Part shown: positions 1-64,000 of the stretch, piece after piece | Numbering within the stretch: the stretch's first letter is position 1 | Layout: every line of letters starts with the position of its first letter | Origin: Lactarius indigo | Lineage: Eukaryota; Basidiomycota; Agaricomycetes; Russulales; Russulaceae | Direction of reading: 5' to 3' | Length of the DNA: 64,000 nucleotides | Assembly: GCA_025766275.1 (NCBI GenBank) | Contig: JAFKAC010000095.1 | Coordinates: 124,001-188,000 of the forward strand | Program-made: the position numbers and the translations under genes | Notes under the pieces: model-generated | Database searches by the model: none | Told to the model about the DNA's origin: nothing | Seen by the model: only the letters and a program-made list of their open reading frames with translations

Positions 1-2215
1 TTTGTTCATTTGGCAAGTTGGGCACCCTTTTACATATTGCTCTGTAAATTCCTTCAGTCCTTTTCCCATGTATTGTCATTTTATGAGTGCCCAATTATTC
101 ACTATTCCTGGGTGTCCTGTGACTGGTGTATCATGACCTTTCGTCATGCTTTATCATTGTCTAATTTAAGAAGGTGTGTGAAAAGATGGTTGGGGAGGAC
201 TGTGATGTTGTCATTGATGGAATTCACCCCCTCACTAAGATTGGGACACCAGGGAAGTAAGTCAGCTATAGTGTTTGAGTGGCCTGGGATATGGTGGAGT
301 GTGAAGTTGTATTCAGCAAGCATTTCCATCCATTGTGCCTGCCTTTCTGAAATTTTATGAGGTGCACGGAAGTATGACAGGTTGTTGTGATTGGTGAGAA
401 CAGAGATAGGGTGTCTGGTGCCTAGGAGATGGTGGTGCCAATGGCAAAAGGCCTTGATGATGGCTAGGAGTTCTCGATTGTAAATGTCATAATTGATTTC
501 CACTGGAAGTAGGGAGGTGGAAAAGAAAGCAACTGGATGTAATTGGCCATCATCTTGCAGCTGAGATAGGGTAGCACCAACTGCAAAACCAGATGCATCG
601 GTTTGAAGTGTGAACAGTTTATCATAATCAATGGTGGATAGGACAGGGCGTGAAGCAAACCTTTCTTTTAGTGATTGGAATGCTGTTTGTTGTGCATCAC
701 CCCATGTGAAGGAGACCCCCTTCTTCATCAGATCATGGAGTGGTCATGCAATATGGGCATAGTCAGCAATGAAGGGTTTATAGAAGTTCCTGAATCCTAA
801 GAAGGATTGTACTTCTGTGACAGATTGTGGTGTAGGCCAATCAATGAGTCCTGATAGTTTGACAGAGTCCATTTCAATTCCTTCTTTCCCAATAACGATG
901 CCTAGGTACTCCACAGAAGTACAGAGGAATTTACACTTCTCTGGTTTGAGGAATAGGTCATTATCTTGAAGAGTTTGCAACACTTGTTTAATATGTTCAA
1001 GATGTTCCTCTCTGGACCCTTTTGTTGTGATCAAGATGTCATCCATGTAGACCTTCAACCATCCTTCTGCCACTTCGTTTTGGAATAAGTCATCCATTAT
1101 GGTCTGGAACATAGCAGGGCTGCTTGTTAGTCCAAAAAACATAACTAGGGGTTCAAACAGTCCTTGATTTGTTTTGAAAGCCACTTTCCACTGGTCACCA
1201 TCCTTAATCCAGATGTTGCTATAGCCCCACCTGATATCCATTATGGTATACCAGTCATTTCCTGGTGCTTGAGTCACTAAGTCAGCAATAAGCAGTAAGG
1301 GGTATTGATTCTTCCAAGTCCAGGCATTGAGTTTATGGTAGTCCTGGATAGGATGTAATTTACCATCCTTTTTTTTGACAAAGAAGAAGGGTGTGGTGTA
1401 TGGTGAGCTAGATGGGTGGATGTAGTGTTTTTCCATATGTTCTTTTAGGAACTTGTCAAGTGCTGTTTGTTCATCCTGCGTCAAGGGGTAGACTTTACAA
1501 TCTAGTGTTGCTGGGGCATTTTCTAAAAGATTGATAGCGTGATCCCATTGTTTCAGTTCTGGGAATCTTTGTGCTTCTTGTTCACTGAACACCTTTTTGA
1601 AACCATGAAGTTCCTCAGGGACTAATTCCTTCCACAATTTTATTGTGTTGTTGTGGGCAGCTTCTGCAAGTTTTTGGGAATGTGTGGTCTTGCAGATCCT
1701 CATCATGATCTCATCCCCTTCTTCCAGGTGTAAGGTTTTGATGAACCATTGTTGGGGATGTGCAAAGATAGTTGGATTATTATTCAGATCTTCCCAGTCT
1801 AACTTTACTAAGTTCAAAGCCATCCATGGGTAACCAAGGATCATTTGATCTGTTCCCAAGCTAGCAATATAGAATCAATGTAGTCACCCAAGTGTGAGTA
1901 TACCGGTATCATGATCTGTCCACAGGTCTAGGTTGACATAGTGTGTCATGCTCCTGTCTTTGTTTATTGTTCCATCAACATTTCTGATGATGCAAGGGCA
2001 TTGTAAGGTGGTTGGTTCAAGGGATAATTTATCAACAAGTTGTTGAGTAATAAAGTTGCAGGTTGCTCCAGTGTCAACTAATGCCTTGGCCATTTCATAT
2101 CTTTGTTTATATAGGAACTGGACTTTTATTTGTAAGGCATTTATCCTTGGTACAAAGATACTATCAGGAATTAGAGCTTGGATCCAGGCCATAGGACCAG
2201 AGCTAAGAGAAAATC
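1..2215 (-). pseudogene. G1 pol: protease, reverse transcriptase, RNase H and start of integrase
   Basis: Reading right to left, the protease shows the active-site motif LVDTGATCNF (about 2070-2100). The reverse transcriptase (744-1859) has the YMDD box near 1045 and the TKG/KPEKCKF region after it. RNase H (144-728) retains TDASGFAVGATLSQ and YNRELLAI. At the left edge the integrase zinc module is visible (GHPG, then CPTCQ). Protease through RNase H share one frame and are broken by TGA codons at 1884-1886, 1875-1877 and 744-746, each where arginine would be expected (for example before PLHDL). Several arginines also appear as tryptophan. The copy cannot make an intact polyprotein. The family call is firm; the clade (chromovirus, Tf1/sushi-like) is inferred from the priming signal. 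Confidence 0.88.
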
Positions 2216-2811
2216 TGCTCCTTTGGCAGTGAGCATTTGGGCCTAGTTGTCTTGTTGTTTGGTAGTGAGTTTTAGAGAGAATTCAGCAAGCTGTTCAAGC
2301 ATTTCCCAAGTGACCAGGGTGTCTTTAGTGATTGTTGGGGTGTTGCTAGCTACTATCATCATGGTACTGGTTTGCACTGACAGAGTTATGGTGGTGGTGG
2401 CAATGCACAGTTTGTGGTCTGGGCAATTTCAGCTGAGGTGTCCTTGTTTTCCACAGTTGTAACACTGTCCTTCAGTACAGTATTTTTGGTTCTTGTCTTT
2501 GGTAGTTGCCTTGTGAATGGCATCAATATCCATAGCATCTGGATCACTTTGTGGTGCATGGTATTGTTGTTGTCTACCTTGGTTGCCGTTTCTCATCCAT
2601 TGCTGAGAAAATACATTCTGACCAGGGCATCTTCCCATGCTTTGTTGTTGGAACGGGTTATATTCTTTTATGGCTTGTTTTTTGAGCCAGTTGTGGTGAC
2701 ACTTTTGTGCACTTTGAATCCATTGGGCGAAATTGTCAGGGCTGTCATGGTCAATACATGCTCCAGTGAGGGGAGTGGGTAAGCCTTGTGCAAACATGCG
2801 GAGGATGTTGG

Positions 2812-3374
2812 TGTTGATAAGTGACCCACACGCACTCAGCGGCTCGTACGGACCAGACTTGCAGCATGGACTGCTTTAGATTAGATTAATTGGACTTGTA
2901 GATTACATAGTTTTGATCTGTACAATCTAGCACTTATCATTGCATCATGTATGACATCATGTACAATGACATCATGTAGAACACTCCAGACACTTCATTC
3001 TACTCTGCCCTTTGTTCTTTTCTGGTTCTTATCTTTATTATGATGTCACTATGATATCATCCTTGTCTGGACTTTCTTTGTTCTAGTTGCCTTGTTCTCC
3101 TTTGGTACACTCCTTTTGTCCTGTATGTAGAACAACACTCCTTGTATTCTGTGACTCTGTGTTACTACCCTTGTATTAGTGTCACACCTCTGTATAGTAT
3201 AAGTAGAGTACTCTGTCTGCCCTGGTCCACATCAGTTCTCACTCTGCTGTGTGCCAGACTCCCTTTGCTTCACCTGCAAGATCCCTGTCTCACCTCTGCT
3301 TCCAGCACTCCAGCATATCTCACCACAGTCTCCTTTGTCACTGTGAGTATGCCCTCTGTGTTTGCTGTTCATCA
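2812..3374 (+). mobile_element. Solo LTR of the E1 copia family (LTR-A copy 1)
   Basis: It starts TGTTGATAAG and ends CTGTTCATCA, and is flanked by the 5-bp duplication gttgg (2807-2811 and 3375-3379). It lies within G1 gag. It carries a TATA-like TATAAGTAG near 3196. Small reading frames inside it recur in every copy of this LTR and are not genes. Confidence 0.92.
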
Positions 3375-3435
3375 GTTGGGTTTGTCCGCACCCATTCCAG
3401 CTTGATTGGCCAGGTCTTGGAAGTCAGAGACATAA

Positions 3436-4190
3436 TGTCACACCTCTGCAGGGGTGTGTGTCGTTCTGTAACAGATCCTGCCTGAGGCAAAGGACTCTGA
3501 GTTGGATCCCCACTGAGTGGAAGGACTCCTAAGGTCTTCTGTAACAGCCCCTGTGGTAAGGTGACTGAGTTGGTGGCAATCCCCCTATGCTAAGGTGGGA
3601 AAGGTCTTCAAAGGGGCTGCTGAGGCTTTGCTCAAGTCAGTGAGGTTGGACACTGGACAAGCTTGCTGGCCTAAGTCCAAAGGTCACGTGCCACTGGGCT
3701 GACCAGTGAGGCAGGAAGGGAGTAAGAACGAAGTCAAGGGGAAGCCTGCACAGAGGCTGAAAGGAAAATGACCCAAAGGGGATAAGGGGTCAAGGATCAA
3801 GGGGTTCTGGGTCAAGGGCTTGAGTGCTGAAGGTACTGAAGCACTCAAGGAGTCAATGGGAGATACAATGCAGATAGTTGATTAAGCCAAAGCTAAGGAA
3901 CTAAGGTGCACTACAGGGTTCCTTATATAGTACAGGGTTGTGTCCAAGTGCATAGTGCTACTGGTTGCTATAGATAGAGTAATGTGCTGGCAAGATGGTG
4001 CTAGTATCATGCAAGATGGTGTCATGCCAGCAAGGTGACAGGAAGGCAGACAAGAATAGCACAGAAGGTGCTAGAACAATCAGATAAAGGGGAAGCATAG
4101 GTTCACAAAAGGTAATTGTCAAGAAAGGGGATGGAGGTGGATCAGATCAGATAAGGATGGAAAAGGAAAGGTAATGGGGAGTTCATGACA
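3436..4190 (+). mobile_element. Solo LTR, family B copy 1
   Basis: It starts TGTCACACC and ends GTTCATGACA, with target duplication cataa (3431-3435 and 4191-4195). A second copy lies at 33891-34615. No full-length family B element is in the window, so its superfamily is unknown. It interrupts G1 gag. Confidence 0.9.
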
Positions 4191-5283
4191 CATAATCATC
4201 AAGCTGGCCACCTTTCATGTGTAACTTCAAGAGGGCTTGCTGTGCTTTTTTGGCATTGGAGATGTCAGTGAAGGCATCCTTAAATTCTCATGAGATGCTC
4301 TGCCAGACATTGTGACCAAAAGGAATTGTCTTTGTGCTGGCTTCTATCTGGGTGAGCCAGTCAGTTGCACGTGTAACCCATTTCTCTGCTCCCCCTTTGC
4401 AGAGGTTGAGGAACAAAGTGGTGCACCTGTAGGGATCTTTGATGATTGAGGTGTCCTTATTCATGAAGCAATATTGTTGAAATGCTCCTAGGAAGCGATG
4501 TGTGTCAGATTGTTTACCTGAGAGGGCTTTTGGGGCACTTCCCTTGAGACATTCCCCTTGTATGGATTTGAGGATCTTTTCAAATTTCTATTTGTTGGTG
4601 GTAAGTCCTTCGTCATCATTGCTGCTATCACCGTCCACATCATCTGGGGTTTTTCCAAAAGTGTCTCCTGGCATGATGGTAGTGTGGTGAGATGGTGGGG
4701 TTTTGTCATCATCTTTCTTTTTGCCATTGTCTTTTGTTTTGTTGCCATGGTTGAAATTAAGTCCAGTGCCACTGATAATTTTGGAATGCATGCTCAGGGC
4801 TCAGGATGCATGGGCTGCTTCTTGAGATGAAGCTGCATGTTGTTTGAAGCATGTTGGGACAGGTGCTACTATGGTGGATTTGGCAGCTGTCTGGAGTATT
4901 GTTTGGGCTTTGAGTTCATCAATGTTCATGTTCAGCCAGGGAGAATGCACAAGTCTGAGGTTTGGTGTTGCTACTCGAACTGCATAGTGTTGCTTACTCT
5001 TGGAATTGAATTGAATTTCGAACCAGACTCCACAGTAGCAGTTGATGGCTTTCTTTGCACCTTGAAACATAGTGTAATAGCCAGCCCAAGGTGCTTGGTT
5101 GTCTCCTTTCTGTAGATATTCAACATGAGTTCGAATACTGTCATCAGCTGTTCCAATGTTGTCAGTATTTCAGGGTTGTAATTGGAAAGGCAAGGAAATG
5201 ATCCCTCCTCCATTGTCATTGGTAAATATAGACCTACACATAGTCAAAAGTTCTATATTTGTTCAGGGTGTCAGGTTTGGGGA

Positions 5284-5295
5284 AAGCTCAACTTA
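5284..5295 (-). promoter_or_regulatory. G1 self-priming primer-binding site
   Basis: On the minus strand TAAGTTGAGCTT lies one base after the LTR end. Its reverse complement AAGCTCAACTTA occurs inside the same LTR (5499-5510). No tRNA-3'-end-like TGG motif is seen here. A matching arrangement in G2 and G3 supports self-priming as in Tf1. Confidence 0.6.
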
Positions 5296-5296
5296 A

Positions 5297-5667
5297 TGTT
5301 ACGTGCAGTAAGGCATATCATTTGAGTTCAAGTCGGAGTTTCAATCGGAGTACAGATAATGCCAACAATCAGATGGCAGAGCAATGATGCACAAGATAAG
5401 AGGAAAGGCAATTGTGAGTCAGAGACAAGCGATCTTTCAGATTCATTGTTCATGAAGCCAAAGATGTTTATATGAGAGGCTATTGCAGTTGAATACAGTA
5501 AGTTGAGCTTAGAGCTCTGAGTACATGGGATCCTGTCCTTAAGTACTACTGTCATGAGTCACATAGAAACTGCAAGAATGTCCTCCAAATTGTACAGAAT
5601 GATGAGTCAACAAGTTAGGGAGGACAGAGAAGTATCAAGAAGCAGCAAGAAGAAGTTTAGTGTAACA
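5297..5667 (-). repeat. G1 5' LTR
   Basis: It begins TGTTACGTG and ends GTGTAACA on the plus strand, giving TGTTAC termini on the element's strand. It abuts the G1 leader. No second copy lies in the window, so the boundary rests on the terminal motifs and the adjacent primer-binding segment. A 12-nt segment at 5499-5510 is the complement of the primer-binding segment at 5284-5295. Confidence 0.75.
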
Positions 5668-5673
5668 GTTTTT

Positions 5674-7086
5674 GAGTGAAGAGGGGCTAGATGGGGTACA
5701 GTGTGAGTCTGCAGCATGAAAAAGTGTTTATCAAATGAAATCAACACCTTATTTATTGGTCAGAGGGTTTTAAAACCTCCATCCACTGTAGCCCTAAAGC
5801 TATCCAATGAATACATACTTCTCCATGTGTGATCCAAGGCTCTCAAGGGGACACTTGTCCCTCTAGATCAGCACATATGCAGTACAACCCCAGACACAAA
5901 GCCTAGACAGATCTGGCTTGCTGTCATTGAATGCCTCTTAAGGTGTACTCTCTGAGAGCACTAAGGTAACAAGTTTGTTGTTAGTATGAATGAAAGTGGC
6001 TGGGTCCCTATTCACCCTAGAAAACTTTAGGCATCCCAGACTGATGTGACATAGAGATAACACCTTCCATCATCCTGTTGGCCCTCTCAGCTACTCTATC
6101 TACTCCATTCTGCTGAGGGCAATTCCAGACAATGTGGTCCCTCTGGATGCCATGCTTGATGCAGAATGCCTCAAACTCACCAGACATGTATTCACCACTG
6201 TTAACACCACTGTTAACATCCTTTAGAGTGCCCAGTTTTTCTCCAGTGATGTGCTTAGCTCAAGACTTGAACTGTTAGAAGGGAGCAAAGGTCTCAGACT
6301 TCCACTTCAAGAGGTAAACCACCTTAAAATGAGAGGAGTCATCGATGATTGTCCCCCAATAGCAATACCCTTGGTGTATAGACACCTTTATAGGGCTTGC
6401 CAGATTTGCAGGCTTCACATACTGGATCAGGATTTGCTTGTGATTTCAGCTTAAAAACCCATCACCAGGTCACCTGAAAGCAGCTTCTTGATGCCTGCCA
6501 AGTGGTGGTGGCAGAGGTGACAATAATAAGGTGAAATCCTCTACTGGAATGGTGTCCCCAAAAAGATATGCAGCATGTGAGGGTCCAGTGTCCACTTGGA
6601 AGGCAATCCTGCTGTCCCTGATGAAATCTAGGGTGTCTTTCTCAATGGAGATGATGAAATGGTGATGAAGAGTGAGCTGCCAGGATTGAACCCAGGGCTT
6701 GACACATGTGATATTCCACAGAACAAAGTGGGGGGTGGCAAAAGCCCAATAAAGTGGTCCTTGAGGAAGTGTTTGGCTTCAATGTGGCCCAAGTGAGAGC
6801 AGAAGTCAGTCACATTTGGGGCATTTGGAGGAGCTGGATGAAGTGGAATGGACAGAGTGGAATGTAGAGTTGTGGTTGCCTTGGGATGTGATTTAGATGG
6901 TGAAGATAATGCTAAAATTGTGGATGAAGTCCCAGATAGGTTGGGACAGGTCTGATCCATGTTCCCAAGTGATGCGATCACAGATTGCTTGTCAAACTTT
7001 CCCAGGACCAAACATTTGGACACAACTCCATCAAATGAATGTGGGAGTGCCCTAATAATAGCCATTAGCAGCCAGCTTGGCACCAC
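5674..7086 (-). pseudogene. Ty1/copia remnant E3 (gag and integrase pieces)
   Basis: From right to left there is a gag C-terminal part (6628-7086) with a degenerate CCHC region, then a short poorly conserved stretch where protease is expected. Integrase-like sequence follows, with the zinc-region fragment CEACKSGKAYKG (about 6390-6430) and the core motifs GEYMSGEFEAFC and QQNGV (about 6110-6190). Frames are broken repeatedly, mostly by TGA, and no LTR was found. On the left it meets the 5' LTR of G1, and on the right the plus-strand LINE. It is the oldest-looking copia copy here and serves as the landing site of G1. Confidence 0.72.
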
Positions 7087-7089
7087 CTA

Positions 7090-8615
7090 TACTAGGATAA
7101 CTTAGATGACAACAGGCTCTTCACATGTGAAACTCTAGCAGCAGTGGAAACATTGCTCAAACACATAGCCAACCTAGGTATGGACATGGCCTTACCAAGG
7201 GGATACCAATGCATGTGCACAATGTAACAAAAAAATGGTCAAGACTGGACAACATTTTTGCCACAGAACAAATCATTGCTGCAATCACCACATGTAAACA
7301 CTCCCAGGTGAACAGGGTATCAATACCAACCATAGTCACAATCCTGGACAAGGAGCTTACAAAGGCCCCAATGACCTCAGAAATTTTAAGGGAGTCGACT
7401 GGCAAACTTCTCAGAAATACTCAGGAGCAAGTTATCCAACCTTGGCATCCTAAAGCACATACACTCACAAAGTTTCCTGAACTATGAATACAACAAACAG
7501 ACAGAAGTGATACAAGACATGACCAAATTAGAAGTGCCCATATTGGACATTAATGCTAAGTCAAAGTGTTGGTGGACAAAAGAGCTGAAGCTCTTACACA
7601 GGGAATTGGACAAAATGGGAAGGAAAGCCTACAAGTACAGATGCTGGCCAGAGCACCCCATCCTTGTAGAACTCACTGTCAACTGCAAGAGGTACAGCAA
7701 AGTGGTCCAATATGCAAAGCAACACCATTAGAGGGACTGGCTCAAAAAGCCACAGAACCAGACATCTGGACAGCTCACAAGTACATCTCCACAGCAGCCA
7801 GTGATGGGGGGAAATGAGAATCTTCAGCCTGAACATAACAGACACAGAAGGGAAACAAAGATCAACTAACAGCAAGAAATGAGCAAGGCTTTTGCAAAGA
7901 CCTTCTTCCTGAGGAAGCCAGAAGAACACCACACTGACCTACAAGGCCAAACTTACTCACCACCAATATCTACCACAGACTTTATCACCAGGGAACAAAT
8001 ACAAAAACACATAACACACCTTGGCCCATTCAAGGCCCCAGGCCCTGATGGTATCCCAAATATAGTGCTGATCAAATGTGCTGACATACTGGTTGACAGA
8101 CTATGGGGAATCTATACCACAATTACCACAAGAGGCCACTACTATGCATTGTGGAAGAAGTTCACCACAATTGTTCTCAGGAAACCAGGCAAACCCAAGT
8201 ATGATACCCCTAAGGCATACAGACCAATAGCACTCCTCAACACCATGGGCAAAACTACTTACAGCAGTTGCAGCAGAGCAACTCACATACTATTCTGAAA
8301 ACATGACCTTCTACTAGCCTACCACTATGGCAGACATCTGGCCCAAACCACAACAGATGCATGGTGCAAAAAGAAAGTTGTCTTGGTGCTCTTCCTGGAC
8401 ATTGAAGGAGCTTTCCCCAATGCAGTTAACACTAGACTAATCCACAACATGAAGATGCAGAGTTGCAAGCACCTTAGTGAAGTTCACCTGTAACCTGCTG
8501 AGAGAACACTTCACTACACTGAAATTTCACATCAGAAAGCCCTGGAGAATGGGATTGGTGAAGGAGATCTGCTCTCAATAATACTATACCAATACTACAA
8601 TGCAGACCCCCTAGA
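7090..8615 (+). pseudogene. LINE (non-LTR retrotransposon), left half: endonuclease end and reverse transcriptase start
   Basis: The endonuclease C-terminal region is recognised by GMDMALPRG and WSRLDNIF (7170-7260), followed by a linker with WWTKELKLLHRELD and KATEPDIWTAHKYIS (7570-7800). Reverse transcriptase motifs then follow: FKAPGPDGIPN (about 8030), WKKFTTIVLRKPGKP with the AYRPIALLN box (8150-8240), and FLDIEGAFPNAV (about 8390-8430). Several frame changes break it, and no ORF1 or 5' end is visible. The sequence stops exactly at the G2 insertion and resumes at 17065 in the same sense. Order and motifs fit the fungal Tad1-like or I/Jockey-type LINEs; the exact clade was not determined. 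Confidence 0.85.
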
Positions 8616-9105
8616 TGTTACGCTCCACTGGTGTCAGTCTGACTTGGACTTAGAATAGGCGTAATCGACTTAGTGAAGGTAAGTGAATGGGGACCACGTG
8701 TCAACCCAACACAAGCTGAACAGGGGCACTGCTGGCACACGCTGCAGCGAAAGGATGAAAGAGAGATATTGGCACACTTAGTCCGAGACTAAGGCAGACA
8801 AGAGACGAGTCAAGTGGTGGATTGAAGAAGACCAAGATGGGGACTCTTGGTCTTCCGAGTTAACTACTTATACAGATACACACAGGCTTTAAAGTGCCGC
8901 TAGAATAGTAAGTAACCAATAGCGTAACTAGCTCGAACCCTAGTACAGCTATCCTAGGAATGAGTCATACATGAGTCATAATCACATGCGAACTACTATG
9001 CTGACTGATGCAATGTAAGAGTCCATGACTAATACTGATACCGGACTGTAGTCATAACTGGTCATGAGTCATATGTAATGAGTCACCAAGTCTGTACCAT
9101 AACAT
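8616..9105 (-). repeat. G2 3' LTR
   Basis: It has 490 bp with termini TGTTACG and CGTAACA-like (mutated to CATAACA). It differs from the partner LTR mainly at CpG positions and lacks one 10-bp unit of a short ATGAGTCATAC repeat that is duplicated in the partner. Confidence 0.95.
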
Positions 9106-9120
9106 CACCCCCTTTTCAGG
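9106..9120 (-). promoter_or_regulatory. G2 polypurine tract
   Basis: CTGAAAAGGGGGTGA on the minus strand lies directly against the 3' LTR, where the plus-strand primer of a gypsy element is expected. Confidence 0.75.
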
Positions 9121-12100
9121 AGTGAGGCCCACCTCACTAATCTGCTTGCGACTCCGTCCTCATCCGCTCCGCTTCGTCCTCCATGCGTGCTAATATGTTA
9201 GCCCATTCGAGACGATAGAGACTGTCCTTTTTGTCTTGAACCACCATCTCTTTATCCAACTGCAACTGCCGAATCTGCCTCTCCAGCTGGTCTTCGGCGA
9301 ACGCAAATTGCCAAAATCAGCGTAACTCTTGAGTGAGAGTGATGTCCCCAATACGCGTTAATAGCAGGTCAGTGGGGTGTCGGTTGCGGAGTAGGAAGTA
9401 TTCTTCATGGGGTATGAAGGCGCGGTTGTTCTTCGGGAGATGGGGGGTGGTGTAGAGGGGTTTACCATAAAGGAAGCCTGATCCCGGGGCTAGTCCGAGT
9501 ACAAAGGGGTCTCCTCCTCGGATAACCTGTACGTGGGTTGCCTGTACCGTCGGTCCATTGGGGAGCTTGATCAGGAACGGAATGTAATCGGGTCCTCTAT
9601 TGACCTGGAACCCTTCAGGGACAACGGCCCTGGTTGCTGGGTCTCGCTCTCCCATTGGTGTATAACGAGCCACTTGTGCCACGGCAACTCGTCCTCGGTG
9701 TAAAGGCCCCCCCGCTGCGTCGACGAGGTAGGGAGTGGCGGCTGGATCTTCAGCATAGAATTCATGGTTAAGGAATGCGTGCCTGATGGGGTAATGGTCT
9801 CTAAGCTCGTCTTCATCCTCATCTTCGTCCAGTACTCCCTCCATTCCTTCATCATCCGATGTCGGCAAGCAGCGATATGCAGTTGCTCCTGCTGCCACCG
9901 CGCCGCCGTCACCTTCCATTCTTGTTCATACTTCTTCATGGCATCTGGTGGCTTCACCGTGCGGGACAGCTGCTTGAAGCCGAAAGAGCTCGTCTTCAGT
10001 GAGGAAGACTTCAGGCTCACCGGTGTCTGGGTTTGTGAGGGCGTACATTGGCGGAGGTGTTGGTTGAGTTGCTGCTGAATCATCGTCGACAACTCCCTGT
10101 AGGGGCAGAGGGAATCGTTGCAGTGTCTGGTGCAGTTCTTCACTAGTGATAGGGCCGTCTTCCTTATGCTGCATGGGGGTACGGCCTCTACCCGCAGCTC
10201 CAGTGGTTGCGGTGTCGTTGGTGGAGTCAGGGTTAACAAGTGTGGCGGAGGAGTCGTTGATGAGGGTGGAGAGGAGTGCGAGCTGGTCATTGCGTCGAGT
10301 AGAGGACATGGGATGAGTGAGTGATGGGGACTTATCACAGCAGAGGGTCATCCTTATATGCATTTCCCTGTCGGGATTGGAATGTTTGAATTCCCGAACG
10401 GCTTCGTCGGCAAATATGTCATCCTTATCTATCCATTGGTTATCTGAGTCCGGATAACCCTTCCATTTGGCGAGGTATTGAAGCCAGTGTCTTCTGCCGA
10501 CTCACCAAGAGTCTAGAATCTTCTCGACCTCGTATTCTTCTTTGTTATCGACCAAATCAGGTGGTGGGCGCTGATAATTTGGTCCGTGCGTGGGTGTCTC
10601 ACGATAAGGCATGAGAAGGTCTGTATGGAAGACGTCGTGGATACTCCACTGTGTGGGAAGTTCGAGGTGATAGTTGACAGGGGACATCACCTGGATGACC
10701 TTAAATGGTCCGTGCCTTTTGGCAGCTAGCTTTGTGGTTGGTTGGTGTGTGCGTAAGTGGCGTCCTTCGAGCCACACAAGGTCTCCTTCTTTGAACTTGG
10801 GTGTATCTTTGTGTTTGACCCATGACTTTTGCGCCCGGAGCATACAGGAAAAGGCACGTTGTCGCGCTTGTTTGAATTGGTCCAGCCTTAGCGACACCTG
10901 TGGGATAGGGGAAGGCCTATTGGTCCAATCAGCACGAGGGTTGAACCCTGATAAGAGGAAGAAGGGAGACTCCCGCGTGGTTTCATTAGGCCAGTTGTTA
11001 TGCGTGAATTCTGCCATAGGCAGATAACGAACCCAGTCATCTTGCCGTTCATTTACCCAGAAACAGAGATATTGTTCCAGCCATTGGTTTGTTCGTTCTG
11101 ATTGGCCATCTGTTCTGGGATGATAAGCAGTTGAGATATTTTGGCTGATGCCAAGGATTTTGCATATCTCTTGCATGAACTTGGACGCAAAGCGGGGATC
11201 TCAATCACTGATAACACACGAGGGGAGTCCAAACCGTGGGAAAACATGGGAGACGTACAGGGCAGCTGTTCCTTCTGCCGTTATTTCTTTGTTGCAAGGG
11301 ATGAAAACGGCAGCCTTCGTGCAATCATGGTCCGTTACTGTTAGGATAGAGTCATAGCCACGGGATATAGGTAGTTTGGTAATAAAGTCCACTGTGATGG
11401 TCTCGAATGGCAGGGCTTCCGGTTTGGGATAAATAGGTTGTAAGGGTGCTCTGATGGGTCGGAGGTTGACTTTGTGCCGCTGGCACTCTGCGCAGCCTTT
11501 GACATAGTCCATGATGTCGTTCTTCATTTGTGGCCACCAGTAGTGTCACTCGGTGAGTTGGAGGGTGCGTTTGATACCAGGGTGACCATAGACAGGGGAA
11601 TCGTGGTGAGCTGCAATGATGGTACATTTGTCATGAATACCGCCGGTGACCACTCGGCGTCCATCTTTGTACCACATCCCTTCGATGTCTTTCAGTTTAT
11701 GAGCATCAACCCAAGGTTTCAACTTAGCTATGTCTTGTTCGTAGATGGGATGCTCTGGAGTCATTTCCACCGGCAGAATCTCGGGTCTCCAATGCAGGTG
11801 CCGTGGCTCTTCTAGCATGGTGGCGCGTATGAAGACACTTTCTGGTAGTACCGTTACCCCCTCATTGTCGTTTTCTCCTTGGTTGTAGTCTGGTCTTCGT
11901 GACAATGCGTCAGTGCACCCATTGGAAGTTCCTTTGATGTGGTGAATTTCGAAGTCATATTCGGAGAGTTCGAGTACTTCCCTGGCGATGCGTCTGCTGA
12001 TCTTTTGTGGTGATCTCCAGTATTGTAGGTTGAGGTGATCCAAAAAGATTTTGATTTTATGAGGGGAGCCTGCTAGAAGAGGCCTCCAATGGCGGAAGGC

Positions 12101-12165
12101 TTTGACAATTGCTAGAAGTTCAAGATCGTAGATGTCGTAATTTCGCTCAGCTTCGTTAAGGGTAG

Positions 12166-12839
12166 TGTCACGAACCTATAACCCGGTCGTGACTCAAGGG
12201 CGCTTAGGACTGGTCCGCATCGGCCCGGTCTTATGTAATCACCTTCCTAAAGGGGAATTCCGAATCGGAGTTTGAATTCTGTTCTCAAACGATCACGTGA
12301 TCAGTCATGTCTCTCAAGCCACGTGTTGTGTACACGTGTACTAATCAACGGTTGATTGTTGATCAATCAATGAAGATAATCACCCAAGTCACCACCCCTC
12401 GGGGTTTTCCGCATTGACTGCGGAATCACGCCATTCTGACACAAGATTGTGCCATCGACTGCGGCGCAGTCATTCTATGTTTAATCGTCTTCTGATTGGA
12501 CTCTATTGTTAGATGTCTCTAGAATGTTCCCTTGTGCAGTACTGTGCAGCACCCGTGGACAGGCCCTAAGCCTGCCCTAAACCTACACACAGACCACCCC
12601 CTGTTGTATATAAGCTGGTGCAATTCTACAGACAGTCCCTCAGACTGTCCACTTGTGACATCCTCCCTCTTGCCTCATAGCTCCTTCAAGTGCCCCGCTC
12701 TTCGCGCGCCACTACTCCTCTATGAGCCAAGAGCGAATCTTGTGTTCTTCTGTCGTCGAGCATCTCTTCTCCACACCCTCTCAGCCCCCAGTCTCTGCCT
12801 ACGTCGTGACCCCCTGTCGAGTGACAGTGAGTCATCACA
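12166..12839 (+). mobile_element. Solo LTR inside G2 RNase H
   Basis: It starts TGTCACGAACC and ends GTCATCACA, with target duplication ggtag (12161-12165, 12840-12844). It contains TATATAAG near 12606. No other member of this family was found in the window. Its GC- and CpG-richer sequence suggests a younger insertion than G2. Confidence 0.9.
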
Positions 12840-14579
12840 GGTAGATGAGTAATAACCAATGGGGTGTCGTTTGCCATCTTCTTTGCGCTGGAGAAGGACC
12901 GCTCCGGTTGCAAATCCTGATGCATCGACCTCCAGTTCAAACTGTTGGGTGAGGTCGGGGTGAACTAAGACAGGTTCACTGGTAACGAGGGTTTTGAGGT
13001 CTTGAAATGCTTTTTCCTCTTCGATCCCCCAGTGCCATTCAGTGTCTTTACATGTAAGTCTGTTGAGTGGTCGCGCTTTGGATGCAAAACCTCGTATAAA
13101 AGGTCGGTAAAAATTGCAGAAGCCGAGAAAAGAGCGGACGTCCTTAACCTTGGTTGGCGTGGGCCAATCCTTTATGCCAGAAATTTTGACGGGGTCCATA
13201 CGTGTCACCCCCTTTTCAAGGATTACCCCCAGGTAATCCATGCGCAGAGAGTGGAAGAGGCATTTTTCGAGTTTGTAGTATAAGTCGTGTTCCACGGACA
13301 CACAGAGTACGTCTTTGACAGCTTTGATATGATCCTTTAGGGAGTGAGTGAGTCCGGTGGCGATGCCGATGTCATCCATGTATACTCGAATGACAGTCCC
13401 TTGTTTTTCATGTTTCACGATGACGTCCCTGAAGATAAAGTTCATCATGGTCTGGAACGTTGCCGGGGAGTTGGTAAGGCCGAAAAACATCACCGTTGGT
13501 TTGAATAACCCGTATCGTGTTTTGAATGCCGCCTTTTCTTTGTCACCTTCTTTGATTCGTACATTGTTATACCCCCATCTGACATCGAGTTTGGTATAGA
13601 TATGAGCATTACTGAGATCAGTAATGAGAGGAAGTGGGTATTGATTGCGGATGGTGACGGCGTTGATCTTCTGGTAGTCTTGCACAGGTCGTAACTTCCC
13701 ATCTTTCTTTTTGATAAAGAAGAAAGATGAAGCGTATGGAGATTTGGAGGGCCTTATATACCCCCTTCTTGAGTTGTTCATCGATCCATTCGCGTAGCTT
13801 CTTATCCTCTTCCTGTGTCATGGGGTATATTTTGCAATTGATGGCGTCGGCGGTACTGGGTTTGAACTTGATAGCGTGGTCCCAGGGCCTGCTGGGTGGA
13901 AATCTATCTGATGCCTCTTCACTGAAGAGGCGTTCAAACTCTCGATATTCAGGAGGTAACTCAGCTTTGGTGGTATATTGTTGAGCAGCGATAGCAAGAT
14001 CAGTAGCGGTGGCTCTGATCCGGCATCCTTCTTCGAACTGTTGTCGCTGTTCATCTGTGATGACACAGGAATGTACTACCTCGTAGTCATCGTTCTGGAC
14101 GGTAGTTGTTGCAACGACCGGCGTTGTTTTAATGTAAGGGTTGGTAGAACAGATAATGATGGGGAGCATATCTTCGTGTATGGCGGCTTGTGACCACTTG
14201 ATATGCGGGTCGTAGATGGCAAGCCAGGGGTATCTGAGTATGATTTCTTCATTGCCAATGTCTGTAATAAGGAAGCAGATCTCCTTATGAATTCCTTTAG
14301 TTTGAACGTCAACATCAGTATAATGAGTGATACGCCCCAACTTGTTTTCCGTATTGTCAATATTCCATATTTTCTTTGGGACATCGAGTTGTTTGGTCCC
14401 AAGTCCCATCCTTTTCGCAAAGGAGGGTTTCATGAAGCAGTGGGTTGCTCCCAAGTCGACTAGTGCTTGTATGTCGGCCATTGCGTAACTGGTGCGAATC
14501 GATACTGGAACTCTCATAGAACGATAGTGAGTCATGATTACACTGTTACAATTAACTGCCCTCACCCAGGCCATTGGGT

Positions 14580-16517
14580 TCAGGTGTCCTGAAAACCCTC
14601 CTTCTTCCACAATTGTTGGAGGATTATGTCTTTTATGTCGTCCGATTCTCCTGCTACTCCGTTAAGCCAGTCATTGGCGCGCTGTTGAGGGGGTACGTCT
14701 TGGACCGCCCTGGTAGCGACTTTGGGTTCTTGTTGATGATAGTCGGTATCGACGTATCGACTAGTTGATACTGGAGGCTGATAGCCCCCTCGTGGTTGTC
14801 TACAATCGCGGGCCATGTGTCAGTCCTTTCCACAATTGTAACAAGTGACTGGCCTTTGGTTGTTATGTCCTCCTCCCCTTTGTAGGAATCCTCCTCTGGG
14901 TCAGTATGGGGGATGAGGGGTGAGTATATCTTCTGCCCCTGCGAGTCACCCTCGAATTCGGTCAGCGGAAGTATCCATTGCGTTTGGGTCTCTTGGGAGG
15001 TTCCTAGGTTGCCAAGAACTTCTGGGTGGTCCCTGCCACTGGCATTGTTGGCGTGGTCGTCCTTGCCCTTGTCCTGAAGGGACTCCTTTGTTTAACACCA
15101 CTTTAAGGTGAAGATATTGTTGTTGACGAGTGGTAGCCGCTTCTTTCCACTCGCGGTAATTGCAAGGGTTGTCAAGAGTGTAGACCTTTTCATATAGGTC
15201 TTTTGGTAATCCACTCGCGAATAAGTCGAGCGTTTGCGGATCGTCGAGTCTGTACTGAGCGCGGCGTATTAACTGTTCGAATTGGGTGCAATACTCATCT
15301 AGGTTGCCCCCAATCATTTTAACTCCCTTTTTGAGCTCGTATTGAGCTTGTTCCTGCTCCATCGTGTTGCGGAAACGCTGCATAAAGCTACGCGTAACTT
15401 CGTTCCATAGTCCTTCACTGGTGCAGGGTATTCCTGCTTGTATCTGGCCATTGAGCCAAGTGAGCATTGCCAATACCCATTTGCTAACGTTGACTCCTTT
15501 GATATAGGATAAGAAGAGTAGGGTGCGTCGATATGGTGTGGCCATGATGCCTTCGTCAGTGTTCATCCCCCAGTAGACATGCCACTGGGTAAGGAATGCT
15601 TCAACTTTTGCTCATTCTCCGTCAAATACTGTGGGTGCTTCGCCAGCTAGCTTATTGCTTGGAGGGATAATGGGACCTGCACCTGGTAATCCCCCTCCTC
15701 CTCCTGGGTGTCCTCCTCCTGGTGGTCCTCCTGGAAATCCTCCGGGGAATCCCCCAAAACCTGGTCCTCGAGATGGTGGTCCCCCCCCTGGTAATCCGCC
15801 AGGAGGTCCGCCTCCTCCACTAGGGGGGTCAGCTACATCCGGCCCAATGGCGCGATGGATGGCTACGTCGTCGTTGGTCATTCAATGACCGGTATATGGA
15901 TTGATGGGAGCCAAATTAGCTCGTGATTCTTCTGCGATATGTCTTTGTTCCTCTAGGGCTATTTGGTCCCTAGCTTCGGTGGTAAGTTGCAGCTCTTCCT
16001 GTGTAATGGTGGCAGTTGCCATCGCAACTGCTGGGCTGTGAATGTGAATTACTTCTGGTTCGGGTTGATGAATAGTCAATGACTCAGTTCATTGTATGAT
16101 GTGATCGCCAATAGCTCCCAGGCTTGCTTCTTCAGCTGGCGTTGTTCCTCTACTTGGGGATTGTTGACTATCGGAGGCTTCTTCTCCGCTGATTCCCTCG
16201 TCAGTGTGTTCCTGTGCTTGTCCGTCAATAGGACCGTAGTCTGCGCGACTATTGAGTTCTCGTGCATCGATATCACAATTGTAGTTTCTTCCTGCTGGTC
16301 ATACGATATCCCAGCGATGATCTATGGGGTTCCAAGTAACCTCGACCCAACAGAGATGTTTGAAATTGAACTCAACAGGTCGGAAACGGTTAGGACTGTT
16401 GAACTCTACAAAGTATCCGGTGTCTTCTCCTCGTTCTCTCCACTGAGCTGCTCCTAAAAATCTTGTTGGTATGTTGCGATCTCCTTGTCATTCGATATGA
16501 TAAGGACGGAAGGACAT
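14580..16517 (-). pseudogene. G2 gag
   Basis: The start is set at the ATG ending at 16517, the first ATG after the primer site, from which one frame continues down to 14580. The N-terminal part is rich in charged and aromatic residues. A Gly/Pro-rich segment (about 15,660-15,830) precedes the capsid-like Retrotrans_gag region (about 15,150-15,560, with LDEYCTQFEQLIRRA). The CCHC knuckle CYNCGKD-HMARDC lies near 14,810-14,850. The frame carries TGA stops near 16488, 16299, 16089, 15882, 15612, 14946, 14901 and 14820, most plausibly former CGA arginine codons. The frame then ends at a TGA at 14580-14582, 12 nt after a slippery heptamer, which looks like the natural gag terminus. Confidence 0.82.
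14592..14598 (-). promoter_or_regulatory. Probable -1 ribosomal frameshift heptamer between G2 gag and pol
   Basis: On the minus strand the gag frame reads G GGT TTT, a canonical X XXY YYZ heptamer. Slipping by -1 enters the frame of the protease. Gag stops 12 nt later. Without the later extra G in RT, one -1 slip gives a whole number of codons from the gag start to the final pol stop. Confidence 0.5.
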
Positions 16518-16551
16518 CCACTGGTCTCTGGTCGAGTACGCCACGATGGGG

Positions 16552-16562
16552 ATCTTGGTCTT
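16552..16562 (-). promoter_or_regulatory. G2 self-priming primer-binding site
   Basis: AAGACCAAGAT on the minus strand, 2 nt from the LTR end, is the exact complement of 11 nt inside the LTR (16777-16787). In Tf1 an 11-nt site of this kind pairs with the 5' end of the element's own mRNA. Confidence 0.7.
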
Positions 16563-16564
16563 AA

Positions 16565-17064
16565 TGTTACGCTCCACCGGCGTCAGTCCGACTTGGACTT
16601 AGAATAGGCGTAATCGACTTAGTGAAGGTAAGTGAATGGGGACCACGTGTCAACCCAACACAAGCTGAACAGGGGCACTGCTGGCACACGCTGCAGTGAA
16701 AGGATGAAAGAGAGATATTGGCACACTTAGTCCGAGACTAAGGCAGACAAGAGATGAGTCAAGTGGTGGATTGAAGAAGACCAAGATGGGGACTCTTGGT
16801 CTTCCGAGTTAACTACTTATACAGATACACACGGGCTTTAAAGCGCCGCTAGAATAGTAAGTAACCAATAGCGTAACTAGCTTGAACCCTAGTACAGCTA
16901 TCCTAGGAATGAGTCATACATGAGTCATACATGAGTCATAATCACATGCGAACTACTATGCTGACTGATGTGATGTAAGAGTCCATGACTAATACTGATA
17001 CCGGACCATAGTCATAACCGGTCATGAGTCATATGTAATGAGTCACCAAGTCCATACCGTAACA
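16565..17064 (-). repeat. G2 5' LTR
   Basis: It has 500 bp with TGTTACG/CGTAACA termini. On the minus strand it contains TATAAGTAG (from 16821). Exactly 34 nt downstream lies ATCTTGGTCTT (16777-16787), which pairs with the segment following the LTR. A perfect stem GAAGACCAAGA / TCTTGGTCTTC with a 7-nt loop surrounds this point. Confidence 0.95.
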
Positions 17065-17670
17065 CTAGATATCCTAGCAGGAACCAACAAATCAGCAATG
17101 GCTTATGTAGACAACACCACCCTAACTGCAACTGGGGACCATTTTACAGGCACACATCAAATTCTCTTAGATATGATAATGAGATGAGGAGCCATAGACT
17201 AGTCCAATGATCCTAACTCCCACTTTAAATTCAGCAAACTTGCACCAATGGACTTTATGCACAGAAACAGCAGAAAGGAAAGATGCCCAATTGCACTCCT
17301 TAGCACTACACTTGAGCCATCAAAGAGTGCAGAATACCTGGGAGTCTACTTTGACCAGCACCTAGAATGGGGAACACAGCACAACTACACCCTAGAAAAA
17401 GGTACAAAATGGGTGTCCCAAATTAGATGTGCAGCTGGGCTAGGCTAGGGCATCACTCCAAAGCATGCCTGACAACTATACATCAGTGTTGCAATTCCAA
17501 GGACTCTATATATAATAGATATATGGGGTAGCCACACAAGCAAACAAGCAACATCAGAAGCTCTTGCCTGCACTCCTTTTGAAAATGCTTTCTTTGAATT
17601 GAAATACATTCACACCTGTCACTGACCAGCCAAATATGGGCACAACAATGAGACAAGGTCTCATTCTGGC
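17065..17670 (+). pseudogene. LINE, right half: reverse transcriptase catalytic box and C-terminal part
   Basis: It resumes after the G2 insertion (target duplication ctaga). The catalytic box reads AMAYVDNTTLTATG, where the second aspartate of the usual YxDD is asparagine, so this copy would be inactive even if the frame were open. The following HxFxSKLAP and SAEYLGVYFDQHLEW motifs (17220-17380) are typical of LINE RT C-terminal parts. TGA and TAG stops follow. The solo LTR at 17671 marks the visible end. No poly(A) or 3' terminal repeat was recognised. Confidence 0.82.
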
Positions 17671-18070
17671 TGTTGAAATGTGATAAGTATGTAAGAACCT
17701 TATCTATAGCAGTTACAACATTATGGTACTATGTTTACCATATTAGGCAAGTCAGGATACATATGGTAGTGGGCATATCATGTCTGGTGATGAGGAGAAG
17801 TCTCATGACTGTCTCAGAAGGGTGAAACACATCAGGTGTGTGTAAAAACACAACATTGTGGATGCCTTTACTCATCACTTTTGCACAAATGGACATGGGT
17901 GGGCCATAGAATATAAATATCCTCCTATGGGGAGGGAGGCGAATACAGAACTTCACCCCTCTTCACTTATGCACACTCTTCCCTCTAAACAGTCTCTCAA
18001 CCTACTGCAAAGGTAAGAATGTCCCTCCTGTGTGCTGCACTTGAGCCTGTAAGGCTTTTGCTGCACAACA
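17671..18070 (+). mobile_element. Solo LTR (unassigned family, 400 bp)
   Basis: It starts TGTTGAAATG and ends GCACAACA, flanked by ctggc (17666-17670, 18071-18075). It contains an AT-rich TATA-like ATATAAATAT near 17910. It is the only copy seen. Confidence 0.8.
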
Positions 18071-18300
18071 CTGGCACATACAGTTATTCTCACCTTCATA
18101 CTAGTACTGAGTGCTTTCTCTTGTAGAGAAACTGAGGTACTTGCACTGATCATGTTATGTAACCTTGAGGACAAAAGGCTGCTCACCTCTTATGCTCAGT
18201 GGCACAAAAGTTATCATATCCACTAAGTTAGTTTTCACTTTTCCATGCCTCTTACATACCCTCAGCATATGCTGTTCATGTCACTGTCCTGATCCTTAGT
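18071..18300. other. No recognisable gene
   Basis: This is unassigned sequence between the solo LTR and the short-motif cluster. There is no convincing reading frame, LTR terminus or similarity to other parts of the window. Confidence 0.5.
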
Positions 18301-18304
18301 AAAA

Positions 18305-18535
18305 AGGATTAGTCAAGTGAAGTCGCTAAAATAGGACATCAGTCAAGGCAAAGTCAGCTAAAAGTCAAGATTTTTGCACCAGTCAGGCAAAGTCAAGATC
18401 CAGTCAACCAAAAATCAATTGAAACTCAGACAAAAAATCACCAAAAAAAAACCTTGACTTGAATATTATCCAAGGACATAGTTTGGTCAGTCAAAGTCAA
18501 TGCCAGTCAGTTAAAGTCAAGTGAAAATAGGGAAT
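18305..18535 (+). repeat. Cluster of degenerate AGTCAA/GTCAAG motifs
   Basis: The motif GTCAA, often as AGTCAAG or CAGTCAA, recurs many times in about 230 bp (for example near 18313, 18343, 18363, 18383, 18391, 18402, 18490, 18497, 18506 and 18517), with irregular spacing. There is no coding signal. It abuts the G-rich minisatellite. Confidence 0.65.
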
Positions 18536-18542
18536 AAATTAT

Positions 18543-19124
18543 GGAAAAATGGGAACATCAGGGTGGGGGTGGGCTTGGGTGGGATGGGGATGGGGATGGG
18601 AACATGGGTGTTGGTATGGGTGGGATGGGGATGGGGAACATGGGGGTGGGTGTGGGTGGGGTGGGGATGGAAAACATGGGTATGGGGAGCATGGGCATGG
18701 GTATGGGTGGGGTGGGGATGGGGTGAAAAGCATGGGGGTGGGTGTGGGTAGGATGGGGATATGGGTGGGGAACATGGGGATGGGGATGGGGATGGGGATG
18801 GGGATGGGAACATGGGTATGGGAACATGGGTATGGGGAGCATGGGCATGGGCATGGGTAGAATGGGGATGGGGAGGAAAGCATGGGGGTGGGTGTGGGTG
18901 GGATAGGGATGGGGAATATGGGGGTGGGCTTGGGTGGGATAGGGATGGAGAATATGGGGGTGGGCTTGGGTGGGATAGGGATAGGGAACATGGATGTGTG
19001 GATGAGGTGGGGATAGTGGTGGGTGAGATGAGGATTGGGAATGGAAGTGTAGGTGTGAGTGGGAGGGGTGGGAAACACAGGTGTAAGTATGGGTAGGATG
19101 GAGAATGAGGACATGAGGATGGGT
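18543..19124 (+). repeat. G-rich minisatellite (left block)
   Basis: It is built from GGGATGGGGATGGG, GGGTGTGGGTGGG and AACATGGG units in variable order, with almost no C on the plus strand. Runs of three or four G at short spacing could form G-quadruplexes. Long His/Pro-rich or Gly/Met/Trp-rich reading frames on both strands are by-products of the repeat. The array continues after the solo LTR at 19125-19724. Confidence 0.92.
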
Positions 19125-19724
19125 TGATGAACAGTACACATAGAGACTATACTCACAGAGGGCTAAGAAGTCTGTGGTGAGATATAGAGGGTGACTGGAA
19201 GCAGCACAGGGGTGTCAAGCAGAGTGAAGCAGAGTGGAAGTCTGGCACACAAGCAGTGAGAACTGATGTGATACATTGGAGAGTAGAAGACATACCTGGC
19301 ACACAAGCAGTGAGAACTGATGTGGACCAGGAGCGTACATGATACACTACTTATACTGTTTACAGGAGTGACACTACTACAAGGGATGTAACATAGGGTC
19401 ACATAGTACAAGAGACATTGTTCTACATGTGGACAAAAGAAATGTGCAAATGGAGAACAAGGAGCATGAAAACAAAGAAAGTCCAGACTAAGATGATATC
19501 ATAATGATGTCACAATAAGGATAGATCTAAAGAAAGAACAAAGGTGTAGTACAATGACAGTTCTAGAGGAGTCTGTATGATGCTATAGATAACTAAATAC
19601 AAGGTGTCCGAGATTGTACAGATCAATATCTAATCTACATGTCCTGTATATCTAATCTAAAGCAGTCCATGCTGCAAGTCCAGTCTGTATGAGCTGCTAA
19701 GTGCACAAGGGTCACTTATCAACA
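19125..19724 (-). mobile_element. Solo LTR-A copy 2
   Basis: It starts TGATGAACAG and ends TTATCAACA on the plus strand (minus orientation). The target duplication is tgggt (19120-19124, 19725-19729), inside the minisatellite. Confidence 0.92.
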
Positions 19725-19798
19725 TGGGTGTGGATGGATGGGAATGAGAACACAGGAGTGGGTGTGGATGAGATAAGGATGGGAAATATGGGTGTGGG
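19725..19798 (+). repeat. G-rich minisatellite (right block)
   Basis: This is a continuation of the array split by LTR-A copy 2. The duplicated tgggt lies on both sides of that LTR. The block ends at LTR-A copy 3. Confidence 0.85.
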
Positions 19799-20427
19799 TG
19801 ATGAACAGACACATAAGAACTATACTCACAGTGGACTGATAGGACTGTGGTGAGTTATAGAGGGTGACTGGAAGCAGCACAGGGGTGTCAAGCAGAGTGA
19901 AGCAAAGTGGAAGTCTGGCACACAAGCAGTGAGAACTGATGTTGTTACATTTGGAGGGAAGGAAGCTTTACCTGGCACACAAGCAGTGAGAACTGATGTG
20001 GACCAGGAGCGTACATGATACTCTACTTATACTCCTACAGAGGGTGACAGTAGTACAACATGAGTAACGCTAGTCACAGAGTACAAAGGGGCTATTGTTC
20101 TACAAAGGGACAAAAGAGTGGACACTTTGAGAACAAGGGAGAGGAGAACAAGAAGAGTCCAGAACTAGATGATATCATACTGACATCATAATAAAGATAA
20201 TACCAAGTAAAGAACAAAGGAAAGTACAAAGGCGTTATACAACGCAGAGTCCGGATGTATGATGTCATTAGAAGTACAGTGATGTCATATGTGATGCAAT
20301 GATAAGTCCAGATTGTACAGATCAAAAAGTCTCTAATCTACAAGTCCTGTATATCTAATCTAAAGCAGTCCATGCTGCAAGTCCGGTCCATACGAGCCAC
20401 TAAGTGCGCAAGGGTCACTTATCAACA
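19799..20427 (-). mobile_element. LTR-A copy 3
   Basis: Both LTR termini are present. The flanks are gtggg on the left and gtgga on the right, one mismatch. The left flank is minisatellite and the right flank is the middle of another LTR-A, so either the target was already rearranged or the copies recombined. Confidence 0.82.
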
Positions 20428-20727
20428 GTGGACGTTCTGAGAACAATGACAGAAAGAACAAGGAGAGTCCAGAAGCAAATGATATCATAGTGACATCACA
20501 ATAAGGATAGTCCTAAAGGAGAACAATGAAAGATACAAGAACGTGTAGTACAATGAAGAGTCTGGATATGTCCATATGATGTCATTGTACATGATGTCAT
20601 AGATAAAGAAGTCCAAGATTGTACAGATCAAATCTAATCTAAAGCGGTCCTAATTAATCTACAGCAGTCCATATCTGTAAGTCCGGTCCGTTAGAGCCGC
20701 TAAGTGCGCAAGGGTCACTTATCAACA
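20428..20727 (-). repeat. LTR-A partial copy next to E1 (right half only)
   Basis: It begins in the middle of the LTR (gtggacgttctgag) and runs to the usual TTATCAACA end. It meets E1 pol directly at 20728, where RNase H and a polypurine tract should lie. It may be the truncated 3' LTR of E1 brought close by a deletion, or part of a separate insertion. Confidence 0.6.
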
Positions 20728-22371
20728 AGGGATTCACTGCGTACTGCGCCAGACATGACACAGCGAAAGAGATATCTGGCCTAGTGCCAATCTGCACATA
20801 AAGCAGACTCCCAATTAAGGACTGGTAGTGGGAGATATCTGAGGCAGTTGCCTGTGACATATATTTAACCAGGTGCTCATCAGCACCAGCGGGCAAGGGT
20901 GTGTTATGTGGTGTGGCATCAGACATGCCAAAACATTCAAGGACATCCTTGATGTAGCCAGACTGATCTATTTCAATGCATCTGAGGGAGCGGTCGCACA
21001 CAATGCACATACCAAGATAAGACTCTATCTCCCCAAGATCTGTCATCTCATAGCATTCAGACAAGTCCAACTTAAGATGCTTGATACCACTCAACAAGGG
21101 ACCCAGTATAGTGATGTCGTCAACATAGACAATAACGAAGAGTGGATCATACCCCTCCCATTGAGGCATCACATATATGCCAGCATCAGCAAATGTCCAC
21201 TTAAAGCCGAGTGCAGTGAGCACTCCATGGAATTGCAAGTTCCATGCATGGGAGGCCTGTTTGAGACCATATATCGCCTTAACCAGGCGACACACCTTCA
21301 TCTCAGAGCCAGTGACAGTGAAACCTTGTGGCTGCTCCATGTATATCTCCTCGTCAAGCACACCATTGAGAAAAGCAGACTTAACATCCATTTGATGGAT
21401 GTGCCAGTCCTCCAGCGCGGCCAACACCAGAAGTAAACATAGAGACTCAAATTGTGTGACAGGAGAGAAGGTTTCATCAAAATCTACACCAGGGATCTGC
21501 GTGAATCCCTTAGCCACCAAGCAAGCTCTGTAGCGGCCATCTGCTTTGAGCTTGAAGACCCATTTGGATTTTACTGCCTCATGGTTAGGCGGGAGATCCA
21601 CTAACTCCCAAGTCCCATTCTTAGCTAGGGCGTCCATTTCATACTGACATGCCTTAGTCCACTCATCTGCAGCTGCAGACCAAATGGCATCTGCATAAGT
21701 TGCAGGGTCTTGGCCCACAAAGGCAGCAGCCAGTAACTCCGCATACCCCAGACGCCTGCCGTGCCATGCCGCATTGTCCGCATTGAAGTAATGCGGATTA
21801 GGCACAGGGACACGAGCAGTGCACCTTGGTGCATTGTCCATCTTGCGCAACAGCTGACTACACTGTGCACGATCCTCAAATCCCCCAGGCATTTCTGGTG
21901 AGGGAGGAGGGACATGGCACATAATGCGTGTTGCACTAGGACACAGTGGGGGTGAAGTGGGAGTGGCTTGCTCACACTTAGGTGTGGTTGGCAGAGCCGG
22001 CAGAGCAGGTGGTGGAGTGGTGGGGCGTGGTTGGACTTGTGGGGGGTCTAGGAGCTTTTCAACATCCTCCTCCTCACTACTACTGGAGTGTGCAGGGGAG
22101 GGGGCTCACATTGGTGGTAACGCCAGTGGGTGAGGCACGGCAGTCACTGTTGTGCTAGGCACAACTGGTGGTGAAGGTGTGGGGTGAGTCTCAGCACCCT
22201 GAAGGGATGGGAAGCTACTCTCATCGAATGTCACATCCCTGGACACTCAGACAGAGCAGGTTGAGCGGTCCCAGAGCTTATAGCCCTTAGATTTGGGCTC
22301 AAACCCAATAAGTGTGACCTCAATGGCCTTCGCATCCAATTTGTGACGCTTATCAGCGGGTACGTGCATGT
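20728..22371 (-). pseudogene. E1 reverse transcriptase and linker (RNase H missing)
   Basis: The RT shows the copia motifs KSKWVFKLKADG, YRACLVAKGFTQIPGVDFDETFSPV, MDVKSAFLNGVLDEEIYMEQPQGF, IYGLKQASHAW and the catalytic FVIVYVDDITILG (about 21,100-21,650). The conserved RPDISFAVSCLAQY region follows, then coding ends abruptly at the LTR. Upstream, the Pro/Ser-rich linker (21,900-22,330) has TGA stops near 22,095 and 22,240 that fit former CGA codons. The 5' part of pol lies beyond the solo LTR at 22372-22989 and reads into this piece across the catgt duplication. Confidence 0.85.
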
Positions 22372-22989
22372 TGATGAACAGCACACATAGATAGCTTACT
22401 CACAGAGGGACAAAGTGTTCTGTGGTGAGATAAGCTGGGTGGCTGGAAAGCAGCAACAGGAGATCTAGCAAGGTAAAGCAGAAGTGTCTGGCACACAGCA
22501 GTGAGAGAACTGATATTAATATTACAGTGGAAAGAACATACCTGGCACACAGCAGTGAGAGAACTGATGTGGACCAGGAGCGTACAAGCACTACTACTTA
22601 TACTGTACAGAGGTGTGACACTAGTACAAGGGTGGTAACGTAGAGTCACAGAGTACAAGGAGCGTTGTTCTACATACAGGACAAAAGGAGTGTATCAAAA
22701 GAGAACAAGGCGACTAGAACAAGGAGAGTCCAGACAAAGATGATATCATAATGACATCACAATAAAGATAACGCTGTAAAGAGAACAAAGGATGAAGTAC
22801 AATGAAGTGTCCAGAGTGTTCTACATGATGTCATAGTGCATGGTGTCATACATGATGCAATAGTCAGCGCTAGATTGTACAGATCAAAATGTAAGTAATC
22901 TACAAGTCCAATTAATCTAATCTAAAGCAGTCCATGCTGCAAGTCCAGTCTGTACGAGCCGCTAAGTGCGCAAAGGTCACTTATCAACA
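22372..22989 (-). mobile_element. Solo LTR-A copy 5 inside E1 pol
   Basis: Full termini with target duplication catgt (22367-22371, 22990-22994). The E1 reading frame is continuous when the LTR and one duplication copy are set aside, so this is a family member that inserted into its own relative. Confidence 0.93.
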
Positions 22990-25098
22990 CATGTACCCCT
23001 TGCATCCAAAGACGCGAAGATGTGAGACATTGGGCACTTTGCCAGAGTGCCAGAGCTCATAAGGAGTGTGCCATTTAAGCCCACGGACTGGAGAGCGGTT
23101 ATAGATGTGCACAGCTGCGCACACTGCATGCTCCCAGAAGCCTTTAGACATGCCAGCTGTGTGAAGCATGGACATTGCCTTATCCATAATGGTGCGGTTA
23201 AACCACTCAGCTTTCCTGTTAGACTGTGGTGAACCCGGCATTGTGAGGTGATGCTCTATCCCTTTCTGCTTAAGAATGTCCTGCGTGACACTCAACATGT
23301 ACTTGCCACCACAGTCAGAGTGCAGAGCGTGCAGCTTATGGCCAGACTGGGTTTCACCCCAGGCCAAGTACATCTGCAGCGACTTAGCAAACTGATCCTT
23401 TGACTTAAGGAAGTGAACCACAGTGAACTTAGTGTGGTCATCTATGAAGGTGGCTGTGTAGGTCGAGCCTTGCAGGGACTGAGTCTGCATAGGACCAGCG
23501 AGGTCACTGTGCATGATCTCAAATTGACAAGTTGTCCTCTTGTTGGAGGACGGAGAAAAGGGTTGGCAAGTGGATTTACCCATCTCGCACCCACAGCAGA
23601 CTGTGTGGGCCATGGTAGAGCTATCTATGTCCATGCCTGTAGTGGCAGAGGGACCATGTGCCTTCAGCACCGCAGAGGAGATGTGTCCCATGCGTTGATG
23701 CCAGATATCAAGTGTGGCAGCACTTGATTTTGTGTGGGCGTTGAGGCCAACGCTAGCTGCGTCCAACCAGTAAAGGTTGTCCTCAAGGTATCCCTTGGCC
23801 ACACACTTTTGGTTGATAGATATTTTAAATGAGCCACTATCAAAGGCAATCTCAGCACCCTTTTGTGCTAGGGTGCGCATTGACAAGAAGTGCGTCTTCA
23901 CCTGTGGTAGGTGTAGCACATTACTAAGGGTGATAGAGATACCCTGGCTCGTTGTAAAGATGACAGACCCGACACCCACTTGGTCTATGGTGGACTTATC
24001 CCCTAGGCGTACAGTGCCTTTAGTTGGGGTATAATCCTTGAAGTCAGACCGATGTGGTGTAATGTGGTGTGTAGCACCACTATCCATCATCCAACGCACA
24101 TGCAAGGCAGCATACAAGGCAACAGAGATTGATTCAGAGGCCCAATCTATCTTGGGCTCTACGACCTCTGTAATGGAGGCGGTGGTAGGTACTAGGACAT
24201 GACTGTTTGCGGCCTTGTTGCCTGCTTTCTCCTTCTCCTTTGCGTCAGCCTCATCCTTCTTCCTCTTCCTGCAATCAGGCTTGATATGGCCCCTTTTGTT
24301 GCAGTAGTGGCAAGTTAGACCAGAGTGGTCCTTCTTGCCCTTTTTGCCCGTTGACTTGACCGGGGCCACCTTATTGAGGGAGGAGCCAGAGGGCCTGGCA
24401 CGGCGAGCTTCTTCCGACACTATGCACGCAATTATTTCAGCGTGCTTAAGTGTGGAGGGGGCCCCACTGGCGAGGATGGTAGAGGCCAACACCTCATAAG
24501 AGGGTGGCAGTGCGTGGAGGAGAATGAGACAGAATTGAGTGTCAGTGACACCCATCTGTGTGTTGGAAAGGGCGACCCACAGCTCATTGAGCTTGGCCAA
24601 CTGAGTGGCCATAGGTGCGGAATTGTCAAGACGGGCTTGTGTTAGCTGGATCCACAAATTGAAGATAGTGGTGCTGCCCGAAGCACCAGCATATACATCT
24701 CTGAGCTTGTCCCACTTGGCTTTGAAGGTGGGATAGGCGGCGTTGTCGGTGACAAGGGAGTAGACATCAGGTTTGAGGTAGAGGCAGAGGTATGCCTTTG
24801 CCCGATGTTGTACTGAGTCCCATTTGTCTTGAGGGACGTCAACTGGCCCATGGTGGAGGGTGAACACATCCTCTGCTTCGTGCAGTGTGAGGATAGCTTC
24901 AATCGTCCCAGACCACTCATTCCAGTGAGTGCCATCGAACTGTTCAAGGCGAATGCCAGAGGGCATGCTGAACATTGCGCCATAGGTGGCAGAGATACAT
25001 GCAGAGGGTGTGGACCGAGTGGGGGGAAGCATGGAGCCCCCCGCAGTAGCAGTAGCACCAGCAGCAGCACCAGTGGGGGATGGTGAACGAGAAGACAT
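22984..25098 (-). pseudogene. E1 gag, protease and integrase
   Basis: The start is the ATG ending at 25098. The gag has a copia capsid-like region (FDGTHWNEWSGTIEAIL) and the CCHC knuckle CHYCNKRGHIKPDC near 24,280. Protease has WMMDSGATHH (about 24,070). The gag-pre-integrase zinc region (WHQRMGH, then CCGCEMGK) is near 23,560-23,710. Integrase core motifs are LAGPM, LHSDCGGKY and PQSNRKAEWFNRT (23,180-23,500); canonical copia has DNGGEY, so G-to-C or D-to-C changes at SDCGG may have lowered activity. This 704-codon frame is open. It is cut at 22989 by the solo LTR, whose first bases supply the apparent last codons. Confidence 0.9.
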
Positions 25099-25673
25099 TG
25101 GGATGATTTAATCTATCGCCAAGGAGCAGACAGCGACAGTGCTTCATAGTTGCAAGACATAAAGATGGAGGGGATACCACTCCTGTCTGTGATTCTGTAA
25201 GGCCAGAACGCTAGCGCATCCTGCCTCCTGATAGTATGCCAGTGATACAAGGGCTAGGCCCAGGTTGGAAGAGTCCCTTTGCCATACCATGAGCCAGCTG
25301 CCAGCCAGGATGTGTCTAAGACACAGCTCAAATGGTTTGCGTCAGGGGGAAGGTGAAGGGATTGCTTTCAGAGCCCAAGGCTGTCTACCTCAGCCTCCTC
25401 GGCCTGTTGGTTGCCTTATTGCCACAAGTGGCTTTACTGAATCCTTTCCCATTGCCGCTACAAGGCAGGTATCTGGTTGCAGAACACCATAGTGGTGAAC
25501 ACCCCCCAGAGCCTGAACCAGGTTTTACACTCCCATGGTGAGGAGATCCTGCGCCCAGTGTGGAGCACCAGAGACAGCTGGCGCTAAGCTCCACAATACA
25601 CAGCCCAGTGGGCCATGCACGCCTGGATATTTTGAAGTTAAGGGGCTACCAGACCCAGTCTCCTTGCGCATAG
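25099..25673 (-). other. E1 untranslated leader, left part
   Basis: This stretch lies between the gag ATG and the solo LTR D. There is no coding signal beyond short shadows. The leader continues at 26254-26409 and 32053-32096, giving a long leader of roughly 0.8 kb once insertions are removed. Confidence 0.6.
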
Positions 25674-26253
25674 TGTTATGATCCGACGCTTCAGACCTCA
25701 GTCACAGTATGTTTCCACCCTGCCTTTCCCCTTCTGTACTATACCTTGTTACCAAAGGAGTTACTGCTACTAGTGGCGCTGTTTTCCTTGATCCGAACTT
25801 CTGATTGCTCCGTTTAGTCTCTTTGATATTGTGTGGACTTGTGTTCATGTTGTTTGGAACCCTGTCCTATATAAACCTGTACTATAGACCGTAGGAAGCC
25901 AGACTTGGCTTCGTTTGCAATCTAGCAACCTTGCCTTCGTACTTTGGTGTGACCTCGCTCTATTCCCTTCTTCTTGTGCATCCTCTACCTCAGTCCTTAA
26001 CCAGGACGCTTCGAAGTCTTTGCAGTTGAACTATATCAACGCGTCACACCTGTTATACTCTGTGCACTAGCAAGATCAAGTGTAGAGAAGTGTCAGACAC
26101 TTCGGACGAGGAGTCCTACATTACAGAGTAGTGCTGCACCCTGTGCCACACTTTCGCCACTTGTATTTCATAGCAATAAGACAACAGAGGTCTTCGCTTG
26201 ATACTTGTGTGACTTGAAACCCCTAGAACCTACGCCCCTGCTAGGGTGTAACA
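25674..26253 (+). mobile_element. Solo LTR, family D
   Basis: It starts TGTTATGATCC and ends GGGTGTAACA, with target duplication catag (25669-25673, 26254-26258). It contains CTATATAAAC near 25868. It is the single copy in the window and lies in the E1 leader. Confidence 0.9.
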
Positions 26254-26409
26254 CATAGCACAGGGGCTAGGAAAACAGTAGGGGTGAAAGTAGGACTACT
26301 GGGCAGTACATAATACAGGAGGTTCCTCAGCAGAGACAAGTGGCCCCCCACTGCTCTCTGCCTTGGGCAAGGCTGGTAAGGCCCCAGACAGACCTTAGCC
26401 TGGTGTGTC

Positions 26410-26591
26410 TGTTTGAACTGAGGACCCTTAGTAGTGGTATGGTACAAACGACTAATATTGGGTATACCTGAGGACCCTTAGTAGTGGTATGGTACAAACG
26501 ACTAAAGGTCAACGTATGTATACCGAGACGCGTATATAAAGGGTGTCACATGACCTGGAAGCGGTGTGGCGTGATCAGCACGACTCTAATA
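26410..26591 (-). repeat. E2 3' LTR
   Basis: Plus-strand termini are TGTTTGAACTG and GACTCTAATA, so the element strand starts TATTAG rather than TG. It contains two copies of a 38-bp unit at a 50-bp period, and TATATAAAG near 26532 on the plus strand. Confidence 0.95.
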
Positions 26592-26751
26592 CTCCTCCTC
26601 GACACAAGCGCGTAAGGGTCAAAATAGGGTGGTGATGAGTCGAGTGAGATAGTGAATAAAATAAGAATAATAAAGAGTCAAATGGTAATATAGGTGGAGT
26701 AGGAAGAAAGCAAGAAATCGAGAATTGAGGCAAGAAAAGTTCGAGGCGCTA

Positions 26752-29700
26752 TTACTCCTCCTCGCTGCGGATGCAGTCGGCAGTGATGCCAAGATACTGA
26801 CGTAGGCGGATGAAGTCGACTTTTCCCAGCGGTTTGGTAAAGATGTCAGCCGTGTTATTTTTTGAGGGTACGCGGGAAACTGTGATGTCGCCGGAGAGGA
26901 CTTGTTCGCGAGTAAAGTGATACTTGACGCGGATGTGTTTGGTGTGGGAGTGCCAGACATGGTCTTCCGCTAATCGAGAGGCGGTGTCATTGTCACATAG
27001 TAGACGGGTAGGTGAGGACGGGAGCAGGCGCAAGCCGGAGAGGAGCTGCCGCAGGAAGATCGCTTCGTGTGTGGCCTCATGCAGGGCGATGTATTCGGCG
27101 TAGCAGGATGAGTCGGCGACAGTGGCTTGCTTGCGGGAACACCAGGACACCATGCCCGAGCCTAGAGTGAAGCAGTAGCCCCCAATAGACCGGCTAGTAT
27201 CGACGCAGTTAGCATAGTCTGAGTCAGAGTATCCAGCCAAGCTTAGTGCGTTACGTCCGCCCAGTGTTAGCGTGTATGAGCGGGTACCTTTGAGGTACCG
27301 TAGGACACGGATAGCGGCGGCCCAGTGCTCGGGTCGATAACAGTCCAAGAACGAGGATAGACGACCGACAGCGTAGGCGATGTCAGGTCTCGTTGCCACC
27401 GCAAGGTACATGAGGCTGCTGACGAGTGAACGGTATGGGGTGTGCTCTATCCACTCAGAGACCTCGGGTGGTATTGGTAGTGTCTTGTCTGGTCGACGGA
27501 GCTGGAGTCCAGCCACCATCGGTGTGTCGGTTGGGTGCGCGTCGTTCTGGTTATACTGCTCGACCAGACGGTCGATCTTCGCGGTTTGTGAAAGGGAGAT
27601 TAGGCGTTTCGAGTGGTCGCGGGATATGGCTATGCCCAGAGCATACTTGGCCGGTCCTAAGTCGGTTATATCCCACTGGGCTCTCAGTTTGTCGCATAGC
27701 CAAGAATTGCCGTCTGGGGAGGACGCAGCAGAGATGATGTCGTCGACATGGACCACGAAGATGATGACACCGTCGGGTGTTTCCCGGCGGTATACGCACC
27801 ATTCGCATGGGAGGCGCTCGAAGCCCCACTGCGTCACGGCGTTGTGGAAGGTTTGGTTCCATATACAGCTTGCTTGCTTCATCCCGTATATACTTTTCAT
27901 TAGTTTCATCACCCAGTCCTCTTTTCCTTCGGCTTCGAAACCGGGGGGTTGTTCCATAAACATGGTCTCCCCCTCAGGTAGGATGCCGTGGAGGAAAGCC
28001 GTCTTGATGTTGAATTGTTGGACGTCCCAGTCGAGGGTTGCGGCGATGTGTAGAATGGAGCGGAAAGATTCAAGGCGTACCATTGGAGCTGTGGTCTTGT
28101 CGTAGTCGATGCCCCACCGCTGAGCGAACCCCTTGGCGACGTAACGTACTTTGTAACGCACGACTTTGCCGGTGTCGTCCCTTTTCTGTTTGCAGACCAG
28201 CTTCCCTTTCAGGGGACGATGGCCGGGCGGTACTTCTGAGCGGGGTACTAGTATAAAGACTTTTAGGTCTTCGAGGCTCTTCAGTTCTTCACGCCCGCCA
28301 GCGATCCAATACTCCCGTTCTGGGGAGGCGAGCGCTTGTGCCCAACTGGGCTCGTTGTCCGGCTCGAGTAGGGGTTCCAGGGAGCCATCACTGAGGGCGG
28401 CGAGAGCGTCGTCGACAGGGAGTGGTTCCTCGAAACAGAGGTCAGCAGGCAATAAGTCATGCGTATCTCGTACGTCGGAATACTGCGAGAGTATTGCATA
28501 CGCGTGGTCGGCCTGTGTTTGAGGTGTCGCAGAGCGGGATGACGCTCGCTCCTCCTGACGGCGCGTGCTGGATTGTCGCGCGGCAGCTATGGCCGCTGCG
28601 AGGCGAGGTCCAGGGCGTAAGCCGTCATCGGTCGTCATCCGCGTGGAGGGCACGGGGACACGGGAGGTGCGCCGCGGAGGGGGAGGCGGTATGTACGGTT
28701 CAGGGGATGGGGAAAGGGGAGTCATCGGAGAGAGGGGAGGGAGGGGTGGAAGGTTTGTGGGGGGATTGGTGGTGATTATTTGAGGGATGGAGGTGTTTGC
28801 CGGTGCTGTAGGATTGACGTTATTGGAGTTGCTATCGATTGTAGGATTGACGTTATTGGTTTCGTTATCTATTGTAGGATTAGAGTCATGTGCGACGGTA
28901 TCGTAAGGGGCGAGGCAATCAAGACTGGGGTCATCATTAGGTAATGAAAGTGAAGAAAACGGTTGCTCTGATATATCCGTATTGGGGAACTTCGGCGTAG
29001 GGCTGGGGGAATCCCAAGAAGGAGGTGCGGAAGAAGAAGACATGCCGAGTACAGTACTGGGGTGTAGGGGAGATGGTTCAGAATCTAGATGTTCTTTAAA
29101 TGTGACATGGTAAGAATTAAAGACGCGAGAAGAGGAGGGGTCCCAGAGGCGATAAGCCTTTGAGTGAGGAGCATACCCGATTAGGACACAGGGGGTCGAC
29201 CGTTGATAGATTTTCGAGAGTGCCAGGGTGTGGAGCGCGAAAGCGCGGCAGCCGATCTCTCTTAAATGGGATAGCAAGGGACGCTGGCCGAACCAGAGTT
29301 TGTAAGGGGTCTTTCCATTGTTGGCAGTGGCGGCGGTCAGGGTCGTGAGGTATGCTGCCGTGGAACAAAATTCGTCCCAAAGGGACGCTGGTGCGTTGCA
29401 TGCGATGCGCATTGCGCGGGCCTTCCCGAGGATGGTTCTGTGCAGGCGTTCGGCCCTTCCATTCTGTGCCAACGTATAGGGGGCGGTGAGCTGATGATCG
29501 ATCCCTTCGGCTTCGCACCAATGGCGCACTTGTGAGGAAACAAGTTCGCCGTTATCAGTGAGAAGGATACGGAGTTTGGTGTCGCTCTGCACAGTAACCG
29601 CTTTGTGCCAAGTTTGGATCGCGGCACAGGCATCGGATTTAGAACGGAGGGGAATGCTCCAAATGTAACCGGAAAAATCATCGATTAAGTTCATGGAGTA

Positions 29701-31706
29701 AACGTTGCCGGAGCGAGAAGTAACGGCCATTGGCCCACACAAATCCACGAAGACTCTTTCCAACTTCCTTTCCGCCTTACGACCCTCCCGCGTCTTGGGA
29801 ACTGATGATCGGGACTGCTTGCCGAGTGCGCAGTGATCACATTTGGCTGGCAGTGAGGATAAATCGATCGGCATACCTGTGGAGACATTACCCTTTGCCA
29901 TTTCGATCACTGTGCGATTGTTGCAGTGACCGAGCCGGCGGTGCCAGGTCTCTACATCTGGCACCCTGGCGTACAAGGCGGTGGGTTGCTTTGCAGGTTG
30001 CCGTCCTCTTGCCAAGGTGGACGGGGTTTGCGTGGTGAGGGTGTAAAGGCGCTTCGTAGGCGAGAGGACGCCGCGCACGAGCACAGTGTTGCTTTTGTTG
30101 GTGACCCAGCAGGTTTTGGAGTCGAAGTGGGTGGTATAGTTGCCGCAACTGTTCAGGGCAGGTATGGAGATCAGTCGCACAGTTGAGTCTGGGATGTAAA
30201 GGACATTGGTCAAGCGTAGGGTATGGCCGCTGGCGATACGCAGCTCAATGTCACCCACGCCGACGGCATAGATGGCAGATCTGGCAAGCCCCTTGACTGG
30301 GTGACGCGGGATGTTCCGAAGATTTTTGAAGTCGGATGCATCTGGTGAGATATGGCAGGTTGCGCCTGTATCGAGGATGAATGGCATTTCAGCCGCGCGT
30401 GCTGAGCTACGGGGCGTTGTTGAGTAAGCCACAGTGCCTTCAGGGGGCACGTTAGGTGCTGCAGCATTTTCGGCCCAGTTGATAGAAGCGCGCGCATCCC
30501 CGGTAGTAGCAAGCATTGCGTAGTACTCCTCCTGATCGTATTCGGCCATAGCGATGGAGGCGGAATCTGCGTCCACGCTGTTCACGGGCTGTGTGGTCAT
30601 GTTGGCTTCGGAGACGAGCATGTAGCACTTCCCGTTGATGGTTACGGTGTTGTTGCGTTTCGGCGGTTCTGTGGCAGCTGCCGCTTGCGGCGCGTTGTTG
30701 GTCTGGTTGGTGTTGTTGTTGCGGTTTGAGCGCGATTGCTGTCTGGTCGCCGCAGCAGTCCTCTGCACCGCCCGCGCTTCATCAAGGGATTTGCCTGCCA
30801 TCTGGCCTCCCGGGGAGATGCAAAACTCGGTGCGATGGTTGCTGCGTTTGCAGTTGGCACAGGCCGGTCTGGTTTTGGTCATGCTCGTGGTTGCCGCCAG
30901 AGCAGTATTCTCTCCCTGTACAGTGGTGAGTGGCATGCCCAAGACTTCGCGCCGTTGGAGCAACTGTTCCTCGCGAAGAACGCGCTCTTTGACTTCGACG
31001 GATGTGATGGACGCGTTCGACAGCATTTCGTTGATGGACGATTGCAATTGGGGAAGGGGGTCGAGTGAGTTGATATAGAGGAGAATCTTGAGTTTGTCAT
31101 CGTCCATTTTCCCCATTTTGATGAATCGTTCATGCAGGCTGTCGATGTCATCTAAGGTTCGGCATATGTTTAGTGGGGGCTCAAGTGAGACGCGGACGTC
31201 GAGAGCCTTCTTCATGAGGTGGACCTGGGCGTGCGGGCCCAGGTTCTCGTGGCTTTTCCGCAGAGCGTTGTAGACTTCATGGGAATATTTGAACTTCTTA
31301 GCGATTCCGTATTCTGCGTTTGAGACGTGTTCCAAGATGAAGGCACGGAGGGCGCGATCGCAGCTCTTCCAGTTGAGCGCCGCTCTTGGGTGAAGGGCAG
31401 GATCAGGACATGGAAGTGATCCGTCAAATAATAGGAGAAGTTTCGTTGGTCGATGACAAGGTTCAAGCGTCGATCCCATTCCTCCCAGTTGGATTTCAAA
31501 CGATCGAGTCGAAGCTCCGCCAGCCAGTTTGGATCTGATGTGAATTGTTTTTCATTTATGACGACATCGGCTGGTCAGCTGGAACCTCCTGTGCCGCCAG
31601 TAGTGTTGCCAGTGCCCGCGGCGCCTGGTGGATTGCTAGCTCCAGATCCCCCGGTGGGGGTGTTGCCTGAGCTGACTGTGTTGCCTGAGCCGCCAGTGGT
31701 CGACAT
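26752..31706 (-). pseudogene. E2 gag-pol polyprotein, nearly intact
   Basis: A 1575-codon open frame (26752-31479) holds gag (UBN2-like), the knuckle CANCKRSNHRTEFC (30,810-30,860) and protease FILDTGATCHISP (about 30,340). Gag-pre-integrase follows (WHRRLGH, CDHCALGK), then integrase with VDLCGPM, LLTDNGELVSS and QNGRAERLHRT (29,400-29,780). RT has the box FVVHVDDIIS (about 27,740; HVDD instead of YVDD). RNase H has GYSDSDYANC and the terminal TKHIRVKYHF. The true start is probably the ATG ending at 31706, in another frame. That N-terminal part has a TGA near 31,575 and loses frame near 31,430, where one base appears missing. RT, RNase H and integrase look functional; gag does not. Confidence 0.92.
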
Positions 31707-31851
31707 GAGGTAGAGACTAGTGAAGGTTGAAAGGATGAAGAAGTGTGGTGTTTAGACCGCTGGATGAGCTGAGGGGAGTTGGGTCGCTGAAGCGATTGGA
31801 GAGTGTTGAGCCGTTAGATCGTACTAGTAAGGAGAGGACCAGTTCAAGGGA

Positions 31852-31865
31852 CAGGGCCCATAACC
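31852..31865 (-). promoter_or_regulatory. E2 primer-binding site (half tRNA-iMet type)
   Basis: GGTTATGGGCCCTG on the minus strand abuts the 5' LTR. It resembles the complement of the anticodon region of initiator tRNA-Met, as used by Drosophila copia, with one mismatch (G for A) that could pair as G:U. E1 has the identical 14 nt. Confidence 0.7.
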
Positions 31866-32047
31866 TGTTTGAACTGAGGACCCTTAGTAGTGGTATGGTA
31901 CAAACGACTAATATTGGGTATACCTGAGGACCCTTAGTAGTGGTATGGTACAAACGACTAAAGGTCAACGTATGTATACCGAGACGCGTATATAAAGGGT
32001 GTCACATGACCTGGAAGCGGTGTGGCGTGATCAGCACGACTCTAATA
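31866..32047 (-). repeat. E2 5' LTR
   Basis: It is identical in sequence and length to the 3' LTR and is followed internally by the primer site at 31852-31865. Confidence 0.95.
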
Positions 32048-32096
32048 GTGTCCTCCTAGGAAGACAGTGACCAGCCAAGTGGAGTGGCTAGGGCAC

Positions 32097-32110
32097 CAGG
32101 GCCCATAACC
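32097..32110 (-). promoter_or_regulatory. E1 primer-binding site (half tRNA-iMet type)
   Basis: The 14 nt are identical to those of E2 and lie directly inside the 5' LTR at 32111. This is the main reason for assigning LTR-A to E1. Confidence 0.7.
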
Positions 32111-32678
32111 TGATGAACAGCACACAAAGGTAGCATACTCACAGTGGACTAAGAGGACTGTGGTGAGATAGGCTGGGTGGCTGGAAAGCATCAACAGGAG
32201 TCAAGCAGGGTAAAGCAATAGTGTCTGGCACACAAGCAGTGAGAACTGATGTGGACCAGGAGTGTACATGGTACTCTACTTATACACTTTCTGGTAGTGA
32301 CACTGTACAAGGGATGTAACACTAAGTCATGCAGTACAAGGAAGCATTGTTCTACAAACGGACAAAGGAGTGGACGTTCTGAGAACAAGGGAAGAAAGAA
32401 TAAGGAGAGTCCAGAAGCAAATGATATCATAGTGACATCATAATAAGGATAAAGCTAAGTACGGAACAAAGGAAAGTACAAAGACAATATACAGCACAGA
32501 GTCTGGATGTATGACGTTATAGAAGTACAGTGATGTCATGTATGATGCAATGATAAGTCCAGATTGTACAGATCAAATAATATCTAATCTACAAGTTCTG
32601 TGTATTTAATCTAAAGCAGTCCATGCTGCAAGTCCAGTCCATATGAGCCACTAAGTGCGCAAGGGTCACTTATCAACA
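32111..32678 (-). repeat. E1 5' LTR (LTR-A copy 7)
   Basis: Termini are TGATGAACAG and TTATCAACA. The left side meets the E1 primer site. The right flank is caagg, in Plavaka-like sequence. The left flank taacc is internal element sequence, so no duplication is expected there. Confidence 0.85.
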
Positions 32679-32733
32679 CAAGGGTGGCCCAATCAAGATG
32701 TGTGGTCAAAGACCATCTGTCGTTGGGCTAAAC

Positions 32734-33343
32734 TGTTGATAAGTGACCCTTGCGCACTTAGCGGCTCATACAGACCGGACTTGCAGCATGGACTGCTTTA
32801 GATTAGATTAATTGGACTTGTAGATTACTTACATTTGATCTGTACAATCTGGCGCTTATCATTGCGTCATGTATGACATCACTGTACCTTATGATATCAT
32901 AGATCCAGACCCTGCGTTATATTCAACGCCTTTGTACTTTCCTTTGTTCTATCTTTATCATGATATCATTATGATGTCATTTACTTCTGGACTCTCTTTG
33001 TTCTGCGCTCCTTGTTCTCCATTAGTACACTCTTTTGTCCCGCATGTAGAACAACATCTCTTGTACTCTGTGACCCTATGTTACCTCTCTTGTACTAGTA
33101 TCACTCTCCTGTATAGTATAAGTAGTAGGCTTGTACGCCCCTGGTCCACATCAGTTCCTCACTGCTGTGTGCCAGGTATGTTCCCTCTTCTCCAATGTAT
33201 TATCAGTTCCTCACTGCTGTGTGCCAGACTCCCTGCTTTACTTGCAAGATCCCCTGTTACACCTCTGCTTCCAGCTACCCTCCATATCTCACCACAGTCC
33301 TCTTGTCCACTGTGAGTATGGTCTTTATGTATGCTGTTCATCA
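32734..33343 (+). mobile_element. Solo LTR-A copy 8
   Basis: Termini are TGTTGATAAG and TGTTCATCA, with target duplication taaac (32729-32733, 33344-33348). It lies 55 bp from LTR-A copy 7 in opposite orientation. Confidence 0.93.
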
Positions 33344-33890
33344 TAAACTATGGCTCCTGAATGGGCAAATGGTGCACTCTGTCTGGCAGGAGTCACATAT
33401 ACAATCAAACATTCGGCATGCTTTGTGTGTTGAGGTGAGGAGTACCTTTTTTCATATTCTCATTTTGAAACGGGTGAGTAGATTGAATATAATTCTAGCA
33501 TGCGAGTAGCAAATGTAGATTTCTATTTCTACATGCGATTCAGAGAATCTCGGCATCCCTTGGCAATGGTGATGCTATTCTCCTTGCCCAACAAAGATAT
33601 CTTCTCCAACTTGTTGATAAGTGACCCACACACACTTAGCGGCTTGTATGGACTGGACTTGCAGCATGGACTGCTTTAGATTAGATTAATTGGACTTGTA
33701 GATTACATAGATTTGATCTGTACAATCTAACACCTATCATTGCGTCATGTATGACATCACTGTACAATGACATTGTGTAGACTACTCTGGACTCTTCATT
33801 GTACTTCACCCTTTGTTCTCCTTTTAGCGTTATCCTTATTGTGATGTCACTATGATATCATTCTTGTCTAGACTCTCTTTGTTCTGCACT

Positions 33891-34615
33891 TGTCATGCCT
33901 CTGCGGGGGCGTGTGTCGTTCTGTAACAGATCCTGCCTGAGGCAAAGGACTCTGAGTCAGATCCCCACTGAGTGGAAGGACTCCTAAGGTCTTCTGTAAC
34001 AGCTCCTGTGGTAAGGTGACTGAGTCAGTGGTAATCCCCCTATGCTAAGGTGGGAAAGGTTGGTCTGTAACAGCCCCCTGCACTGAGGTGACTGAGTTGT
34101 GTGGCAAATGGACAAGCTCAGAGGCCTAAGTCCAAAGGTCATGTGTCACTGGGCTGACCAGTAAGGCAGGAAGAGGGTAGGAGTGAAGTCAAGGGGAAGC
34201 CTGTACAGAGGCTGAGAGGGGAATGACCCAAAGGGGATGAGGGTCAAGGGTTCAGGGTCAAGGGGCTTGAGTGCTGAAGGGACTGAGGCACTCAAGGAGA
34301 CAATAGGAGATTCAATGCAGATGGTTGATTAAGCCAAAGCTAAGGAGCTAAGGTGCACTATGGGGTTCCTTATATAGTACAGGATTGTGCCTGAGCGCAT
34401 AGTGCTACTGGCTGCTATAGATAGAGTGGTGTGCTGGCAAGATGATGTTAGGATGGTGTCATGCCAGCAAAGCAAGAGAAGGGTGAACAAGAATAGCACA
34501 GAAGGTGCTAGAGTAATCTGATAAGGGGAAGCATAGGTTCAAGAAGGTAACTATCAAGAAAGGAAATGGATCAGATAAGGACAGAAAAGGAAAGGTGTCA
34601 GGTGAGTTCATGACA
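33891..34615 (+). mobile_element. Solo LTR, family B copy 2
   Basis: It starts TGTCATGCC and ends GTTCATGACA. The flanks gcact / gcgct differ at a CpG. It is related along its length to 3436-4190. Confidence 0.9.
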
Positions 34616-34794
34616 GCGCTCCTTGTTCTCCATTAGCACACTCCTTTGTCCCACATGTAGAGCAACATCCCTTGTATTCTGTGACCCTATGTTGCTTCTC
34701 TTGTACTAGTGTCACTCTCCTGTATAGTATAAGTAGTAGGCTTGTATGCTCCTGGTCCACATCAGTTCCTCACTGTTGTGTGCCAGGTATGTTC

Positions 34795-35223
34795 TGTCAC
34801 GATCACGTGACATCGTCACATCATGTCACGCAATGTCCACGTTCAAGTTCTGACCCTCGAAAGTTTTACAGAAGTTGTGTATCGCTCAGAGCACGCCTTA
34901 TGGTGCTAAGATTCTGAATCATCTACGTAGCAATCAATAGTGACGTGACTTACAGATAACGGTCCCTGAAAACCCCAGTATGTACGAGTATAAGATGTAG
35001 TTCATTGAGTAGCACAAACTTTGTCTACTCTTAGTCCTTTGAAACCAATCTACAGTTGTCTTGTCTCGCCTTGCCCGAACTCCCCTCTCTCATGTAATTG
35101 CCCTCAGCTTGAGCCATGATTACCCCGACTTCAACTTAGTCATTGACTAAGTTCCGACACTACCTGCCCTTACCTTGGGCCCGAATTGGAACACGTCACA
35201 GATGGTCCATTGGTACCATGACA
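34795..35223 (+). repeat. G3 5' LTR
   Basis: Termini are TGTCACG and CATGACA. TATAAGATG is at 34989. GTCTACTCTTA (35023-35033) starts 34 nt later and pairs with the primer site. Confidence 0.95.
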
Positions 35224-35234
35224 TAAGAGTAGAC
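35224..35234 (+). promoter_or_regulatory. G3 self-priming primer-binding site
   Basis: TAAGAGTAGAC directly follows the LTR and is the exact complement of LTR positions 35023-35033. Confidence 0.7.
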
Positions 35235-37310
35235 CTCTTACCCTGCCACGAACGAGGCACAAATCATTCTCACAAACTACCAGATGAGACAATCAATCTC
35301 TCCTGTAGCCCGAAACCCTGGATTGCTGTGAGAAAGGACGATAGATCCCCCTCACACGCATGAACCCCGATTGCCGCAGAATGAGGTGTAAAGCGTTCCC
35401 AGAAATTGTGAACCGCAGAACGAGCCGATCGAGCTCCTCTGTAACCAGAACCTTATGCGTAACAATCCCCGAGTGGACACATAGCACACCAACACTCAGT
35501 GCAATCAATACTGCGAGTCACCAATGAAACCGAACCACAATGGATGATCTTAGAACAGGGGCTGTTGCTGCTGGACGAGGTGAAACACATCCCCACGAAA
35601 CCACGACTTGTGTGCATGACAGTCCCCACACGGACATACAGCACCCAGAGTCAGGACACACAGTGGATAACCTGAGACAACACGAGTATATTGAACCAGC
35701 TAGTAGACACGATGTAAGACATGCGACAAAGGATGACCCAGAACCACCATCCTTCATCAACAAAAGAATCGACTCGACGCCCCTGAACCGCGCAATGGAC
35801 TGCACAAGTGAACGATCCCCAGAATGGACCAGTAGTACACAGGCAGCTCATGAGATGAGCACAAAGCAACCTGGTCACATTGAACTCAGACAACCCTTGG
35901 AACAAATCAGCAACATGCAGACGATTTATGGAATGAGCGCAAAACGACTCAACGACACAGGAGTTGGCACGAATGAACCCCACGCCCAACGACTTGAGCA
36001 CGCGGACACGGATTCGCGTGATAACTGCGAAGAAACGCGAACGACAAAGCACAGAACGCTGTATCATGAAAAGGACCGACAAATCCCCGAAACCAATTAC
36101 GGACCTGCACAGAAGGAGCGAATAAACGAAACAGATATCACTAGATCGCCGAGTAAAGAATGACAAGAAAATGAGTCACAAGAAGACGACTCACAAAAGC
36201 AGCGACACAGAACCCGAGGACCTAATAGTGAAGAGAAGGTCACTCGACCCCCAAGCAAAGACAAACCTAAAGGGACATTAATCAGAGATGACGTGGATAT
36301 AGTCGACCGGTGTCAACAAAAACATGACAGAACTGAGATGGAACCACGCACCTACGAACGCAACTCGACATACATCATCAACACAGGAAAATCGATGACA
36401 TGTAGTCACCCCCAACCCATGAGCGTCAAAATAAAACCGATTACTTCTCAGACAGAAGTACAACGGGGCCTTTGATCAGAGACCTCAATAACAGATAACA
36501 AAACAAGAACTGGGAACCTCTATGACGACGAGCCAACAGACGATCCAGAGAGATCGACAAACGGAGCGATGACACGTGCCTGGCAGACGATCATCAGAGA
36601 CGCAAAGGGTACAACAAGGAACTACCTGTCGAACTTGTATGATGGATACATGGAAGACAACCAAGTCGAAGCCCGTGTAGAACCACTACACAAGGAGACG
36701 CACAGAATGATACACAATAAGCGACCAAGTTGAAGCCCGTGTCAAACCATGACACGTGGAGATGCACTGAACAAATATATTGATCAGATAAGACGAAGCC
36801 TGTGTAATGAAAATACATGAGGAGACGCACCGCATGACCAAAGGACAGCGAACCCTGGCCAAATCGTTACGTCTGATGAGACAGTAAGAAGGAGTACAAA
36901 CGAACAATGTCTCGAAGCACTTGACGAAGCATCAGCAGAAATACCGGAGGAAACGCAAGAGAACAAACCTCCATGGATAACGATATCACAACATTCACGA
37001 AATGGGCCAACTGGACTGAAAAAGGCCAGCGACACCATTACACCTGTCAAGGCGATGAGACTGTATGTGCCTAAGGAAACACGAGAACATGAACTCCTGC
37101 CAGTAACAATGTCAGGACCCCCACAAAACAACTGAACTAAAGAAGTACCTACATACAAACAGCGTCGACAGGAAAGACAATGCCTCCAGTGTAAAAGACC
37201 AGGATATCAGGTTTGCGAATGCCCGGCCAAGCGAATATCAACAGAACAGATCGCGACTGAAATCCGAAAGATGAACGCCACTGCTAGGCGAAAAACGATC
37301 ATGTGAATGC
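35235..37310 (+). pseudogene. G3 gag remnant
   Basis: A hydrophilic, Thr/His/Arg/Glu-rich reading frame (35540-36163) is followed by fragmented sequence. A knuckle-like CLQCKRPGYQVCEC (37181-37222) has tyrosine where CCHC needs histidine, a likely C-to-T change. Many stops follow. The gag assignment rests on position and the knuckle only. Confidence 0.6.
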
Positions 37311-37599
37311 TGAGACTTGACGAGGCCACCCTGAAACAAATTGTGACTGAACTCCAGAGTGCAGATGTCAATACATGACGAAAAATGGTATCATGACTCA
37401 CAGAAAAACTGGAAAATGAACAAGAGGATGAGAACGCCGAAAGCAATGAGGATACGGCAGTAAAAGCACTCGTGAATCACGTACCCAAAGAAGAGTATCA
37501 CGACGGAGTTACTGCTAAACTCACTTCAAAGACGCCGAACAACTCCATTGACCAAAGCGAAACAAGAAGCGAAACCCCGAACAGACACATCGAGATCGA

Positions 37600-40110
37600 C
37601 GAAAATACGTCGACTAAAGCAATTATGACTTGCAAAAGACTCCGTCATGACGCAGTAGCAATGCTCGACTTGAGGACTGTGGACAGATTCACCAATTGTA
37701 AAAGGGAGGAGAAATCAAACCTCGAACTAAAACTCTGCGAATTTTGACCCATCGCAGGTACAAGCAAAGTATCAAACCAACGAGATGACATGACCTTCGC
37801 ATACCGAGAAACAGCCCAATGCAGGTTACCCACCTCTACCACACCTCCATGCACCATGAATATAAGGGAAACTCAACCAGCAATCAGCCAGAACAACAAA
37901 GAAATACCCAGAGTGGAGTGGTACAGCACATTGCAACGAGGCACCAGGGTCGACACCGTCGCACAGCAACGTCAGGAGAGGAAAAGAAGAAAGTCATTAA
38001 GAGAGTGTTACACAGACCAGACAATAACGCCGTTGGGAGAAACTGAACAGAAGTTCCCACCACAACAACATGACGATCATGTGACCACATCAGTACTCAA
38101 TAAACCAATGATCACATCGAACAAAATATACTCGCTAAACAAGCCCAAATGCTTGGACGGTTCTATGACGGAATGCCTCATAAAAGAATGTCTTCACAAA
38201 TCTCAGTCACCCCTCTTCTGCTTGGGAATGAAAGACGAAAAACGACAACTGAGATACAACCCACTAAAACAATTGACGACGTGGAATGTGTGAGTGATCC
38301 TACTAATTCCAGACATTCTAGATCAGCTGACTGACAAAATGTGCTTTACCACGTCCGACATACGTCAAATGTATGCCAAGATCTGGGGTCAGGATAGGAA
38401 ACAACGCCAGATTACGACTACAGGACTAGTCGGACCAACGATCGTACCCTCTTGGTTGACCGATTCTCTGATGAAGCTCCAAATGAATGCCAAAACACAT
38501 CTCTCACTGCGTATCTTAAACTTACTCGACAGCACTGTTCACTTCTTTGGACAATATGACAATTTTAATCATTCTCAGCTACGCGCGCCACAAACTACTC
38601 TGTGTCTTGATACAAACAAATCGGACCACTTCAGTTGACAACATCGATCACGAACACTCTCTACCATCCAACAAAGTTGCTGTACCCTTGGGACTCTTGG
38701 ACGCCAACAACTATTTACTCCGCGATACACCGAACCTGTCCGACCTCTTACACAAATGACCAACCCCCTTTTATACACACTGAAGCACGCTATGACACTA
38801 CCCTCCCCCATCGATTGTAGTCACTATGTGTACGATCGGGAACTCTTTGTGCCAATACATGTTCTTGCACACTGGCGACGTCTGATTGACGACACACAAT
38901 ACCTGGTCATCGTCCTCGCAAATCTCCATCACCACCTGGACACCTGCCCCATCCTGGTGAACTACGTCCTTCGACATTGTCATGTCCATAACACACACTT
39001 TCATACCACTACCCTTTCTCGTCACCCTGCCCGTACTTCGCCCGATACTGACCTTTTCCCTGTTGTCGTTCTACCCTTGTTACGCCTCCTCATAGCCATT
39101 CAGACTGCCATGACTGACGTTCATTCCCTCCACCCCCCGACACATGGTGCTGCCGACCCTCGGCCCGGCAACGACCGTCTTGTGATTGCAGACGATCCCC
39201 TTCTGAGGAGGGGGGTAATTCAGTCGCTTCACGACTCAATCACCATGAAGCACCCACACGAAAACAAAAATCTCCCGAAATTACCCCATGCACCCTCGTC
39301 GTCCATTGAGTTGCGACGAAATACATCCCGCTTCAACACATTTATCCGGGACTTCGACGCCAAGACCTCCAAGTCTCTCAATTTCATTACCACCACCAAT
39401 CAAAGACGTTCCAAAATCAGAGCCATCATACTGACAAAAGAAAACAGTGACATCGAAAGGATGACTAACCTGTTCAGCAACCATATGCCACCACGCTACG
39501 GACTGCCAAGCAAGACACCATCCGAGTGAGGCCTACGTGTTATCACTATACTCACACGCGCTCCACCAAACATCCATTCAGAATACTGCTCGTACACCAA
39601 TGATCAAACAAAAAGTCTGAGCCAACAACAAGTGCAATGTCTCAAAACTCGTGCCAACCCTCAATGGTACAGCAAATGTACAACACAGTTACTAGTAACG
39701 CTGTCTGCCCACGACACATGACCATCTAAGGAGACAACATGGTACCCATATGAGATAATCACGGGGTCCATACCCTCGACATGTCGGCAGACACCTATCA
39801 TCCTGCGAGCAAGCAACAAACATCTCGCCATGCAGAACGCACTCCGCAGAAATCTCTCATCGATTACAGCGATTAGAAAAGGGTTGATCAGAAATCATCA
39901 AATGACACACAGCGAACCCACGCCACAACCATGTAAACCATCTCATATTTTAGATAAGACACGTTCACCGAAACTGGGGAAGGCCCATGACACGTTCTAT
40001 GAGAAATCGCTCATCCCTGATTGTACAGTCAATACCATCAGAAGCCAAGAGGTACAATCCTCACCTCAATCAACCTTGGAAAACACCAAACGAAATAACA
40101 AACGAATCTT
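37600..40110 (+). pseudogene. G3 pol remnant: protease, RT, RNase H, integrase
   Basis: The sequence is heavily decayed, but the order is legible. A protease-like segment has AMLDLRTVDRF (about 37,660). RT has KSQSPLF, then IPDILDQLTD and FTTSDIRQMYAKIW (38,190-38,400); the YxDD region is not recognisable. RNase H has YDRELFVPIHVLAHWRR (about 38,830-38,890), ending TLSRHPARTSPDTDL. The integrase zinc region has ADDPLLRRGVIQSLHDS (about 39,190-39,240). Core fragments include FITTT and RYGLPSKTPSE followed by TGA where DRG is expected (39,380-39,530). A GPF/Y-like end has KLGKAHDTFYEKSLIPD (about 39,975-40,030). The family is clear from collinearity; the copy is dead. Confidence 0.75.
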
Positions 40111-41050
40111 CGACCATCAAACACCAGTCAAGAAGATGACGCCGCTATCAATACGACGAAAGAAACGCTCCACCATACATGATAGGGTAAAACCCCTAGA
40201 TAACGACCAGATACCAGCGCAACTCGCACAACATAAGAGGCAAGCACCATTGAACATCAACCCCACCGCCACAAATTCCCTAACGATGGACAAACACCCC
40301 CCACCAACCACAACTATCACAGCTGACCAGCTCCCTGCCCAATGGACGTTCGAATCCGACAACGGACACACAGCCCCCGATCGTCTCCCAATCAACAAGG
40401 AGAGACACACTCGCCTGACATCAGCGCCATTGCCATCTCCTACCACCGAAGGCCCTGATGAACTAGGGCGACCCATCATCACTCAGGACCACAACAGCAC
40501 AACTGAAAGCCATATCCAGGGAAACACAGACGTCGACCAGGACAAAGGATCACCCCATGTCAATTCAGAGGCAAATGTCCATTGCCAACACCACCTATAC
40601 GACCTAGTGAATGCAGATGCTACGTTTGAAATGAACAATTGCACGTTTCATGTTCACAGTTACTTCTTCACGTGTGAATCACCTTATTTCCGACGACTTT
40701 GGAAAATCGCGGGATCTACGACAGAAACGCCCATCAATCTTAGCAATGATGGACTGATCCCAGTTGAGAACGACACCACCATGGGACCATACTACGTCAT
40801 GCTCAATGAGGTAACGACTGAAGAATTCGAACTACTCCTATGGGTCTTCTATAACTTGGATTACTCGGTGTACAAGGCGACTACTCGAGAATGGACACTA
40901 ATCCTTCGATTAGCACAACAATGGGAGTTCCCCAGGGTCGAAGCCCTATGCTGGAGAGAACTTCTAAACATCGGTTTAGTCGCTCATTCTCCATTACAGG
41001 TCCTGCAAGGTTATTCTTCGCACACTAACGACGAGAACACTCATCACTGA
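40110..41050 (+). CDS. BTB/POZ domain fused in frame behind the G3 integrase end
   Basis: The open frame runs from 39830 to 41050 (406 codons). It starts in the integrase C-terminal region, passes a Thr/Pro-rich linker (about 40,130-40,560) and ends in a fungal-type BTB/POZ domain (about 40,600-41,000). BTB landmarks are FEMNNCTFHVHSYFF, SPYFRRLW, VTTEEFELLLWVFYNLDY and LRLAQQWEFPRVEALCWREL, which match the usual order of helices in fungal BTB proteins. BTB domains mediate dimerisation and partner binding, often with cullin-3 ligases. The domain lacks stops, unlike the RT part upstream. Whether it was captured from a host gene or is a family trait of this retrotransposon cannot be told from one copy. 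Expression is unproven. Confidence 0.72.
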
Positions 41051-41125
41051 CACTACACACGAAACCAACACCATTCGACCCCCAGTCATGAACTTGCGAC
41101 CAAGACAACGCCGTGACGGCTGACT

Positions 41126-41638
41126 GTGATGAATCCCGACCCAGATCACGACGCGTCTCTTGCTATACCACGAGATAGCACGCAACCAGCCACCTCAAAT
41201 GAACCAGAACCTGAAGTGCGACAGCGTCTACCAGCCGTAATCGACCTTGTCGAGGATCACAACCCGACGCCAACACAAGGACAACGTAATGACCGCCGCA
41301 GCACACAAACCAACACCTACCATTGCTGCCATTGCCATGGTGTCGGACACACCAAGGCCTTCTGTCGCCAACCCCACGCTCGGTGTACCCCACAGCGACG
41401 TTGCCCCATTCCACCTTGCCACCCCTATTACAGACTCCAGTGCCCTGCATCGACGACTCCACCCACTAGCACACGTACCTGTACATGGGTACGTGACTCA
41501 CTCTCCCCCACCAGGGCAACCCAACTGACCATGCACCCCCAACGCCGCCGACGCCGCACCACGATTGACAATCAACCAGTAGACAACTACAAATACCCTT
41601 ACGACGTTGACTGGGAAGCTGCCGATCACAGCCCCTAG
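41126..41638 (+). CDS. Short G3 ORF with a CCHC zinc knuckle
   Basis: This 170-codon frame lies between the BTB region and the polypurine tract. It contains an intact CX2CX4HX4C knuckle, CCHCHGVGHTKAFC (about 41,325-41,366), followed by Cys/Pro/Arg-rich sequence. A knuckle normally belongs to gag at the other end of a gypsy element, so its presence here is unusual. It may be a nucleic-acid-binding tail of the polyprotein that lost its frame, or an independent accessory ORF. Confidence 0.5.
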   Translation: MMNPDPDHDASLAIPRDSTQPATSNEPEPEVRQRLPAVIDLVEDHNPTPTQGQRNDRRSTQTNTYHCCHCHGVGHTKAFCRQPHARCTPQRRCPIPPCHPYYRLQCPASTTPPTSTRTCTWVRDSLSPTRATQLTMHPQRRRRRTTIDNQPVDNYKYPYDVDWEAADHSP

Positions 41639-41660
41639 CTCATTTGCGGACGAATGAACC

Positions 41661-41671
41661 AAGAAAGGGGG
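41661..41671 (+). promoter_or_regulatory. G3 polypurine tract
   Basis: AAGAAAGGGGG lies just before the 3' LTR, with three bases between. Confidence 0.75.
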
Positions 41672-41674
41672 CTA

Positions 41675-42103
41675 TGTCACAATCACATGACATCGTGACA
41701 TCATGTCACGCAACGTCCGCATTCAAGTTCTAACCCTCAAAAGTTTTACAGAAGTTGTGTATCGCTCAGAGCATGCCTTATGGTGCTAAGATTCTGAATC
41801 ATCTACATAGCAATCGATAGTGACATGACTTACAGATAACGGTCCCTGAAAACCCCAGTATGTATGAGTATAAGATGTAGTTCATTGAGTAGCACAAACT
41901 TTGTCTACTCTTAGTCCTTTGAAACCAATCTACAGTTGTCTTGTCTTGCCTTGCCCGAACTCCCCTCTCTCGTACGATTGCCCTCGGCTTGAGCCACGAT
42001 TACCCCAACTTCAACTTAGTCGTTGACTAAGTTCCGACACTACCTGCCCTTACCTTGGGCCCGAATTGGAATGCGTCATGGACGGTCTGTTGGTACCGTG
42101 ACA
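41675..42103 (+). repeat. G3 3' LTR
   Basis: It has the same length as the 5' LTR. The differences seen are almost all C/T or G/A at CpG sites. Confidence 0.95.
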
Positions 42104-42488
42104 TGTTCCCTCTTCTCCAATGTAACATCAGTTCCTCACTGTTGTGTGCCAGACAACCTCTTGCTTTACTCTACTTGCACTCCCTGTTGCTGCTTCCAGC
42201 CACTCTTGATATCTCACCACAGTCTCCCTTGTCACTGTGAGTATCATCTCTATGTGTGCTATTCATCACGACTCTAGTGAAACAGTTTACCTTTGCAAAC
42301 CCACTCAGACTCGTGTTGTCATTCCTATCACTGCAATCCACATGGTTGTCTCAATGTTCCTGGAATACAAGGTTGATGAGGATGGGGTGGAGGACACAGG
42401 CAAGTTCTCTCTCATGTGACATGCATACTTAGAAGTCATGAAATATCCTGTGGACATGGACGAAGAGGATGAGTTGGAGGATGGTTGA

Positions 42489-43696
42489 TGTAGTACTCTG
42501 ACGCTGTTGTACTTTACTTGGTTGTGGTAATGTGTGTCTGTGTTCGCTTTGATGCTAATTCTTACTATGTCATGCGAAGAGTCCAGTTAACAGAAACTGA
42601 GATTCACAAGTAGGGGTATGTCCATATTTACATGTGGTCAGTATAGGATTGGTCTGAGGGCCAAGTCAAATGTATAGTGATGAAAAGGGGGATGGTAGGA
42701 GGGGTAGAGAGGGTGGAAGGACAAGCGAAACATGAACGCAGGTACAGGGGGTAGTAACATGGACTTGTGAAGTAGAGATAGACAATACGTGCGAATGTGA
42801 GGAAGGAGTCCACAAGACTTGGTAATGCGAAGCTATGAGTACATGACATAGGCAAAGGACAAATACGATGTACTAGAATGTCCACATCTGGAGAGACATC
42901 CAGTTGATTGGGTACCTTGGGTAAGCGACAAAGATCAAAAAAAATGGGAGGGGGAGATACCAGTGAAATGTGAGCACAGGTATGGGTGGTAGGGACAGAC
43001 AACACGGAGTAGGTGGACGACATGTGCAGATATGAGGGAACAGGGACCGGGCGTCTGGGTAATGTGAAATTGTGAACATACAAAGTTAGGTAATAATAAC
43101 ATACAACACAATATATCGCCCAACTAATGCGAAGTGGTTTGTTGCGGCTCAGTGTGCCTGGCATCTTCCAGGTGGTAAGGAAGAGTCATGCCATTGGCCA
43201 AGTGAGAGGAGAGTGGCAAGAGAGGATCTTTGCAGACTGATGGGGATACATTGTGATCAACACAGAGATGGCCGCAGCGACAATAAGCCAGGTTTGGTTA
43301 GAGCCTCCAGGTGTTGCAGTAGAAGGGTGCCAGAACCTGGTGGGGATCTGAGGCCAATGTAGAGAGTGTGGTGGGTGCCAAGGAGTGTATCAGCAATAGA
43401 GAGAGTGACAAGGAAGATGTGTTGGAGTCAGATTAGAGTGGGTGTATGTACAGAGGATCGGGAACAGATTGATTGACACAAGGTGATCGTGATAGAAGCA
43501 GAGTCCAAAAATCAGTACAATGATTGGCTGAGGAGACAGTACCAGTCAAGTTGCCAAAAAAGGCAAAGATGGAAGATTGGGCCAAGCACTTGACAGACAA
43601 CAGATTCGAATTGACTCAAATTATACAGTAAAACTCGGATGCAAGGTACAATACATGACTTGTTACACTGGCACATAGTAGCAGACTTCCTAATAA
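42489..43696. other. Intergenic; no gene recognised
   Basis: This is the 3' flank of the Plavaka-like remnant and the 3' flank of the minus-strand gene ending at 43697. Two segments near 42,630-42,860 and 42,880-43,110 share a loosely similar G-rich layout (for example GAACATGAGT/ACATGTGCAGATATGAGGGA), but there is no clear terminal inverted repeat. Confidence 0.5.
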
Positions 43697-44341
43697 TCAT
43701 ATCTCCCTCTTCCTTTTGTTATTTCTGGCATTGTAGTCAGTTTCTCCGGCATCCTGATCAACTTCTTTGTGTTTGGTGCAAGGGTTGGCGAGCATGTTGG
43801 GGTCAACATCAGTGAGCATAGTGTCAGCCTCCACGAGATCACAGTCTGTCTGCACGCTTTTATTGAATAGGCATCGCTGTGGAGGTCAGTCGAGTGAGAA
43901 GATAGATGGAAATGACTCACATCCTTAGGATAAGTTGTCCACTTTTGATTGGGCCTATTGGAGTGATACCTGAGAACATGTCCCCAGGCCAAAATCCTAT
44001 AAGGACGCGGGGAGGAAGGCTGACTCAGGAAGTCGTACTCGCAGTACGACAGCTCCTCGGCACCAAGTTCGACCCTTGAGAACATGGGAGTCAGTGAGAG
44101 AGACAAGATGGGAATGGACTCACTGCTCGTGCAACAGTTGGTTACGTTCCCAGAGGAGTTTGAACACAGCACAATTATGCGCACACAGGAGATCTTGCAA
44201 GGTTGCCTCATGGATGCTTTGGATAGAAAGGGCTTCCATGCGGCTGATCGGAGTCTTAGACCAGTGGTAGATGCGATCATCCAACTTGGATACAATCGTG
44301 GCCTCAGGGGACTTGGGGATGTTATCAGGTTCAGAGGACAT
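43697..44341 (-). CDS. Hypothetical protein, three exons (183 aa)
   Basis: Exons are 44341-44124, 44074-43921 and 43876-43697, with introns of 49 and 44 nt bounded by GT-AG. Phases agree throughout and no stop occurs. The product begins MSSEPDNIPKSP. It has an alpha-helical segment rich in Leu, His and Glu (LQDLLCAHNCAVFKLLWERN), then EYDFLSQPSSPRPYRILAWGH, an acidic stretch, and a basic end KRKREI that could act as a nuclear signal. I do not know a function. The layout resembles a repetitive hypothetical family I associate with Agaricomycetes. It is transcribed away from the next gene, with 136 bp between the two ATGs. Of the genes in the repeat-rich part it is the only one that looks undamaged. 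Confidence 0.6.
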
Positions 44342-45481
44342 GGTATGGTGAGCGTGTCAAGAGAGGGAGGTGGAGTGCTGGAGGCATTTATGGATGCCAG
44401 AGCCCCAAAAGCATGACATGTGATCAGGTGGGGTATTGTTGTTCTTTTTTTTTTAATCCCCAATCCCCACTACCACAATGTCTACATATACTGGCTTTGG
44501 GAATGGCTTCAACAGTGGATCAATGGGAGACCTGGGATTCCAAGCCTCTGAGGGCCAGAGCCAGTGGCAGTTCACCAGAACAGGGGGCACTACTGGGCCC
44601 AGACAAAGCACTTTCGGCTCACAAGTCGTACAGGTGAGAGGATAGCATACAGTTCTCTCTAGCATCATGCTGACTGTGTCCCAGAACACAGATGTTATCA
44701 TGAGTATAGTTGCAGGTGCCTCCGAAGCAGCGCTAGAACATAACACATTCTACATGGGGCTCAAGACAATGGCCAATAACCAAGCGACAGAACTAGAAGC
44801 CCTCAGAGGAACCATTGAACAGAAGATCCAGGAGATCGTTGGCTGCAACAAGGTGATCGATATATTAAAGGTGCAATGCGAGACTCTTGAGTACCTGCCA
44901 GGGAGAAACCTTGGGGACGCTGTCACTGCTGACACCACTGGCCCAGAGGGACGATTGACAGATTTGCAAGGGACTACCATACTCTCAAGGGCGCTGGCAA
45001 CGACAAAGGTCAGATCACATTTCTGACAGACATCAGACCAATGCCGACACCCTGGAAGAGGAATGAGCACCCCAAAGTGATGATCTGGATCAAGCACGAA
45101 TTTGCCCTCACAGTAGCCAAGGCCAAGGCCCAGAAAGGGGAGTCAAGTGGGGATCCATCGGATGCAGCCAAGACAAAGGGAAAGGTGGGTCACCCAAGCA
45201 AGAGAGATCAAGAAGAAGTGGGCCACAAGTATATCTACCTCCAGCATTGCGATGGTACCCCAATCAGCATCAAGACACTTGGCAATATGAGCATCAAAGC
45301 AAGATCCCTCTGGGACTTTCTCCTCAAGAAGGGGATGGCCACCCCCACATTCTGCAAGTTGCCGTGGGATGCATTGGATCTGTACACATGTGCCATGCTC
45401 ACAGATCCAGAGTTTGACTTCCTTCTTCTATGCAACAACACAACATGGAAACTACAGGAGTGGTCTATTCAGAACTACCTG

Positions 45482-45967
45482 TGTTACAGACTTCAACTTA
45501 CGACCAGTTATGACTATGGTCCAACTCTAGTATTAGTCATGGACACTTACACCGTATCAGTCAGCATAGTAGCTCACATGATTGTGACTCGTGTGTGACT
45601 CATTCCTAGGATAGCAGTACTAGGGTTCGAGCTAGTTACGCTATTGGTTTCTCATTGTTCTAGCGGTGCTTCAAAGCCCACGTGTATATGTATAAGTAGT
45701 TGTCTTAGAAGACCAAGAGTCCCCATCTTGGTCTTCTTCAATCCACCCTTTTGACTCGTCTCTCACTTCGCCTTAGTCTTGGACTAAGTGTACTTCCACT
45801 TCTATCCACCAAGGGATAGTACTCTTTCACCTTAGCTGCAGCGTGTGCCAAAGTGCCCCTGTTCAGCTTGCTTTGGGTTGACACGTGATCCCCATTCGCT
45901 TGACCTTTGCTAAGTTGATTATGCCTATTCAGAGTCCAAGTTGGACTAACACTGGTGGAGTGTAACA
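45482..45967 (+). mobile_element. Solo LTR related to the G2 LTR
   Basis: It starts TGTTACAGAC and ends GTGTAACA. It shares with the G2 LTR the segments around TATAAGTAG, GAAGACCAAGAGTCCCC and ATCTTGGTCTTC, in the same spacing (TATA at 45691, priming segment at 45725, 34 nt apart). The flanks acctg / accca can both derive from acccg by CpG deamination on opposite strands, which also restores the Tyr-Pro codons of the host gene. Confidence 0.85.
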
Positions 45968-46225
45968 ACCCAGGCTGGGCTGGCAACCGGGGACTCTGAC
46001 TGAAGAATGCCGATGGGAATGCAGGCCAGAATGCAGATGCCTTGGACGACCCAGTGCTCATCAGGATAAAGTCGAGCGATGGAACAGACAATTCCAATGA
46101 TAGCACACGACTAGCTGACAATGGGACAGATAACAACATCCATGGGATCAGGGAGACAACACCTGGACCAGGGCCAGAAGACACAGGTATCCCACAACCA
46201 GATGACGATCCCAGGGATGATCCCA

Positions 46226-46404
46226 CCCCATCAACACAATCAGTACGTAGTGTCCTCATTATTTTCAGCAACACTAACTTATGTTCAAGTCCCGAGGGCC
46301 CTTTTCCCCCAAGGAAAACCTTGCCCCATCAACCCAATTGGTACGTCATACCTTCGCTATTCTCAGCGACGCTAATATATGTCCCAAGTCTCGAGGCCCC
46401 GCAC
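46226..46404 (+). repeat. Tandem duplication containing an intron
   Basis: Two copies of about 80 bp at a period near 97 bp run from CCCCATCAACACAAT to CCCGAGGGCCC and from CCCCATCAACCCAAT to CTCGAGGCCC. Each has its own GTACGT donor and a TTCAAG/CCCAAG-type acceptor. They have diverged by many substitutions. Confidence 0.75.
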
Positions 46405-47441
46405 AGTCAGTCATAGCGAACCCATTGTAAGGGTCTCAGTCCAGCATCCATCCTACATCGCTCATTCTTCCCTCAGCGCACCCATTGTGTCAACTTCATC
46501 TCTGGTGGCCCTCACAGGAGTGGCGAGGATCAACCCAACCCCCACTGCACCAGCTTCCACTGCACCCATTCAGGTGAGTACAAGTCCTTCTTCAACACAA
46601 TAATCATCTTAGACCTCCAAGGACACCACAACAACCACTCAGGTGTGTGCAGCCACGAGTGACATACTCAGAGAGGCCCCAGCTGCAGCAACAATGGAAA
46701 CACTCCCTGATTCAGATGACGCAACTCAACTTAATGGAACAATGCCACCTGGTGGGAGTGACCCTGCCACGACAACCAATGGGGCGATTCCACCTCATCG
46801 CTGAATCAAACTCACACTCCGTCCTCAGGCAAATACAACAGTCGTGCAGGGGAATCAAGATGCCATTACACCTCCAGTGCCATCCAAACCAACACAAACA
46901 CTGGTGACTGGTCCATCCAACAGCCAACCTCCCATCCCATCCCAGCCCATTCCCAACCTTCGTCTCGAGCGAGCCATGGCCAATGCAGAGAAAAAGTGAA
47001 AGACCGAAGGTAAGACCACGACTGTAGCGCCAAAGAAGCAAAAGACCGCAAATGGTCTAGCCGAACCTACCAACACAATCACCATCAAGTGCGTTTCACT
47101 CAGGTAGCACCCAACATACTAGCATTTCACCATCAGAAACATTTGTATGTGCCAGTGGAACGAACGGCAACCAGGTGGTCAAGGTCTCGCCGCTGACTTT
47201 GACGCATACTTCAAAGGGCTATCTGACACAGACAAAGAGGTGCATTCTTTCACACGAACATTGACATAGGCCTATCACCTCACTTCCCCACACCCAGCCA
47301 TTTAAAAAAGAGATGCGTACTGCCCAAGCTGCCGTGGTGAGTATTTGTTATCTTCATATTGGCACATATTTACAAATATCTCTTCAGAGGAAAGCGAAGA
47401 CAGCTGCCAAGAAGCCCAGGGAGGTGCCATCAGTTGACTGA

Positions 47442-48088
47442 CCAAATGTATGTAGGGCACACGACTCTGAGACTTCCTATGCCCCTCCCCTTGTGCTATT
47501 GGCTTGCGTTCACACACTCATCCTGGATCTTCCCTCCTATGCTTCTCCATTCCATTGCGCTCTTTCCTCGCCTCTATCACTTTGTGGGCACCATATACCT
47601 AGATGCATTCTGGACAGCCCAATCTCGTAAACCCTGTGGTCGTTTTCAGACTGAGTTGGTAGAGTTGGTGTCTCTTTTTTACAATTATCAAATAGGTATT
47701 TGTATTGAGAATTGATGATTAATGTATTAAAATTGACTGCATTCATGGGCTGGAAAATTGATACCGTCTGATGAGGTCTATTTTTAATCATACAACAATC
47801 GTCTGTAATCGAAAGGTGGCAATTTCAGAGGATTTTCATTGATTCAATTGGGATATTGAGTGACCGATCCTGATGGATTTATTTTGATTTTCCTCAATTA
47901 TTATCAACGGCAATCCAAGAAAGCGGAAGATCTATCTAGTATTTATCTAAAATCATCGACTATACAGAACATTTAACCGATGCTCAATTTTAATCTGTAT
48001 CACTCGAAAAGTAACCCATACAAATCGATGGACTTCCCACTGGGAATCAACCCCCAAAATGGCATGGGTTGGCGAGCGTGAGTTAGGT
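47442..48088. other. AT-rich intergenic sequence
   Basis: No credible gene. It is AT-rich, with short stretches of reused sequence such as GGATATTGAGTGACCG, also seen in the repeats at 48.5-48.85 kb. It lies between the hypothetical gene and the left MULE terminus. Confidence 0.5.
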
Positions 48089-48113
48089 ACTTTCCGCACG
48101 GTTCTCACGGTCC
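48089..48113 (+). repeat. MULE left terminal inverted repeat
   Basis: It begins ACTTTCCGCACGGTTCTCAC and is matched in inverse orientation at 53498-53522. Confidence 0.6.
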
Positions 48114-48539
48114 AGTCCGCCTCTGGACCGGACTCAGTTTCAGTCTCTGCCTAAACAGACATTTGACTGATCATTCAAACCAAACTTTTTTCGATGATTA
48201 GCTAATAAACAAAATGACTTAAACATGTTATTTTTTCAAGACAATCAATAAGCACAACATGTATTGATTGTTAGCTAATCATGAAAGTCACATGGGCCCC
48301 GAGCACCGCCGCCCAATCAGTGTAGGCAATGAAATGGTCCAACTAGGGAGCTGGAGTACATGTGAGCGAGATCCTGAAGACGGTGAGACAAAGACGGAGG
48401 GTGGAGAAAGTAAGCAATGAAATGGTCCAACCAAGGGGTTGGACTACATGTGCACGAGAGGACGAGTGCGTAAGCAAGAAGGGAGGGGGAGAGGTGAGCG
48501 AGAATTGACTTACATGACTGACCCACGATGGTCTTTGGC

Positions 48540-48850
48540 TTTGAAGAGGAGGATATTGAGTGACCGTGGGGGGTAACTGGAGCCAGTCGAGTCCATGAAG
48601 GAGGATGGCCAAAGAGATAACCTCTGGGCTGACAGTCTTCGGCTTTGCAGAGGATATTGAGTGACCGTGGGGGGTACCTGGAGCCAGTTGAGCCCAAGGA
48701 GGATGGTCGAAGAGATAACCTCTGGGCCAATGATCTTCAGTTTCCCAGAGGTGGAGGAGGATATTGAGTGACCGTGGGGGATAACTGGAGTCCACAACAG
48801 TCTTCGGTTCTGCAGAGGAAGATATTGAGTGACCGTGGGGAATAACTGAA
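48540..48850 (+). repeat. Imperfect tandem repeat within the MULE
   Basis: The unit GGATATTGAGTGACCGTGGG, followed by a TAACTGGAGCC-type segment, occurs four times (near 48551, 48653, 48757 and 48820) at roughly 60-105 bp spacing. Each is preceded by a GTCTTCGGCTTTG/GATCTTCAGTTTC-like segment. Confidence 0.7.
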
Positions 48851-49910
48851 GCCTCGACGAGGCTTGATTCTACCAAAGCGAACTTGACAGGTCCTGGCAT
48901 GTGCGCATCAAAAGGTGTTTGTGGCGATACTGAAGATGCTGGTGAGGTAGAAGCCGAATAAGAAACCACCAGGGTATTGAGGGACGAGGAGGGGTATGAA
49001 GTGATCGGAGGTCTGGGAATGATGAGGTCATGCTTCAGGAGAGAGGTGCAGGTCATGAAAGAGGGGCAAGGAGGGGTATGAGGTTGGTGGGACATGAGCA
49101 ACAGAGAACAGACAAGGTGACAGAGGGCCGGCAAGGGAGAGAGTAAGAGTGTAGGCAGTGGCGGCGGGGCTGGCGGCGGGAGCGAGGCTGGCAAGGTGTG
49201 ATAGCACGGCCGACCAGGCTGACGGTGAGAATAGGGTGGTGAGAGCAAGAGTGATGGCAGCGAGGGCGAGCAGGCTGGCAAGGTATAAGGCTGGCGAGGC
49301 AGAGGGTGAGGGTGAGAGTAGGGCAACAAGAGTGATGGCAGCGAGGGCGGCTGAGCTAGGAGGCAAGTCAGAAGATGGGAGGGCCACCGGAGTGACTAGG
49401 AAACGTACCTTTAATACAGAAGAGGTAGAGCATAGACGTAAAACGACATGAGAGAAGTGGGGTGCAGCAATCCAACTGAGTTGGAGTGGTGGAAGGCAGC
49501 ACGGGGGTGACAACTGAAGAGATGGGACAGAAGCGACAATAAGTGGGAAACGAAGCAACCCACAAGGCAGGAAACGAAGCAACCACAAGGTGGGAAATGA
49601 AGCAACCACATAGCTTGGGCATAAAGAGTTGCAAGTGCGGTGAAAGGGTGAGCGCGAGGTGTGGTGGAGAGCGTAAGTGATCCAACCCAGGTCCGAATAG
49701 TAGAACGCGGGCCAGGGGACGGGAATATTGTATCGCTCAGGTGCGCTTCGTACACGCAAAACCAAAGGTGAAGGGATTATATTACGGCGGAAAGCCATGT
49801 AGTAGCACTACTGGTATATAGGGATGTACTACTTTGCAGACATACGGAAGGGCAAACGGAAACGAAAAAGAACCAAAAAAAAAAACCTATTCTACTCTAT
49901 TGCGGGGTGG

Positions 49911-50459
49911 TTAACGAGGCTGGGGGGAGGAGAAATAACCATAAGGCCAATATGAAGGATATACTGAATGATATGAGGCATGTGGGTACATTCCAGGAGG
50001 GTAAGCAATGGGGTGCCACGTGGTGGGGGCAGAAAGGGGTAGGGGAGCAGATGAGGTGCCCGTGTGCACTTGGCACAGTTGCAGGGGGTGCGAGAGATGG
50101 TTTTCTGAGGGGGCGGAAGGTGCACCTGTGTTGTGCGCCATGGCTTGAGTTCCCGGGGAGGTATACCATGCGACGGGGGCAAAAGAAGACGATGGGGGGG
50201 CCAAGGAAGAGGGGGGTGCGGATAGGGCTGGAACACCTGCACACTTGCAGGCATGCTTCGGGAGTTGTGTGAGAGGGGGGTCCACTGTGGCGCAGGTGCG
50301 TGCTTCAGCATTCTGGGCTGTGGTTTGTGCATCTGGCACAGCGTCATGGCCGGAACTGATTCTGCCACTGTACGGATCCGTTAGCTTGATTTTCTTGCAA
50401 TTGAGGTTCCCAATGCGTTCAGTTGCTGGGGGTTCAACTTGAAGTTCTGGGGAGGACAC
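49911..50459 (-). pseudogene. Probable Pro/Ser/Tyr-rich C-terminal tail of the MULE transposase
   Basis: The open frame follows the SWIM region on the same strand, in a different frame, and is rich in Pro, Ser, Ala, His and Tyr (ending SYWPYGYFSSPQPR). A short intron with acceptor CCCCAG near 50,450 could join it to the upstream exon, but phase is unresolved. No domain is recognised. Confidence 0.4.
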
Positions 50460-50628
50460 AAGGGGAGAGCGAGGTCTCCTCCTTTTTCACTTTGCCTCCC
50501 ATTCACTTGGCAGTCTCGGCCCATGTGCCTTGATTGGGTGGGATGGCATCCTTTTCTGGGAGTGGGCTCTCTGAACTGCATGAGTTCTGGACAACGGCAG
50601 TCAGGCGGGACTCAACCATCTGAAGGTT

Positions 50629-52700
50629 TCAAACCGTCTCAGGAGACAACAGTGCGCCATCTGTGAGGAATGCTTTGGAGACAGCAATGACATTCTCCAC
50701 AATCAATGCAGCACTTGTATCGCTCTGCACTGAGCCCTCTCGAATTGGTTGCACCTTCTTCAGGGACGTGTCTACCACCACTTCTATTCGCTGATCACCG
50801 TTCCCAAAGAAATGGGCAACGGTGGAGACATGCTTGCACAGCCAGACCCTGGGCCAGCTGGGGCAGTTACAGGACTGCATGCCAAGCTCAACCAAATACC
50901 TACACGACAGGTTTGTTACGGATTGCATGTAAAAACAATTGCCACCTAGGTTGTGGATACTCTCAGCATTCATTTCTGGTGTTTGCAAGAGAATTTCTTT
51001 GCAACGCTTGGCGGCCAGATCTTCCCCCTCAAATCCAAGCTGCTGGCAATCATGCCGGTTCTTGTACAATGGAAGCATAAGAATTACAAGGGTGTGGACC
51101 AGATGGTCCACATGGCGATTGTGCTTCCCCTCCAGCCACTTCGATTTTAATACATGATGATAGCTAGATGGACATTGATTTGAGTGATCCAGCCTGATCT
51201 TCTATGTGATAGGATTACTTACAACTCAATAAGCATATTGGTATCACCCTCTTGAAAAATCGTCCGATTCTGCCTTGAGATCCCTGCCCAAAGGGGCACA
51301 ACATTCATCCAATTGGTCTTGAGGTACTCCACAAAGCTTTCGGGAACCTTGTTGCTGGTCTGGATCCACTCCCAGGTCGAATCAAACGTTGATTGATCGG
51401 GGGTTTTGACCCATTCCCGTACATGTTGCCAAAGATCCAGGAACTCATCCGTGCAGAAGCGCATCTGCATTGTGCAGAGCACGTGCCACCAGCACAATAG
51501 CACTGTGGTCTCTGGGTATACGGTTTTGATTGCCCCCATTTGCGCCTTGTCACAATCAGTCATTGTTATTCGCGGCGTGATCTCCAGGTTCCGCATTTTT
51601 ACGAAATTGAAAAAATATTCAATTGTCGCTTCCGTGCCATTTGACGACAGCATCCACACGACAGGAACACCTGTCAAGCGGAAGTGGTGTAAGTGACCAT
51701 AAGCGGGAAGCACCACAAAGTGCACCATGGCCCCACAGATCCCTCACAATCAGGGTAAAAAGCTGCACCCCTGCATACTGAGTGGTGTTGTGGGTGGCAT
51801 CAACTGATAAAAAATCAGAGCCAAGTGCACGGAAGCAGTCCCTCTGGAATTGAGTCTGTATGCATAGGACAAAACAATCTAGAGATAATCCAGATTCAGG
51901 TGGAGGGGGATCCCTCTTGTCCTTCAGGATGGCCTCAGCACCGCCCTGCTGGAGCCAAGTGACCCACAGTCTAACGGAGATTGTGTCATTGTTGTCGAGG
52001 CATATTTCATCATTCTCCACTACCTGACGTAGGTGGCTGACATCACGCATTGTCATGTGGTAATCGCAGTCTGTCCACTTACAGGATTCGCGCACCCATT
52101 TCAGCTAAACAATAGCCATTAACTTGGGAAATGAAGCAATTACATCACACTTACTATTGCCTGTGAGCCCATGCCTGTGTAAACCATTTCCATTACTAGC
52201 TTTCTAATGTTGTCTGACAATCTGAGGAATCGCAAATTGTTGTCGCCAAGCGCGTGATCGTGCTGGGCCTCGTACTTCCCAAGAATAGTGTCGGTGTCTG
52301 GATACAGCTTGACAATCAATTTGCATCAGCAGCCCATCTTCATTGAAGGGATCTTCCAATCCCATTGATTTGTATTTTCATACTCTGTCTTCCCGCCCAA
52401 GAACTTGTGTGAACACCGGTACTCGCGCCGCACCTGCCAATTTAGTGAGTTAGACTCTTCAGTACAGTGAAGAATAAACTTAATAGTATTCTTGTATTCC
52501 TCGGCAGTGAGCCAGACCTGGAATTGGTCATTGTTAGCCCATTCCAGTGACATTTCCCCTTTCTCGCGATCGTAGGTAATGCTCCCGTACGGCGGCTTCG
52601 TGACAGCACGTTTCCCGCGGTGCAGCTTCGCGTCAGAAACAAGGTAGGTGTCGCCCCTTTTGGTAATCGAGGGGCCAGTGGGAATATCAAAGGTGGGCAT
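50629..52700 (-). pseudogene. MULE transposase with SWIM zinc finger
   Basis: Exons are 52700-52155, 52104-51726, 51670-51223 and 51163-about 50,630, joined in phase by GT-AG introns of 50-60 nt. The N-terminal region has a FAR1/FLYWCH-like Cys/His layout (YRCSHK, then MGC-CKL). The catalytic core has LSVDATHNTTQYAGV (first Asp) and ITMTDCDKAQMGAI (second Asp), followed by CWWHVL. The SWIM finger CNCPSWPRVWLCKH lies at about 50,830-50,871. TGA codons at 52326 and 50629 sit where Arg is expected. A further TGA near 50,507 precedes a Pro/Ser/Tyr-rich tail (to 49911) that may be the natural C-terminus. MULE transposases cut and paste DNA using a DDE centre; this copy is probably inactive. Confidence 0.82.
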
Positions 52701-52835
52701 TATGGGAGATTGGGAAGAGGGATTGTTTGTCCTTCCTTCCCTTCCCTCATACACACCCAAACCAATACACAGACCGCGTTATTGATGCATTATTTACATG
52801 TTGTTTACACGTTTATTTATTTTACTGTTATTTCA

Positions 52836-53393
52836 TGATGAACAGCACAAGAAGAACCTATACTCACAGAGGGCAAAAGGTCTGTGGTGAGATATAGGGT
52901 GCAACTGGTAAGCAGCAGAGGGTGAGTCTTGTAGTGAAGCAGAGAGGGTGTCTGGCACACAGCAGTGAGAGAACTGATGTGGACCAGGGCATACAGGCAG
53001 TCTACTTATACTGTACAGAGGTGTGACACTAGTACAATAGAAGTAACTACAAGTCACAGAGTACAAGGAGCACATTGTTCTGCAACAGGACAAAGGAGTG
53101 TGCATATGGAGAACAAAGCGTATAGAACAAGAAGAGTCCAGACTGAGATGATATCATGATGACATCATAATAAAGATAGGCCTAAAGCAGAACAAGGAAA
53201 GATACAAGAATGCATAGTACAATGAAAAGTCTGGAAGTAGTCCATATGATGTCATTGTACAGTGATCTCATAGAAGTCCTAGATTGTACAGATCAAATCT
53301 AATCTAAAGCAGTCCTAATTAATCTACAGCAGTCCGTATCTGTAAGTCTGGTCCATATGAGCCGCTTAAGTGCACAAGGGCCACTTATCAACA
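52836..53393 (-). mobile_element. Solo LTR-A copy 10
   Basis: Full termini with target duplication tttca (52831-52835, 53394-53398). It lies in the 5' flank of the MULE transposase. Confidence 0.93.
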
Positions 53394-53497
53394 TTTCACT
53401 CTGGTATTTACTTGGTGGAAATAAAATATGGTTGCCCAAAAGTTCGAAGAAATCGGACTTTGAATTTGAGTGGCGTGAGAACCGGCAAGACCGGCCC

Positions 53498-53522
53498 GGA
53501 CCGTGAGATCCGTGCGAAAAGT
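53498..53522 (-). repeat. MULE right terminal inverted repeat
   Basis: Read outward-in on the minus strand it begins ACTTTTCGCACGGATCTCAC, two mismatches from the left copy. Confidence 0.6.
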
Positions 53523-53681
53523 CAAAGACTGCGAGCGTGACAGACAGCCTTTTTGCTAACTCCATAGAACAACAAAATTTTAACAAAAAAAAAAAAAAGA
53601 TCCCCATAACACTGGCATAGACATCTAAGAGAGACGAGAAGATTTTCTCCATTGTGCACACCAACAAGGAAACCATTCAAC

Positions 53682-54550
53682 TTAGGGCAATGTATACATT
53701 GGGTCGTCTACACTTTGAATGGTACGCGTGGGCTCTAACGAATTGGTCAACAAGAAGTCGCCATCTAAATATAAGACGATGAGTGATTCAGCCGTAGCCG
53801 GTGCCACTTGAAAATACGGACTAGGGGTATCGTTTTCCACAGATCGCCAACGCGCCTCCTCCAAATCCTTAGCGACGCCACTCACAACGTGTCGTTTCAC
53901 GATCCTGTTTGAGGCGGCTGTTGGGTCTAACTTTATGAGCCATCTCTCGTCCAAAAGCCTCCCAGCATCGGCCCACGGGGGGAGTGAGAGGAAGGTATAC
54001 AGTCCTTCTATTATTACGATCCTGTGCTCAGGGAAAATTGTGACAGCGTGCGGAGTTGGATCCTTGATAGTATGATCGAAGGACGGGGCAGTGATCGTGC
54101 ATGTGCCCGACACTGGTTCTCGCAAGCTGCGAACGAACGAGACATAGCCATGACCATCGAATGTCCAGTGGGCGCCCCGCCGGTCGTAGGCGAGCTTAGG
54201 ATCAGGGAATGCATCGAGTTGGGCTCGGGTCAAATGCCAGCCATCGAGACCCACGTGAATAGCTCTTAACCTCCCGGGGGGAGTCGGGCTGTGATTTGAT
54301 GCTGCAACCGACTGGCGATGCACCTCATCCATGGCCAACAATTGGTTGGTTTTGTTGGTGACGAGCACAGCCAAGGTGGATTTACCTGAGGCTGGTATCC
54401 CAGCAATTCCGACTAGCAGGCGGGAATTCGAAGGAATGCTATGTCCCATTGTCAATGAGATGACCAAAGTGGCAGTTGACAGGAACGAATGGCTCACTGG
54501 GAAAGTCGGTCGACGACACCCTCGGCGAGGTGTTGGGCGATCGACTCCAT
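53682..54550 (-). CDS. P-loop kinase of the uridine kinase / phosphoribulokinase type (269 aa)
   Basis: Two exons (54550-54498 and 54438-53682) are joined over a 59-nt intron. The start at 54550 gives a short N-terminal helix, followed by the Walker A motif GIAGIPASGKST (residues about 26-37). A DGWHLTR strand and helix (a usual substrate-side motif of this family), HWTFDGHGY and IVIIEGLY with RHVVSGVAKDLEEAR follow. The Asn/Asp of the last exon segment (YLDGDFLL) completes the fold. The size and motifs match yeast Yfh7-like and bacterial PRK/URK-like ATP-dependent kinases; the substrate is unknown. It is cytosolic as far as can be seen, with no signal peptide. The gene is divergent from the next one, with 132 bp between start codons, and has no internal stops. 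Confidence 0.85.
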
Positions 54551-54682
54551 ACTTGTGTCATAATACTATTACCACACCATACCGATTTGGGTGTGTGGCT
54601 AAATGTGGTCAATTATAAATAAGTTGCCCTGACCCTATCGACTCAACGTTAAGCTTAAGGTCTTAACTTGTACGCTCCTCCC
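54551..54682. promoter_or_regulatory. Short shared 5' region of two divergent genes
   Basis: The 132 bp between two ATGs on opposite strands must hold both promoters and 5' UTRs unless further upstream exons exist. TATAAATAAG near 54,614 is TATA-like. No other motif is claimed. Confidence 0.4.
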
Positions 54683-57642
54683 ATGAATACGAGAACGAAA
54701 ATCAACTTAGCACTCTCGGTTGACAGCAATATCCTTCGGTATGTCAGAAACACTTCTTCCCTGAAATGCTTGACAGCTGTCTCCTAGTGCTGACCCAACC
54801 ACTATTAAGAACAAGTTCATGGTCGGGTACCAAGGATGGTGTGCAATCAACCCCACCCTGGCTGTCTTTTACCTTCATACCCTCCCTTCAACCCAGGTTT
54901 TATTGCCATAATGACGGTGAACCTGTTGGACCAGGTGTGTACCCCCCCCCCCCCCCCCCCCCCCTTGCTCTATTCTTTTGACTGACGCCGCTGTATCGTG
55001 CCTACCAAGGACATCACGGTTGGATACACTGGTTCACTCACCCAGTCCCTCATGGCGGGTCCCCAAATATCGATTACTGGCCCGACACTTCACAGTACAC
55101 CCAAGAAGAGCTCTTTGTTGCTCCAGGATTTAAGCATAAGGACGGAAAACCAGCCCATCTGTTCTCTTCACGCAACCCTAAGACAGTACAAAGGTCTAGC
55201 GCGCATATCACGCTAACCACACGTGCCCGACTGATTACACCGTATAGACACTTCCATTGGATGGCACAAAACGGCGTGGACGGGGTGTTTCTACAGCGCT
55301 TTGTTGGCCTATGCGATATCGCGAGCGGAGGAAATGACGGAAACAGGCGCATCCGCGATGAAGTCGGCGACCATGTCAAAAGGGCTGCTGAAAGAGAAGG
55401 CCGAGTTTATGCCATCATGTGAGCGTGCTCGCCCTTACTCTCAACGTCCTAACGTCTTTCCCCGGTCAGGTACGACGTTACTGGTGTCCAGCCGGATCGC
55501 GTGCAGGAGATAATCGAAGCAGACTGGTATCATTTACTGCAAGAAAAGCGCTTTTTGCTCAGCCCTAATTATCTACGGGAAGATGGAAAGCCTGTGATCG
55601 CAATCTGGGGTGCGCAGCTCTCCTGACCCACGATTGTAAACAATTTGCTTAGCCATTTTACATTTCCCAAGGTTTCGGCTTCAAAGACAGCAAACACACA
55701 CCTGCCCAAATGCGCGCCTTGACCACCTTTTTCCGCAACTCGACGCCTGGCGGAGCCTACCTTTTAGGCGGCGCTCCTGCACATTGGCGTACTTCAGATT
55801 CCGATGCAGACAGCAACCCAGACTTTGTCACTGCCTGGATGCAATCATTCGACGCGATCTCCCCTTGGACAGTGGGGCGATATTCAGATCAGAAGAGCGC
55901 TGATGCATTCGCTGAAGATCGCATTCAGGGCGATGTCATGTTCCTTGCCAAATGGACAATGACGCGCGGCAAGCGCGTAGCTTATGTGCCCGTGGTGCAT
56001 CCAGGTGGTTCGGTACGCCTCCTCTCCATGGTTAATTCGAAGGCTGACCAAATCCTCAAAGGGATTTAATACGTCTGATGGGCACTGGGCACGGAACGGC
56101 GCACCACGCGAAGGTGGGCGATTCTTATGGAGACAGATATACAATGCCCACAAGTGGGGGGCTCGTATGATGTATGGCGCGATGTGGGATGAATACGACG
56201 AGGGAACCCAATTTTTGCCCGCCATCACGAAAACAGAGGACCTTCCTCACGACCAGGACAATAAGTTCTCGCTTATCGCGTATGATGTAGACGGCTACGA
56301 TGTCCCCGCAGATTGGTACATGCGTATTGCAGGCTATGGATCCGAACTAGTAAAAGGTGAGCGACACCTCGAGGACCGATTCCCGGAAAAGGAGCTACGC
56401 GATTGGGAGTACTCACACCCGAAGACCGAGATTCGACCATCTCTAGAACCCACGCACGCTAGTGGGAGCGGCATCCATGGTGGCGGCAGTAGCAGCGCAG
56501 GCGGAGAAGGGCAATCATATGAGGACTGGTTAAAGGCAGAGGGACAGGGCAAGGACAAGGAAGAAGCACCTCCACCACCTTACTCGCTTGAAGCAGAAGA
56601 AGCTGCTGGTGTGCAGAGCGTCACTGCACAAGGCCCGCCAACCCCGACCACAACGCGTCCCTCACAGCCTCATACGGATTCACGTCCCCCTCCCCCCATC
56701 CCTCCGCGACACGACCTACAGTCTAGTCCCTCTACGCCGTCTCAGAACGACACAGGAGCCGCCCCTCCGGTTCCCCTCAGCTCTCGCCCCACATCGACAG
56801 CCCCTTCTCCCGGTCCTTCACAGTTACCTTCTCTTCTCGGACATGGCCCATCCCAGTCAGCATATCACAGTCAAGCCACTTCGTCCAACCCTGCAGCGTC
56901 ACAGCCGGCACCAGTTCAGTCATTCTACCCCGGACAGCACGCCTCAGCATCTCAGCCCCTATCGCAGTATTCACAAGACACCTCCGCTGGCTCGAGCTCG
57001 TATACACGACCTACAGTCCAGCTCCCGACGCCAAACTTCACCCCATTACCACAGCCAGCGAGTCCATGGTCTTCTCAGCCCCCCACATCACCCATGTGGG
57101 TACCTCAGGATTGGAACCATCCATCCCAATCGTTGCCTCCGTCCCGATTCCCAGTTCCTCCTACCCAAGCCTCGTATGGCTATCCCAGCGGGTATAGTGA
57201 GCCAATCACTTTCCCAGAAGTCATGCGCCCAGTGGGACCAGCAGACTACGGGTTTACAATGCCACAGGTCACTCCAATCTTGGAGTCTCAACAGTTCAAT
57301 CCAGGGCCGCCGCCGCCCTTAGAGCCGCGTGAGTCTCACAACCGCGCCTCATCAGACAACTACTATACGAGTATGCTGAACAATTGGCTTGACACTGACC
57401 AACGTGCTAGGTCCGCACAGTACCCTACCCGAACCCTCTCTGCAACTGCCGCAGCCCCGCCCCGGCAGCACACGCCTCTCCCCGCCGCCGACGCGCCCTA
57501 CCTCAAGTCGTCTTTCCCCTCGCCCTGGGGAGTTTCCCCCTCCCCCGACGCGCGTGCACTCGAACGCGTCGCCTTCTCCACCCCAAGCACCAGGGCAGGA
57601 CTTACCCGCGCGCTCACTGAGCCTCGCACGCGGCGTGGCTGA
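54683..57642 (+). CDS. GH71/GH99-like glycosidase domain with long proline-rich tail (853 aa)
   Basis: Eight exons: 54683-54738, 54788-54838, 54897-54934, 55010-55193, 55248-55418, 55470-55609, 55672-56012 and 56062-57642. Introns are 49-75 nt and all phases agree. The first about 400 residues match the fungal xylosidase/arabinosidase-like GH99/GH71 fold: MVGYQGWF near the start, GWIHWF, NIDYWPD, LFSSRNPKTVQRHFHWM, NGVDGVFLQRF, YDVTG, WGFGFKD and MYGAMWDEYDEGT. WDEYDEGT carries the acidic residues expected at the active site. No clear signal peptide is predicted from this start. The remaining about 450 residues are Pro/Ser/Gln-rich and disordered, with a PPPPYSLE motif of the PPxY (WW-binding) kind. 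The tail may be a fused second gene or a missed intron boundary. Confidence 0.85.
54942..54964 (+). repeat. 23-nt poly-C tract in intron 3 of the glycosidase gene
   Basis: An unbroken run of C lies just inside the donor (GTGTGTA) of the 75-nt intron 54935-55009. Such a tract can stall polymerases, and its length may be uncertain in the assembly. Confidence 0.9.
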
Positions 57643-58284
57643 TAAGGCCATAAGTTTGAGTTCAGGGTCAGAGTCAGGGTCTGGGAATATCGGTGGGGAC
57701 ACGACGCGGCGGGAAAGCATTGTGAAGCGTGGACTGGGCAGTGTCTCTGCTGGTTCGTTTTCAGTTTCACCTATTTTTCTCGGAAACAATTTAAAGTTCT
57801 CGTCACAGCGGGAAGTAAGGTTCTTGGCAAGTTTACAAAGTGACCGGGTGTGTCTCATAGATTGTGTTTTTTTTGGACGTCAATTAGTGTGCGAGCCCTG
57901 GGAAAACCTTGTGTAACACAGACTTTGAGTATTGAAATAACCCGGACTTGTATGTTGTGTCAGTCTTATGAAGAACTGGCGCGGTGTTCTGTGGACCGTT
58001 GAGCGCCTCGGGGTGCCTTTCGGCGTCCGTGGTATAGGATACCAAACTGCTGCGCTGCTGAGGCCTGCAATGGAACGGGAGACACAGGTTGTCAGGACGC
58101 CTATGTCAGCCTCATTTCATTGATGCGTAGCCAGGATGAGGGGCGGTTGATCCGCGATGAGTGAGGATGGGGTTGTGAACAATTGAATGGTTGTAGTCTG
58201 GCCGATGTATCTTCAGAAAACACGATTCCCTTTATTGTGAAAGGGAATATGACATCTTCAGGCAATGTGCCCGAAAGAAAATTG
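57643..58284. other. 3' flanks of two convergent genes
   Basis: The glycosidase gene ends at 57642 and the aldo-keto reductase gene ends at 58285 from the other side. A reading frame continues through 57650-57916 in another phase, but no splice links it convincingly to the glycosidase gene. Confidence 0.5.
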
Positions 58285-59778
58285 TTACATCCCATATGTC
58301 GGCACATATGGACTGAGCTCCAGCCATACGTTATCCACGGCAGCGACAACCTCTGCGGGTAGTGGCCCCTTCGCACTGCAAAGTCCGTTAACTCCTCAAA
58401 CAGACCAGGTAGAGTGACAAGTCTTAACTGATCCGCAAGAGATTCTTCTAGCTGGGGGAGCTTGCTCGCCCCATAAATAATGCCAAGGTCATCTGGACGC
58501 ATTTGACTGTGGTGCACAAGCCAGCGCACGGCCACTTCGCACAACGTCAATCCGTGAGCCGCCTACAATGCACATGTTACTAGGCCGCTCGTATGTGGGG
58601 CAGTGTCGAAAAAAAGGCACCAAGAAAGGCTGGAAACGTTGCAACACGGCGGGAGCGCGTGCGTAACGGGTACGGTACCAGGGTATACCCTTCTCCGTGT
58701 TAAAACGAAAGTTGGTTTCCAACAAGGCTGGATCGGTGATCCGATCGGTGAGGAGGCCACCGCTGCCCATTGGTTGAGACATTGAACTCGATCCAAATAT
58801 TCAGATCTTACGCCAGAGGGGAAAATGCCGCGAAGCGAATGCCGAACCGTCTGAGGCAAGGGAAGAGCCTTGGCGCGGGATGGCATCAAGCTGCGCGAGA
58901 AGAATACATAACTTACTCGGCTTCGTTAACCCGATCGATAAAGTTGTAGATCCCTTGGTAGACCGTCGGAGCGACGTATCCATTGAGTCTGCAGATCGTG
59001 GCGATCTCTGAAACCTATCGATGACACGCACCAACTCGCAGCGAACTCGTGAACGTGACGCGGGACTACCCACCTCCCAAGATGGGTAGTTACTCAACCC
59101 AAAGCTCTCGCTAATTAAATCAACCCAGAGAATTCGACGTTGTTTGAATAGAACGCACAAGGTGCCTTGCTTATGGAGCTCGTCGATAGCACCTACTGTT
59201 TCCGCGAATGGCACAGATCTATCTGGCTTGTGAAGATACAGCGTTCGAATCTTGACTCCGTTCAGAGCTATCACGGATTCTTGTACGAGCTCCTTGAGAC
59301 GCGCAGCGGAGTGATCACCTGGATTGTCAGGCCAGACTCTGCAAATTACCTAGCAGTTAGAAACGGACAGCCTGGGTTTCTAAGGTCGTCAATCAAAAAG
59401 ACCGAACTTTGTATCCACAGAGACACCCTTCAGATCTAGTTTGGAAATAATCTGGCCAGGAAGTACGACCTTTCCTAAGAAACGGGGTGATCTTGGTGGT
59501 ACCCGCAGCATGTGCTGACCTGCTCCGTCGTTCCACCCCCATATTTACGTGCCGCATCGACGGCGTTGTGTCCTTGACTCACAAGGAGATCGATAAACTT
59601 TTGAGCGTCAGCCGGGTTGCTGATTGACCCGAAAGGTCCAGTTGAACCGAACGTAGCGGCACCCTACAATAACGCAGGGAATGGCACATGTATTAACATA
59701 CACGGTAGTAAAAAAAAGAATAAAGTCTGAAACGGAAATGCCTACACAAATCGCAGGTACTCGTGCGGCGGGTGTCAT
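58285..59778 (-). CDS. Aldo-keto reductase, aflatoxin B1-aldehyde reductase type (319 aa)
   Basis: Ten exons: 59778-59746, 59663-59520, 59451-59408, 59338-59159, 59110-59074, 59014-58917, 58868-58812, 58762-58621, 58562-58429 and 58375-58285. All introns are GT-AG with consistent phases, summing to 960 nt with stop. The AKR catalytic tetrad is visible: Asp47 (NAVD), Tyr52 (RKY), Lys74 (SVDTK) and His110 (TLYLH). Family blocks GAATFGSTGPFG, FGLSNYPSWE, APTVYQGIYN, FGIRFAAFSPLAGG, VRWLVHHS, IIYGASK and KGPLPAEVV follow in order. AKR7-type enzymes reduce aldehydes (for example aflatoxin dialdehyde, succinic semialdehyde) with NADPH in the cytosol; the substrate here is unknown. The usual length is about 320-340 aa, so the gene is complete and looks functional. 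It converges with the glycosidase gene. Confidence 0.9.
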
Positions 59779-60111
59779 TGTGGTGGGCAGATGATAACGA
59801 GGATCGCCGGCCAGACGTCAAAGGGCCCAGCCTTTATAACGAAGCCGGTTAACTCAGGGCCATCGTTTTAACTCGAATTGACCAGGTTTGGACGGCTTTC
59901 TTTTCGGAGAAGGGCGATCTTCATGGTGTGTTCCGCGGCGGCGCGGAAGGCATGACCGGAGGTCACACAGTCACGCGGTCCCTTCTGAAAACCTACTAGA
60001 CAACGCATCTACAGTATCTTGCTACCAGGTCAAACGTCATGTGCCTCACGCCTGTGACCCAGTGTAGGCGATGTCGTTGTAGTAGTCGCATAGCGGCAAA
60101 CCGATTTTACC
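59779..60111. other. Upstream region of the aldo-keto reductase gene
   Basis: No gene recognised. It should contain the promoter of the minus-strand reductase and the 5' side of the small plus-strand reading frame at 60112. Confidence 0.45.
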
Positions 60112-60498
60112 GTGACGGTCGCGATCATGACCGCGGAACAATATGCCCAACTCGGGCGCGATACTCGCGGTTTGGAAGTTCTTTTGCTGTGGTGTCAGTT
60201 CCATATCCAATATCACAGTGAGTTATTAGCAATTTCCCTGAGCAGTCTCTCCAACATCGTCTTTGCAGTAACACACATTCCTGAGCGAAACCTCCTAGCT
60301 TTGTGCTACCATCATAATGGTTCCGAGTCCAAGCAGATTACCGAGGGTCGCAGCATTGTATCCGAGAAACGCTCCGCTGGACAAGCCGCACTAATTGAAG
60401 CGATGACGAATCACTCCACCCCTTTGCGTAATATTATTCTCGGCCTTGCTCCGGTACTATTGGACTCGATGCTAGACCGGTGGCTGCCGAATTTCTGA
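60112..60498 (+). CDS. Small hypothetical reading frame (128 aa)
   Basis: An uninterrupted frame begins MTVAIMTAEQYAQLG; the second methionine (MTAEQYAQL) is an alternative start. It has a hydrophobic middle (IVFAVTHIPERNLLALCYH) and a C-terminal segment LRNIILGLAPVLLDSMLDRWLPNF. No family is recognised. Length and composition make a genuine gene or last exon possible, but there is no supporting splice evidence. Confidence 0.35.
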   Translation: MTVAIMTAEQYAQLGRDTRGLEVLLLWCQFHIQYHSELLAISLSSLSNIVFAVTHIPERNLLALCYHHNGSESKQITEGRSIVSEKRSAGQAALIEAMTNHSTPLRNIILGLAPVLLDSMLDRWLPNF

Positions 60499-62889
60499 AA
60501 AGAACGACAGACAGGAATAGGCCATCTTCCTGGTTACATCTTCTAGAATTCGGCCTCTCTCTTTTGTTTCTCTTCCATGGTCATTACTCACTCCACACTG
60601 AGTTCTGGGGACCCATTTAGGTGGTCGACGTAAAACCAGCCTTGTTGTATAAGGTGAAAGTTTTTTAAAAGAACCTAACGAGTCCATGAGGTTACGTATC
60701 TGTGGCACCCCTTTATCGTCGAGTTCCTACATGACTAGGCTACCGACTTTTTTGCCCGTTTCACGTCAGCTGATTCAACGATGGCAGATCTAGAAGGACG
60801 AATCTATTCAGAACCTTTCGAAAGATCGTCGGCCATCGGCGGAGTTTCAGTGCGGTTTCTTTGCCGTAACCGCGGTGGATGGTGGGCTGGGGGATGGTGC
60901 GATGATGCATGATGCATGGCGTTTCCAGGGTCCGAGGGAATCAAATGGAAGAAGACGTATCCATAGAAAAAATCATGCTAGGTGATGGGGTGAGATTTTA
61001 CTTTGGATATCGTTCGCACCAATCAGACCCACAAAGGCGTACGGTGCGCGCGCTCGCAGTCTTGTCGACAGTGGGTATATTCTCTCATTTTCTCGGCTGC
61101 GGCAATCGGAAACACTAAACTTGACCGTCTTGACCGGCGGAAGATAGGCCGTCTGCCGACACCTGGATACGAACGAAGGCGCGATTGATCCGCATGCAGG
61201 AGGAACCCACACCAGATGCGTCTGTATGTGCGATTAAGTCGTAATGGCTTCTTCTAGGAGCAAGCTGCCCTCCTGCTGCCCGAAAGAAGGGCTACAGGCA
61301 ACCGCCAATGAATTGAATCAGGGTCTTACCGGACAAGAAGCCGGAACGTCGTTTCGACTCGACAGTTCAGTTTTTGAGTTACGTGGAACGGTGGAAGGCT
61401 CCGCCGCAGTGCTCCAGGGATTGCGCAGGTGGGACCAACGGCATTACAAGTGCATGAATCATTCAGCGCTGGAGGCTATTAGCCAGCGGAACCGCTGCGT
61501 CTGGCTCAAGAGATGCAACAGTACGACTGATAGTACACTGCACGTTTTTTGAGGTGCAAACACTGGGGTCGACGAAAGTTGCAACCGACCAGTTTATGGA
61601 ATTTAATACCTAAAGACAGAACGGGAATATCCCACTAAGGCAAAGAGATGCCGAAGCGTAGGGTCCCCACTGTTCGGATATCGTCTTGTACCGGCATGCT
61701 GCCAGACGCTCATAGATAATCGAAGATTCTCGAGAGAAACGGACCAGAGAAAAGACAGGAAGAACGTGATCGTTTTGAGCCCTATTCGCTGCGCCCTTGA
61801 AGAGTACACGTTCAGACCCATTTGGGGGGGGGGGGGGGGGGGGGGGAGGGGGAGGAGCTACGGTTTTCCCGGATTAGAATTCAAAGGGCTGGGAGGAACG
61901 TCCTGCTGGGTTTTACCTTCTAGTATTTCTTGTTGTCACCTGGTGAGGAGCCTGCTCAACGACGGCGACCGCCATTTCAAGTGCGAATTGGATCTGTCTT
62001 TCTTTAATAACTGGAAATAGCCAAGCATACCACATCCTGAAATCAGCCCGAAAACCGTCCAGTTTTTTTTACCGTCCAGTCATTTAGGGGCGACAAGAGT
62101 TGATCCGAATTTGCTAATGATCATCACTGAAGACCCTTCTTGCATCATCGCTGTTGCTGCGTGTGGCAGAAGAGGCAACGCCGAGCATCCGCGGGATTCA
62201 TGTCTAAACTGCAGAAACCAAGAGCAACGACAACCAAAACCTATCCGGAAATTCGTAATCGGGTATCTGATCATGATCATATATTGTTGTTGCGGCTACA
62301 AAGAGTAAACATGTTAGGTGATAGCGGTCAGTGCAGGCGGGAACAAAGCGGCCTATGGGGTAGGGCAAATGATGGTAGCGATGCGAGTACTGGACGATAG
62401 CAAGCTAGACAAACAACCAAGAGATGGCAAGAAGTCGTACGTACAGCGAGGCGACACACATTAGTACATCGTAAATCAAGCGAGAAACAAGATGCCGTCA
62501 ATAGAGCTCAATGCGCTGTACCATCATTCCAGTATGAATCGGACGGAACACTGGCCCTGGCAGCTTCCCTAACCATCCGTCGGGGTGGTATGGGTTGTGT
62601 GGAAGCTCATCCATACAAAATGAATCGCGTTCCTCGCCATCCCATGGTGAAGGGCGCACCGGCGCAAGTGGGATGGGACAAGACTTGCGTGATGGCGTTA
62701 GATCAAAAACCTCGCAAGCTCAGCGGGACCCAAGGTGTGGGTGTAGGTGCCCGGCGAGGACGCTTTTTCGCTGGGCGCGGGGCATTTCCATCGTAATTCG
62801 AGTCGGAAGTAGAGGTGCGCTTAGGCGATGGAGTGGAGCTACGTGGCGAGAGAACCGTCTCCGACAATGTTCCGGTGCTACTCCCCTCG
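60499..62889. other. Intergenic region with no recognised gene
   Basis: Only short reading frames are present; the longest (61244-61552, 102 codons) has no recognisable domain. A 23-G tract lies at 61824-61846. The 3' flank of the zinc-finger gene lies at the right end, where a Ser/Thr/Pro-rich frame with PAKKRPRRAP (62703-62990) may be an alternative C-terminus of that gene. Confidence 0.45.
61824..61846 (+). repeat. 23-nt poly-G tract
   Basis: An unbroken run of G, followed after one A by further G-rich sequence (AGGGGGAGGAG). It has the same length as the poly-C tract at 54942-54964. Confidence 0.9.
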
Positions 62890-63397
62890 CTACCCGACCG
62901 GATCGTCCTGGGACGTTGTGGAGGTGGAACTCGTATCGGTGGGTTGCCCTGCGCTACTAGCTTGCGCGTTGTGCATAGTGTTGACAGGCCGAAGCACACA
63001 TCTCCGGACATGACGATTCAGATTTGATGCAACACTAAAACGGCGGCTACAGATGTCGCAAACGTGCACTAAAGGAATGGTCGTCAAAATGAAAGCAATG
63101 GAACACTGAAGAGAAAACGCACATTTCTCGCCTGTATGGACAAGCATGTGCTACCGAGGGGGGGTCAATTGAGTAATGGACTAAAAATGACAATGGATGG
63201 ACCTTTTTCAGAGTACTTGGGCGATCAAATGCCTTTTCACACATGGAACAAGAGTGAACTCTTTTGCGACATCGTGCTGCGGATTTGAGCGGGGAAGGCG
63301 GGTTCTCGTTTTGAGGGGGAGATGGGGGCCTCATAGGAGGGATGGCCATGGCGGGGGGGACGATCTGCTCTTCGAGAGTGGCTATGGATGGATACAT
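62890..63397 (-). CDS. Small zinc-finger protein with one C2H2 and one C2HC finger
   Basis: Exons are 63397-63203, 63150-63123 and 63068-62890, in phase over introns of 52 and 54 nt (133 aa from this start). A Pro-rich N-terminal part (PPSPPQNENPPSPLK) precedes finger 1, CSMCEKAFDRPSTLKKHMLVH, with the TGEK linker, and finger 2, CDICSRRFSVASNLNRHVRRC, whose last ligand is Cys instead of His. This pattern is common in basidiomycete transcription factors with two terminal fingers. Introns fall inside the finger region. The start is uncertain: the frame is open upstream to about 63,523 and another 5' exon is possible. The C-terminus may continue in another frame into a basic, Ser/Pro-rich tail (to 62703) by an intron I could not settle. 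A nuclear DNA-binding role is inferred from the family. Confidence 0.7.
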
Positions 63398-64000
63398 GAG
63401 CCTTATATGCGGCGGGCCGGTCGCTTGCGGTACGTGGGAAACTGGAGAAATTGTTGCTCGGGGACGCGAACAGTGGCGGCCATTGATATTGAGAATGGCT
63501 GGCCGTGTCTGTGGGAATATCACCCAATATAAACCCGGTGAGTGGGGATGTGAACCTCGTGACCACCCAGCTGGTGTGGTGAGGGGGATCCCCCCGAGAA
63601 GCTGGCCATAGCGGCACCTGACGACGTTTCAGGCACGGGGGACGGATATTGATTAATGAAGCTGGATGCCATAGATTACAGAGGGAGAGAGAGAGAAAGA
63701 AAGAGTGCGAAAGTGAGGAAGGGACATCCACAGTAGCAATGATGCTGGAAGCTATATACGCATGGCGAAGGAACGGCGGGATGGGGTTGGCCAAGGACTG
63801 AGAGATCGGACGCCATCATGGATACTCCGCGCGGCTTCGCGGAACTTGAATTCTTTCAGACCAAAACCCGAGCCTGACCCTGAGACGTGAGGTCGCCACG
63901 AGCGTCAAGCCCAACCTGCCCCCTGTGCCCCCCTGCTTCTGCGCCGCGAGTTTCCGTACATCCACCCCAGACCACGATCTCGGTCCATCTCCTGTACATG
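63398..64000. other. 5' region of the zinc-finger gene and window end
   Basis: This is probably the promoter and 5' UTR of the minus-strand zinc-finger gene, with a GAGAGAGAGA-type purine stretch near 63,682-63,705. No gene is recognised in the last 200 bp. Confidence 0.45.

What the first reader, a model, noticed from the sequence alone, without database searches (positions are those of the whole stretch)
39830..41050. BTB/POZ domain fused in frame to a gypsy integrase inside an LTR-bounded element
G3 has perfect LTR boundaries and a target duplication, so the BTB domain is part of the mobile unit and not a neighbour. The BTB motifs are in the same open frame as the integrase GPF/Y-like end. 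They are far better kept than the RT, which no longer shows its catalytic box. Chromoviruses normally carry a chromodomain at this position for target-site choice. A BTB domain there could replace it as a protein-binding targeting module, or be a captured host gene.
Basis: partly seen in the sequence, partly recalled or inferred. Interest (0 to 1): 0.78.

Follow-up and report, generated by a model that had tools for sequence, protein, structure and literature searches.

The report
BTB-bearing, enzyme-dead fungal retrotransposon family
In a milk-cap mushroom genome, a family of jumping genes has lost its copying enzymes, yet several copies keep one very long protein frame open, and selection is seen mainly at its far end: a BTB protein-binding domain of host type joined to a zinc knuckle of the kind that binds RNA.

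Summary
The BTB domain is real (Pfam above cut-off; BTB fold in a predicted model) and lies inside a 7.3-kb LTR element with a 5-bp target duplication in a Lactarius-like mushroom. The window copy is old (LTRs 93% identical, stops in frame). Relatives are young: three have identical full-length LTR pairs, and unoccupied sites exist for two of these. Six copies have one open frame of 2,004-2,077 codons, collinear with a chromovirus polyprotein, but RT, integrase and chromodomain are no longer recognised where scanned. That stretch diverges as if neutral (omega 0.6-0.9), yet lacks stops where simulation gives 5-18. The BTB and the terminal CCHC tail show purifying selection (omega about 0.2). 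Three related chromovirus tails read here have the CCHC tail and no BTB. Best reading: a non-autonomous parasite of self-priming chromoviruses whose selected product is a C-terminal BTB plus zinc-knuckle module, so the dead pol frame stays open. Against it: two very young copies carry one in-frame stop. Limited paper searches found no BTB in an LTR element.

The parts
34795..35223 (+). 5' LTR (TGTCA...TGACA); TATA-like box 34989-34994 and self-primer sequence 35023-35033
34790..34794 (.). target-site duplication TGTTC, left copy
35224..35235 (+). primer-binding site TAAGAGTAGACC; 11 nt complementary to the element's own LTR 34 nt after the TATA box (Tf1-type self-priming)
   Evidence: same 11-nt match in all 11 copies given
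35468..37300 (+). family-specific N-terminal part of the long frame, broken in this copy (right border approximate)
   Evidence: tblastn to L031; the first 700 residues of L031 match only family loci and one weak place
37300..39530 (+). decayed pol: RT, RNase H and integrase N-terminal remnants (borders approximate)
   Evidence: no Pfam domain in the ORFs scanned; collinear with L031, whose pol was aligned to intact RTs
39722..40340 (+). decayed integrase C-terminus / SH3 / chromodomain remnant, in frame with the BTB (right border approximate)
40613..40963 (+). BTB/POZ domain
   Evidence: Pfam; alignment; fold of the L031 copy
41324..41365 (+). CX2CX4HX4C zinc knuckle of the C-terminal tail, same frame, behind in-frame TGA codons in this copy
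41366..41638 (+). conserved end of the long frame (PHARC..RRC ... YPYDVDWEAA)
41660..41674 (+). polypurine tract CAAGAAAGGGGGCTA
41675..42103 (+). 3' LTR, 93.0% identical to the 5' LTR
42104..42108 (.). target-site duplication TGTTC, right copy

Best explanation
A non-autonomous but recently mobile LTR retrotransposon family descended from a self-priming chromovirus. SHOWN: it keeps LTRs, PBS, PPT and 5-bp TSDs; the RT is decayed in all five open copies read, and integrase and chromodomain where looked at; one frame of about 2,000-2,080 codons is nevertheless open in six copies; a BTB domain sits in the polyprotein's C-terminal tail, upstream of the ancestral CCHC knuckle; only BTB and the parts behind it show clear purifying selection. 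INFERRED: the family is copied in trans by enzymes of related chromoviruses (C174 has a similar LTR, an integrase and a chromodomain). Its selected product is the C-terminal BTB-CCHC module: BTB to multimerise or bind a partner, CCHC to bind RNA, so that its own RNA gets into the helper's particles. Because that module is the last part of a single frame, stops upstream are selected against although the pol residues drift. If stops are removed copy by copy, the product should favour the RNA that encodes it (cis preference).
Against: No expression, protein or mobility data; trans-copying and RNA packaging are inferred. Open copies were picked as open. Of the seven copies with LTR pairs at least 99% identical, four are open (L031, L041, L043, L050), two have a single stop (L032, LTRs 100%; L042, 100% over 278 bp) and one is broken (L048), so stop-bearing or quickly decayed young copies exist. 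Subfamily 2 (L044 group) multiplied with a shared stop upstream of its 465-aa BTB frame, though as part of a larger repeat. Indels between open copies are multiples of three in only 52-76% of cases (chance one third; alignment noisy). Single windows of pairs vary from 0.24 to 1.42 in pol. Copies are mosaic, so pairs are not independent. The N-terminal part (omega 0.53) may be selected too. One genome only.
Confidence: 0.5

Rival explanations
1. The BTB is a Cullin-3-type or other host-factor adaptor used against host silencing (counter-defence), not for RNA packaging.
For: The predicted fold matches many BTB proteins, among them Cul3 partners and the vaccinia A55 BTB; BTB under purifying selection.
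Against: A diffusible factor would help all copies alike, so it does not by itself explain missing stops copy by copy. Skp1 folds score nearly as high. Cul3-contact residues were not tested.
Confidence: 0.2
2. The BTB is an integration-targeting module replacing the chromodomain.
For: The chromodomain is decayed and a new protein-binding domain lies downstream in the same frame.
Against: The integrase core it would steer is decayed too; the BTB lies in the tail about 80 residues past the homology to relatives.
Confidence: 0.08
3. The frame is kept open only because mRNAs with early stops are destroyed (nonsense-mediated decay) before copying; the protein is irrelevant.
For: Explains missing stops in a neutrally drifting stretch.
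Against: Does not explain omega about 0.2 at BTB and CCHC tail. May act in addition.
Confidence: 0.13
4. The BTB is a passenger: a host gene fragment carried along without function.
For: LTR elements do carry host fragments (recalled); host BTB genes exist in the genome.
Against: BTB omega 0.12-0.34 in the 18 usable of 36 pairs, below the neutral simulation; BTB downstream at 22 of 25 N-terminal loci.
Confidence: 0.03
5. The pol-derived stretch is still a working but highly divergent polymerase/integrase and the element is autonomous.
For: The frame is open; weak RNase H matches remain in L031 (E 0.013) and L047 (E 0.15).
Against: No YMDD, internal deletions, omega within the neutral range.
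Confidence: 0.02

Closest known systems
Fungal chromoviruses (Ty3/gypsy with chromodomain), Tf1-type self-priming
   Same: LTR, 5-bp TSD, PPT, 11-nt self-primer PBS, collinear pol, terminal CCHC tail shared with relatives in the same genome
   Different: RT, IN and chromodomain decayed; BTB added in the tail
TR-GAG and other non-autonomous coding LTR elements (PMC8704663, abstract read)
   Same: a coding but enzyme-less LTR element that has recently moved
   Different: here the selected product is a C-terminal BTB-CCHC module behind about 1,600 codons, mostly drifting, not an N-terminal Gag alone
Orchid Ty3/gypsy elements with an AlkB m6A demethylase domain (PMC9289625, abstract and passages read)
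   Same: captured host domain kept by a gypsy lineage
   Different: additional ORF in giant elements; different domain
KCTD1b: BTB joined to a Crypton-derived domain (PMC3212892, passages read)
   Same: BTB joined to transposon-derived sequence
   Different: a conserved vertebrate host gene, not a mobile element carrying a BTB

Membership tests
Ty3/gypsy LTR retrotransposon (chromovirus lineage), by descent | LTR pair with TG..CA ends and 4-6 bp TSD | tested here: met
   LTR pairs in 13 of 21 copies examined; exact TSD in 10 of 11 copies given (L040 has one mismatch)
Ty3/gypsy LTR retrotransposon (chromovirus lineage), by descent | pol order RT-RNase H-integrase | tested here: met
   as decayed remnants in this order, collinear with intact relatives
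Autonomous chromovirus | RT with YxDD and integrase DDE | tested here: not met
   RT; integrase: and alignment of four copies to L051
Autonomous chromovirus | C-terminal chromodomain | tested here: not met
   no Chromo match in the C-terminal pieces of L031, L041, L043 (L047 and L050 not scanned there); relative L051 has it at E 2e-14
Tf1-type self-priming | PBS complementary to the transcript's own 5' end | tested here: met
   11-nt match, 34-35 nt downstream of a TATA box, in 11 of 11 copies given; transcript start itself not mapped
BTB/POZ domain | profile match and fold | tested here: met
BTB adaptor of Cullin-3 ligases | binds Cul3 | not testable with these tools
   fold resemblance only
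Non-autonomous LTR retrotransposon | mobile without its own enzymes | tested here: inconclusive
   recent insertions of enzyme-dead copies; helper not shown

The most novel reading that the evidence does not exclude
An LTR retroelement has given up all its enzymes and turned its polyprotein into a drifting tether whose selected output is a captured BTB domain plus the retained zinc knuckle, acting in cis on its own RNA: a protein-coding parasite of chromoviruses, and a natural record of cis preference in LTR elements.
Probability: 0.35. Interest if true: 0.85.

Novelty: new variant of a known kind. Interest (0 to 1): 0.72.

Why it matters
LTR elements that keep coding capacity without enzymes are usually seen as Gag carriers or as decay. 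Here a domain of host type (BTB) is selected inside an element, at the far end of a roughly 2,000-codon frame whose middle drifts as if neutral but, in six copies, has no stop. That makes two questions testable in one family: whether LTR parasites enjoy cis preference, and what a BTB domain does for a retroelement (RNA capture, helper hijacking, or evasion of host control).

Tried and rejected
Protein database searches with the 465-aa tail of subfamily 2 (E<=1e-3) and with the L031 tail (E<=0.01) gave nothing; relatives outside this genome remain unknown. IMG/VR scan with A1: 40 pattern matches, no relative. Profile search of PDB sequences gave only weak hits (Kaiso BTB, E 0.015). The AF2 model covers the BTB part (block means 59-89) but not the rest (mean pLDDT 48.8); the CCHC knuckle thus rests on its motif. 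Intron idea: the host BTB paralog L055 has a 57-nt candidate intron right after LLWVFYN where the elements are continuous, consistent with capture from spliced RNA; but many host BTB hits are uninterrupted, so this is only suggestive. Paper searches for BTB in LTR/gypsy/fungal elements showed none in their listings; others served background. In PMC3248453, PMC10799480, PMC2864245 and PMC9289625 the word BTB does not occur in the main text (I read passages, and of PMC9289625 the abstract); PMC7550596 names BTB only for arbuscular fungi (passages). Dropped rows: one search used only pairs with 0.03<dS<1 and at least 40 codons; one search pairs with 0.03<dS<1.2; one search pairs with 0.05<dS<1.2; one search left out L041 and L042, whose blastn ends did not fall on the LTR ends. 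The neutral omega depends on the CpG weight: with the strongest weight tried it falls to 0.56 (pol), 0.49 (BTB, 5% limit 0.30) and 0.71 (tail, 5% limit 0.38), still above the BTB and tail values. On re-checking I found the single stops in the young copies L032 and L042 unreported and lowered confidence from 0.55 to 0.5 and the novel case from 0.4 to 0.35.

Full report
What is there. The window (G000:C287:124001-188000, a 90.3-Mb genome in 291 contigs) comes from a milk-cap mushroom: the protein of window gene 53682-54557(-) is 92% identical over 87% of its length to one of Lactarius indigo, order Russulales. The element occupies 34795-42103, with LTRs 34795-35223 and 41675-42103 and TSD TGTTC. 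ORF 39830-41050 holds a BTB domain (Pfam E 3.2e-5, above cut-off); no other domain reached its cut-off in the six window ORFs scanned.

The window copy is a dead member of a recently active family. A DNA search with the ORF gave 39 matches in the genome, a lower bound. LTR pairs were found in 13 of 21 copies examined. The pairs of L031, L032 and L050 are 100% identical over 389-438 bp; L042 is also 100% but over 278 bp only; L043 is 99.7%; the window copy is 93.0%. TSDs match exactly in 10 of 11 copies given. For L050 two places in the genome carry the joined flanks uninterrupted over all 400 bases at 99%. For L031 one place does so over 305 of 400 bases at 95%, allelic or paralogous. So the BTB-bearing unit moves.

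One long frame. Five fetched copies have a single open frame of 2022 (L031), 2023 (L041), 2043 (L043), 2077 (L047) and 2068 (L050) codons; a sixth, C271, is listed with 2004 and no stop (only part of it was fetched). Other copies have one or more stops or broken frames, mostly TGA among the stops listed. Of seven copies with LTR pairs at least 99% identical, four are open, L032 and L042 have one stop each, and L048 is broken. After the BTB the open frame goes on to a CX2CX4HX4C knuckle and a conserved end. In the window copy this part lies behind in-frame TGA codons.

Descent. The middle of L031 matches 2307 first-look candidates in the genome (64 scored), including 13 places outside the family with frames of 1,996-2,139 aa. 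The three related tails I could read (L051 of C174, L052, L053) carry the same kind of CCHC tail by eye and gave no BTB match. L051, the only one read far enough upstream, also has SH3_Tf2-1 and Chromo (E 4.1e-17 and 2e-14) and, by eye, the integrase core. C174 has an LTR pair 83-84% identical to 241 of the 429 bases of the window LTR. Homology of the segment before the BTB to other elements mostly ends at residues 193-197 of the query piece, about 80 residues before the BTB. The alignment across the junction is collinear on both sides. The BTB thus entered the C-terminal tail, upstream of the ancestral CCHC.

Decay of pol. Pfam found no RVT_1, integrase core or Chromo in L031, L041 and L043 (whole frame, in pieces) nor in the N-terminal and middle pieces of L047 and L050; weak RNase H traces remain in L031 and L047. 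The RT alignment shows no YMDD and large deletions in all five. The integrase and chromodomain motifs of L051 are lost in the four copies aligned to it.

Selection. Pooled NG86 omega by segment (pairs used, of 10): N-terminal 0.53 (10), pre-RT 0.62 (10), RT/RNase H 0.70 (6), integrase 0.71 (6), SH3/chromo 0.92 (10), linker 0.49 (4), BTB 0.22 (5), linker 0.43 (7), CCHC tail 0.21 (8). Neutral simulation with a similar CpG-context share gives means of 0.71 (5-95%: 0.63-0.80) for pol, 0.68 (0.40-1.07) for BTB and 0.79 (0.42-1.38) for the tail. By windows, the two BTB windows and the last tail window lie below all simulations (200 tried per window), the CCHC window at the lowest 2% and the linker between BTB and CCHC at the lowest 1%; no N-terminal or pol window is outside the 5-95% range. 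With nine copies, the median omega is 0.23 for BTB (18 of 36 pairs usable) and 0.20 for the tail (25 of 36). For comparison, two canonical tails (L052, L053) have dN 0.037 against dS 0.477. Mutating the pol-derived part of each open copy by 5-10% yields on average 5-18 stops and at most 1 run in 100 without any, while the open copies, picked as open, differ there by 21-37% and have none. Indels between them are multiples of three in 52-76% of cases. They hold 70-95 CGA codons and CpG observed/expected of 1.30-1.38, whereas 78 of 87 differences between the LTR pairs of six copies are transitions in CpG/TpG context. I infer that open copies are young and that stops arise quickly once a copy decays, which may account for L032 and L042.

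Priming. The PBS is complementary over 11 nt to a sequence 34-35 nt after a TATA box in the element's own LTR, in all 11 copies given, as in Tf1 (Tf1 detail recalled). First-strand signals are thus intact while the enzymes are gone.

Reading. The element needs foreign RT and integrase; C174-like chromoviruses with a similar LTR are candidates. What selection sees is the BTB-CCHC end. Because it is encoded last in a single frame, stops upstream would be removed though the residues drift. That points to a product acting on its own RNA (inferred). Multimerisation by BTB plus RNA binding by CCHC would be a simple packaging adaptor; a Cul3-type role is the main rival.

Limits. One genome; non-independent, mosaic copies; simple omega counts; open copies chosen as such; subfamily 2 (L044 group) has multiplied with a shared upstream stop, though within a larger repeat; no expression or biochemistry; relatives in other species could not be searched as DNA.

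Noticed in passing
L044, L045, L024-L029: A second subfamily: near-identical copies (99.3-100% over the shared stretches) with a 465-aa BTB-CCHC ORF in most; L044 and L045 stay 99.7% identical well past the 3' LTR, so at least these spread as part of a larger repeat.
   Followed up: partly
L054 (G000:C238:172250-173250): 311-aa BTB-like ORF, 38% identical to the element BTB by tblastn, without a gap at the L055 intron site and with an end resembling the element's; Pfam gives no BTB match. May be an old relic or a co-opted copy.
   Followed up: partly
LTR pairs of six copies: 78 of 87 LTR differences are transitions in CpG/TpG context: strong CpG decay, matching the many TGA stops in dead copies.
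   Followed up: partly
L036, L037, L038, L014: Four copies break at the same residue in the BTB into the same foreign sequence.
   Followed up: no
L031, L041, L047, N-terminal pieces, about residues 600-670: Weak sub-threshold CENP-B_N match (E 0.01-0.1) in three copies.
   Followed up: no
window 26752-31551 (-): A copia-type element with a 1,599-aa open frame.
   Followed up: no
window 36645-36834: Three diverged 63-nt tandem units inside the element.
   Followed up: no
G000:C218 and C259: Large arrays of host BTB genes appear twice, probably two haplotypes in the assembly.
   Followed up: no
L034 and L049: Same TSD and same short flanks (CGATG): probably one insertion present twice through duplication or haplotypes, so copy counts overstate insertions.
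   Followed up: no
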